Below the pieces are notes generated by a model. It was not told the origin of the DNA, did not search any database, and saw only the letters and a program-made list of their open reading frames with translations. The position numbers were made by a program, and so were the translations under genes. Positions 1-45,530 of a DNA stretch of 45,530 bases are shown here, one piece after another (the first letter of the stretch is position 1; each line of letters begins with the position of its first letter). The stretch comes from Candidatus Zixiibacteriota bacterium (GTDB lineage Bacteria > Zixibacteria > MSB-5A5 > WJJR01 > JAJRUJ01), in NCBI GenBank assembly GCA_024277855.1, contig JAJRUJ010000098.1, positions 1-45,530 on the forward strand, read 5' to 3'.

Positions 1-82
1 AATGCATTATCCTGCAAGCGGATGCATAATTGATCGTTGCCGGAGCACGGCGAACAGTCGGACGGTCAGCAGTAAACTCCGG

Positions 83-514
83 TCAGGCATCCGAATATCG
101 CTCTTGTTCTGCCTTGAATTCCGGCGAGACGGCAAGGTATTTCCCGGTCGCCGTGGCGACCACCACACCGTCATCGCGCCGGGCCTCACCGACTGTTGTA
201 TAGAAACGCCCGCGGTGGTTTTCGACATGCGCAGTCAGGGTCAATCGCTCACCGGTGCGCACCGGCTGTTTGTAACGAACGGTCATCTCAGCGGTTACAG
301 CCACTTCATCGGTCAGGATCGCTTTGACCATTATTTCATCCAATAATGTGGCGACAATCCCGCCGTGGGTGATCCCTTTGTATCCTTCGAATTGCGCGCG
401 CGGTGTAAATTGGGCGAAGGTGCCGTTTTCATCGGCATAGAATTTGACCTGCAATCCGGCCTTGTTTTTGTCGCCACAGGCAAAACAGTGCGAATATTTG
501 GGGACTTCTTTCAT
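83..514 (-). CDS. PaaI-family hotdog-fold thioesterase
   Basis: A 143-residue protein of the PaaI/YbgC-like hotdog thioesterase superfamily, expected to hydrolyse acyl-CoA thioesters in the cytoplasm; the substrate cannot be told from sequence. Near the N-terminus is the CFACGDKN motif typical of this subgroup, followed by the core GITHGGIVATLLDE, whose HGG and acidic residue belong to the active-site helix. The length fits a single hotdog domain. I chose the ATG at 514 (MKEVPKYSHC) because the family alignment begins there; the reading frame stays open to 601, but that extension is Cys-rich and unlike the family. The gene lies downstream of two lipoprotein genes on the same strand but is separated from them by a strong terminator, so it is probably transcribed alone. 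Confidence 0.85.
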   Translation of the reverse strand: MKEVPKYSHCFACGDKNKAGLQVKFYADENGTFAQFTPRAQFEGYKGITHGGIVATLLDEIMVKAILTDEVAVTAEMTVRYKQPVRTGERLTLTAHVENHRGRFYTTVGEARRDDGVVVATATGKYLAVSPEFKAEQERYSDA

Positions 515-599
515 GGCGTTCTGCACCCCACTTGATTTCCTCGCGTTATGAATACATCCACCTGTACATATTGAACAAAACCATGTCTCCCTTGTCAGC

Positions 600-628
600 A
601 AAAAAAACGGCGGCCGGAAGGCCGCCGT
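600..628 (-). terminator. Rho-independent terminator after the first lipoprotein gene
   Basis: A perfect 8-bp stem CGGCGGCC / GGCCGCCG with a GGAA loop (608-627). Read on the minus strand it is followed by eight T (complement of the A-run 600-607). It lies about 30 bases past the stop codon of the lipoprotein gene at 656, so it should end that transcript. Confidence 0.9.
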
Positions 629-655
629 AGAAATTTAGACCTGGACTGAGGGAAC

Positions 656-1489
656 TCAGGAACACGCTTCAAACGTATAGCTGAACTGGCTCCCCCCAAT
701 CAACACGACGACATTATATACGCCGCTGTCATCAAATTGGAAGGTCGCCGTCGCATCGATCTGCACCGAATACTGTTGCCCCTCATCGTCGAAATCAACG
801 ACCGTACCGGATATCGACAGGACCATATTCCCGCTTTCCGGACAACCGTTGCCGTCATTTTGCACTATTACATTATTCAGGACGATCGATGTAGTGAAGT
901 CAGCCGATGCCTGACCGTATTGCTGAACATTAGTCACCTGAATTGTCATTTTCGCCAGACCATCGACCGTCACAACCTCGGAGAGAAACCCGTCGAAGGA
1001 AAAGTCGCTGAATACCGTCATCGCCAGATTGCTGCCCTCCATCTCGGAAGCGGACTCGAGATGATCAATCGAGCGGACGCCGTCGGTGGTGGCCTCATCC
1101 GGCCATAACTGCGGCATACCTGCATCATTGGTGAATTTCGTGCTGTCGACTAAATCGAGGAATGTCTCACCGAAAAGCCAATGGTATTGGCTGATATGCC
1201 AGCCATTTTGATAATAATAATCGAAAGTATACGAGGTATCGGTATCGGGACTCAGCGGCCGGGCCAGCCGGGCGATCCCGCCCATGGTCGTATCGAAATC
1301 ATCGGCTTTGTCATACCCGTCGGCAAAAACATCCAAGACCTCAACAGCAATCGCATCCAAATTCGGCTGTAATAGTTCGAATTGTTCGGCAGCCGACGGC
1401 CCGGTTGATTTGTTGTCATCGCTGCTGCAACCGACTATCACCACCGACGCGAACAGGCCAACTATGGCCATCAGCATTACTTTCCGCAT
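656..1489 (-). CDS. Lipoprotein of unknown function, paralogue of the next gene upstream
   Basis: A 277-residue predicted lipoprotein. A short Arg/Lys N-terminus, a hydrophobic stretch and the lipobox VIVGC followed by SSDDNKS predict export and lipidation at the Cys. The start at 1489 (MRKVMLM) is set by an AAGGAG ribosome site six bases upstream; the frame stays open to 1531. The mature part is acidic and beta-rich in appearance, with YYYQNGWHIS, a PDEATTDGV segment and a C-terminal NGCPESG motif. All three features recur in the neighbouring protein at 1598, so the two genes are tandem paralogues. I do not recognise a characterised family; the role is unknown, probably at the periplasmic face of a membrane. 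Confidence 0.8.
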   Translation of the reverse strand: MRKVMLMAIVGLFASVVIVGCSSDDNKSTGPSAAEQFELLQPNLDAIAVEVLDVFADGYDKADDFDTTMGGIARLARPLSPDTDTSYTFDYYYQNGWHISQYHWLFGETFLDLVDSTKFTNDAGMPQLWPDEATTDGVRSIDHLESASEMEGSNLAMTVFSDFSFDGFLSEVVTVDGLAKMTIQVTNVQQYGQASADFTTSIVLNNVIVQNDGNGCPESGNMVLSISGTVVDFDDEGQQYSVQIDATATFQFDDSGVYNVVVLIGGSQFSYTFEACS

Positions 1490-1597
1490 CGCACGCTCCT
1501 TTTGGTTATTAGTTCTTACGCTAACATACAAACCAGGGGGATGGGAGGAAACCCAAAAAACCCGAAAATCCTGAAACCGGTAACCGGTAAATAACCG

Positions 1598-2464
1598 CTA
1601 CGGCCCGCAGGCATCAACGGACTCAGTAAAACGCGATTCCCCGGCTGTCACCGCGTAGACAGCACTCTGCCCACCGGTGAAGGTGACGGTGATTTGGGCA
1701 GCCAAACCGTCGGTCAGTCGCACACCGTTTTCGTCATACTCATAAGACGACCCGTCAAAAGTGATCGCCAGGACCCCGCTCTCGATACACCCGCTGCCCC
1801 CCTTTTCCGGATTACCGACAGTTACATCTTCAAACTCGACGGCGTAGGCCAGATTCAAACCAACGGGGCCATATTCATTAACACCGGTGAACCCCATTTC
1901 GAAATCGCCCCGGCCATCAACGGTGATCACCGGCGATTGGAGACCGGTGAACGAAAAAGCGACATCATCGGCCATGGTGATGATCATCTCGAACTCAGAT
2001 ACGGCAATGGTCACTCGAAGATGCTCGCGAAATTCCACGGCAGCCGTTGTCGCTTCATCGACAACTTGCTGGGGCAGGCCGTCGCCGTCAAGGAACCGCA
2101 GACTGTCGGAGATGGCGATTGTCTCAGTCTCTGATTGGATAGTGCCGGTGACGATATGCCAACCGTTTTGGTAGGTGGTATCAAACGTCGTATCGGCGAC
2201 AATGCTCGGCGGCGCCCCATACGCCAGGCGGCCCATTCCCGGCGGCGTCAATTCCAGCGGCGCAAATGAGACCGGCGCGGTGATATCCTGAGTAATATAA
2301 CCGACAAGATCATGCAAAAAGTCGTTAATATCCTGGCGGAAGAAAGTATACTCATCATTATATGTCGAACCGGGTGCGACGACTTTCTCCGGGGAACTGC
2401 ATGACACGACAACGATCATAAAGCACAGAGCAATACTTCCACATATGGCTCGATAACGCCGCAT
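1598..2464 (-). CDS. Lipoprotein of unknown function, paralogue of the gene downstream
   Basis: A 288-residue predicted lipoprotein. Residues 1-20 carry a basic start and a hydrophobic helix ending in the lipobox VVVSC. The ATG at 2464 (MRRYRAI) has GGAG eight bases upstream and is preferred to the upstream in-frame start at 2494. The mature region shares TYQNGWHIV, VDEATTAAV and GSGCIESGVLAI with the protein encoded at 656-1489, in the same order and at similar spacing, which shows an old tandem duplication. No catalytic motif was found. The pair is about 108 bases apart with no terminator between them, so they may be cotranscribed. Confidence 0.8.
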   Translation of the reverse strand: MRRYRAICGSIALCFMIVVVSCSSPEKVVAPGSTYNDEYTFFRQDINDFLHDLVGYITQDITAPVSFAPLELTPPGMGRLAYGAPPSIVADTTFDTTYQNGWHIVTGTIQSETETIAISDSLRFLDGDGLPQQVVDEATTAAVEFREHLRVTIAVSEFEMIITMADDVAFSFTGLQSPVITVDGRGDFEMGFTGVNEYGPVGLNLAYAVEFEDVTVGNPEKGGSGCIESGVLAITFDGSSYEYDENGVRLTDGLAAQITVTFTGGQSAVYAVTAGESRFTESVDACGP

Positions 2465-2833
2465 ATTCAACTCCGCATTACGAAAATATCCCAATCGTTA
2501 CCAGGGTGACAATATATCGATCGACGAATATCTCCCTATTTCTGATGATCGGTACATCAAGCGGCGAAATTAACGCATATCCTTTTGTTTCGGAGTGGGT
2601 TTTGAAGGTCTTTTCGGTCAGCGCCCCCCGGTTGGGAGTTCTCGGGCGCCTCAAGCGTTTACATTAATGACCGAAACGTATCAATAGGCCTTAAAGGTCT
2701 TTCGGTACCCGGGAAATGGGTCATTGTTAATCGGCCGTAAAATGCACCTTTCACGCATTTGACCGTTGGCTGCCAAACCGGACTCATAGGGATTATCCCG
2801 ACAGGCATCACGTTCCGGATTGGGTAGGCATCA
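2465..2833. other. Divergent intergenic region with repeated TTTCGGT motifs
   Basis: About 370 bases between the minus-strand lipoprotein gene and the plus-strand histidine kinase; no gene is seen. It holds a near-repeat, GAAGGTCTTTTCGGT at 2604-2618 and AAAGGTCTTTCGGT at 2693-2706, plus an inverted copy of its core (ACCGAAAC) near 2669. A weak hairpin (GCGCCC/GGGCGC) lies around 2621-2650. These could be operator sites for one of the flanking genes. That is inference; no clear sigma-70 promoter was picked out. Confidence 0.4.
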
Positions 2834-5206
2834 ATGAAATCACTTACCGTACGCACACAAATCCAGATCCTGTTTCTGGGCTTGATGCTCGCCGCGGCCG
2901 GCGGCCTGATTGTCCTGACCGTATACCAACTGAAAGGCCAGCTTCACCAGGACCTCGAAGAAAAAATCACCGGACTTTCGGGAATCATCGCCGACTGTCT
3001 CGGGAAAGATGCCGCTTTCGACAATCCCGAATCTATTAAGGCAATCATCGACGGGGCACTTCTCCGTTGCGATGTCGAAGATATTCATGTCTACGATAAA
3101 TCGGGAATCCTGACCTTCGATCTGGCCGGCGACCATGATATCCACGGGCTGAACGAGTGGACCCCTCCAGCCAAAGAGACATCGGTTACCTATGCCGGCG
3201 GCGACTGTGTAGTCGTCAGGCCAATTCTGACTCCGGCGGGACGGGCCGGAACGATCAAGCTGGCAATGTCAACGGCGGGAATCGACCGGCGCATCAACGG
3301 GGCGGTGTTGATTATCGTGGCGGTATCGGCCTTCCTGATAACGGTCTTGTTTGTGGCCGGTTTCCACCTTTCGGGGCGGATTGTCGCGCCAATCAAAATT
3401 TTTGTCGACGCGGCACGGAGAGTACGGACCGGTGATGTCCTCACCCCGATTGAACTCGGAGCGATGAATCAAGATTTCACTCAGCTGGGAACCGCGTTCA
3501 ACGAAATGCAAACGGAACTCCATTCGGCTTTCGAACAACTTGCCGTCGCCCAGGAACAACTCGAAAGCAAAGTGACGCATCGGACAGAGGAACTCCGCCA
3601 CGAGTTGCTGGAAGGGCAGAAAACCGCCGAGGCGCTGCGCGCCAGCGAAGAACGCTATCGCCTGTTGTACGATAGTGTGGATATTGCCATTTTCATCATG
3701 GATAAACACAGTTTCGCTGATTGTAATAAAGCGACCCTTGATATATTTGGCTGTACCCGGGAACAGATCGTCCGGGAAACACCTATGCGGTTCTCCCCGC
3801 CGACCCAGCCGGACGGACGGGACTCGGTGGAAAAAGCAATCGAAAAAATGACGGCGGCATACAACGGCGAACGACAGTTTTTCGAGTGGGAACATTGCCG
3901 GTACGACAAAACAGCATTCGCCGCAGAAGTAAGTTTAAATCCGTTCGAAGTTAACGGAGAGCGGCACCTGTTGGCTACCGTGCGCGATATTACAGAGCGC
4001 AAACAGGCCCAGGCACAACAGGCAGAACTGCAGGAACAGCTCGAACACGCGCGGCGGATGGAATCACTCGGTGTGTTGGCCGGTGGTGTGGCCCACGATC
4101 TGAACAATATGCTCGGGCCGTTGGTCGGATACCCCGAGCTCTTGCTGGCCAAACTACCTCCCGAAAGCGACCTGATAAAACCGATCAGCAAGATCGGCAA
4201 ATCCGCCGAGGAAGCAGCCGAAGTGATTCAGGACCTGCTTAGTCTGGCCCGTCGCGGCCGTTATGAAATGGAACCGACCAGTCTGGCCCAAGTTGTTGAA
4301 GAATACCTCGAATCACCGGCATTTGCCCATTTGCAGGAGACGCACCCCGCAGTGATCGTCGAAAAACAAATCGACAACGACGTGGCAAATGTCCACGGTT
4401 CGGCGGCCCACTTGGTTAAGGCAATTATGAACCTGGTAGTCAATGCCTTCGACGCTATGCCCGACGGCGGCACGATGACAATCACGCTCGCCCAGTGCCG
4501 GGTTGATGTCCGGACCGACGGCCCGGGTGATATTGAGCCGGGGGAATACCTGCAACTAACTGTCGGCGACACCGGCAAAGGGATCCCGCAGGAATATCTG
4601 GAAAAGATTTTTGAGCCGTATTTCTCCAAGAAAAAAATGGGCACCTCCGGCAGCGGCCTCGGGCTTTCGGTGGTCTACGGCATCGTCAAGGACCACCGGG
4701 GATATTACGACATCGCTTCGGAGGTTGGCAAAGGCACCAATTTCATGCTCTATTTTCCGATTACCACTGAAAGTATACCTGAGCAAAAACTAAGCGAGCG
4801 TAATTATTGCGGTAATGAGACGATCTTGATCGTCGACGACGTCGCCGAACAGCGCGAAATCGCTTCGGCCCTCCTGGGCAACCTGGGATATACCGTCGTT
4901 ACCGCCGAGCATGGACGCGCAGGAGTACAATACCTGCGTGAACACGAAGTCGACCTGGTCATGCTGGATATGATCATGGAACCGGATTTCGACGGGTTGG
5001 ACACCTACCGGGCAATGATCAAAATCCGCCCGGCCCAGCGCGCGATTGTCGTCAGCGGATATTCGGTCACCGAAAGAGTCAACGCCGTCCTGGCCCTGGG
5101 GGCGGCATCGAATGTCCGCAAACCATATACGCTCGAAACCATCGGCCGGGCGGTCCGCAATGCTCTCGACCGGCAGCTGGTCCGCCAGACAGTTTTGCTC
5201 CACTGA
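2834..5206 (+). CDS. Membrane-bound hybrid sensor histidine kinase (HAMP-PAS-HisKA-HATPase-REC)
   Basis: A 790-residue hybrid two-component kinase. Order: TM1 (about 10-32), a periplasmic sensor of about 120 residues, TM2 (about 155-180), HAMP (to about 235), a coiled coil, PAS (about 265-390), HisKA with phosphorylatable H421 in GGVAHDLNN, and HATPase_c with N-box N537, G1 motif DTGKG at 579-583 and G2 SGSGLGL at 605-611. A C-terminal receiver follows, with D668/D669, phosphoacceptor D712 and K763. All key residues are present, so both kinase and receiver should work. There is no DNA-binding output domain and no response-regulator gene beside it, so the signal probably passes to a remote partner through a phosphotransfer protein. 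The periplasmic ligand is unknown. The start ATG has only a weak ribosome site. Confidence 0.92.
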
Positions 5207-5288
5207 TCGTCCTGCGAATTATTGCCGGCACATACCTTGAAGGACACGGGTGAGACCTGCTGAATAAATCCCCCATGATACTCAAAGG

Positions 5289-5423
5289 CGCGGAATGCTC
5301 CTGTAAACCCTGACCGCCGGGTTTTCAAGAAAACCCCGTTGGTCAGGGCCACGCCTGCCATCTGAAAGATGGGCCACCCGGCCCACCCGGCCGGGTTTTT
5401 CAAGAAAAACCCTTTGGTCAGTG
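5289..5423. repeat. REP-like palindromic element with adjoining half copy
   Basis: The core is an imperfect inverted repeat, CCCTGACC-GCC-GGGTTTTC / GAAAACCCC-GTT-GGTCAGGG (5308-5348), with a mismatched bulge in the stem as in REP elements. Reading the minus strand, the hairpin is preceded by GGCAGGCGTGG, so a GTGG tetranucleotide abuts the stem. The stretch 5289-5359 aligns along its whole length with 11411-11480, the right end of the RAYT remnant. A second partial copy (GGGTTTTTCAAGAAAAACCC, then TTTGGTCA) lies at 5392-5423. Confidence 0.7.
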
Positions 5424-5451
5424 ATTACCGGTGCAGAAGATTAAAGCAAAA

Positions 5452-5500
5452 TGGATTCCCGCTCACCGTCGGGCAAGCCCTCCGGCGTCGGGAATGACAG
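5452..5500. repeat. Dispersed palindrome, GGATTCCCG...GGGAATGAC type
   Basis: The ends TGGATTCCCG and CGGGAATGACA face each other around an inner region rich in GCCGGAGG-like sequence. Related units occur at 18839-18886, 18908-18954 and, degraded, at 44349-44416. All lie in intergenic DNA, which fits a short non-coding repeat family. Confidence 0.6.
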
Positions 5501-5526
5501 GCCTGTTATTTCACCTGGGTGACCAC

Positions 5527-5557
5527 AAAAAAACGCGGGGCGTCTTAATGCCCCGCG
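5527..5557 (-). terminator. Rho-independent terminator of argF
   Basis: Stem CGCGGGGC / GCCCCGCG (5534-5541 with 5550-5557) and an 8-base loop. On the minus strand it is followed by a run of seven T (complement of 5527-5533). It lies about 28 bases past the argF stop codon. Confidence 0.9.
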
Positions 5558-5584
5558 TGGATAATCCAATTGAGCAAATAAAAG

Positions 5585-6490
5585 TCACCGATTCAATAGT
5601 TGCACCATAATCGCTTTTTGTGCATGGAGTCGGTTTTCCGCCTCGTCGAAAACTACCGAATGAGGCCCGTCCATTACCCTGTCGGTGATTTCTCTCCCCC
5701 GTTCGGCGGGCAGGCAGTGCATCACAATCGCCGAGTCTTTGGCCTGTTTGAGCAGTTCGTCGTTGACCTGAAACTTTTGCAGCAGAGCAGTACGCTCGTC
5801 GACTTTATCTTTCTCTCCCATTGAAGCCCAGACATCGGTGTAGATAATATCAACATCTTTGACCGCCTCGACCGGGTCGTGCGTGATCGTGATTTTCGAT
5901 TTGGTATTAGTCTGCGCGTAGGCCACGATTTTCTCATCGGGCATGGTTTTTTCGGAAGTCCCCAAGCGCAGATCCAGCGGGATACGTGAGGCGAGGTTGG
6001 CCCAGGAGTGAAAGACATTGTTCCCGTCTCCCAAAAACGCCACGGAAAGATTATCGATCCGGCCGAGATGTTCCTGCACGGTCAGGATATCGCCGATCAC
6101 CTGGCAGGGATGGAACCGGTCGGTCAGCGCATTGATTACCGGCACAGCGGCATTGGCCGCCAGTTCGATCACGTGGTCATGCGAGAATGTGCGGATGGTA
6201 ATCAGGCCGACATAACGCGAGAGTACCTGGGCGACATCATGGATCGACTCCCGCACACCGAGTTTGATTTCGGCATCGGTAATGAACATCCCCTGCCCGC
6301 CAAGCTCCCAGACACCGGTCTCAAACGACAGGCGGGTGCGCAACGACGGTTTGTGAAAAATCAGGGCGGCGGTTTTTCCCTCCAGCGGCCGGGGCGCGAT
6401 CTCGCCCTTTTTCATTTTGGCCGCCAACGCCAGCGTCTCCCGGATTTCCTGCTCGGTCCAGTCAGTGATCGCCAGAAAATCTTTGGTCAT
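5585..6490 (-). CDS. argF: Ornithine carbamoyltransferase
   Basis: Transfers the carbamoyl group from carbamoyl phosphate to L-ornithine, giving citrulline in arginine synthesis; cytoplasmic, usually a trimer. The 301 residues match the family length. The carbamoyl-phosphate site reads SLRTR (49-53), where many OTCases have STRTR. HPCQ is at 127-130, the ornithine loop WASMG at 221-225, and HCLP with the catalytic Cys at 258-261. The SMG and HCLP motifs favour ornithine over aspartate or acetylornithine carbamoyltransferase. The ATG at 6490 is preceded by AGAGGAA. It follows hslU by 91 bases on the same strand and could be read through from it; no other arg gene is nearby. Confidence 0.93.
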   Translation of the reverse strand: MTKDFLAITDWTEQEIRETLALAAKMKKGEIAPRPLEGKTAALIFHKPSLRTRLSFETGVWELGGQGMFITDAEIKLGVRESIHDVAQVLSRYVGLITIRTFSHDHVIELAANAAVPVINALTDRFHPCQVIGDILTVQEHLGRIDNLSVAFLGDGNNVFHSWANLASRIPLDLRLGTSEKTMPDEKIVAYAQTNTKSKITITHDPVEAVKDVDIIYTDVWASMGEKDKVDERTALLQKFQVNDELLKQAKDSAIVMHCLPAERGREITDRVMDGPHSVVFDEAENRLHAQKAIMVQLLNR

Positions 6491-6581
6491 CGGTATTCCT
6501 CTTTCTTACCAACCGGGTCTCTGTAACAGGCGCCGCACACCCAGACGAATCGGCGTCGATGTTGTCAGACCCGGATTTTTA

Positions 6582-7931
6582 TCACAGGATATATCTTGAA
6601 AGGTCTTCGTCTTCAACGATTTCTTTCAAGTTGTTCTTTACCATCGCCCGAGTAATTTTTACTTTCTTTTTCGGCAGCGCCGGTGCATCGAACATGATGT
6701 CTTCAAGCAGCGTCGAGAGAACCGTATGCAATCGCCGCGCCCCGATGTTTTCTGTCTTTTCGTTGACTTCCATCGCCGTGGACGCGATCTCGGTAACCGC
6801 ATCTTTGGCAAAGGTGAGCGTAATCCCCTCCGAGCCGAGCAGGGCCTCATATTGCTTGAGCAGGGCGTTTTTCGGTTCGGTGAGGATCCGGACAAAATCT
6901 TCGGTCGACAAACTGTCCAATTCGACACGGATCGGAAACCGTCCCTGCAACTCCGGGATCAGGTCAGAGGGCTTGGAAGTGTGGAAAGCCCCCGCGGCGA
7001 TGAACAGCACATGGTCGGTTTTGACCATGCCGTACTTGGTCATCACGTTTGTCCCTTCCACAATCGGCAGGATATCGCGCTGCACTCCCTCGCGGGAAAC
7101 ATCCGGCCCGGTTTTGGAACGCTCACCGGCAATCTTGTCGATCTCGTCGATGAAAATGATCCCGAATTCCTGGACCCGCTCCAACGCCGCCCCAATCACC
7201 TCGTCCATATCGACGAGTTTGTTGACCTCTTCGTTGACCAGAATCTTACGCGCCTCACCTACCGGGAGTTTCCGTCGTTTAGACTTTTTGGGCATCATCC
7301 CGGAGAGCATTTCCTGAAAATTCACGCCCAACTCTTCCATACCCATCGGGGAAAGCACCTCGACAACCGGAAAGCGGGTTTCCTGTGTTTCCAGTTCGAC
7401 CGACTTATTGTCGAGCAACCCGTCGGCGAGCTGCCTGCGCAGCTTATCGCGTGTGCGTTCCCAGCGGGCGGCGGCCTCGGGATCGGGGTTCTCGGCATTA
7501 CCCGGACTTTTCCGGCGAGGCAGGAGGATTTCCAGCAGACGGTCTTCGGCCAACTCCACCGCGCGGCCGTGCACCTGCTCGGATTTCTCCCGCTTGACCA
7601 TATTGACCGCCAGATCGGTCAGGTCACGGAGCATCGCTTCGACATCGCGCCCGACATACCCGACTTCGGTAAACTTGGAGGCCTCGACTTTGAGAAACGG
7701 GGCCTGGGCCAGTCCGGCCAGCCGTCGCGCGATCTCGGTTTTGCCGACACCGGTCGGGCCGATCATAATGATGTTGTTGGGCAAGATCTCCGAGCGCATG
7801 TCGTCGGGAATCTGCCGGCGCCGCCAGCGGTTGCGCAGGGCGATTGCCACCGATTTTTTGGCATGGTCCTGCCCGATGATATAGCGGTTTAACTCTTCGA
7901 CTATCTCTGCAGGGGTCAACTCTCCGATCAC
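6582..7931 (-). CDS. hslU: ATP-dependent protease ATPase subunit HslU
   Basis: The AAA+ unfoldase of the HslUV (ClpYQ) protease: hexamers bind, unfold and feed substrates to HslV. The 449 residues are typical. Walker A GPTGVGKT is at 58-65, the pore loop GYVG at 91-94, and Walker B IIFIDEID at 258-265. The inserted I-domain lies between about 110 and 240, and the C-terminal tail ends DLSRYIL, the segment that docks into HslV. The start is GTG at 7931 and overlaps the hslV stop by four bases (GTGA), so translation is coupled. Third gene of xerC-hslV-hslU. Confidence 0.97.
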
Positions 7932-8461
7932 TTCAACACCTCGACGGTAATATCATTGTTGGTATAGATACAAATATCGGCGGCAATCTCCAGCGCGGCC
8001 TTGACAATCGACGAGGCATCCATTTTGGTATGCCCCACCAGTGCCCGTGCCGCCGCCAACGCATAAGGCGCCCCGGAGCCGACCGCCAGGATATCGTCGT
8101 CAGGTTCGATTACATCGCCGTTTCCCGAAATCAAGAGCGCATGGTCGGCATCCATAACTATCAATATTGCTTCAAGGCGACGGAGGTACTTGTCCATTCG
8201 CCAGTCTTTGGCCAACTCGACCGCCGCCCGGGGCAGGTTGCCGGAGAACTCATCCACTTTCTGCTCAAATCGCTCGAAAAGGGTAACGGCGTCGCCCGCC
8301 GAGCCGGCAAATCCGGCCAGAATCTTGTCATCATAAAGACGGCGGAGCTTGACCGCCGAGTGCTTTAACACGGTATCGTCGAAAGTCACCTGACCGTCGC
8401 CGCCCAGCGCCACTTTATTTTTATGGCGCATACCCAAAATAGTGGTCGAGCGGATTTTCAT
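7928..8461 (-). CDS. hslV: ATP-dependent protease proteolytic subunit HslV
   Basis: The N-terminal-threonine peptidase of HslUV, forming a double hexameric ring in the cytoplasm. 177 residues. The protein begins MKIRS followed by TTILG; the family's nucleophile is the first Thr of the TT pair (T6), so a five-residue propeptide must be removed, unlike enterobacterial HslV where only Met is cut. The conserved GGDGQVTF and the GFAGSAGDA loop are present. Its ATG overlaps the xerC stop by four bases (ATGA) and its stop overlaps the hslU start, which points to balanced, coupled expression. Confidence 0.97.
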
Positions 8462-9381
8462 TTGGACTCCTCTTCCGCACGGGGAAATGCGCGGTTATAC
8501 GTTTTCTTTAAGTGAGTGCCTGAAACATGTGTATATACTTGAGTTGTGCCGACATTTACATGACCCAGAAGGTCTTTAATGGCCATCAAATCCGCGCCCC
8601 CATTCAGCAGGTGGGTGGCAAAGGTATGCCGCAACAGATGGGGATGCACGGTCGAACCGCCGGATACTTCCGCAAAATATTTATTCAAAATACTTGAGTA
8701 TGAGCGCACACCCAACACTTTTCCCCTCCGGTTGAGGAAGACTGGTTCCCGGCTAACAATACGGTCTTTCCCGAACTCTGCGGAGAGCAGATCGCGGTAT
8801 TTTGTCAGGATTGCAACGCCAACATCACCGAACGGGACAATCCGCTGTTTGTCTCGCTTGCCATGCAAGACAACCTCCCGGCGATTAAAATCGATCTCCC
8901 CCCAGTGCAATCCGGCAACTTCAGCCAGCCGCGCCCCGGTAGAGTAGAACGTAATTACGATTGCCTTATCCCTCGTCTGCCAAAGTGTTTCCTCCGGGAT
9001 AGATTCCAGCCAACGGATCATTATCTCGGCAGTCAGGTAACGGGGGATACTGCGGGGTAATTTGATTGACGGGAATAAGTCGGAAACATCCCCGGCCAAC
9101 AGTCCCTCGCGCGCCAGATAGCGAAAAAACGAGCGAACCGCCGAGGCCCGTCGCGCCACCGTACGGGCCGAATCACCTGTACGGCGGCCCTCAGCCAAAA
9201 ACCGCCCAATCAACTCGGCAGTGGCAATCTTTTGCACCGGTTGCTCGAACAGAGGCCCACAGAACCGACCAAACCGAGCAAGATCCGACCGATAAGCCCG
9301 CACGGTCTGCGGCGAATACCGTCGGATGGTTTCGATCTCGGCCAAAAACACAGCCAGTTGCCGGTCGGCCCGGTCTTCCAT
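8458..9381 (-). CDS. xerC: Tyrosine recombinase XerC
   Basis: Site-specific recombinase that with XerD resolves chromosome dimers at dif. 307 residues from the ATG at 9381. An N-terminal SAM-like core-binding domain (about 8-95) precedes the catalytic domain with R151 (STGARLAEV), K175, H248 and R251 (HPHLLRHTF), H274 (LLGHVNVG) and the nucleophile Y283 (TTQVYTHVS). The full catalytic set is intact. An in-frame GTG at 9417 would add 12 residues; the ATG is preceded by a G-rich ribosome site, so the choice is not certain. Its place before hslV-hslU is a conserved arrangement in Firmicutes and Bacteroidetes, which argues for a housekeeping XerC rather than a phage integrase. Confidence 0.93.
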
Positions 9382-9447
9382 CTGCCCCCCAAATTCATTG
9401 CCAGCAAGCTGTTTCACGACATACCCGCTCGCCGCCAGAATATGGGC

Positions 9448-9497
9448 TTGACCGGGGGTTGTAAAGGGCTTTTTGGCCGCCGACCCCCTTGGTCAGC
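9448..9497. repeat. Degenerate REP-like palindrome in the xerC upstream region
   Basis: TTGACCGGGGGTT at one end faces CCCCCTTGGTCAG at the other, around a G/T-rich centre with AAAGGGC/GGCCGCC. The outer arms match the REP-like element at 5308-5348 and 11430-11470 (TGACC..GGGG / CCCC.TTGGTCA). It fills part of the 332-base divergent region between xerC and the exported protein gene; nothing else was recognised in that region. Confidence 0.55.
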
Positions 9498-9713
9498 TTC
9501 TAAATGGCAGAAATATCCTGGCCGCGGGCAGACCGACTGCGAGATTCAAAGATCCTGCCCAGAGGCCCTATACGGCCAAATTACATTGACTTCCCCCCGC
9601 TCCGGATACACACTATCCCAATGTGATTTCAGCTCCGCTACGAGTTGTCGAACTCTGAGGACCCTGGGATTGTATAAGGCGGGATGATACAATTGGCCAA
9701 ATGGGAGGTTCCG

Positions 9714-11003
9714 ATGCGAAAATCGATTATGGTTTGCCTGTTCTGCCTGTTTCTGTCCCCGGCGGTTTTGGCCGGAGGGACAGGCACAGTATTTGCCGCC
9801 GAGTTTACCGCCAAGATGCAACTGCTCACCGGTAAAACGTCCCAGGAAGGGAAACTCTATTGTCAGGGGCAGCGTTACCGCATGGAACAACAGCAACAGG
9901 GCCGGGAAATCGATTTTCTCGTCGATCAGAATACCGGCATGACGACAGTGTTGTTGGTTAACGACAAGAAATTTGTCCAGATTCCGGTAATCGATCGGCA
10001 AAGTCTGATGAGTGACCCGTTTCAGGGCACAAAATTCATGGCCAAGCAAGGCGAGAGTGTCAGCGAGGGCTCAGAAACAATCGAGGGATATGAGTGCGAT
10101 AAGACAACTGTCTCGATCGGCGGTCAAAAAGGATTCACCGTCTGGACCGCCCGTAAACTCGATTTCCCGATTAAAATCGTATTGCACACGCAACCCGAGC
10201 GCACAGTCCTGCTTACCGAGATCAACGAAACCGACGTCGCCGACGAGTTATTTGCCATTCCGGAGGGATATACGCTTTTCACCGCGCCCGGAGCGTCGGG
10301 TCCCGCACCGGTGAGCGGCCCGCCGATTATCCCCGATTGGGTCGGGGAAGTAAAAAATGCCCCCAAACTCGACGCGCCGTTTGTGCGCGAATTGAAATCC
10401 GGCAAGATGTTCCGTATTCCCCTTCCGGCAGGCAGCGAGTTGGTCGTGAACGGGACCAATGCCGATGACAGCGCCTCGACCTTTATCGCCGTGGCATTTA
10501 ACGACGGGATCCCCATTGAATCGGTCGACCAGCGACGCTACAAACTCTCGGCCAAAGGTCGGAGCAGCCGCCTTACTTTCGAACAAACTCCGGCGGAGGC
10601 CGACGAGATTGTCTTGCGGGTCGAGAAGGGAGCCGTGAAATTCAAGGTGGAGGCGGTCAAACTGCTGTTTGCCGAGGAACTGTCCGCCGGGGCGGAAAAA
10701 CATATCGCCATTCCTCCGGGCAAACCGATGCGGGCAAAATTCACCAATCGTGAAGCCGGTGAATCGTCGTGTCTGGTAACTTTTCAGGAAAAGGGTGTCC
10801 CGCTCGGTGATGATATTGTCGGCCCCGTGTCAGTCCGCACATTTACGGTAAGCGGATTGGGCGATGCCGCTCAACGCACGTGGATCTCCACTGCTGATAA
10901 GATGACCATCAAAGTCACCAAGGGAAAACTTCGTGTCCGGATCGTTCCGGAAGCCGGGCCGAGTCGACCCGGCCCGGCCGGTTTGGAGGCCGGCAAAAAA
11001 TAG
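9714..11003 (+). CDS. Exported protein with DUF4412/LolA-like N-terminal domain
   Basis: A 429-residue secreted protein. The ATG at 9714 (MRKSIMV) is preceded by GGGAGG, and the upstream in-frame ATG at 9684 is less likely. A signal peptide of about 20-30 residues (hydrophobic VCLFCLFL, then cleavage near VLAGG or VFAAE) sends it to the periplasm or surface. Residues about 30-180 resemble DUF4412/LolA-like beta proteins: a tested film of strands with QRYRMEQ, VDQNTGMTTVLL and the conserved YECDKTTVS. The C-terminal half is a beta-rich region without a recognised family. Lipid or ligand binding is a guess from the fold. It stands alone, divergent from xerC. Confidence 0.75.
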   Translation: MRKSIMVCLFCLFLSPAVLAGGTGTVFAAEFTAKMQLLTGKTSQEGKLYCQGQRYRMEQQQQGREIDFLVDQNTGMTTVLLVNDKKFVQIPVIDRQSLMSDPFQGTKFMAKQGESVSEGSETIEGYECDKTTVSIGGQKGFTVWTARKLDFPIKIVLHTQPERTVLLTEINETDVADELFAIPEGYTLFTAPGASGPAPVSGPPIIPDWVGEVKNAPKLDAPFVRELKSGKMFRIPLPAGSELVVNGTNADDSASTFIAVAFNDGIPIESVDQRRYKLSAKGRSSRLTFEQTPAEADEIVLRVEKGAVKFKVEAVKLLFAEELSAGAEKHIAIPPGKPMRAKFTNREAGESSCLVTFQEKGVPLGDDIVGPVSVRTFTVSGLGDAAQRTWISTADKMTIKVTKGKLRVRIVPEAGPSRPGPAGLEAGKK

Positions 11004-11118
11004 ACAGACATTCGACATTAGCTGTTGGCGCGAACGACCAAGGCAAAAACGGGAAATCTTATTCCCGCCTCGGGCGAAGCACGCCCTGGGTTTAATCAGC
11101 GTCCCGATCGGTTCGGCG

Positions 11119-11161
11119 GCAGGTGTGTCCCTGACCAAGGAGACTTCTGCAAAAAGTCCTT
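11119..11161. repeat. Left inverted end of the RAYT-remnant element
   Basis: The sequence GGCAGGTGTGTCCCTGACCAAGG followed by a small hairpin (AAGGAGACTT...AAGTCCTT) is an inverted copy of the right end, whose reverse complement begins GGCTGGTGTGGCCCTGACCAA. The two ends match at nearly every position over the first 20 bases and face each other around the RAYT fragment. Confidence 0.6.
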
Positions 11162-11186
11162 ATGGGATAACGGGCAAGTGGTCGTA

Positions 11187-11435
11187 AAGCAACAATCATT
11201 CAATGATTCCGGCCATGCGTATTTTCTGACTTTCTCCTGCTGTCGCCGACGGCAACCATTGACCGATGATACCGTCCGGCTCAAAGATGAATTCAGAATC
11301 TGGGCATACGTCATTATGATAGATTGGTTGTGGTCCTACGCAAAGGCGCGGGCCGGGTCGGCGGATGGGCCGATCTCGATTGATGAAATACAATTCGAAG
11401 ACAGTAACGCTGAGGAACGCGCTTATAAACCCTGA
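11187..11435 (+). pseudogene. REP-associated tyrosine transposase (RAYT, Y1_Tnp family) remnant
   Basis: The open frame translates to SFNDSGHAYFLTFSCCRRRQPL, the usual N-terminus of IS200-like REP-associated transposases (single-strand DNA transposases that act on REP hairpins). A few residues later comes FRIWAYVIM, which in intact members is followed by PEHVHLL with the metal-binding HUH motif. Here it jumps to DWLWSYAKARAGSADGPISID, which resembles the C-terminal DW.WSSA..G..D.P..ID segment. The HUH histidines, the catalytic Tyr and well over 80 residues are missing, so an internal deletion has made it non-functional. A smaller deletion probably lies after PLTDDTV. Family assignment is by recognition of motifs. 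Confidence 0.7.
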
Positions 11436-11480
11436 CCGCGGGGTTTTCGAGAAAACCCCATTGGTCAGGGCCACACCAGC
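11411..11480. repeat. REP-like palindrome, right end of the RAYT-remnant element
   Basis: Core inverted repeat CCCTGACC-GC-GGGGTTTTC / GAAAACCCC-ATT-GGTCAGGG at 11430-11470, followed by CCACACCAGCC. The same 70-base unit is found at 5289-5359, including the sequence upstream of the hairpin (GAACGC.CTTATAAACCC versus GAATGC.CCTGTAAACCC). The stem directly abuts the stop codon of the RAYT remnant. Confidence 0.7.
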
Positions 11481-11566
11481 CGTGACCCTGGTTAAAGTTT
11501 ATTTGACTATTGATCACCACCCCCTGCGTGCTTGACCTCTCCGTTCAATCACCGTAAATATACCGA

Positions 11567-12430
11567 ATGAGAATGACGCCCGACATTCGCAAACTTGTCG
11601 CCGCTGCCCTCGCCGAGGATCTCGGCAAAGGCGATGTCACCACCACCGCCATCGGCGTGAAAGGCACCCCCGGCAAAGCGTTCGTGCTGGCTAAATCGGA
11701 CGGTGTCCTGTTCGGCTGCGATATTTTTGCCGAAGTATTTCGACAACTGGATCGGAAACTAAAAATCAAGTGGCGAGTCAAAGAAGGTCGATCATACAAA
11801 GCCGGAACAAAACTCGCCACCCTCGAGGCCGACACCGCCGCCCTGCTCACCGGCGAACGCACGGCGTTGAACTTCCTGGCCCATCTCTCCGGTATTGCGA
11901 CCTATACGAAACGATTTGTTGATGCCGTCAAGGGCACCCGCGCGGGGGTACTCGACACCCGCAAGACTCACCCCGGCTGGCGGAAACTACAAAAAGCCGC
12001 AGTCAAAGCCGGCGGCGGGGTGAACCATCGCATGGGCCTCGATGACGCCGTGATGATCAAAAACAACCATATCACCGTCTGCGGCGGCATCGAAGCCGCG
12101 TTACGCAGCGTAATGGAAAAACAAGGGCGCTCTCGCGCGAAAATTCCAATCATCTGCGAAACTCAGACGATGCGCGAAGTCCGTCTCGCGGTCGATTACG
12201 GTGTCGACTGGATACTTCTCGATCATTTCGGCCCGGCCCGTCTGCGCAAAGTCGTCGCCGAAATCCGCCGGATCGAAAAACAAACCGGCCGCCGGATAGT
12301 CCTCGAATCTTCGGGCGGGATTACATTAAAAAACATCCGCGCCAAGGCCGCCACCGGTGTCGACTACCTCTCGGTCGGCGCGCTGACCCAGTCGGCCCCG
12401 GCGGTGGACATCAGCCTGCGCCTGGAATAG
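11567..12430 (+). CDS. nadC: Nicotinate-nucleotide pyrophosphorylase (quinolinate phosphoribosyltransferase)
   Basis: Converts quinolinate and PRPP to nicotinate mononucleotide in de novo NAD synthesis. 287 residues, family-typical. The alpha/beta-barrel motifs are clear: EDLGKGDVTT at the N-terminus, LTGERTALNFL, DTRKTHPGWRKL (usually DTRKT.PG.R), KAGGGVNHRMGL with the substrate-binding HR, and KNNH. The end carries ESSGGI and GVDYLSVGALTQSA. Two in-frame ATGs (11567, 11573) are possible and neither has a strong ribosome site. It is seven bases upstream of birA, so the two probably share a message. No nadA or nadB is in the window. Confidence 0.95.
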   Translation: MRMTPDIRKLVAAALAEDLGKGDVTTTAIGVKGTPGKAFVLAKSDGVLFGCDIFAEVFRQLDRKLKIKWRVKEGRSYKAGTKLATLEADTAALLTGERTALNFLAHLSGIATYTKRFVDAVKGTRAGVLDTRKTHPGWRKLQKAAVKAGGGVNHRMGLDDAVMIKNNHITVCGGIEAALRSVMEKQGRSRAKIPIICETQTMREVRLAVDYGVDWILLDHFGPARLRKVVAEIRRIEKQTGRRIVLESSGGITLKNIRAKAATGVDYLSVGALTQSAPAVDISLRLE

Positions 12431-12437
12431 AAACCCG

Positions 12438-13244
12438 ATGACAGAAAATCCCTATACACCATTTGACCCGGTCGCCATCGAACAGGGGCTGCAGACCCGG
12501 ATGCTCGGCCGAACAATTTTTTGTTTCGGCTCGGTCGGCTCGACTAACGACCGAGCCCACGTACTGGCCGAGAGCGGGGCAGTCGACGGCACCCTGATCC
12601 TTGCCGAGGAACAAACCAGGGGCCGGGGCCGCCGCGGCCGCGACTGGCACTCCTCCCCCGGCCGGGGAATCTGGCTTTCGTTGATTTTGCGGCCGGAATT
12701 TCCCGCCACCCAGGCCCCGGGGCTTTCGCTGGTCGCCGGGCTATCACTCGCGGAGACAATCGAGGATTTCGCCGGCATTTCCGCCGAGGTCAAATGGCCT
12801 AACGATTGTTTGGTCAACAATAAGAAAACCGCCGGAATTCTCACCGAACTATCCGCCGAAAAACAGAAAATCAATTATATCGTCCTCGGCATGGGGGTTA
12901 ACCTCGCCCATCGCAATACCGATTTCCCTCCCGAACTGCGCGATATTGCCACATCGGTGGAAGTCGAAGCCAATCGCGCAATCGACCGGGTCGGTTTCTT
13001 GCAGAATTTGCTTTTGCACTTGGAAAAAAATTACGACCGGTTTTCTCTGGAAGGTCTCACCCCGCTTATCGAGCCGTACTCATCTCGTTGCAATCTAATC
13101 GGTTGTCAAATCACAACGCAAATTGGAGCGAAGTCAATCACCGGCAAGGCCCTCCGCATCGACGACTCCGGAGCTTTGGTGATCGAAAGCAACGGCCGCG
13201 AAACTCCCCTGACCGCCGGCGAGATCACCCAGATCCGCAAATGA
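12438..13244 (+). CDS. birA: Biotin-[acetyl-CoA-carboxylase] ligase
   Basis: Activates biotin to biotinyl-AMP and transfers it to the lysine of biotin carboxyl carrier proteins. 268 residues. The adenylate-binding loop is GRGRRGRDW, followed by the biotin-site segment SSPGRGIWLSL, then KWPNDCLVNNKKTAGIL and GMGVN. A short C-terminal SH3-like domain (about 220-268) completes it. There is no N-terminal helix-turn-helix, so this is a group I enzyme that does not repress biotin genes. It follows nadC by seven bases, which indicates an operon. Confidence 0.93.
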   Translation: MTENPYTPFDPVAIEQGLQTRMLGRTIFCFGSVGSTNDRAHVLAESGAVDGTLILAEEQTRGRGRRGRDWHSSPGRGIWLSLILRPEFPATQAPGLSLVAGLSLAETIEDFAGISAEVKWPNDCLVNNKKTAGILTELSAEKQKINYIVLGMGVNLAHRNTDFPPELRDIATSVEVEANRAIDRVGFLQNLLLHLEKNYDRFSLEGLTPLIEPYSSRCNLIGCQITTQIGAKSITGKALRIDDSGALVIESNGRETPLTAGEITQIRK

Positions 13245-13279
13245 CCGGCCGGCCTGTGACGTATCGCCGGGGAATATGC

Positions 13280-13310
13280 TTGATTGTCGGGTCGAAATGG
13301 CTATTATGAT
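13280..13310 (+). promoter_or_regulatory. Probable sigma-70 promoter of tRNA-His
   Basis: TTGATT at 13280-13285 is followed after 16 bases by TATTAT (13302-13307), or after 19 bases by TATGAT (13305-13310). The distance from the -10 box to the tRNA 5' end (about 13-16 bases) fits a short leader. Assignment is by eye. Confidence 0.45.
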
Positions 13311-13323
13311 GCACTGAAAGCGG

Positions 13324-13400
13324 GCTGGCGTAGCTCAGTTGGTTAGAGCGCCGGATTGTGGATCCGGAGGTCGTCGGTTCAACCCCGACCGCCAGTTCCA
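13324..13400 (+). tRNA. tRNA-His (anticodon GTG), with unusual U72 and U73
   Basis: The full cloverleaf folds: acceptor GCTGGCG (13324-13330), D-arm GCTC..GAGC, anticodon stem CCGGA/TCCGG with loop TTGTGGA (anticodon GTG at 13358-13360), variable AGGTC, T-arm GTCGG-TTCAACC-CCGAC, and acceptor 3' strand CGCCAGT. The discriminator is T (13397) and CCA is encoded (13398-13400). Bacterial tRNA-His normally has C72 and C73, with an extra G-1 pairing C73. Here the base before position 1 is G (13323), so G-1 could be kept, but it would face U73, and G1 faces U72. All other parts look functional. hisS starts 38 bases downstream. Confidence 0.95.
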
Positions 13401-13438
13401 GATAGCCCGATAATGCCGCAGAATTCATCCGAGAGACC

Positions 13439-14869
13439 ATGCCGGAAAAACCGAAACGAATCAAACCCCGCCTGTTGAAAGGGTTTTCAGATTTTCTGCC
13501 GGAGCGAATGCTCGCCCGGCGTAACTTGATCGAAATCGTCCGCACAGTCTACGAGCGGTATGGCTTTATGCCGTTGGATACTCCCGCCCTGGAATATCTC
13601 GAAACGCTCACCGGCGAGTACGGCGCCAACAGTGCCAAAGAAATTTATGCTTTTGAGGACCGCGCCGGTGACCATGTTGCCCTGCGGTATGATTTGACTG
13701 TCCCGCTCGCGCGGATTATCGCCCAATATCCCGACCTGCCCAAGCCATTCCGGCGCTACCAATTTTCTCCGGTCTGGCGGTTTGACAAACCCGGCCCCGG
13801 CCGTTTCCGGGAAATCTGGCAATTCGATGTCGATACAGTCGGCTGCGCAAAGATGATCGCCGATGCCGAAATCATCGGGGCGATTGTCGATTGTCTGAAG
13901 GCGCTCGGTGTGGAACGGTTCCATGTGCGCTATTCCAATCGCAAACTGCTCAACGCGCTGATCGGGTATGCCGGAATCGAGTCCGGCCGCGCGCATGATG
14001 TCTTCCGCGTGCTCGACAAACTCGATAAAGCCGGACTGGAAAATGTGAAACTCGAACTGGGGCCGGGCCGAGTTGATAAATCGGGCGACCCGATCAAAGG
14101 CCTCGGTCTGGATGGCGGACCAATTGGCAAAATCGACGAGTTTCTTTCGATCACCGGCAAGACCCGCACCGAAATCGTGACCAACCTCCGCGCATTGTTT
14201 GGCGACGCGAAGGAAGCCAATGAGGCAATCGATGAGTTGGCTGAAATCGACGAATTACTGACCGCGGCCGGAATCGACGATACTCACGTGAAAATCGATG
14301 TTTCGGTTGCGCGCGGGTTGGACTATTACACCGGTCCGATTTTTGAGGCGATCCTCGACGACCTGCCGAAATTCGGCTCGGTCTTCGGCGGCGGGCGGTA
14401 TGACGGTCTCGTACAGCGATTCATGGGACAGGCGATCCCGGCGGTGGGAACCTCGGTCGGTATCGACCGCCTTTTGGCGGCATTGGTCGAGTTGGGCAGT
14501 GTACACGCACCCCGGACAACGGTCCAGGTGCTGGTCACCACGATGGACAAAAAACGGATGGCCGACTATCAAATCCTGACCCGCGAACTGCGCGACGCCG
14601 GGATCAATACTGAATTGTATTTCGGTAAAGCCGGGCAAATCGGTAAACAACTGCAATACGCCGACCGGGTAGGTATTCCGCTGGCGGTGATTGCCGGTTC
14701 CGATGAATTCGATAAGGGCGAAGTCTCGGTGAAAAATTTACACGAAGGCCGGGAAATGTCCGAACAGGCCGAAGACCGGCAAAGCTGGCTGCAGGCGCGG
14801 TTCGGGCAGGAGACAGTTCCGCGTGAGAAGCTGACCAAATTTATCCGCGAGGCGTTTGCCGCCCGCTAA
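13439..14869 (+). CDS. hisS: Histidyl-tRNA synthetase
   Basis: Class II synthetase that charges tRNA-His. 476 residues, longer than the enterobacterial enzyme. Motif 1 region GFSDFLPERM leads the catalytic core; motif 2 runs VWRFDKPGPGRFREIWQ (112-128). The histidine-specific ARGLDYYTGPIFEA is at 291-304 and motif 3 FGGGRYDGL at 316-324. An anticodon-binding domain covers about 360-476. Motif 2 resembles eukaryotic-type HisRS (REFYQ.D.D) more than the E. coli form (ERPQKGRYRQFHQ). The E. coli loop residues R116 and Q118, which help read G-1:C73, align with K117 and G119 here. This matches the odd discriminator of the tRNA just upstream. Possibly cotranscribed with that tRNA. Confidence 0.95.
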   Translation: MPEKPKRIKPRLLKGFSDFLPERMLARRNLIEIVRTVYERYGFMPLDTPALEYLETLTGEYGANSAKEIYAFEDRAGDHVALRYDLTVPLARIIAQYPDLPKPFRRYQFSPVWRFDKPGPGRFREIWQFDVDTVGCAKMIADAEIIGAIVDCLKALGVERFHVRYSNRKLLNALIGYAGIESGRAHDVFRVLDKLDKAGLENVKLELGPGRVDKSGDPIKGLGLDGGPIGKIDEFLSITGKTRTEIVTNLRALFGDAKEANEAIDELAEIDELLTAAGIDDTHVKIDVSVARGLDYYTGPIFEAILDDLPKFGSVFGGGRYDGLVQRFMGQAIPAVGTSVGIDRLLAALVELGSVHAPRTTVQVLVTTMDKKRMADYQILTRELRDAGINTELYFGKAGQIGKQLQYADRVGIPLAVIAGSDEFDKGEVSVKNLHEGREMSEQAEDRQSWLQARFGQETVPREKLTKFIREAFAAR

Positions 14870-14910
14870 GTTCCAAACTCACCACTTACCTTGATGACAG
14901 GCACCGGCTA

Positions 14911-16587
14911 ATGACGGACAAAACAAAAGTAATCCTCGGTGAACGACCGATTGGGCTGGACGATCTGGCGCAGGTGGCGCGGCAGGGTGCGATGGTAGAA
15001 ATTTCACCGACATGTCGGGGACGGGTCGACCGCGCCCGCGCCCATGTCGAACAGGCGTTGGCCGATGCCCGCATTGCCGAACAAGACGGCAAACCTCTGC
15101 CCCAGCTTTATGGTGTGACTACCGGTTTCGGCGAGCATAAGCACTATCTCATCCGTCCCGAAGAAGCCCACCAGCTCCAGGCGAATATTTTGCGTTCCCA
15201 CGCAATCGGTGTCGGCGAAATGCTCGGCGATGATGTTGTACGCGCGATCGGGATGCTCCGTCTGGTGACGTTTCTGCAGGGACGCTCGGGTGTCCGCTGG
15301 CAATTAACCGAGCGGATCAGGGAATTGATAAATTCGGGGTTACTGCCCTGTATTCCCGAAAAAGGCTCGCTGGGTGCCTCAGGTGACCTCTGTCCGCTCG
15401 CGCATTGGGCGCTGGTCCTTATCGGCGAGGGTGCCGCGCAGGTCAACGGGGTGGACTACCCGGGCACGGTTGCGCTGACCCAGGCCGGGATCGATCCGGA
15501 ATTTCAACTCAGCTACAAAGAAGGTCTCGCGCTGACCAACGGGACCGCCGCCTCGACGGCAATCTGCGCACTGGCGACCATCGATGCGATCAACCTGATC
15601 AAACATGCCGATATCGCCGCCGCCTGCACCGCCGAAGCAGTCGGCGCGCCGACCCGGGCCTATGACGCCAACGTCCACGAGGCGCGGCCCCATCCCGGCC
15701 AGGTGGCCAGTGCAGAAAACCTGCGCACATTGTTGACCGGGTGCGAGTGGATGTATCGCTCGGATGAAATCCAGGAGTCGTATTCGATCCGCTGCACCCC
15801 GCAAGTGCACGGCGCAACCGCCGACGCAATCGCCTATACGCGCGGTGTCGTCGAACGGGAGATGAACAGTGTTACCGACAACCCGCTGTTTTTTGTCGAA
15901 GAAGACGATCTGCCCCCGGTCGATAAAATGACCGCTTCACCGTACCTGGCCTACTCGGCCGGGAATTTCCACGGTCAGCCAATCGCACTCGCCGCAGACT
16001 TTATGGGATTAGCCGTTGCCGAACTGGCCAACATCAGTGAGCGACGCATCCAGAAACTGCTGGACAAACATCACAATGCCGGACTGCCGTCATCGTTGTC
16101 GACGCGGCCGGGCCTGCAATCAGGATTGATGATTGCGCAGTACACCGCCGCCTCTCTCGTCTCGGAGAACAAAACACTCTGCCATCCGGCCAGTTGCGAT
16201 TCGATCCCCACGTCGGCCAACATTGAAGACCATGTCAGTATGTCGATGACCGCCGCGCGCCACGCCCGGGAAATTATTTCAAATGTCGAAGCGGTGGTGG
16301 CTATTGAATTACTCTGTGCCTATCAGGCACAGTGTTTCCGTCGCGGCATCCTGCCTCTCCCCGACGATTTCCAACCGATTGACCGCCTGCGACCCGACCC
16401 CGATCGCGCATTCGGCCCGGCGTCGGATATCATCTTTGCGACTTTCAAGGCCTCGGGCATTCGCCCGGTAGACACCGACCGTTCCCTGGCCGGCGATGTG
16501 GCCAAGATTCGATCATTAGTGCACGACGGCGAAATCCTCCGCCAGGTCGAAAAAGCCATCGCCCGCCCGCTTTACGTGACGTTGTAA
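14911..16587 (+). CDS. hutH: Histidine ammonia-lyase
   Basis: Deaminates L-histidine to urocanate, the first step of histidine breakdown. 558 residues, somewhat longer than the usual ~510. The MIO cofactor forms from A156-S157-G158 in GSLGASGDLCPLAHW. The YGVTTGFG motif (67-74) carries the catalytic Tyr. The selectivity pair in LRSHAIG is S96-H97, as in histidine rather than tyrosine or phenylalanine lyases, and IEDHVSM in the C-terminal half fits HAL. It follows hisS by 41 bases on the same strand. No hutU, hutI or hutG is in the window, so the rest of the pathway must lie elsewhere or be absent. Confidence 0.9.
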   Translation: MTDKTKVILGERPIGLDDLAQVARQGAMVEISPTCRGRVDRARAHVEQALADARIAEQDGKPLPQLYGVTTGFGEHKHYLIRPEEAHQLQANILRSHAIGVGEMLGDDVVRAIGMLRLVTFLQGRSGVRWQLTERIRELINSGLLPCIPEKGSLGASGDLCPLAHWALVLIGEGAAQVNGVDYPGTVALTQAGIDPEFQLSYKEGLALTNGTAASTAICALATIDAINLIKHADIAAACTAEAVGAPTRAYDANVHEARPHPGQVASAENLRTLLTGCEWMYRSDEIQESYSIRCTPQVHGATADAIAYTRGVVEREMNSVTDNPLFFVEEDDLPPVDKMTASPYLAYSAGNFHGQPIALAADFMGLAVAELANISERRIQKLLDKHHNAGLPSSLSTRPGLQSGLMIAQYTAASLVSENKTLCHPASCDSIPTSANIEDHVSMSMTAARHAREIISNVEAVVAIELLCAYQAQCFRRGILPLPDDFQPIDRLRPDPDRAFGPASDIIFATFKASGIRPVDTDRSLAGDVAKIRSLVHDGEILRQVEKAIARPLYVTL

Positions 16588-16614
16588 TTTCCACTATTAA
16601 ATATGATTTCGGCT

Positions 16615-16650
16615 GGGCAGGCGTGGCCCGGAGCTCTGGCTCCGGGTTTC
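16615..16650. repeat. REP-like hairpin with GTGG head between convergent genes
   Basis: GGCAGGCGTGG is followed directly by the perfect stem CCCGGAGC-TCTG-GCTCCGGG (16627-16646) and then TTTC. The head is the same as in the element at 5289-5359 (minus strand), and the hairpin is nearly the same as one at 44469-44489. It sits between the convergent ends of hutH and the RCK transporter gene, so it may also act as a two-way terminator. Confidence 0.65.
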
Positions 16651-16745
16651 AAGGCCCGATTCAATTATTGGGAATCCTCCTGCTGCCAGAAACGCCGGGT
16701 GGGCTATCTATCAATGTCGATAGAAATAGTTGGCCTTGCACCCGC

Positions 16746-18443
16746 CTATTCGTCTTCGGTGCGATTGCTAATAAGCGCACGCTGCCGAAAGATTTGTTTC
16801 GCATCGACCTGGTGCCGATGCAGAACACGGGAAGCAACCTCCACCGCCGACTCCCGTTCGGCCGCGATCACCTCGTTAGCCCCGGCGGCCAGCAGTGGTT
16901 CAATATCCAGCAGATAATATGTTCGCACGATGATATATAAATCCGGGGCCAGACCTCGGGCTGTTCTCACGGCTCGTTCCGCCGCGGAAGGGTCGTTGAT
17001 TACCAGGATCAATTCTTTCGCCCGTGTCGCCCCCAGTTGTACAAGCACTTCGTTGCTGGTGATATCACCAAAAAAAACGTGCCGCCCCTGCCGACCGGCC
17101 GACTGAACATTTTCGATATTAATATCCACAATCACGTTGGGAATGCCGCACTCGTCCAGCGCCCGGGCCAGTTCCAAACCAGCGAATCCATATCCACCAA
17201 TAATAACATAATCTTGCATGGTGCGGATGCGGTCGACGGCATCCTCGGCCGGAGCAACATTCATCAGACGAGTCAAAATGCGAATCTTGCCGGCACCGGC
17301 AACCAGTCGAGGACCAAAGGCCAGAGCAAACGGCGTTAAAAACATGGACAGAACAGCTGCCGTCAACAGATTGCTTTCGAGCGGTTCAGTGACTAAACCA
17401 CTTCCCTTGGCGGCAAACGACAGCACAAGAGAAAACTCACCAATCTGGGCCAACGCAACTGCGGACAATAAACACACTCTGAGCGGCATTCGGATGATGA
17501 GGGCAGCGATAAAGACGATGAGGGCTTTGCCAAACAGGATGTCGGCCAGAAGAAACAGTATCGGCACAAGGTTCTCGAGTAAGACCGCCGGCGCAAGCAA
17601 CATTCCTACTGAGACGAAGAACAAACTGGAAAACACCTCGCGAAATGAGATGAGGTCGGCAAGCGCCTGGTGACGGTATTCACTGCCGGCGACAACCAAT
17701 CCGGCCAGAAATGCGCCAATTGCAAGTGTCGCCCCGGAGGTGGTAATAAGCCATGCCGTGCCGCTACAGATAACGAATATTGTCAGAATGAATAGATGCC
17801 GCTGTCGTGTTTTGGCGACAAATTTTAGCAGGCGCGGGACGATAAGATACGCGGCGAATAATACCCCAACGACAATCGCCACTGAAGACAGCAAAGCGCC
17901 GAAAACATTCTGGGTGAAGTCACCCTGACCACTCAGGAAAGGAATCAACAACATCATCGGCACCACGGCAAAATCCTGAAAGACCAGGATACCCAGTATC
18001 AAACGCCCATGCGGTGCATCGACCTCACTTCTCTGTTGCAACCCCCTCAACACTATGGCTGTACTGGACAACGCGACAAGAAACCCCACAAAAACCGATG
18101 TGTTAAACGGCAAACCCCAAAATCTGGCAACAGCAAAGGCAGAGACAGTACTAAGGCCGACCTGGAGCAATCCGCCCATCAGGATTAATTTCCAAAGACG
18201 GCGCAGTTTATCCAGTGAAAGTTCCAGTCCGATGCCGAACAACAGGAGCGCCACCCCGATTTCCGCCAGAACCTCAACTTGCTGTACATCATTGATCAAC
18301 TCAAGACCCCGGGGGCCGACGAGGACCCCCGAAAGGATAAAACCGGCAATGGACGGCAATTTGAGCCGATGGAATACGATTACAATGATAACCGCGAATC
18401 CGAGGATGACCACGAGGTCTCGGAGATAGGCCAATTCATGCAT
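16746..18443 (-). CDS. CPA2-family monovalent cation:proton antiporter with RCK_N domain (Kef-type)
   Basis: A 565-residue inner-membrane transporter. Residues 1-385 form about 12 hydrophobic helices of the Na+/H+ exchanger (CPA2) fold, including LLLFGIGLELS, ALSSTAIVL and FQDFAVVPMM with the conserved D157. Residues about 410-530 are an RCK N-terminal (KTN) domain beginning YVIIGGYGFAG, a Rossmann nucleotide site with VDINIEN at the end of strand 2. Such proteins usually exchange K+ for H+ under nucleotide control. It is shorter than E. coli KefB/C and lacks a C-terminal RCK_C. No ancillary KefF/G is nearby. Ion specificity is inferred. The ribosome site at the ATG is weak. Confidence 0.9.
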   Translation of the reverse strand: MHELAYLRDLVVILGFAVIIVIVFHRLKLPSIAGFILSGVLVGPRGLELINDVQQVEVLAEIGVALLLFGIGLELSLDKLRRLWKLILMGGLLQVGLSTVSAFAVARFWGLPFNTSVFVGFLVALSSTAIVLRGLQQRSEVDAPHGRLILGILVFQDFAVVPMMLLIPFLSGQGDFTQNVFGALLSSVAIVVGVLFAAYLIVPRLLKFVAKTRQRHLFILTIFVICSGTAWLITTSGATLAIGAFLAGLVVAGSEYRHQALADLISFREVFSSLFFVSVGMLLAPAVLLENLVPILFLLADILFGKALIVFIAALIIRMPLRVCLLSAVALAQIGEFSLVLSFAAKGSGLVTEPLESNLLTAAVLSMFLTPFALAFGPRLVAGAGKIRILTRLMNVAPAEDAVDRIRTMQDYVIIGGYGFAGLELARALDECGIPNVIVDINIENVQSAGRQGRHVFFGDITSNEVLVQLGATRAKELILVINDPSAAERAVRTARGLAPDLYIIVRTYYLLDIEPLLAAGANEVIAAERESAVEVASRVLHRHQVDAKQIFRQRALISNRTEDE

Positions 18444-18838
18444 CTTGGTTTACCGTTACTGGACACGTACGTTGTACATCCAGCCAATTGAATTTCGCCG
18501 CGAGGCACCTGGCCTCCGATCGGTTTTTTCTCAAATTTAATGCCATCTTTTTTCCGCCGATACAACCTACCGCCTTTGAAATCAGTTGCAGCCGCGAGTA
18601 TCAGTGTAGAATATCACACCAATGCTGAAACTACAAGAATTTTACCATGGTGCCACGCCGGTGCATAACCCGCCGAGAACGGAGATCGCCCGGCGGCTGG
18701 GTGGCCGTGACCTTGGGGCCTGTTTATTTGCATCTGGTTGACGCTGTAGTGTGTTTGAACGAAAATCTATTTTATTCTTCTTCTGGATAAACCGGGTACC
18801 CCTTCGACTTGCATGGGCGGGCAGACCGCAATAATTGT

Positions 18839-18886
18839 GTCATTCCCGACGTCGCTCGTTAATACGGGCGACGAGCGGGAATCCAG
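18839..18886. repeat. Dispersed palindrome, GTCATTCCCG...CGGGAATCCAG
   Basis: GTCATTCCCGACGTCGCTCGT faces ACGAGCGGGAATCCAG, a long hairpin with inner arms GTCGCTCGT and ACGAGCG. It has the same ends as the unit at 5452-5500 but in the opposite orientation. Confidence 0.65.
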
Positions 18887-18907
18887 TTTGTTTTTGTTGC
18901 TTTTAAC

Positions 18908-18954
18908 GGGATTCCTGGTCCAGTTTGCCTCCGGCAAACGCCAGGAATGACTGG
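18908..18954. repeat. Dispersed palindrome, GGGATTCCTGG...CCAGGAATGACTGG
   Basis: The outer arms GGATTCCTGG and CCAGGAATGAC enclose an inner hairpin, GTTTGCC-TCC-GGCAAAC. Only about 20 bases separate it from the previous unit, which points the other way, so the two form a head-to-head pair. Confidence 0.65.
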
Positions 18955-19032
18955 TTATAATTATCTGCTGTGAGAAACTACCTAACCGTAGAGTGGCTTG
19001 CTGACTATTGGTTGCGACACCTTCGAATTGAA

Positions 19033-19773
19033 TTATACCGCCGTGCGTTGTCTGACTTGCGGCGCGGGTACGCCGGAGTATAACAGCAGATCCTGGTACA
19101 AATCGTTACCGTAGTCCTGCAGAAAAAATTCGCCGTCGATTCCCGACGATACCACCTCACGCGCCTGGTCGCAATTAAACATGAAATTGCCCGCCGCCGA
19201 CTCAACCTGCAGGAGAGTTTTGTTCCGGGGATCAGCCGGGCCGACTTTATCAATCGCTCCCCAGGGGATGAACAACTTCCGGGCCGGGAAAATTCCGGCT
19301 GATGGCGCAAAATAATGCACGCCCTCACTGGTCAGAGTCACAGTCGTGCGCCGCCGATGTTGCACCAGCGCGCGCAGAAACAAAACAGTTAATCCCGACC
19401 AGCCAACTAAAGCCAGAGAGAAAATCCAGAACCTGCCGGCAAAGAGTCCATCCGGATTGTGTTGGGCGGCCGCATAAAGTACCGGCAGGACCAGAAGCGG
19501 CATCACTCCGGTGCTGATCATGGCAACACGCATGAAAAGCCGGTATTTACCACGCAGGGCAAGCGAGTATACTCGTTCTCCGGTAAACAGTCTCGGCGCG
19601 GACCGCCGTGGTTCGGTAGTGTCTGTTTCTGCCGGTTGTCCGGCCCGCCGTACCCGCACCAGAACCAGCGTCAAAATCGTCGCTAAGACTAACACGAGGA
19701 CCAAAATCTGAATGCTCAGGGATTGTTCCAACGCAGTATTTCTCCTACCCGATTCAAGACCGAAAGCAGTCAT
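19033..19773 (-). CDS. Membrane protein of unknown function
   Basis: 246 residues with three likely transmembrane helices (about 21-40, 82-103 and 116-136), an Arg-rich linker between the first two, and a soluble C-terminal part from about 140. The C-terminal segment (TVTLTSEGVHYF, then RKLFIPWGAIDKV and LLQVESAAGNFMF) has the strand pattern of bacterial PH-like domains, where a W-x-x-I motif is common. This is only a resemblance. The start ATG at 19773 lacks a ribosome site, so the true start may be internal. No partner gene suggests a role. Confidence 0.65.
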   Translation of the reverse strand: MTAFGLESGRRNTALEQSLSIQILVLVLVLATILTLVLVRVRRAGQPAETDTTEPRRSAPRLFTGERVYSLALRGKYRLFMRVAMISTGVMPLLVLPVLYAAAQHNPDGLFAGRFWIFSLALVGWSGLTVLFLRALVQHRRRTTVTLTSEGVHYFAPSAGIFPARKLFIPWGAIDKVGPADPRNKTLLQVESAAGNFMFNCDQAREVVSSGIDGEFFLQDYGNDLYQDLLLYSGVPAPQVRQRTAV

Positions 19774-19949
19774 AATCTGTAATTACATTTATATTTTCGG
19801 CGGATTACCCGGAGAATTTGACCGGGCGATACAAAAGAACGGGGATTTCTGGTAATTATTGAAGGGGCAACGGCAGAGAGCGACTAAGTATGGGATTGAT
19901 CCCATTATTTTGTCAACGGAAATTGATATTAAAGCCAGGCAAGCAGGGA

Positions 19950-19974
19950 AATCAGCGGAATAATACCCGCTGTA
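19950..19974 (-). terminator. Possible terminator after the distal signal peptidase gene
   Basis: Stem CAGCGG / CCGCTG (19953-19958 with 19967-19972) just downstream of the lepB stop on the minus strand. It has only a short T-rich tail, so it is a weak candidate. Confidence 0.3.
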
Positions 19975-19983
19975 GAGGAAAGA

Positions 19984-20745
19984 TTAATCGATGATCGTTC
20001 CCAGCCGTTTCCAGCGGACCCGCGAGAAAAAATGGAACGAATTGTAGATAAACGAACGGCCCACCGAGATCGGGTCGGACCATTCCCAGTGCGGCGACTG
20101 CGGATCATCGCCCCATGACCAGTGGATTACCATCGCCTTGCCCATAATAAAATTACGCGGGACAAAACCCCAAAACCGGGAATCGTACGAGCGGTCGCGG
20201 TTGTCGCCCATCATGAAAAAATGCCCGGGCGGAACGGTCACCGGGCCATAGTTGTCGCGCGGCGAGCGTGACGCCGGGGCAAAACGGTTAGGGTCAACAA
20301 ATTTGACCCCCTTGTAGTTGTCGATACGGACATTATCAACAAAAACTACTTTATTGCGAATTTCCACGGTCTGGCCGCCGACTGCGATACAGCGTTTGAT
20401 ATAGTTGGTCGTGGAATCCCCGGGATATTTGAAAATGACCACATCGCCCGGTTCGGGATCGCGAATCGCCGGCAATTGCACATCGATCAACGGTAACCGT
20501 GAACCATAAAGGAATTTGTTGGCCAGCAAAAAATCACCAACCAGCAGAGTATCTTCCATTGATGTGCTGGGAATTTTGTAGGCCTCGACGATCGAGGTCT
20601 TGATAAAAAATGCCAGGACTAAGGCAATACCGAGCGATTTGGTATATTCCCAGAACAGGTTACCGTTCGGGGCTTTTTTCTTTTGTCCTTTCTTCCTCTG
20701 CTTTCCCACCTCAGCGCCGTTTCCCGCAACCACTGCGTTAGACAA
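19984..20745 (-). CDS. lepB: Signal peptidase I (second of a tandem pair)
   Basis: Cuts signal peptides from exported proteins at the periplasmic face of the inner membrane. 253 residues. A basic N-terminus and one membrane helix (about 36-50) precede the catalytic Ser62 in IPSTSMEDTL and general base K117 in NYIKRCIA, followed by GDNRDRSYDSRFWG. All S26 motifs are intact. The frame begins with TTG at 20745, overlapping the stop of the upstream paralogue by eight bases and preceded by GGGAA; an in-frame GTG at 20733 is the alternative. It is very similar to its neighbour through the catalytic region, for example STTNYIKRCIAVGGQTVE in both. Confidence 0.92.
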   Translation of the reverse strand: MSNAVVAGNGAEVGKQRKKGQKKKAPNGNLFWEYTKSLGIALVLAFFIKTSIVEAYKIPSTSMEDTLLVGDFLLANKFLYGSRLPLIDVQLPAIRDPEPGDVVIFKYPGDSTTNYIKRCIAVGGQTVEIRNKVVFVDNVRIDNYKGVKFVDPNRFAPASRSPRDNYGPVTVPPGHFFMMGDNRDRSYDSRFWGFVPRNFIMGKAMVIHWSWGDDPQSPHWEWSDPISVGRSFIYNSFHFFSRVRWKRLGTIID

Positions 20746-21481
20746 TCAATGTTCCCAGCCGCCCCCAGCGAACCCGGGAGAAAAAGTGGGCGGCGTTGTA
20801 GAAGACGGCTTTGCCCACCGACAGCGGATCAGACCATTCCCAGTTTGGGGCATTGGGGTCATCACCCCACGAACCGAGGATAATGATGGCTTTGGCCAGA
20901 ATCATCTTGCGGGGGACCGGCCCCCAAAAACGGGAATCGTATGAGTTGTCGCGATTGTCCCCCATCATGAAAAAATGATCTTGGGGAACGGTGTACGGCC
21001 CAAAATTATCCCGCCTGGTCACCGTACTCGGCAGGATGCGGTCCGCATCGGTATACTTGGCATGTTCCGGATTATCGAATACCACTCCGTCGACATAAAC
21101 GACCTTGTTCTTGATTTCCACGGTCTGGCCGCCGACCGCAATACAGCGCTTGATATAATTGGTTGTGGAATCCCCGGGATATTTGAAAACCACCACGTCA
21201 CCCGGTTCCGGATCGCGGATCGCCGGTAATTGCACGTCGAGCAGAGGCAGCCGGGCGCCATAAAGGAACTTGTTGCCAACCAGATAGTCATCGATCAGGA
21301 GTGTGTCCTCCATCGAGCCGCTGGGAATCCAATAGGCCTCGACAATCGACGTCTTGGCGATGAAAGCCAGGGCCAGCGCGATGGCGATCGTCTTGATCCA
21401 GTCGAAGAGACTGTCGCCATTCTTCGCCTGTTTTTTCTTCTTTGTTATTTTTGATTTCTTCTTTTTATTTTTGGCACTCAC
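20738..21481 (-). CDS. lepB: Signal peptidase I (first of a tandem pair)
   Basis: Membrane-bound S26 serine/lysine peptidase. 247 residues. The N-terminus is unusually lysine-rich (about 13 Lys in the first 20), then a single membrane helix (about 29-43). Catalytic S56 lies in IPSGSMEDTL and K111 in NYIKRCIA, with GDNRDNSYDSRFWG further on. The start is GTG at 21481, preceded by GGGGGA; no in-frame ATG gives a full protein. Its stop overlaps the second lepB. Both copies keep all catalytic residues, so they probably divide substrates rather than one being decayed. It follows rseP by 100 bases on the same strand. Confidence 0.93.
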   Translation of the reverse strand: MSAKNKKKKSKITKKKKQAKNGDSLFDWIKTIAIALALAFIAKTSIVEAYWIPSGSMEDTLLIDDYLVGNKFLYGARLPLLDVQLPAIRDPEPGDVVVFKYPGDSTTNYIKRCIAVGGQTVEIKNKVVYVDGVVFDNPEHAKYTDADRILPSTVTRRDNFGPYTVPQDHFFMMGDNRDNSYDSRFWGPVPRKMILAKAIIILGSWGDDPNAPNWEWSDPLSVGKAVFYNAAHFFSRVRWGRLGTLIV

Positions 21482-21581
21482 GCATAATCCCCCAAACAGA
21501 CAAAACCTGTTGGCTATCTCAAGATTCTATCTACATATACCCCGGCAGCGATGAATTGTTTCGCCCCACCAGAATCGACCG

Positions 21582-22634
21582 TCAACGCAGAAAATCGTTG
21601 AAGGTGACGTAACTGATGAATATCAGAATAAAAAACAGTCCAATCTGTTGAGCCACCGCCCGTTGTTTGAGCGTGGGGGCTTTGCCACGCAATTGTTCAT
21701 AAGCCAAAAAAACCAGGTGGCCGCCGTCGAGAACCGGGATCGGCAAAACATTAACAATAGCCAAATTGACCGAGAGAAAAGCCATCAACCACAGCAAATT
21801 GCCAAACCCCTGTCTGGCCGCCTCACCGGCAACTTTGGCGATAAAGACCGGCCCACCGATCATTTTTGGCGAGACCTGGCCGGTAATCAATCCATAGAGG
21901 AACCCAACAATCCCCTCACCGAATACCCAACTGCGCTGCAAACCCAGCCCGATTGCCTCAAAAAATCCGGCCGGCACCATTCGGTAGCCCTCGGCGATGC
22001 CGATCATTCCCTGCCGTGTCTTGACCCCGGCTTCGTTGAGTATCATCGTATCCAGCGGCACGACCCAACCCGAGAATATTTCGCCCTCGCGGGTCCAGGC
22101 GACCATCGTCGAGTCGCCCGGCCGGGCTTTAATAATTTTGGCCATTTCGGCAAAAGTAGTGACTGCCGTTCCGTTGACCGCGGTGACAATATCGTCGCTT
22201 TTGAGACCGATTGCCGCCGCCGGGCCGGCCTCCATCACCCCGCCGACGATCACCTGATTGGGGTCGATTTCGGGTTTGCCCTGGGCAAAAATCATCACCC
22301 AGCAAATGACTACAGCAGTCACGACATTGGCCAGCGGCCCGGCGATAATCACCGCCGCCCGCTGCAAAACGGTCTTGGACATGAATTCATCGGGCGCGCC
22401 GGTGACCTGGTCCTGCTCGGGGATTTCACCGGCCATCTTGACATACCCGCCGAGGGGAATCCAGGAAATGCAATATTCAGTGTCGCCAAAAGTTTTGCCG
22501 ATCATTTTCGGCGGAAAACCCAGCGAAAATCGTTCGACCCGGATGCCCACCCACTTGGCTACCAGAAAATGACCCAGTTCATGGACGAAGATCAGCACAC
22601 CCAAAACAAATATTGTCGCCAATGCAGTAATCAT
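21582..22634 (-). CDS. rseP: Site-2 metalloprotease RseP (M50 family)
   Basis: Intramembrane zinc protease that cuts transmembrane anti-sigma factors and remnant signal peptides. 350 residues. The first helix holds HELGH (18-22) with its zinc ligands and catalytic Glu. One PDZ domain lies at about 110-190 (AGPAAAIGLKSDDIVTAVNG). The third zinc ligand is in NVLPIPVLDGGH near the C-terminus, followed by a last helix. About four membrane segments in all. It has one PDZ domain rather than the two of E. coli RseP, as in many non-proteobacterial forms. It is 40 bases downstream of dxr, the usual dxr-rseP arrangement. No anti-sigma gene is in the window. Confidence 0.94.
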   Translation of the reverse strand: MITALATIFVLGVLIFVHELGHFLVAKWVGIRVERFSLGFPPKMIGKTFGDTEYCISWIPLGGYVKMAGEIPEQDQVTGAPDEFMSKTVLQRAAVIIAGPLANVVTAVVICWVMIFAQGKPEIDPNQVIVGGVMEAGPAAAIGLKSDDIVTAVNGTAVTTFAEMAKIIKARPGDSTMVAWTREGEIFSGWVVPLDTMILNEAGVKTRQGMIGIAEGYRMVPAGFFEAIGLGLQRSWVFGEGIVGFLYGLITGQVSPKMIGGPVFIAKVAGEAARQGFGNLLWLMAFLSVNLAIVNVLPIPVLDGGHLVFLAYEQLRGKAPTLKQRAVAQQIGLFFILIFISYVTFNDFLR

Positions 22635-22674
22635 GATTTATCCACCAACAGTATACGCGCTTGCGCTTGAATGG

Positions 22675-23853
22675 TTAGTCAATAGATCGGGTTTTCCCGG
22701 CCCTGATCGCGGCTTGTTCCCGCACCCAGCGGTCGGCCCGGTCTCCGGCCCGGTCGAGGTCTTCGAGTGTGGGGTTGTCGACCGACTGATGATTATCGAT
22801 TGCCCCCGCTATCAAATACATTATATCGGTGAATGCGATCTTGTCATTGAGGAATAATTCCACCGCAGTCTCATCGGCGGCATTAAATACTGCCGGATAG
22901 GTGCCTCCCTGTGCAATTACCCGGCGCGCCAGCGGCAATGCGGGGAATTTGTCCTGGTCGGGCGGCGCAAAGCTAAGATCACCACAGGCGGCCAGGTCGA
23001 ACGGTTCCCGGGGCAGATCAATCCGGTCCGGGTAAAGCAGCGCATATTGAATCGGCAGCTTCATATCCGGTACGCCCATTTGCGCGATGACCGAACTGTC
23101 GGCAAAACGCACCGCCGAATGGACAATCGACTGCGGGTGAATCACCACCTCGATATCGTCGGGCTTAACCCCGAACAACCAGACCGCCTCAATAATTTCA
23201 AACGCCTTGTTCATCATCGTCGCCGAATCGACCGTGATTTTCCGCCCCATTTTCCAGTTGGGATGAGCCAACGCTTCGGCTTTGGTAATGGCGGCGAAAG
23301 TGTCCAACGGCCGGGTGCGAAATGGCCCCCCCGAACCGGTGAGCAGGATTTTGTCGACTTCCTTTCCGGTTCCGGACTTGAGACACTGAAAGATCGCCGA
23401 ATGCTCCGAGTCGATCGGCAATATTTCGACACCGGCTTTTCTGGCAGCTTCGATGATAATCGAACCGGCAACCACCAGGGTTTCTTTATTCGCCAGACAG
23501 ATCCGTTTGCCGGTGTCGATTGCCGCCAGTGTTGGTTTGTACCCGGCCTTGCCGACAACGGCGATAACGGCGGTATCGGCTCCGCTCAGCGCCGCAATTT
23601 CGGTCAAAGCCATCGGACCGGAGTAGATTTCACCGGGGAATTTATCGAGACGGGAATGCAATACGCCCAACCGGGATTGGTCGGTCAGGGCAATGGCGGC
23701 AGGGCGATAGCGATTGGCCTGTTCGGCAAGTTCCCCGGCATTGGTGTTAGCCGCCAACCCGGCAACACAGAGACGGTCGGGGTGGGCCTCGACGATCCTG
23801 AGAACATTCTTGCCGATTGAGCCGGTGGAACCAAGGATAACCAACGAGCGCAT
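22675..23853 (-). CDS. dxr: 1-deoxy-D-xylulose 5-phosphate reductoisomerase
   Basis: Second enzyme of the MEP isoprenoid pathway, making 2-C-methyl-D-erythritol 4-phosphate with NADPH. 392 residues from the ATG at 23853 (MRSLVILGSTGSIG), preceded by AGGGGA; an in-frame TTG upstream at 23874 is unlikely. The NADPH loop GSTGSIG is at 8-14. Metal and substrate motifs are LANKETLV, PIDSEHSAIFQ, GSGGPFR, WKMGRKITVDSATMMNK and GVPDMKLPIQYAL. The long C-terminal helical domain is complete. The gene leads a dxr-rseP pair. Other MEP genes are not in the window. Confidence 0.96.
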   Translation of the reverse strand: MRSLVILGSTGSIGKNVLRIVEAHPDRLCVAGLAANTNAGELAEQANRYRPAAIALTDQSRLGVLHSRLDKFPGEIYSGPMALTEIAALSGADTAVIAVVGKAGYKPTLAAIDTGKRICLANKETLVVAGSIIIEAARKAGVEILPIDSEHSAIFQCLKSGTGKEVDKILLTGSGGPFRTRPLDTFAAITKAEALAHPNWKMGRKITVDSATMMNKAFEIIEAVWLFGVKPDDIEVVIHPQSIVHSAVRFADSSVIAQMGVPDMKLPIQYALLYPDRIDLPREPFDLAACGDLSFAPPDQDKFPALPLARRVIAQGGTYPAVFNAADETAVELFLNDKIAFTDIMYLIAGAIDNHQSVDNPTLEDLDRAGDRADRWVREQAAIRAGKTRSID

Positions 23854-23871
23854 CAAATCGCATCCCCTGCA

Positions 23872-23906
23872 CAAAATAAGGCGGAGTCATCGCGACCCCG
23901 CCTTAT
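23872..23906 (-). terminator. Terminator of the cyclophilin gene
   Basis: A 9-bp stem ATAAGGCGG / CCGCCTTAT (23876-23884 with 23898-23906). On the minus strand it ends in TTTT. It lies between the cyclophilin stop codon and the dxr start and should isolate the two transcripts. Confidence 0.75.
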
Positions 23907-23943
23907 AATACACGCCATTGCGGCGTGAAAACATACAAATTAT

Positions 23944-24618
23944 CTATTTATCCAGCAGTGTTGCCTTGATCAGGTATAGCGGTTCGACCGGATCGCTTTT
24001 CTCGCCATGTGCGTTGGGCTTCGTTTCGACGGCATTGAACTTGTCGATCACATCCAGGCCCTCCACCGCCTGGCCGAAGACCGTATACTTGTTGTCAAGG
24101 TTTGGAGTCGGGGCCAGGCAGATAAAAAACTGCGAACCCGCGGAATTCGGGTTCTGAGCGCGGGCCATCGAAAGCGTGCCCTTGACATGCTTCTTGTCGG
24201 AGAATTCGGCCTCAATAGTGTACCCCGGGCCGCCGGTGCCGTCACCCATCGGATCGCCGGTCTGCAAAACGAAGCCGGAAATCACGCGATGAATCTTGAG
24301 GGAATCGTAAAACCCGTTCTCGGTCAGGTAAACGAAATTTTTGCAATGCAACGGGGCAACGTCGGGCCACAGTTCGACCACGATATCTCCGAGGGTGGTT
24401 TCCAGTTTAACTTTGGGCTTTTCGCCCGCTTTGAAGGTGACCGAGTCGACACCCGCACGCGACAATTTAGGCATTACTTTCTCCTGTTTCTGGGCGGGTG
24501 GTTTTTCGGCCTGTTCGGCTTTCTTCTGTTCTTGTTGCGATTCCTCACCACCCTGGCAGCCGAGCGCCACCATTACGGTCAGTCCCAACAAGAGAACAAA
24601 CAACAGCGTTTTTTTCAT
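23944..24618 (-). CDS. Peptidyl-prolyl cis-trans isomerase, cyclophilin-type lipoprotein
   Basis: A 224-residue lipoprotein with a cyclophilin domain, expected to speed proline isomerisation in proteins folding outside the inner membrane. The start has AGAGGTGGAG upstream. A hydrophobic signal ends in lipobox VALGC; a Gln/Lys/Glu-rich linker (about 23-50) tethers the domain. The cyclophilin core is clear: KIHRVISGFVLQTGDP (catalytic Arg in HRVI), GDGTGGPGY, GTLSMAR and NSAGSQFFI, then YTVFGQAVEG. The family is often SurA-like in role, but its substrates are unknown. It lies downstream of the ATP synthase operon with about 140 bases between. Confidence 0.92.
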   Translation of the reverse strand: MKKTLLFVLLLGLTVMVALGCQGGEESQQEQKKAEQAEKPPAQKQEKVMPKLSRAGVDSVTFKAGEKPKVKLETTLGDIVVELWPDVAPLHCKNFVYLTENGFYDSLKIHRVISGFVLQTGDPMGDGTGGPGYTIEAEFSDKKHVKGTLSMARAQNPNSAGSQFFICLAPTPNLDNKYTVFGQAVEGLDVIDKFNAVETKPNAHGEKSDPVEPLYLIKATLLDK

Positions 24619-24709
24619 GCTCCACCTCTGTATTGGTTAAATAACTCAATTTTTCTCTTTGCCAGTATGTTGAGAATATGCAGAAATACCAACCGGAAAG
24701 TCACCTCCG

Positions 24710-24739
24710 GCGGGAAAAAATACCCTCTATTTTCCCCGC
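24710..24739 (-). terminator. Possible terminator after atpC
   Basis: An imperfect hairpin with outer arms GCGGG / CCCGC and A/T-rich inner arms, about 20 bases past the atpC stop on the minus strand. It lacks a clean terminal T-run, so transcription into the cyclophilin gene cannot be excluded. Confidence 0.35.
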
Positions 24740-24758
24740 GCCACGGGCAAATATCGGG

Positions 24759-25177
24759 CTAACGGTGTTCAACTGCAACGGTTTCAAAGATTTTTAGCCG
24801 ATTTTCCGCCCTTTTTATCCCGGCGACGGCCCGCTCGAAATCCAAACCTTCTTCCCGTTCAACTATCCGCTGTTTAGCCCGCTTGAGGGATGCCTTGGCC
24901 CGTTCAATGTCGATCTCGTCGGCATATTCGACCGCATCGGCCAAAACCGTGGCCTTATTGTTCGAGACCTCCAGAAATCCGCCGGAAATTGCCAGGTTGA
25001 TCTCGGTGGAAGCGCTCTTCTGGATAGTCAGCCGCCCCGGTTCAATCGGCGTGATTAACGGCGCGTGGTTGGCCAATACCCCCAGATACCCCAGCGCACC
25101 GGGCACAACAATCGACTCCACCTCCTCCTCAAAGAGGATATGCTCGGGCGTGACAATCGAGAGAATAAAACTGGCCA

Positions 25178-25178
<1 letters not shown>
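24759..25178 (-). CDS. atpC: ATP synthase F1 epsilon subunit
   Basis: Central-stalk subunit that couples rotation and restrains ATP hydrolysis. 139 residues. The N-terminal beta-sandwich has SIVTPEHILFEEEVESIVVPGALGYLGVL and NHAPLITPI; the C-terminal helical hairpin (about 90-139, rich in Arg/Lys/Glu) is complete. The ATG at 25178 overlaps the atpD stop (TGATG); a GTG three bases earlier is possible. Last gene of the operon. Confidence 0.95.
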
Positions 25179-26617
<1,439 letters not shown>

Positions 26618-26693
26618 TCACCTTTTTTTGCCGTATCCTCCGGGGCCTCTCCCCCGGTCGTCCGCCGGATCTCTTCGACCGACAGTCGTTGTG

Positions 26694-27557
26694 CTATGCT
26701 TTCAATGCCTCCGCCCCGGAGACGATATCCAACAGTTCTTTGGTAATCGCCGCCTGGCGGACTTTGTTCCGCACCAGAATCAAGTTGTCGATCATTTCCC
26801 CGGCGTTCTTGGTCGCTCCGCCCATCGCAATCATCCGCGCGGCGTGCTCGGAGGCAAACGAATCGGCCAGCGCCATCTGGACCATCATCATCGCATACCG
26901 GGGCATCAGATCGTCGTAAATCGATACCGGGTCCGGCTCGAAAATGTAGTTCACACCGGATCCGCCGGCGTCGGCATCTTCCTCTTGTTCGATGTTCAAG
27001 AACCGTTCGAGCGAAACCCGATGCCGCGAAATCGATTCGAACCGGGAAAACAGCAAATAAACTTCATCCGTCTCCTCGGCAATGAACCTCGTGGTCATCT
27101 CGTTCGACAGTCGCCGGACTTTGGCAAGATCGAGATTCCCGGCAAAGTCATTCAGCGAAAAAAGCACGGGGAAATCGTGTCTCTTGAAATAATCGTACCC
27201 TTTTTTCCCGACACAAACCAATTCGGCCGTCTCGGGTGTGTAGTCGGACAAGAACTTTTCGGCGCGGCGGATCACATTGTGGTTAAATGAACCGCAAAAC
27301 CCCCGGTCGGAGGTCACCACCACCAGTGTGGTCTTTTTGACTTCGCGTTTGGCAAAGAACGGGTGCGTGACCGTCCCCGAAGCCGCCGAAAGATTGTCGA
27401 GAATTACCTGCATCTTATCCGCGTAGGGTCGCGCCTTCTCCACGCGCGTCTGGGCCCGGCGCAGTTTGGCCGCCGAGACCATCTCCATCGCCCGGGTGAT
27501 CTGGCGGGTATTGCGCACCGAACGAATTCGGCGCTTGATATCACGCAGTGTCGCCAT
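26694..27557 (-). CDS. atpG: ATP synthase F1 gamma subunit
   Basis: Rotor shaft that drives conformational change in the beta subunits. 287 residues. The N-terminal helix MATLRDIKRRIRSVRNTRQITRAMEMVSAAKLRRAQ and the C-terminal helix (GGATKNAGEMIDNLILVRNKVRQAAITKEL) form the coiled coil; the Rossmann-like middle carries SDRGFCGSFN. A stretch near residue 190 (EQEEDADAGGSG) is an acidic insert. Ribosome site AAAGG lies upstream of the ATG. Confidence 0.97.
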   Translation of the reverse strand: MATLRDIKRRIRSVRNTRQITRAMEMVSAAKLRRAQTRVEKARPYADKMQVILDNLSAASGTVTHPFFAKREVKKTTLVVVTSDRGFCGSFNHNVIRRAEKFLSDYTPETAELVCVGKKGYDYFKRHDFPVLFSLNDFAGNLDLAKVRRLSNEMTTRFIAEETDEVYLLFSRFESISRHRVSLERFLNIEQEEDADAGGSGVNYIFEPDPVSIYDDLMPRYAMMMVQMALADSFASEHAARMIAMGGATKNAGEMIDNLILVRNKVRQAAITKELLDIVSGAEALKA

Positions 27558-27609
27558 GGCCGACCTTTATGCTTTCCGGTCGGGTCGAGCCGAGGTCATC
27601 GACTTCGGC

Positions 27610-29130
27610 TTACAAACCCTTCTCGGCTTTAAATTGCTCTTTAAATTTCAACGCCGCCTCTTTCAATTTCGCCGCGGTGTCGTCTTCGAGAACTTGTGTT
27701 GTCGCAATATCGTGGACAATATCGGCATAATCTTTTTCCATGAAGCCAATAAACGCCGACTCGAACTCTTTGAGATAATCCAGCGACAGGTCGTCCAGCA
27801 GACCCTGGGTACCAACGAAAATAATCATCACCTGGCGTTCGAGTGACATCGGGACATACTGGTCCTGCTTGAGGATTTCCACCATCCGCTCACCACGGGT
27901 AAGCTGTTTCTGGGTGGCAGCATCAAGGTCCGAACCAAACTGGGCAAATGCGGCCAGTTCCCGGTATTGCGCCAGATCGAGACGCAACGAACCGGCGATC
28001 TTTTTCATCGCCTTGGTCTGCGCGTTGCCCCCGACCCGGGAGACCGAGATACCCACGTTGATCGCCGGGCGGATACCGGCATAGAACAAGTCGTTCTCCA
28101 AAAAGATCTGCCCGTCGGTAATCGAAATCACGTTAGTCGGAATATAGGCAGTCACGTCGCCGGCCTGCGTTTCGATAATCGGCAACGCGGTCAGCGAACC
28201 GCCGCCGTGTGCGTCGTCGAATTTCGCCGCCCGCTCCAGCAGACGGGAGTGCAAATAGAACACATCGCCCGGAAACGCCTCGCGGCCCGGAGGACGGCGC
28301 AACAACAGCGACATCTGCCGGTAGGCCTGCGCATGCTTGGTCAGATCGTCATAGAAACAGACGACATGGCGGCCGTTGTTTAAAAACTCTTCGCCCATCG
28401 TGCACCCGGCATAGGGCGCGATATACTGCAACGGCGCCGGGTCGGTCGCCGAGGCAACCACTACCGTGGTATATTCCATCGCGCCTTTCTTTTTGAGCGT
28501 TTCGACCACCTGCGCGACCGTCGAGGATTTCTGCCCGATAGCGACATAAATACAAAACAGGTCGGTGTTTTTCTGGTTGATGATCGTATCGATCGCGATA
28601 GCGGTCTTGCCGGTCTGGCGGTCGCCAATAATCAACTCGCGCTGGCCGCGCCCGATCGGGATCATCGAATCAATCGCCTTCAAACCGGTTTGCACCGGTT
28701 CACACACCGGCTGCCGTTCGATAACCGAGGGCGGGATATTTTCCAGCGTGCGGAATTTGTCGGTGGCAATCGGGCCGCCACCGTCCAGCGGCTGGCCCAG
28801 CGGATCGACCACGCGGCCGATCAGCGCATCGCCGACGGGAACCGAGGCCACTCGGCCGGTGCGCCGCACCGGGTCGCCCTCTTTAATGCCAACGTCAGAA
28901 CCGAAAATGGCGCACCCGACGTTATCCTCTTCGAGATTGAGCACCAATCCCATAATATCGCCGGGGAACGTTACCAGTTCCGACATCATCGCATCTTCCA
29001 ACCCCCAGATACGGGCGATCCCGTCGCCGACTTGCAACACGGTGCCGACCGACTCCATCTGGAGTTTGGATTCATATTTGGTAATCTCCCGCGCAATAAC
29101 CGAGGAGACTTCTTCGGGTTTCAAAGCCAT
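27610..29130 (-). CDS. atpA: ATP synthase F1 alpha subunit
   Basis: Non-catalytic nucleotide-binding subunit of F1. 506 residues. Walker A GDRQTGKT is at 169-176 and the [10 protein letters not shown] segment with the arginine finger R365 is intact. The N-terminal beta-barrel ([16 protein letters not shown]) and the C-terminal helical bundle are complete. The ATG has GAGGAG about six bases upstream. It sits between atpH and atpG in the usual order. Confidence 0.98.
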
Positions 29131-29170
29131 TCTCGACTCCTCAAAAAAACAACCGCACCAACGTCGGAGG

Positions 29171-29719
29171 TCAGTGTACTTTTAGGGCCAGAAGCCGCTC
29201 TTTGAGCCGGAGCAATTGGTAACGCACGCTTTTATCGATTACCTGGTTGCCCAGCATCACAATCACCCCGCCGATAATCGCCGGCTCGACTTTTGTTTTG
29301 GTGCGCACGGTTTTGCCCGTGAGCTTTTCGAGCCGGGCCTGCATCGCGGAGAGTTCGGACTCAACCAGGGGCACCGCCGTAATCACGCGGGCCTGGACCA
29401 CCCCGATCTCCTGCAGGTAGAGCTGCTCGAAATAGTCGACGATTTCGGCAATGTACGGCAACCGGCGCCGGTCGTTAAGCACTACCAGGAACTCATAGAC
29501 TACCCGTTCGACACGCTCGAAAAAGGCGGTTTTCATCACCTGTGCTTTGTCGGCATCGGGAATCTGCGGCGCCTGGATAAACGACAGAAACGCGTCGTCC
29601 TTGGCCACATACTGGCGGATGGCCCGTAAATCCTGATAGTAGTCTTCCACCTGGCCGGTTTTCTGCGCAACCTGGAACAGCGCGGTACCGTATTTTTTCG
29701 CCACCTGCGCGCCGATCAT
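29171..29719 (-). CDS. atpH: ATP synthase F1 delta subunit
   Basis: Peripheral-stalk protein that ties F1 to subunit b. 182 residues with the usual N-terminal helical bundle ([16 protein letters not shown]) and the C-terminal signature around [24 protein letters not shown]. Its ATG overlaps the atpF stop by four bases (ATGA), so translation is coupled. Confidence 0.96.
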
Positions 29720-30201
29720 TTGGCTGTCTCCACCTGATCAATGAAATCGTTGATCAGCTTGCGATGGCGTTTATCGTCGAGGGATTCGGCAATCACCTTG
29801 CGGGTGGCCGCCAGAGTCATCGCCACGATCTCTTCTTTGAGTTCGATCTTGGCTATCGCGATATCGCGGACCAAATCGGCTTTGGCTTTTTCGATGATCC
29901 CTCGCGCTTCGGTATGAGCTTGCTCCTTGATTTCAGCGGCGACCTGACGACCGTCACCGATGGCCTCCTGAATCTTCTGACGGGCCTCGGCCTCGATATT
30001 TTTCATCCGTTCGGCGTAGTCGGCCTCGAGTTTCTCGGCGGCGGCTTTCGCGCGATCGGCCTCATCGAAGTCCGCGCGAATTTTCTCGCGCCGGTCCTCC
30101 AGCATCTTCAAAAGCGGACCAAAGGCAAAACGCTTCAAGACCCAAAATACAATAACGAAACCGACGATGTTCGTGAGTATCTGTGCTAACTCGAACTTCA
30201 T
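29716..30201 (-). CDS. atpF: ATP synthase F0 b subunit
   Basis: Peripheral-stalk subunit. 161 residues: one membrane helix at about 8-25 (IVGFVIVFWVLKRFAFGPLL) and a long, highly charged coiled coil to the end. A GAGGA ribosome site precedes the ATG. There is a single b gene, with no b' duplicate as in photosynthetic bacteria. Confidence 0.96.
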   Translation of the reverse strand: MKFELAQILTNIVGFVIVFWVLKRFAFGPLLKMLEDRREKIRADFDEADRAKAAAEKLEADYAERMKNIEAEARQKIQEAIGDGRQVAAEIKEQAHTEARGIIEKAKADLVRDIAIAKIELKEEIVAMTLAATRKVIAESLDDKRHRKLINDFIDQVETAK

Positions 30202-30269
30202 CCTCGACCTTTCCGTTTACTGCAATCCGCCAACGGCGGATTGCTTCCCGGGTCGTCCCGGAGGGACGC

Positions 30270-30503
30270 TTAAGCGATTTTGCCCATCAGCAAGAACACC
30301 GTCACCAGGGCGTAGATCGTCAGTGCTTCGATCAGTGCGCAACCGATGATCATCCCTACCTGGATTTTGCCCGCTGCTTCGGGCTGCCGGCCCATCGCTT
30401 CCATTGCCGCCGAGACAGCCCGTCCGAGACCAAGACCCGAACCCACTGCGGCGATTCCAACGCCCAAAGGCAAGGCAAACGATAATGCAGTTCCGATTTC
30501 CAT
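30270..30503 (-). CDS. atpE: ATP synthase F0 c subunit
   Basis: Forms the rotating ring. 77 residues, two helices with the RQPE loop (39-42) between. The ion-binding carboxylate is E59 in CALIEALTIY. The residue after it is Ala rather than Ser/Thr, and helix 1 reads GSGLGLG without the Gln of sodium-binding rings, so proton coupling is more likely (inference). Ribosome site GGAGG lies just upstream. Confidence 0.97.
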   Translation of the reverse strand: MEIGTALSFALPLGVGIAAVGSGLGLGRAVSAAMEAMGRQPEAAGKIQVGMIIGCALIEALTIYALVTVFLLMGKIA

Positions 30504-30555
30504 TGCATCCTCCGAAAAGGTGTTAAGTTGAACAACTCGCTATTTTCTCCAAAAC

Positions 30556-31404
30556 TCAGTGATGCTCCTCGTGCGGCAGCATCATCGTAAAATAAATCGT
30601 CGACAACAAGGTAAAGACCAGTGCCTGGATCGTCCCGGTCAACAACGCCAGCAAAACAAACGGCACTTGCAGCGGCAGGCCGATCGGCAGTTCCATAAAC
30701 GCCAGTGCCGTGATCCCCAGTCCGGCAAACGCCGCGATCAGCATATCCTCACCGGTGATGTTGCCCAAAAGACGAAGCGAAAGTGACAACGGCTTGGCCA
30801 GTTCACCGATAATATGAATTGGGAGGTTCAGCGGGACCAGCACCCACTGCACGACACTTTCGGGCGAGCCCGCGAAGTGATATAGATATCCGCCGAGACC
30901 CAGGCGCTTAATTCCGGTAAACTGCACATAGAAAAACACGACCAGCGCAAGCGAGACAGTGATGTTAAACCCGCCGGCCAGCCCGCCGGTTGGCGACATA
31001 AACCCCGGTACTAGCCCGAGCATGTTCATACACCAGATATAGATGAAAAGGGCGCCCAAAAACTGCGTGAGGTGACGCCCCTGTTTGCCCAGAATCCCGC
31101 CAAAAAAATTGTCCAGCCCCTCGACCAGCATCTCCATAAAATTCTGCAGACCACGCGGGATCATCTGGGTCTTCCGCGTCGAGATAATTGCAAAAATCGA
31201 AATTAACACCGCAGTCAGGATTGCAAAGAAGACATTCTCCCAACTGTGCAAAGACTGGATGATGACGTTATCATGAAACCATTGTGACAGGAAGGTGAGG
31301 AAATTGGGGATATGGGCCGCGCCTCCCTCGCCTTCACCGCCGTGCTCGGCGTTTTCGGCTACCGTCAAAACCGGGAGCAAAACCTTCAGCAGAAAATAGT
31401 CCAT
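30556..31404 (-). CDS. atpB: ATP synthase F0 a subunit
   Basis: Stator channel for protons. 282 residues with about six hydrophobic segments. The essential arginine is R211 in PLSLSLRLLGN; the following ITGEDML and the C-terminal GTIQALVFTLLSTIY are conserved. The N-terminus has an extra acidic, Gly-rich stretch (AEHGGEGEGG, 20-29) on the periplasmic side. It lies two bases after the preceding AtpI-like gene. Confidence 0.97.
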   Translation of the reverse strand: MDYFLLKVLLPVLTVAENAEHGGEGEGGAAHIPNFLTFLSQWFHDNVIIQSLHSWENVFFAILTAVLISIFAIISTRKTQMIPRGLQNFMEMLVEGLDNFFGGILGKQGRHLTQFLGALFIYIWCMNMLGLVPGFMSPTGGLAGGFNITVSLALVVFFYVQFTGIKRLGLGGYLYHFAGSPESVVQWVLVPLNLPIHIIGELAKPLSLSLRLLGNITGEDMLIAAFAGLGITALAFMELPIGLPLQVPFVLLALLTGTIQALVFTLLSTIYFTMMLPHEEHH

Positions 31405-31406
31405 TT

Positions 31407-31826
31407 TCAGCGCACCGTTGGGTTGATGTTCCGCGATTGGTCGGCTTTCGCCAGCCGCTCATTTAATAACCGACCCAGTACCTTGAGCACCGCCACGGCA
31501 AAAAGCACGTGGAAACCGATCAATACCGCCGGCACGGGAAGTTTGCTGTAGTAAAGCACCAGAAAACCCGCGCCGTAAAGCGCCGGGAATTTGGCCAGGA
31601 CCAGCAGGACGACTTTCTTGCGATCGATCTCCTGATAGGGTGTAAAAACTGCCACCACCAACTCGGTCAAAAAATAAAAATTGGCGATGCCCCAGGCCGT
31701 CCCGATAAAGATCCCGAGGCCGAATCGCCAATCATAATAAACAGAGACAAATAAAAAGGCGAGCATCGCCACCATTGCCGAGGCAGCCATTACCCGCCTG
31801 ATAAAATCCAAACCGAGGTCTTTCAT
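31407..31826 (-). CDS. Small four-helix membrane protein, AtpI-like
   Basis: 139 residues with four hydrophobic segments (about 15-30, 34-57, 70-90, 97-117). Its place between atpZ and atpB is that of AtpI, a chaperone for c-ring assembly, and its helix layout fits. The sequence similarity to characterised AtpI is weak to my eye, so the name rests mainly on context. AAAGG lies upstream of the ATG. Confidence 0.7.
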   Translation of the reverse strand: MKDLGLDFIRRVMAASAMVAMLAFLFVSVYYDWRFGLGIFIGTAWGIANFYFLTELVVAVFTPYQEIDRKKVVLLVLAKFPALYGAGFLVLYYSKLPVPAVLIGFHVLFAVAVLKVLGRLLNERLAKADQSRNINPTVR

Positions 31827-31838
31827 ACTTCGATACCT

Positions 31839-32069
31839 TTAGTCGATCTCGCGGCTGGCCTGACGAATCAGATTATAGGTCTCTTTTCCCGCCGCGATAA
31901 AGCCCAAGATCAAAAAAATGATTGTAAAGATCGGTTCGGTTTCGAAATATCCGTCCAGCCAATGTCCGATAAAGTATCCGATCAGCGGCCCGATTGCAAG
32001 CAGGAATGGAATGACGGTAAGTAACCCGACAATCCGAATCCAGCCGGCGTCGTCCTTTTTTTGGGCCAC
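31839..32069 (-). CDS. atpZ: AtpZ/AtpI-family F0F1 assembly protein
   Basis: 76 residues, two membrane helices (about 14-36 and 45-63) joined by GHWLDGYFETEP, the signature of the small AtpZ-type first gene of ATP synthase operons. In other bacteria AtpZ with AtpI assists assembly and may move Mg2+ or Ca2+. The start is GTG at 32069; no in-frame ATG gives a full protein. It opens the ten-gene operon. The 195 bases upstream must hold the promoter, but only a lone TTGACT (32179-32184, minus) was noticed, without a convincing -10 box. Confidence 0.85.
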   Translation of the reverse strand: MAQKKDDAGWIRIVGLLTVIPFLLAIGPLIGYFIGHWLDGYFETEPIFTIIFLILGFIAAGKETYNLIRQASREID

Positions 32070-32264
32070 ACCCAGCCGCCAATCTTTGCGACATCAGTTA
32101 ACCTTAACCCGCACAACAAATTGCACACAACCCTCCCGCCCTTAATCAAGTGTCCAAAAAGCCCCTCCGCCCAAGTAAAGTCAAGCCCTTTTTGAGAAAT
32201 AATGCACAATTTGACACCATATTTCCGGGTTTGAAAACGAGTCGGGAATGTAAGACAGGAGACA

Positions 32265-32756
32265 TTATTCGGCGAACTTTTCTTTTAGCGCCCGGACCAC
32301 CGGGGCGGGAACAAAACGGGAAACATCGCCACCATGACGGGCAACGTCTTTGATCAAACTCGATGAGAGATAGGTATATCGCTCGTTGGGCATCAGGTAT
32401 ACTGTCTCGATTTTCGGCGCCAGCCGCCGGTTCATCAAAGCCATCTGGAATTCGAATTCAAAATCGGAAACCGCCCGCAGGCCCCTGACGATCGCAATTG
32501 CCCCATTTTTATCGGCAAAATGGGCCAGCAGGCCGGGGAATGTCGCGATTGTGACCGTGGGAAAATCCGCCAGACACTCTTCGACCAGCTTCACCCGTTC
32601 TTCAGCAGCAAACAGCGAGGTTTTCCCCGGATTCTGTCCCACCGCGACAATGAGTTCGTCAAACAACGAAATCGCTCGGTCGACCAGGTCCAGATGACCG
32701 TTGGTAATCGGGTCGAAAGTCCCCGGATAGACTGCTTTGCGTGGCCGATCGTTCAT
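32265..32756 (-). CDS. coaD: Phosphopantetheine adenylyltransferase
   Basis: Transfers AMP to 4'-phosphopantetheine, the fourth step of coenzyme A synthesis. 163 residues. The nucleotidyltransferase motif is YPGTFDPITNGHLDL with the conserved T/HxGH histidine, followed by the substrate loop VRGLRAVSDFEFEFQMA and the YLSSSLIKD motif near the C-terminus. Two ATGs stand side by side (32759 and 32756); GGGG lies five bases before the second, which I chose. The gene is 50 bases after rsmD, a common pairing. Confidence 0.96.
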   Translation of the reverse strand: MNDRPRKAVYPGTFDPITNGHLDLVDRAISLFDELIVAVGQNPGKTSLFAAEERVKLVEECLADFPTVTIATFPGLLAHFADKNGAIAIVRGLRAVSDFEFEFQMALMNRRLAPKIETVYLMPNERYTYLSSSLIKDVARHGGDVSRFVPAPVVRALKEKFAE

Positions 32757-32806
32757 CATATCCCCATACCCACTCAGATTACCCACTTACGACCTATGGT
32801 AGCGGT

Positions 32807-33373
32807 TCACTCAGCCGTCGGCAATCGAAAAAACGTCATCATGGTGTCGCCGGTGCGTCGCTGTCGGACAACTTCCCATCCTCTGATATCATTTACCGGT
32901 GTTTCTTTTTTGTGATGCTCATAAATCACCAGGCCGTCCGGCGCGAGCAGGCCGGCTGCGGCAAGGGCCTTGAACACCGGTTTGGCAAATCCCTGAAAAT
33001 ACGGCGGGTCGGCAAATATCAGTTCAAAGGTCGGTTTATCTTCCCGGGCGGCCAGCTTTCGCAGGGCGCGACAGACATCAATCCCCAGAAACGCGACACG
33101 ATCCCCGATAGCCAGAGTCTCAACATTCTTGCGCACAGCGAGACGGGCGTGACGACTGATATCGACCAGAACCGCCCTCTCGGCCCCGCGCGAAAGAGCC
33201 TCCAGACCCAGCGCACCGGAACCACAGAACAAATCGAGCACGCGCGCGCCAACCACATTCTCACCGAGCATCGAAAACAAGCTCTCTTTAACCCGGTCGA
33301 GGGTGGGGCGCATCTCGTTTCCGCGCGGCACATTCAGCTTGCGGCCTTTGAATTCTCCGGCAATGATGCGCAT
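32807..33373 (-). CDS. rsmD: 16S rRNA (guanine966-N2)-methyltransferase RsmD
   Basis: Methylates G966 of 16S rRNA with S-adenosylmethionine. 188 residues. The N-terminal MRIIAGEFKGRKL and RPTLDRVKESLF are the family's signature; SAM motif I is VLDLFCGSGALGLEALSRG, and the N6/N2 methyltransferase motif DPPY lies at about residue 127. Complete. It lies in a compact run with the ComEA-like gene (20-base gap) and coaD. Confidence 0.95.
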   Translation of the reverse strand: MRIIAGEFKGRKLNVPRGNEMRPTLDRVKESLFSMLGENVVGARVLDLFCGSGALGLEALSRGAERAVLVDISRHARLAVRKNVETLAIGDRVAFLGIDVCRALRKLAAREDKPTFELIFADPPYFQGFAKPVFKALAAAGLLAPDGLVIYEHHKKETPVNDIRGWEVVRQRRTGDTMMTFFRLPTAE

Positions 33374-33393
33374 CGCGCCACTGCCTCTCTTTC

Positions 33394-33837
33394 TTAGCGG
33401 ACAATAATCAACGAACGGAGTCGTTCCAGTTTGACCTCACCGATCCCGGCAACACCGGTCAACTCGGCAACCGATTCGAAGCCCCCATGACGGTTACGGT
33501 ATTCAATAATACGTGCGGCCAGCACCGGGCCGACACCGGGCAGCCGTAACAAATCGGGATAAGCGGCGGTATTAAGATCGAGCCGGCCGCCGACTGTCGT
33601 TGACACGGGTAATGATTCGGTCGGTTGGGCGGGGGCCGCCGGTCGGGCGGAATCTGCCGTAACGGCGGCCGGCACAACCGTAACTGCCTCCATCGTCACT
33701 GCCTCGGTTGGTCGGGTTTGCCGCAGATAAATAGTGATCGACAGCAGCGCCAACAATAACACCCCCAGCAAAGCCGCGGCCCTGGTCTCGCCCCGGGTAA
33801 ACCCGATCGGCCCGCCAAATGTCACCTTCGAGTTCAT
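33394..33837 (-). CDS. ComEA-like helix-hairpin-helix DNA-binding membrane protein
   Basis: 147 residues. One membrane helix (about 20-38) is followed by a Pro/Ala/Thr-rich linker (about 40-84) and a double helix-hairpin-helix domain: LDLNTAAYPDLLRLPGVGPVLAARII and ELTGVAGIGEVKLERLR. This is the plan of ComEA, the DNA receptor of natural transformation. No comEC or pilus gene is in the window, so uptake function is inferred. It starts eight bases after the stop of the M28 lipoprotein gene and belongs to the same operon. Confidence 0.88.
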   Translation of the reverse strand: MNSKVTFGGPIGFTRGETRAAALLGVLLLALLSITIYLRQTRPTEAVTMEAVTVVPAAVTADSARPAAPAQPTESLPVSTTVGGRLDLNTAAYPDLLRLPGVGPVLAARIIEYRNRHGGFESVAELTGVAGIGEVKLERLRSLIIVR

Positions 33838-33845
33838 CGTCTCTG

Positions 33846-34736
33846 CTACTTACTGTAGATTACCGTCGTGACTACGCGGCCAACCGCACCGAGCGAGGCC
33901 GCCGAGCATTTGTCCGGGGTATCAGCATGGGTGTGCCAGGGTGGATAATCAAAATCGATCAGGTCGACTGTCTCAATCCCTTTCCCCAACAGCGGGATAT
34001 GATCGTCCTGGATTGAATATTTCGCCCGCCGGTCGAATTCGGTCACCCCGATTTCTTCGGCAACCGCCCAAATCCGATCGACGACATCAGGCGCATACCG
34101 GGCCGAATATACCTCCGGTCCGACTTTCAAATCAGCATCACCGATCATATCCAGTAAAATGCCAAACTCATAGATTGACGGATCGACATTTCGGCTGAAA
34201 TAACGTGAGCCAAGTAAATACAAATCGATCCGACCCTGCGGGCCGTAATCCTCTCCGTCGAATAAGACAATATCAACCGGTTTCGGCGGCGGTTGTATCG
34301 ACAGGAGCCGGGCGATTTCCAATAAAACCGCGATGCCCGAGGCGCCGTCATTGGCCCCGAGAATCGGTTCATCGCGACGGCTCGTATCGGGGTCGTAGTC
34401 GGCGGTCGGCCGGCTGTCCCAGTGTGCGCAGAGGAGCCGTCGGCCATTTCCCTCGCCGAAGCGGGCAATGATATTGACCATCACGAGGTTTTTGGAACGC
34501 AGGGAGTCATAATATTCAAATTGCTGCTCAATCACGGTATCGGCGAGCGGGCGAAGGAATTCGACCAAATACTCACGGCAGCGCTCATGCGCTTCGCTCC
34601 CCGGTACGCGCGGCCCAAACGCACATTGTGCGATCAACTGCTCCATCGCCTTTTCGCCGTCGAATTCGGGCGGCGGACCGGCGCAACCCGACAGCGTGAT
34701 TATGGCAACGGCCGCAATTAAACTGCGAATACTCAT
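33846..34736 (-). CDS. M28-family lipoprotein, glutaminyl-peptide cyclotransferase-like
   Basis: A 296-residue lipoprotein with lipobox LSGC. The ATG at 34736 has GGGGGAG upstream. The zinc-site residues of clan MH are in order: H and D in CAHWDSRP, D in LGANDGASG, E in DGEDYG, D in DMIGDAD and H in HTHADTP. The CAHWDSRPTADYD context and single-zinc style resemble glutaminyl cyclases, which turn N-terminal Gln into pyroglutamate, more than aminopeptidases. This is a judgement from motifs, and an aminopeptidase cannot be excluded. It starts 101 bases after sprA on the same strand. In Bacteroidetes, such cyclases act on exported proteins after signal-peptide cleavage. Confidence 0.85.
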   Translation of the reverse strand: MSIRSLIAAVAIITLSGCAGPPPEFDGEKAMEQLIAQCAFGPRVPGSEAHERCREYLVEFLRPLADTVIEQQFEYYDSLRSKNLVMVNIIARFGEGNGRRLLCAHWDSRPTADYDPDTSRRDEPILGANDGASGIAVLLEIARLLSIQPPPKPVDIVLFDGEDYGPQGRIDLYLLGSRYFSRNVDPSIYEFGILLDMIGDADLKVGPEVYSARYAPDVVDRIWAVAEEIGVTEFDRRAKYSIQDDHIPLLGKGIETVDLIDFDYPPWHTHADTPDKCSAASLGAVGRVVTTVIYSK

Positions 34737-34837
34737 CAAGTCGTCTCCCCCCGCGATCATTTTGCCGCAATATACGACACGCCGCCGTACTCGCCAACCG
34801 GCGATCTGCCGGCAAACAGTTGAAAAGAAACACGCAC

Positions 34838-37800
34838 TTAGAAACTGAATTCGAGCCAGATGCTCACCTGGCGAACGTGGTTGGCCTGGCCGGTCTGGTT
34901 GTTTTTAGTGTCCTGCCAGTTCATCTGAAACCCGCCCTTCATCGAGGAAGAAAAACTGTAATTCGCGCGCGGCTCGATGGTGAACGTGCTGCGATCATCA
35001 GTGATGGTATAGGCCCCGTCAGTCGGCTTGGACTTTTTCTCCGAAAGACTGGCGGTATACTTGATCGCCAGACTCAGCGACAAGGTGCTTTTCAGCCGGA
35101 GGTTGCGTAAGAACGGGAGACGAACGCCGTTCGGCGCACGGAAAGAGTAGTTGGTGGAAAACCCGATGGTCCGTGACGATTTGCGCGAATCCAAATAATT
35201 CCCCAGGCCGAAATTGTTTTTCACCGAGCGATTGAGTGAAAAACTGTAATCACCGGTCAACCGCAAGCCGTTGCGGAAACTCTGCGACAGACGCAATGAC
35301 GCGCCGACTTTGTCCGCTTCTTCCTTAGTCTCGGGCAACCAGGACAGAACCGAATCACCATCGGCCGTCTGATATTTTTCCGTTTCATTGGTCGTATGCG
35401 AATAGTCGAGTTTGATCACCGAGATATCAAGTACCCAGCGAACCGGTTTAATCCATCCCAGTGGTTTGAAATTCGACAAATTGCGCAACGATGTCGAAAG
35501 TTTGGGAAAGGTCTCGCCGGCCCGTCGCGTGCTGGTCGTCGAATAATTGGTCGTCTTGCTCCGGTCGTAACCGGTGGTGACCTTGGCCAGCCCCAGGAGG
35601 TTGATCGCCGAGTTGAGCGAATATTTATCGGTGAGTGCTTCGCTGTCCCGATTATACGTGCTCGATCCACCGCTGGATCGGGCCACGTCTAGACTGTCGG
35701 TAAACCCCAGCCGATACAACAACGACGGCCGGGCCATCAGCCCGTAATTCGTGCGGTTTTCCGTGTGCGAAAAATTCCCCTTAAACGGTTCAAACGGGCT
35801 GGTCACCTGCCGCAACAGCCAGACAAACGGCGCGTGCGGTTTAAACGCGAAACCACCGGAGTCTTTTTTCTTTTCTTCCCTGGCCGGGGGGCCGGTCGAA
35901 TCGGGTGGAGCCCCCCGTTGTGCTTCCCGTTTGCGCCGTTTGTCTGCTGACGACGAGCGGCGACTCCGACCTTTTTTCGATACGCCGAGGAGTTTTCGCA
36001 GGTTCAATGTTGCACCGGTCGACAACCGCGAGGAAACCGCTCCCGACCGTGACCCGTCCCGGTAACGTTTCGGGTCGGCGTCTTCGGAATAGTCGCCGTT
36101 GTAGGTCAACGAGGGCGAGAGAAAACGGAGAACCGGCACCGAATACCGCAGGCCCAGACGCTGGGTAAACTTGATTTCCTGGCCGAATTTAAGATGGCGG
36201 GGATTAAAAGAAAACTGCAGTCGTTCCGGGTCATACAAGTCGCGTTCAGTAGAAAAGCCGTACGTTCCTCCGAGCACCGAAAACGGATCGAACGAAAAAT
36301 CCGCCTGGCCTTTAAACGTCCGGGTAAAACTCGGCACCAGGTAACCCAGGTTGTTGATCTTGGTTGAGCGCGTGCGCCGCAACTCACCACGGGCGGTAAA
36401 CTTCTTGGGCAACAACCTCAGCCGGGTGTCCCAGATCGACTTGGGGAAAAACAGGTACCTGGTCCAGGCCAAAGGCGAGATCGGCAACAGTGTCTTGTTT
36501 GAATATGAATAGTCACTACGCACATTGTACGTTTCCGAGAGGGAGGTCGTCCGCGGCGACCAGAGATTTTTGCGGGTAAGAGAACCGGAAAATTTTATCG
36601 CATTCACCGTCAACTTAGCGAGCCAGTGCTTTGTCGGCAGCGTCGCTTTCAACGAGGAGGAAAACCCGTAACTGATATTGGTCGTGGTCTCTTTTGCCAG
36701 CAGTTCGGGGGTCAACACAATATCCGACCCGGTGAGCAATTTCGGCTCGGAGACATCTTTGGAATATTTCAAGGTCAACGGGATGCTCACCCGCCAGGCC
36801 GCCGGCAAAAGCTTGCCGATTGAAAAGGAAGTATTGGCGCTGAGCCGGGTCCGGGTTGAACCATTAAGCAGGCTGGAGCCGGAGGCCGAATTGGCCCCGG
36901 TCAATCCGCGGAATGAATAAGTTTGGTATTCCGAATTGACTGCAAAACCCCAGAAATCGGCAAACTGAGCGTTTAACGATAACCGGGCGGCGGTACCGGC
37001 GTCATTGCGGACGTTATTGAGTTGTAATTCATTACACCAGATCTCGCCGGAGAACTTATCATAGAGTCCTTCATTATATGTTACACCGACGGCAAAATAT
37101 TGTATCTGCGTCAGGGTCGGATTACCGTGAATTTTATACTCGCCGGAATAGCGGTCGCCAAACTCATCAGCGGCAACCGTCTGTTTCAGCGGAGTTAATT
37201 CATCGAAATTAAACTTGATCGAGTTGCTGTCCCAGCCCGGGTAACAACGGATATGCTGCTCGTAATAATTGTTCTCATCCAGCCCCATGCGAAAAATAAA
37301 CGAGACGACCGCCGAATCCCGGAAGAGATACGAGGAGACCGGCGGATCGCCGACGAGGGCCGATTTGGTGTCGCCGTGGACAAACATCCGCATCGTTTCG
37401 TACCCGGTATAATCCTCCGCCCGCGTGAGTATTTTCACCGCCCAGCCGGTATCGCCCTCCTCAAAGTTTTCGAAACGCAGCAGGAGCGACTGTTCTCTTT
37501 CAGTGATATTGCTTTGTTTATTTTCTTCACCGACAACACCGCCCGGGTCGTAGTCGGTATTTTCCTCGGAATTGATCGCCTCGGCGCGAAATCGTTTGTC
37601 ATCGGCGACGATGTCGTCGGCCAGCGGCTGCGCCCGCCAGCGGTTTTCCACAATATGCATTTCGGCGATAACTATCTGGGTCATTTCGGTCAAACCATCG
37701 ACCCACAACCGCGCAAAACTGATCAGACTCGAATCACGATTTCCGGTTGTGTTTTCCAGATCCTCACTGTCACTCCAAAGTGGAATTCGATAGGTGCGAA

Positions 37801-40800
37801 ATACCAGCTTTTTTCCGGCGGCTGATTCGTGGCGGTCGGCGACACGGCGCGAACCCTCAACTTCAAAGGGGGATCCGCCGAGGTCAATGGCATAGGAGAA
37901 GTAGTTGTTGTTCTGATCGAGAAAATCGTTGTTATTCAGGTCTTCGGTGTCGGGCCGATACCCCGAACGATCGCCCTTGGAATTGCCTTCGGTGCCATTG
38001 ATGTTGTCGTAGACAAAGGGGTCGTCATCGGAATATTTCCAATCGTCGCCGTGGGGATCGGGGTTGCTTTCGGCATCGTAACCCTCTTCATCAACGGAAA
38101 ACACACCATCCAGACCCGTATCTTCACCTTCATCCAGGATGCCATTCTTAATCCGAATCCGCGTTCCATTCTCGTCATACACATCACGGTCTTCGGTGTC
38201 CAGAGAGCCGTCGCCGTCGATATCTTCGCTGATTTCCCCGAGATCAAGGTGCAACTTCCCTTCCACGTAGCCATACGTCCCCAACCGAATCTCGAGATAC
38301 TGCGCCCGGCTCTGGTCTTGCATGCCGGTCGAAAGCGCCCGCATGATCCCGTCCCATGAATTGGTTTCATGCGGCTGCATTTGCAGGTACAACACCTCCA
38401 TCCGCTGGTCCTGGGCATTCTTGGCCTGGCGGTCGTAGACATCGCTCACCAAAAAATCATGGTACGGGTTATACCAGATCAGGGTGTCGCGCGGCACATC
38501 GGTCATGCTCGTCGGGGGTGACGCCCTGGTCCAGGACTCCCGTAAAACGCCGAGGGAGGTAAGCAATTGAATTGCCTCAAAATCATCGACCAACACATAC
38601 CCGGCGGTATTGGGATTGGGCATCGAGCGGGCAATCTCACCGCTGATGCGCAAGTTCGACCGGGCGGAAGTTTCGACCAGCGGCAGCGCGTTGGCCAGGC
38701 GCGTCATCCAGGCCGGATTCGAGACCAGGGCAAAATCCACCTCGCCGACCAGGTCACGTGATGTTTCCTGGCCGAGTTTCGGTTTACGGTCGGACGATTT
38801 CTGCGATTTATAGAGAAACGTCGAACCGATATTAAATCCCGGTCCCGCGGCATACTCAGCCCGCGCACCGAGCAGGGTCTTGCGCTCGGCGCTGATAAAC
38901 GGGGCATATTCGAAATCAATCGTCAGGTCACCGGTCGGATCATTAAGTACCCGGTCACTGATGAAGGTAATCTGTCCCAGTTCATAGTCGATCTGGTAAT
39001 CGACATTACGGATCAGTTTTGCGGAATTGAAAGTGACCGTTTCTGAGTTTTGCAGGATATTGATTTTGCGCAATGAGTAAGTCGACGTCCGCCGGCTGGT
39101 CGTAATCTGGATATAATACTTGCTCTGTTCGGTCAGTTCTTTGGTCGTAGAGGTGGTGTATATCGCCGGAACCGTCTCGTCCAATACCGAATCCGGGGCA
39201 CTGGGCGCATATCCGACCGGCGGGTCGGGAGCGAATGGCTTATGGTTGGGAAACAGGATATGTCCGCGATAAAGGTCGAGCAAATAGTCAACATTGTCGA
39301 CCCGGTCGTCGGGGGCCTCCGCCCCGGCCGAATTGAATTTGTCCAGTCCCAACAGTTGCAGATAGGGCACACCGTTCTGATGATTGAGATTCGCGTTGTT
39401 CCGTTCGGTCCCGGCGGCGCCTTTGTAGATGTCGAGTTGGAACTCGTCGTATTTGAGACGCTTGGCCCCGAGGTTGTAAACATTTTTCCATTCATAATCC
39501 CAGGTTTCACTGGTATGTGTCCGCTTCGCCGGTTTGAGCATTTTCAAGGCCAGGGTGTCGCCGTTTCCGAGATTCCCGACTTCGACAATCCCCTGCGGCG
39601 TCCGGACTTTCATGTAGCAGGCCAGCAGTTCGTTGACCCGATGCTGACGTTCGAGCCGGATCCAGAACTGTCCTGGTTCGAGAAAGTAGTCCTTCCCGTC
39701 GATCATCTCGCGGACAAACGAGCCGGCGAATTCATGGCTGAACGCCTCCGGGTTATTCGGATCGATATAGAGGTTGGCATACGGGTCTTCCCCCGCCGAC
39801 TGCGAACTCCCCACACCGAACAATCGGAAATCGACGATCGAGTCGGTGGCCATATCGAATCCCAGTCCCAGCGAATCGGGGCCGATCTTGCCGACATCGT
39901 AATACGTTCGCTGCAGATAGGAATAATCACGGATAGTCACTACGTTTTCGGTGGCCCCGGCGGTAAACCGCGTTTTCTCGGTATTCCCTTTTTCCTGCGA
40001 GGCAATAACCGTCAAGTCGATATTGCCCAGCTTGGCGGTCGACTTGATCCCGAACAAGCCCTGGATTCGCTGTGAATAGCCGACAAATCGCGAGTTAGGC
40101 AGGTTCAATGTCGTATTCCCCAACTCGACTGACTGCAGGATATCGTCCTCGTCGCCCTTGTAGCGGATCTGGATTCGGTTGGACAGGTCGGATTCGCGCT
40201 TGGAGTCCTGATCAACCGAAACGAAAATCTTCGACCCGATGTTCCCTTTGATCGTGAAGCGCGAGGTCTGCTTCATATCCAGGGACGGGAATTTACTTTG
40301 CCGGAAAGTACCGGTGTTCTGCACTCCACCCTGCCAACGCGACGTCCCCGAGAACAGAATTTTCCGGTAACCATTGACTTTCAAACCCACCCCGCCTTCG
40401 CCGAGAATCGCCCGCACCGATTTGGGGACTTTGACAATCTCCCAGGACAGCCCTGAGCCATGTTTCTGGAACTGGGCCTTGGTCAGCGAAAGAGTGAGAT
40501 TTTTCCGCCAGCGGTCGATCACCCGCGCTTCATTCCGCTCCCGGTTGAACGTGACAATGTCCATCGCCAGCGGGGCGGAAACGGGTTGGTCATTGTAATA
40601 GGAGCGGATTTGCGCGTACCCGGTGTAGTAATTGATGACTACTTCGGAGCGCGGACCTTTACTCGGGTATTTTAATAACGGAATTCCGGAAGTGTCGGTG
40701 AAACAAAGACCGATTTCGTGAGTTTGTGGCTGGAATATCTCAATGGTACGGCCATGGTAATCCAGTGTCGCCACCATGCCGACCGAGTAGGCGCGGGAGG

Positions 40801-40915
40801 CAAACAACAGAAACAACACCGGTATCAAGCAGATAACCCGGCGCCACTGCAGCTTATGACTTGCTCCAATCAAATACTGCAAAAACCTCGCTCCCCCGGT
40901 TGGGGTTATTAACAC
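34838..40915 (-). CDS. sprA: Outer-membrane translocon protein SprA
   Basis: 2025 residues, close to SprA of the type IX secretion system, a very large beta-barrel that exports folded proteins across the outer membrane. An N-terminal signal (about 24-44, VICLIPVLFLLFASRAYS) is followed by SprA-type segments: SRFTIKGNIGSKIFVSVDQDSKRESDLSNRI is the longest, near 230-260, then IRYKGDEDDILQSVELGN. An Asp-rich, calcium-like repeat zone lies at about 890-1015 (DIDGDGSLDTED, DLNNNDFLDQNNN). The C-terminal half is amphipathic strands ending in Phe. A basic, low-complexity insert occurs near 1648-1685. The frame opens with GTG at 40915; a TTG eleven codons later has a better ribosome site (GGGGGAG). 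Somewhat shorter than Bacteroidetes SprA. No other T9SS gene is in the window. Confidence 0.92.
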   Translation of the reverse strand: MLITPTGGARFLQYLIGASHKLQWRRVICLIPVLFLLFASRAYSVGMVATLDYHGRTIEIFQPQTHEIGLCFTDTSGIPLLKYPSKGPRSEVVINYYTGYAQIRSYYNDQPVSAPLAMDIVTFNRERNEARVIDRWRKNLTLSLTKAQFQKHGSGLSWEIVKVPKSVRAILGEGGVGLKVNGYRKILFSGTSRWQGGVQNTGTFRQSKFPSLDMKQTSRFTIKGNIGSKIFVSVDQDSKRESDLSNRIQIRYKGDEDDILQSVELGNTTLNLPNSRFVGYSQRIQGLFGIKSTAKLGNIDLTVIASQEKGNTEKTRFTAGATENVVTIRDYSYLQRTYYDVGKIGPDSLGLGFDMATDSIVDFRLFGVGSSQSAGEDPYANLYIDPNNPEAFSHEFAGSFVREMIDGKDYFLEPGQFWIRLERQHRVNELLACYMKVRTPQGIVEVGNLGNGDTLALKMLKPAKRTHTSETWDYEWKNVYNLGAKRLKYDEFQLDIYKGAAGTERNNANLNHQNGVPYLQLLGLDKFNSAGAEAPDDRVDNVDYLLDLYRGHILFPNHKPFAPDPPVGYAPSAPDSVLDETVPAIYTTSTTKELTEQSKYYIQITTSRRTSTYSLRKINILQNSETVTFNSAKLIRNVDYQIDYELGQITFISDRVLNDPTGDLTIDFEYAPFISAERKTLLGARAEYAAGPGFNIGSTFLYKSQKSSDRKPKLGQETSRDLVGEVDFALVSNPAWMTRLANALPLVETSARSNLRISGEIARSMPNPNTAGYVLVDDFEAIQLLTSLGVLRESWTRASPPTSMTDVPRDTLIWYNPYHDFLVSDVYDRQAKNAQDQRMEVLYLQMQPHETNSWDGIMRALSTGMQDQSRAQYLEIRLGTYGYVEGKLHLDLGEISEDIDGDGSLDTEDRDVYDENGTRIRIKNGILDEGEDTGLDGVFSVDEEGYDAESNPDPHGDDWKYSDDDPFVYDNINGTEGNSKGDRSGYRPDTEDLNNNDFLDQNNNYFSYAIDLGGSPFEVEGSRRVADRHESAAGKKLVFRTYRIPLWSDSEDLENTTGNRDSSLISFARLWVDGLTEMTQIVIAEMHIVENRWRAQPLADDIVADDKRFRAEAINSEENTDYDPGGVVGEENKQSNITEREQSLLLRFENFEEGDTGWAVKILTRAEDYTGYETMRMFVHGDTKSALVGDPPVSSYLFRDSAVVSFIFRMGLDENNYYEQHIRCYPGWDSNSIKFNFDELTPLKQTVAADEFGDRYSGEYKIHGNPTLTQIQYFAVGVTYNEGLYDKFSGEIWCNELQLNNVRNDAGTAARLSLNAQFADFWGFAVNSEYQTYSFRGLTGANSASGSSLLNGSTRTRLSANTSFSIGKLLPAAWRVSIPLTLKYSKDVSEPKLLTGSDIVLTPELLAKETTTNISYGFSSSLKATLPTKHWLAKLTVNAIKFSGSLTRKNLWSPRTTSLSETYNVRSDYSYSNKTLLPISPLAWTRYLFFPKSIWDTRLRLLPKKFTARGELRRTRSTKINNLGYLVPSFTRTFKGQADFSFDPFSVLGGTYGFSTERDLYDPERLQFSFNPRHLKFGQEIKFTQRLGLRYSVPVLRFLSPSLTYNGDYSEDADPKRYRDGSRSGAVSSRLSTGATLNLRKLLGVSKKGRSRRSSSADKRRKREAQRGAPPDSTGPPAREEKKKDSGGFAFKPHAPFVWLLRQVTSPFEPFKGNFSHTENRTNYGLMARPSLLYRLGFTDSLDVARSSGGSSTYNRDSEALTDKYSLNSAINLLGLAKVTTGYDRSKTTNYSTTSTRRAGETFPKLSTSLRNLSNFKPLGWIKPVRWVLDISVIKLDYSHTTNETEKYQTADGDSVLSWLPETKEEADKVGASLRLSQSFRNGLRLTGDYSFSLNRSVKNNFGLGNYLDSRKSSRTIGFSTNYSFRAPNGVRLPFLRNLRLKSTLSLSLAIKYTASLSEKKSKPTDGAYTITDDRSTFTIEPRANYSFSSSMKGGFQMNWQDTKNNQTGQANHVRQVSIWLEFSF

Positions 40916-41076
40916 TCTTTAGATAGTATCGATAGGCGACTCCTTTCTCTAAACCATAAAACTCCAATCGCTTAGCAGATTGGCGGCCTTTTCATCATTC
41001 TACTTCATCTCTGTATCGGTGCAATCGCCATGCCGATTTGCCTGTGACAGCGGGACATATCCCCGACCACCCCGAT

Positions 41077-42000
41077 TTACATACCCAAGAAACGAACTTC
41101 TTCTTCCAATTCAACCCCAAATTTATCAAAAACGGCAACTTTCATCTTCTCGGCCAAAGCCAGGACATCGGCCGCCGAAGCCCCGCCGAGGTTGACAATC
41201 ACGTTGGCGTGCCGATCACTAACCGCCGCCTGCCCCACGGTAAATGATTTTGCCCCGGCCTCTTCCAGAAGCCGCCCCGCGGCGATTTTGCCGTACGGAG
41301 CGGAGGGGTCCTCGATATTCTTAAAATAGCTCCCGGCACAGATGTCTCCCGGCGGTAATTTGGCGTCTCGCCGGGCAATGATCTCATCCGCGCTTTTACG
41401 CAGAACAGCCGAGTCAGCCGGGCTGAGAATCAGACGAATATCCAACACAATTTCACCCGAGGTTTTTAGCCGGCTGGTCCGATAGGCGAAACCCAGTTGC
41501 TCGCCGGACAGATCGATGGTCCGGCTATCGGTGTCGAGCACTCGTACACCTTCGAGGACATCGGCGATCGACTGTCCGTACGCCCCCGCATTGCCGACTA
41601 CCGCCCCACCGATTGATCCGGGGATTCCGGCCAGCTTTTCCAGTCCCGCCAGCCCCTCGGCAACGGCAAAATCAACCAAGTCGTTCAGATGCGCCCCAGC
41701 TTCGGCAGTGATCCGTTTGCCGTCACGCGCAAGAGAACGGCACCGGTTGACGATTACCAACCCCTTGATCCCCCGGTCACCGATTAAGAGATTACTCCCC
41801 TCGCCGAGGATAGTGGTCTTGATACCGGCCGCGCGGGCGGAGCCGATCAACTCGGCCAGATCATCGGTCGATTCGATCTCGGCCAACAGTTGCGCCGGGC
41901 CGCCGATCCCAAAAGTCGTATACTCAGCCAGCGGGACATCCCGCCGGATACGTGTTGCAAACTTCCCGGGCAGCTGCCCGACTTCGACTTCGGCGGTCAT
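41077..42000 (-). CDS. murB: UDP-N-acetylenolpyruvoylglucosamine reductase
   Basis: Reduces UDP-GlcNAc-enolpyruvate to UDP-MurNAc with NADPH and FAD in peptidoglycan synthesis. 307 residues. FAD-binding motifs are YTTFGIGGPAQ (27-37), GEGSNLL (67-73) and AGIPGSIGGAVVGNAGAYG (124-142). The catalytic Ser is S224 in AGSYFKN, and the catalytic Glu is in the terminal EEEVRFLG. Complete. It lies 161 bases upstream of sprA on the same strand; cotranscription is possible but unproven. Other mur genes are not nearby. Confidence 0.96.
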   Translation of the reverse strand: MTAEVEVGQLPGKFATRIRRDVPLAEYTTFGIGGPAQLLAEIESTDDLAELIGSARAAGIKTTILGEGSNLLIGDRGIKGLVIVNRCRSLARDGKRITAEAGAHLNDLVDFAVAEGLAGLEKLAGIPGSIGGAVVGNAGAYGQSIADVLEGVRVLDTDSRTIDLSGEQLGFAYRTSRLKTSGEIVLDIRLILSPADSAVLRKSADEIIARRDAKLPPGDICAGSYFKNIEDPSAPYGKIAAGRLLEEAGAKSFTVGQAAVSDRHANVIVNLGGASAADVLALAEKMKVAVFDKFGVELEEEVRFLGM

Positions 42001-42514
42001 ACTCTCCCCGGATCCGGCCGCTTGTGGTTTTTTGATCGCACCATCAGGATATAAAGTATCGAATTAACTCGCCGCAGGCAACGCCAACGGCCTCATCGAA
42101 CGAGGTAAATTCATAATTTAGTTGACACCCGGACACACTTCACCTACCCCCGCGAACCCGCCACGGCGGGCCATCGACTTGTCATATTGTACACCTGAAT
42201 CGGTGGTCGGTCGTATTAAGTTACTAAATAATATGATTTTCCCCAACATGTCACTCTTCCTGCGGAGTGTTGAAAAACCGAATTTTCTTGGTGTCCCGAC
42301 CTGGGTTCTGCCCGTTGGCTTCTCAACATTCGTAAGTTATTACCGGCGCATATGCTAAAGAGCACAGACGGCGGTGGCAATATACTGCCATTGACCACAA
42401 TATTTAATTACCGTGTTTCCTGATAGTATGCGGATCACCGGGATCTGACAGTGTGGTTCGCAAACGAACAAAGTGATTCCGTTTTACCCTTATTAATCAA
42501 TATATTCAGGGGCT
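42001..42514. other. Divergent intergenic region upstream of murB and radA
   Basis: About 510 bases without a convincing gene. It includes a small perfect hairpin CCCGC-CACG-GCGGG (42157-42170) and a weak inverted repeat TGTTGA...TCAACA enclosing about 50 bases (near 42269-42338). The last 100 bases are A/T-rich and probably hold the radA promoter, but clear -35/-10 boxes were not identified. Confidence 0.5.
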
Positions 42515-43873
42515 ATGGCCAAGAAAATCAAAACATTCTTCGCCTGCTCGTCCTGCGGCTCGACTTTCGCCAAATGGAGCGGCCAGTGCGGCCAGTGCGG
42601 CGAATGGAATACGCTGATCGAAGAACGTGCCGCTCCGGCGGGACGGACCAAACGACAGGGCGGACCGGCCGCCTTGCCGACCCCACTGGCGGAGGTTGCC
42701 AATTCCACCGACATGACCGTCAGTTGCGGGATCGGTGAACTCGACGATGTACTCGGCGGCGGACTGGTGCCCGGCGGAGTGTTGCTTTTGGCCGGCGAGC
42801 CGGGGATCGGTAAATCGACACTGCTTTTACAGGTTGCCGACCGAATCGCGATGGCTGGCCGGCCGGTCCTTTATATTTCCGGTGAGGAATCGTTACCCCA
42901 GATTAAAAACCGCGCCGAACGGCTCGGTCTCGGCTCGGCCAATCTGGCGGTACTGGCCGAAACCGACTGGCCGTCTATCGAGCAGTCAGTCCGTGAGGTC
43001 AACCCGGTTGTGCTGGTGATCGATTCGATCCAGACGACCCACCACCCGGACTGGCCCTCTCCCCCCGGCACGGTCGGGCAAATCCGCGAGTGCGCGCAGG
43101 CCCTGATCGATTACTGCAAAAAATCGAATGCAATCGGATTTTTGATCGGCCATGTGACCAAAGAAGGTGCAATTGCCGGACCGAAAGTCCTCGAACATAT
43201 GGTCGACACTGTCCTGTATTTTGAGGGCGAAAGACACCAGGCACACCGAATCGTCCGCTCGGTAAAAAACCGCTTCGGCCCCACCAACGAAATCGGGGTC
43301 TTCCGGATGACCGAAAGAGGTCTGATCGAGGTGACCGACCCGTCGGGGTTGTTCCTCTCCGAACGGCCCGAGGACGCGCCGGGATCGGTAGTCGGCTGCG
43401 CCGTCGAGGGGCGGCGGCCGTTTTTACTTGAGGTGCAGGCGCTGGTCACCCCCGCACATTACGGCTCACCCCAGCGGGTGAGCACCGGGGTCGACCAGCG
43501 GCGTTTGATTCTGAACATTGCGATTTTGGAGAAGATCTGCGGCTTGGCTCTGGGCGCGCGCGACGTATTCACCAACATCGCCGGGGGATTCAAATCGGCC
43601 GAACCGGCGCTGGACCTGGCGGTCTGCGCGGCGATAATCTCGGGATTCCAGGAAATCCCGATCCCCTCGGATACGTTTGTTGTCGGCGAAGTTGGCCTGG
43701 CCGGCGAAATCCGCGCGGTGCCGCATATCGAAACCCGGCTGAAAGAGGCCGAAAAAATGGGTTTCAAACGGGCGGTAATTCCGGCGGGGAACAAGAAAAA
43801 AATGGAGTATTCGGGAGACATTCAAACCATTGCCATCGCTTCATTGACCAATTTAATCAAAGTCATCAGCTAG
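42515..43873 (+). CDS. radA: DNA repair protein RadA (Sms)
   Basis: A RecA-like helicase that helps branch migration in recombination. 452 residues. The N-terminal zinc finger has C11, C14, C25 and C28 (ACSSC..GQCGQC). Walker A is GEPGIGKS (94-101), Walker B VVLVIDSIQT (165-174), and the RadA-specific KNRFG is at 251-255. The C-terminal part (about 285-452) is the Lon-like domain with GEVGLAGEIR. All motifs are intact. It is divergent from murB. Confidence 0.97.
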   Translation: MAKKIKTFFACSSCGSTFAKWSGQCGQCGEWNTLIEERAAPAGRTKRQGGPAALPTPLAEVANSTDMTVSCGIGELDDVLGGGLVPGGVLLLAGEPGIGKSTLLLQVADRIAMAGRPVLYISGEESLPQIKNRAERLGLGSANLAVLAETDWPSIEQSVREVNPVVLVIDSIQTTHHPDWPSPPGTVGQIRECAQALIDYCKKSNAIGFLIGHVTKEGAIAGPKVLEHMVDTVLYFEGERHQAHRIVRSVKNRFGPTNEIGVFRMTERGLIEVTDPSGLFLSERPEDAPGSVVGCAVEGRRPFLLEVQALVTPAHYGSPQRVSTGVDQRRLILNIAILEKICGLALGARDVFTNIAGGFKSAEPALDLAVCAAIISGFQEIPIPSDTFVVGEVGLAGEIRAVPHIETRLKEAEKMGFKRAVIPAGNKKKMEYSGDIQTIAIASLTNLIKVIS

Positions 43874-43974
43874 GATTCATCGATTTTTCTCTTCCTGCGT
43901 ATAACAAGTAGAGATCGGGAAATGGGGAATCTTTAAGAGCCCGATTTTATGTCGAGCAAGGCAGGAGGGTGCCG

Positions 43975-44256
43975 ATGTTTGTGCATATATCGATCCATTA
44001 TCCGCTCAGGGGGAAGGAGCAGTTTATCGTCGATTCGATGCACCGATTCGGCGAAGCGGTCAAGGACAAACCCGGTTTTCGACAGGTCCTCACCACCCGG
44101 GACAAGACAACCGGTAAGCTGGTCGGCATCGCTCTTTGGGATTCCGAGGAGCAATGGGAAGCCGCCAAACCGGCAATGCGCGATGCGATCAAGGATGACC
44201 CATTCCACGAATGGGAAGATGTCCCGTCAAAAGTCTACCGCCTCTACGAACAGTGA
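43975..44256 (+). CDS. Small ABM-domain (antibiotic biosynthesis monooxygenase-like) protein
   Basis: 93 residues with the dimeric ferredoxin-like fold of the ABM/YgiN superfamily: strand HISIHYPLRG, helix QFIVDSMHRFGEAVKDKPGF, strand RQVLTTRDKTTGKLVGIALWDSEEQW and a final helix. Members range from quinol monooxygenases to heme-degrading proteins; nothing here picks one. The ATG at 43975 is chosen because GGAGGG lies at 43964-43969; a GTG two codons earlier overlaps that ribosome site. It follows radA by about 100 bases but probably has its own control. Confidence 0.8.
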   Translation: MFVHISIHYPLRGKEQFIVDSMHRFGEAVKDKPGFRQVLTTRDKTTGKLVGIALWDSEEQWEAAKPAMRDAIKDDPFHEWEDVPSKVYRLYEQ

Positions 44257-44348
44257 GCATCTTTGATTTGTCGTGGTTGGGGGTGTCTCTCTCGTACTAT
44301 CGTCTTGATTTATGGCCCATGAGGACATACGCCGCGTACCGCTGATGG

Positions 44349-44416
44349 TGTCATTCCCGCCGTCCGCCTCTGGCGGACAGCGCACCATGAAAGGCCCAGA
44401 AGGTAATCCAGATTCC
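44349..44416. repeat. Degraded palindrome of the GTCATTCCCG family
   Basis: GTGTCATTCCCG at one end, an inner hairpin GTCCGCC-TCT-GGCGGAC (44362-44378), and AATCCAGATTCC at the other end. The first end matches the unit at 18839, but the right arm has decayed. Confidence 0.5.
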
Positions 44417-44468
44417 GCTATTACCGGCAACAACCCCCACCCCGCACAAGTTTGAAGTGGTCACGTCA

Positions 44469-44496
44469 GCCCGGAGCAAAGTTCCGGGCCATGCCT
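44469..44496. repeat. REP-like hairpin, copy of the 16615 element
   Basis: Perfect stem GCCCGGAGC-AAA-GTTCCGGGC (one G-T pair, 44469-44489) followed by CATGCCT. The reverse complement, AGGCATGGCCCGGAACTTTGCTCCGGGC, aligns with the element at 16615-16650. It lies just downstream of the ATC-hydrolase-like gene and could serve as its terminator. Confidence 0.6.
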
Positions 44497-44519
44497 TTCT
44501 CAATCATTTACAACAATCG

Positions 44520-44981
44520 TCAGGCATCCGGTTTGTAGGTCCAGCAATGGTCGCAGCAATCGCCGCCATCGGCTAAAATCTGCGTGCGGGTCATCTTAAT
44601 CCCCGGATGAATTTTCCGGCAGGTATCAAAGTCGGTCTCGCAATACAGCGGGACAAACTCACCGAGACCGTAATCTTTGAAAATTTCATAAAATACACAC
44701 CAGTGATAGTTGATTTTGACCATCGTCTCATCAGAAGCAACCATCGAATAGGAGATATCGTCGGCGTATTCAAGGGTTTGATTTTTGAACTCCTGCCAGC
44801 GTTTGTCGAGCGGAATGTCCTTGAAAACAGTAACAAAGCGATCTTCGGCATACCTGTCGAACAGGGTTTTGGCGAATTTTTTGGCCTCTTCGCGGCCATA
44901 AAGTTCGATTGCCGTCTTGATTGCAAAAATCAGCGGCCGCAGTTCGACCAACCGCTCGTTATACATTTTTTCTTTGGTCAT
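44520..44981 (-). CDS. L-2-amino-thiazoline-4-carboxylate hydrolase-family protein
   Basis: 153 residues resembling the ATC hydrolase family. The family's founding enzyme opens the thiazoline ring on the way to L-cysteine; most members are uncharacterised. The C-terminal region has FVPLYCETDF, IHPGIKMTRTQILADGGDCCDHCW, with four conserved cysteines that could be catalytic or bind metal. The N-terminal half is helical (MYNERLVELRPLIFAIKTAIELYG). The ATG at 44981 has GGAG upstream and overlaps the stop of the radical SAM gene by four bases (ATGA), so the two are translationally coupled and probably work together. The true substrate is not known. Confidence 0.8.
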   Translation of the reverse strand: MTKEKMYNERLVELRPLIFAIKTAIELYGREEAKKFAKTLFDRYAEDRFVTVFKDIPLDKRWQEFKNQTLEYADDISYSMVASDETMVKINYHWCVFYEIFKDYGLGEFVPLYCETDFDTCRKIHPGIKMTRTQILADGGDCCDHCWTYKPDA

Positions 44982-45530
44982 GACCACACTCCGGGAACTG
45001 GCTGACGGCAATACCCGCACACGCCGTCGGCGATGTGAAATTCGGTGATATGGTACCCATACCGCCCGATTATTTTTTTCCGACAGGAATTACAATATGT
45101 ATTCTCACGTCTGTTGCCCGGGACGTTGCCGAGGTACACATAATTCAGCCCGGCGGCATCGGCGATATCCGCGGCGGTTTCTAAAGTCGACAACGGGGTC
45201 GGTGGGAGGTTTTTCAGCAGATACATCGGTTGAAAACGGGTGAAATGTACAGGAACATCCGGCCCAAGATTGGTCATGATCCAATTACAGAGCGCGCGGA
45301 ATTCTTTTTCCGAATCGTTGAGTGTCGGCACGACCAGATAGACAATCTCACACCAAAGGCCCTGCTTCTTGATTGTGACCAGGGCTTCGAGCACTGGTTT
45401 AAGTTCGCCGTGCACGACATCGCGATAGAAATCCTCGGAAAACGATTTGAGGTCGACTTTGATCGCATCGAGCGTCCCGCAAAGTTCGACTAACGGTTCG
45501 GGATTGATATAGCCACCCGTGATCATCACA
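44978..45530 (-). CDS. amrS: AmrS-type radical SAM enzyme (AmmeMemoRadiSam system), C-terminal part
   Basis: The 5' part lies beyond the window edge, so the CxxxCxxC cluster motif is not seen. The 183 visible residues match the C-terminal two thirds of AmrS, a relative of pyruvate formate-lyase activating enzyme: TGGYINPEPL, IDAIKVDLKSFSEDFYRD (with Leu-Asp variants), VYLVVPTLNDSEKE, HFTRFQPMY and YVYLGNVPG, then two CxxC pairs (CNSC and CGYC) that suggest a zinc knuckle. AmrS occurs with AMMECR1 and Memo proteins in a system of unknown function. Those two partners are not in the window and would be sought upstream. Confidence 0.88.
   Translation of the reverse strand, partial: VMITGGYINPEPLVELCGTLDAIKVDLKSFSEDFYRDVVHGELKPVLEALVTIKKQGLWCEIVYLVVPTLNDSEKEFRALCNWIMTNLGPDVPVHFTRFQPMYLLKNLPPTPLSTLETAADIADAAGLNYVYLGNVPGNRRENTYCNSCRKKIIGRYGYHITEFHIADGVCGYCRQPVPGVWS

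What the first reader, a model, noticed from the sequence alone, without database searches (positions are those of the whole stretch)
33846..40915. sprA followed by a glutaminyl-cyclase-like lipoprotein: possible pyroglutamate pathway
In Bacteroidetes many signal-peptidase I products start with Gln and are cyclised (the Q-rule). Here a lipoprotein with glutaminyl-cyclase-type motifs directly follows sprA, and the genome region also has two signal peptidases. This suggests an export and N-terminal capping pathway. Against it, the exported proteins visible in this window do not show a clear Gln at +1.
Basis: inference. Interest (0 to 1): 0.55.

Follow-up and report, generated by a model that had tools for sequence, protein, structure and literature searches.

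The report
Pyroglutamate-forming enzyme coupled to secretion gene
Right behind the gene for the outer-membrane pore of a bacterial export machine sits the gene of an enzyme that probably caps exported proteins at their first amino acid; the two genes stay together, often touching, in several distantly related phyla, which hints at an overlooked link between export and capping.

Summary
Confirmed: ORF 33846-34760 (-) is a lipoprotein of the type II glutaminyl cyclase (QC) branch of the M28 family, directly behind sprA (34838-40915, -). It is nearest to solved Bacteroides, Porphyromonas and Tannerella QCs (35-41% identity, Z 37-44), keeps their Asp-Gly, Glu-Asp, Asp and Trp-His signature, and separates fully from the three other M28 proteins of its own genome, very probably a Zixibacterium, which has 37 T9SS cargo tails over cut-off.

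Not confirmed as stated: a Q-rule pathway. By one home-made method Gln stands at +1 in 11 of 74 predicted signal-peptidase substrates (27% of the genome sampled), 24 of 43 in Bacteroidota, 1 of 18 in E. coli. QC-less Zixibacteria show the same weak preference (7 of 32 against 9 of 39).

New: the sprA-QC pair is shown in 79 of 95 QC-bearing Zixibacteria and in 40 of 69 testable named loci (Marinimicrobia, Calditrichota, KSB1, Gemmatimonadota and others), mostly with abutting or overlapping ends, while flanking genes change. In 33 QC-bearing Bacteroidota genomes none is adjacent. Best reading: a QC co-expressed with the T9SS translocon, capping a limited client set. Activity and clients are untested.

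The parts
33846..34760 (-). type II glutaminyl-cyclase-like lipoprotein (304 aa from the first ATG; probable start 34736). Signature: D138-G139, E170-D171, D204, D253, W275-H276 (numbering from the first ATG)
34838..40915 (-). sprA, T9SS outer-membrane translocon (2025 aa)
34761..34837 (-). 77-bp gap between the sprA stop and the first ATG of QC; in relatives -32 to 204 bp
33394..33837 (-). ComEA-like helix-hairpin-helix protein directly downstream; a neighbour in part of the phylum only
41077..42000 (-). murB upstream of sprA; not part of the conserved pair outside the phylum
19984..20745 (-). signal peptidase I (S26), one of a tandem pair
20738..21481 (-). signal peptidase I (S26), the other of the pair

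Best explanation
The protein is a membrane-anchored, periplasm-facing type II glutaminyl cyclase. It turns an N-terminal Gln, exposed when signal peptidase I cuts, into pyroglutamate with one bound zinc, and so shields the N-terminus from aminopeptidases. Unlike in Bacteroidota, where QC serves most of the secretome from its own locus, here it is co-expressed with the T9SS translocon SprA. Its important clients are probably a limited set tied to that system (SprA itself in many species, cargo or partner outer-membrane proteins), not the whole secretome. Shown: family, predicted fold, catalytic residues, gene pair and its conservation, weak +1 Gln excess. Inferred: activity, zinc number, location, clients and the purpose of the coupling.
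For: Enzyme: phmmer 3gux E 9e-52, TfQC 1.5e-50, PgQC 1.8e-45; mammalian QCs and one aminopeptidase about 2e-8. AlphaFold2 model pLDDT 93.7; Z 44.4 to 4fuu over 277 residues at 1.4 A, Z 42.8 to PgQC; best aminopeptidase Z 32. Asp-Gly and Glu-Asp as in PgQC (PMC7948796, passages), against Asp-Asn in all three other M28 proteins of this genome and Glu-Glu in two of them, which split off with support 100/100. Gene pair: 95 of 118 Zixibacteria have QC, 117 of 118 SprA; the pair is shown in 79 of 95 (75 of the other 94, the window, and three seen as SprA ends). Of 80 named loci 69 have at least 1.5 kb upstream; 40 of these have sprA directly upstream on the same strand. Gaps of the 40: -32 to 204 bp, 30 of them at most 9 bp. 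Other neighbours are not kept: comEA near in 2 of the 40, rsmD 2, murB 1. T9SS parts besides SprA: 37 CTD tails and 6 PorV-family matches over cut-off. Clients: SprA itself has Gln at the likeliest +1 in 8 of 20 proteins that gave a call.
Against: The window's own SprA shows no Gln at +1. CTD cargo of this genome has +1 Gln weight 3.2 of 14, too few to differ from 7.5 of 82 others. QC-less Zixibacteria have the same +1 Gln level (7 of 32 against 9 of 39) and keep sprA (G021 and G101 have sprA followed at once by comEA), so the T9SS does not need this QC. QC without adjacent sprA occurs in 29 of 69 loci; of 38 genomes without the pair in view that were searched, 19 lack SprA over the cut-off. 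The window's nearest relative G028 has QC away from sprA. PgTrp193 has no Trp counterpart here (a Tyr).
Confidence: 0.52

Rival explanations
1. A QC of general use (any N-terminal Gln in the periplasm); its place behind sprA is an old arrangement kept for dosage or by chance, without functional tie to T9SS.
For: QC of this family occurs in genomes without SprA over cut-off (19 of 38), and Bacteroidota QC is unlinked in all 33. Exposed Gln is not confined to cargo.
Against: Flanks have been reshuffled across phyla while the pair, often with overlapping ends, is kept.
Confidence: 0.3
2. One reading: a Q-rule secretome as in Bacteroidetes, with signal peptidase and QC as partners.
For: Gln is among the commonest +1 residues (11 of 74, tied with Ala and Gly; binomial p 5e-4 against Gln in the following stretch), and the commonest in three relatives (9 of 39).
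Against: 15% here against 56% in Bacteroidota, Fisher p 6e-6; not distinguishable from E. coli 1 of 18, p 0.45. No drop without QC.
Confidence: 0.08
3. An M28 aminopeptidase, not a cyclase.
For: Same fold: aminopeptidase BSAP scores Z 32, as high as animal QCs; Pfam names only Peptidase_M28.
Against: The closest solved relatives are QCs, and the residues that set QCs apart (Asp-Gly, Glu-Asp, Trp-His) are kept; the three other M28 proteins of its genome fall on another branch.
Confidence: 0.07

Closest known systems
Bacteroidal type II QC (PgQC PG2157, TfQC, BtQC 4fuu/7d1d)
   Same: Predicted fold, catalytic signature, lipoprotein signal, 35-41% identity
   Different: Shorter loop before the Trp-His pair and Tyr in place of PgTrp193 (alignments); the gene sits behind sprA, while PgQC heads an operon with PG_2158 and hemG (PMC10653852, passages)
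Type II QCs of other phyla (7d1b Fimbriiglobus ruber, 7d18 Acidobacteriales bacterium)
   Same: QC outside Bacteroidota is already known from solved structures
   Different: 33% and 26-28% identity; their gene context was not examined
Bacteroidetes Q-rule pathway (Bochtler 2018, Szczesniak 2023)
   Same: Signal peptidase I, lipoprotein QC and T9SS in one cell
   Different: Most predicted SPI substrates lack +1 Gln here
M28 zinc aminopeptidases (BSAP, Streptomyces griseus aminopeptidase)
   Same: Same fold, Z 31-32
   Different: Asp-Asn or Asp-Asp in place of Asp-Gly (PMC7948796); the paralogues in this genome lie on a different branch

Membership tests
Type II glutaminyl cyclase | M28 fold, closest to QCs | tested here: met
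   (predicted model)
Type II glutaminyl cyclase | Catalytic and metal residues (HsQC D159, E201, E or D202, D248, H330, W329) | tested here: met
   D138, E170, D171, D204, H276, W275
Type II glutaminyl cyclase | Separates from aminopeptidases in a tree | tested here: met
   M28 paralogues of the same genome split off 100/100; no wide sampling of aminopeptidases
Type II glutaminyl cyclase | One zinc ion and Gln-cyclising activity | not testable with these tools
   needs purified protein
Bacteroidal QC subgroup | Trp at the PgTrp193 position (a subgroup feature, not one of type II QCs in general) | tested here: not met
   Tyr in DLYLLGSRYF; alignments
Bacteroidetes Q-rule pathway | Gln at +1 in most SPI substrates | tested here: not met
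   11 of 74; Bacteroidota 24 of 43 by the same method
T9SS | SprA translocon over cut-off | tested here: met
T9SS | CTD cargo and PorV family in the genome | tested here: met
   37 of 41 CTD hits over cut-off; 6 of 18 PorV-family hits
T9SS | GldK/L/M/N motor and ring | not tested
   no search was made

The most novel reading that the evidence does not exclude
The sprA-QC pair is the ancestral state in the wider FCB group: QC began as a maturation factor of the T9SS, capping SprA or its cargo, and the Bacteroidota Q-rule is a later spread of that capping to the whole secretome after QC left the sprA locus.
Probability: 0.22. Interest if true: 0.75.

Novelty: new variant of a known kind. Interest (0 to 1): 0.52.

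Why it matters
Why Bacteroidetes cap most exported proteins with pyroglutamate, and why Q-rule and T9SS occur together, is open in print; the 2018 paper found no control of T9SS by the cap and the 2023 paper calls the rule exclusive to Bacteroidetes. A QC gene that abuts or overlaps sprA in phyla without a full Q-rule gives a place to look for the first role of the enzyme, and makes it testable which proteins it was made for.

Tried and rejected
Natural experiment: Zixibacteria without QC were expected to lose +1 Gln if QC keeps it there. They do not (7 of 32 against 9 of 39). Some genomes without type II QC have type I QC (PF05096: 7 of 118, six of them strong; G022, G058 and G097 lack type II), but the QC-less genomes sampled for +1 (G106, G027, G101, G021, G056, G085, G087) are not among the seven. 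One 'absence', G102, is a contig end with a QC fragment.

A first +1 count on QC-centred loci gave Marinimicrobia 11 of 37; after SprA, QC and homologous copies were dropped it fell to 2 of 14, so no claim is made there. One search stopped with an error at Gemmatimonadota, which had no predicted substrate. Two earlier versions of the predictor gave similar orders of genomes. The predictor is my own, uses nothing at or after +1, and is weaker than SignalP.

The 80 named loci were found with patterns that contain the Asp-Gly and Glu-Asp motifs, so the constancy of those motifs there is partly built in; the genome-search loci were not so selected (one Bacteroidota row has Asp-Ala). Only the best 80 of 589 confirmed loci were kept by the tool. 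Adjacency was not a criterion of either search.

Prior print: searches, 82 of the held library. Four papers hold both 'glutaminyl cyclase' and 'T9SS'. Of these I read abstract and named sections of PMC5837995, abstract and passages of PMC10653852, passages of PMC7948796, and the listing only of PMC12702893. None of what I saw mentions a sprA-QC gene pair. Most subscription journals and all bioRxiv preprints are not held.

Full report
What is there. On the - strand, sprA (34838-40915) is followed after 77 bp by a 304-aa M28 protein (33846-34760) with a lipobox. The window is contig C88 of a 3.07-Mb genome rated 100% complete. Its phylum is very probably Zixibacteria: a QC hit in G093, a relative of the same class with one contig of 3.8 Mb, lies at 2510338-2511204 (query 14-303), and locus L058 of CP070813.1, a Ca. 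Zixiibacteriota chromosome of 3.83 Mb, has its hit at 2510335-2511201 (query 13-302). This is a match of coordinates, not a named record for the window.

The enzyme. Among solved structures the nearest by sequence are bacteroidal QCs (3gux, 6qro, 3tc8, 4fuu, 6qql; E 9e-52 to 2e-45); mammalian QCs and the first aminopeptidase come at about 2e-8. A 34-row profile keeps the bacteroidal QCs far ahead, while animal QCs and the best aminopeptidases overlap below them. The model (pLDDT 93.7) matches BtQC at Z 44.4 and 1.4 A over 277 residues and PgQC at Z 42.8; animal QCs and aminopeptidases both stand at Z 31-33, so fold alone does not tell those two apart. In PgQC the zinc ligands are Asp149, Asp183 and His299, with Gly150 and Trp298 as further marks against aminopeptidases (PMC7948796, passages). 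The window protein has Asp138-Gly139, Glu170-Asp171, Asp204, Asp253 and Trp275-His276, invariant in all 20 rows of A1 (20 of the 30 loci fetched). The three other M28 proteins of this genome read Asp-Asn at the first motif; two read Glu-Glu at the second and the third has lost it. In a tree of 109 rows they split off with 100/100 support.

The gene pair in the phylum. QC is found in 95 of 118 Zixibacteria (G102 adds a fragment) and SprA in 117 of 118. A script over the two tables, without the window's own genome, found sprA on the same contig and strand within 4 kb upstream in 75 of 94 (a 76th, G066, is 1 Mb away and not counted). Sequence shows the end of sprA upstream also in G063, G068 and G076, so with the window the pair is shown in 79 of 95. 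It is absent in G028, G036, G044 and G066; the other 12 are contig ends or unlisted rows. In the 30 loci read, the window's own included, SprA is directly upstream in 26, gaps -1 to 166 bp.

The gene pair beyond it. One scan of named genomes gave 80 loci. Of 69 with at least 1.5 kb upstream, 40 have sprA directly upstream on the same strand, and 29 do not (11 are too short to tell). By record title the linked ones are Marinimicrobia 23 of 23, Zixibacteria 3 of 3, KSB1 2 of 2, Calditrichota 4 of 6, Gemmatimonadota 2 of 3, Bacteroidota-titled 1 of 4 and untitled bacteria 5 of 8; Poribacteria (0 of 6), Armatimonadota (0 of 4), Bacillota, Acidobacteriota, Aminicenantes, Kryptonia, Fibrobacterota, Ignavibacteriota, Cloacimonadota and Glassbacteria have none. 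In the 40, the distance from sprA stop to QC start runs from -32 to 204 bp, and is at most 9 bp in 30 (starts chosen by rule). The window's other neighbours are near QC in few of the 40: comEA 2, rsmD 2, murB 1 (38 have room downstream, 22 upstream of sprA). So the pair outlives its surroundings. In the phylum of L053 (titled Bacteroidetes) 33 of 99 genomes have this QC and 77 of 99 SprA; reading the two tables against each other by eye, none of the 33 is adjacent and the nearest are about 19 and 23 kb apart. On the tree the linkage label needs about 12 changes against 36 for shuffled labels: clustered, but neither one gain nor one loss.

Is there a T9SS? The genome has 41 CTD hits, 37 over cut-off, and 18 PorV-family hits, 6 over cut-off. 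Of 17 genomes with the pair, 16 have CTD matches. The motor was not tested. Several abstracts in the listings call T9SS specific to Bacteroidetes; Bochtler 2018 already doubted that.

Is there a Q-rule? A home-made predictor picks the cut from charge, core, -3/-1 and distance only. After removal of homologous copies and of SprA/QC, Gln is at the likeliest +1 in 11 of 74 (G000; 92 before removal), 9 of 39 (three QC-bearing relatives; 52 before), 7 of 32 (seven QC-less relatives; 37 before), 24 of 43 (four Bacteroidota genomes; 47 before) and 1 of 18 (300 kb of E. coli; 19 before). Against Gln in the following stretch the G000 excess has p 5e-4; against E. coli p 0.45; against Bacteroidota p 6e-6. 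Printed values for Bacteroidetes are above 48% in 332 of 334 species, and values outside are a continuum (PMC5837995, section read). So there is a weak preference at most, and it does not follow presence of QC.

Reading. The enzyme is most likely a QC with a small client set. SprA itself begins with Gln at the likeliest cut in 8 of 20 proteins that gave a call, which would make enzyme and client one coupled gene pair, but the window's SprA does not, related rows are not independent, and in this genome cargo (3.2 of 14) and other proteins (7.5 of 82) cannot be told apart. In P. gingivalis QC is essential and stabilises exported proteins (PMC10653852, abstract and passages); the same protection for a few T9SS proteins would explain co-expression here. 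That step is inference.

Verdict. Observation right, enzyme call right, pathway reading only partly right. The conserved sprA-QC pair outside Bacteroidota is the part worth following.

Noticed in passing
G022:C6:86643-88174; G020, G044, G058, G062, G097: Type I (plant-type) QC genes in a few Zixibacteria, in tandem in G022; three of the six strong carriers lack the type II enzyme.
   Followed up: partly
L253 (G021), L259 (G101): sprA is followed at once by comEA, as if QC had been removed cleanly from sprA-QC-comEA.
   Followed up: partly
L255, L256, L261, L262: In four QC-less Zixibacteria sprA is followed by genes that look like selA-selB (read by eye, not searched).
   Followed up: no
G123:C1:1478797-1482453, G141:C65:13645-17424: Poribacteria have long frames with weak SprA matches below cut-off, perhaps a distant SprA relative.
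   Followed up: no
L063, L066, L106: Some Marinimicrobia QCs seem to start with a plain signal peptide and Gln at +1 in place of a lipobox (by eye).
   Followed up: no
window 19984-21481: Tandem signal peptidase I genes that abut or overlap; two further S26 genes elsewhere in the genome.
   Followed up: no
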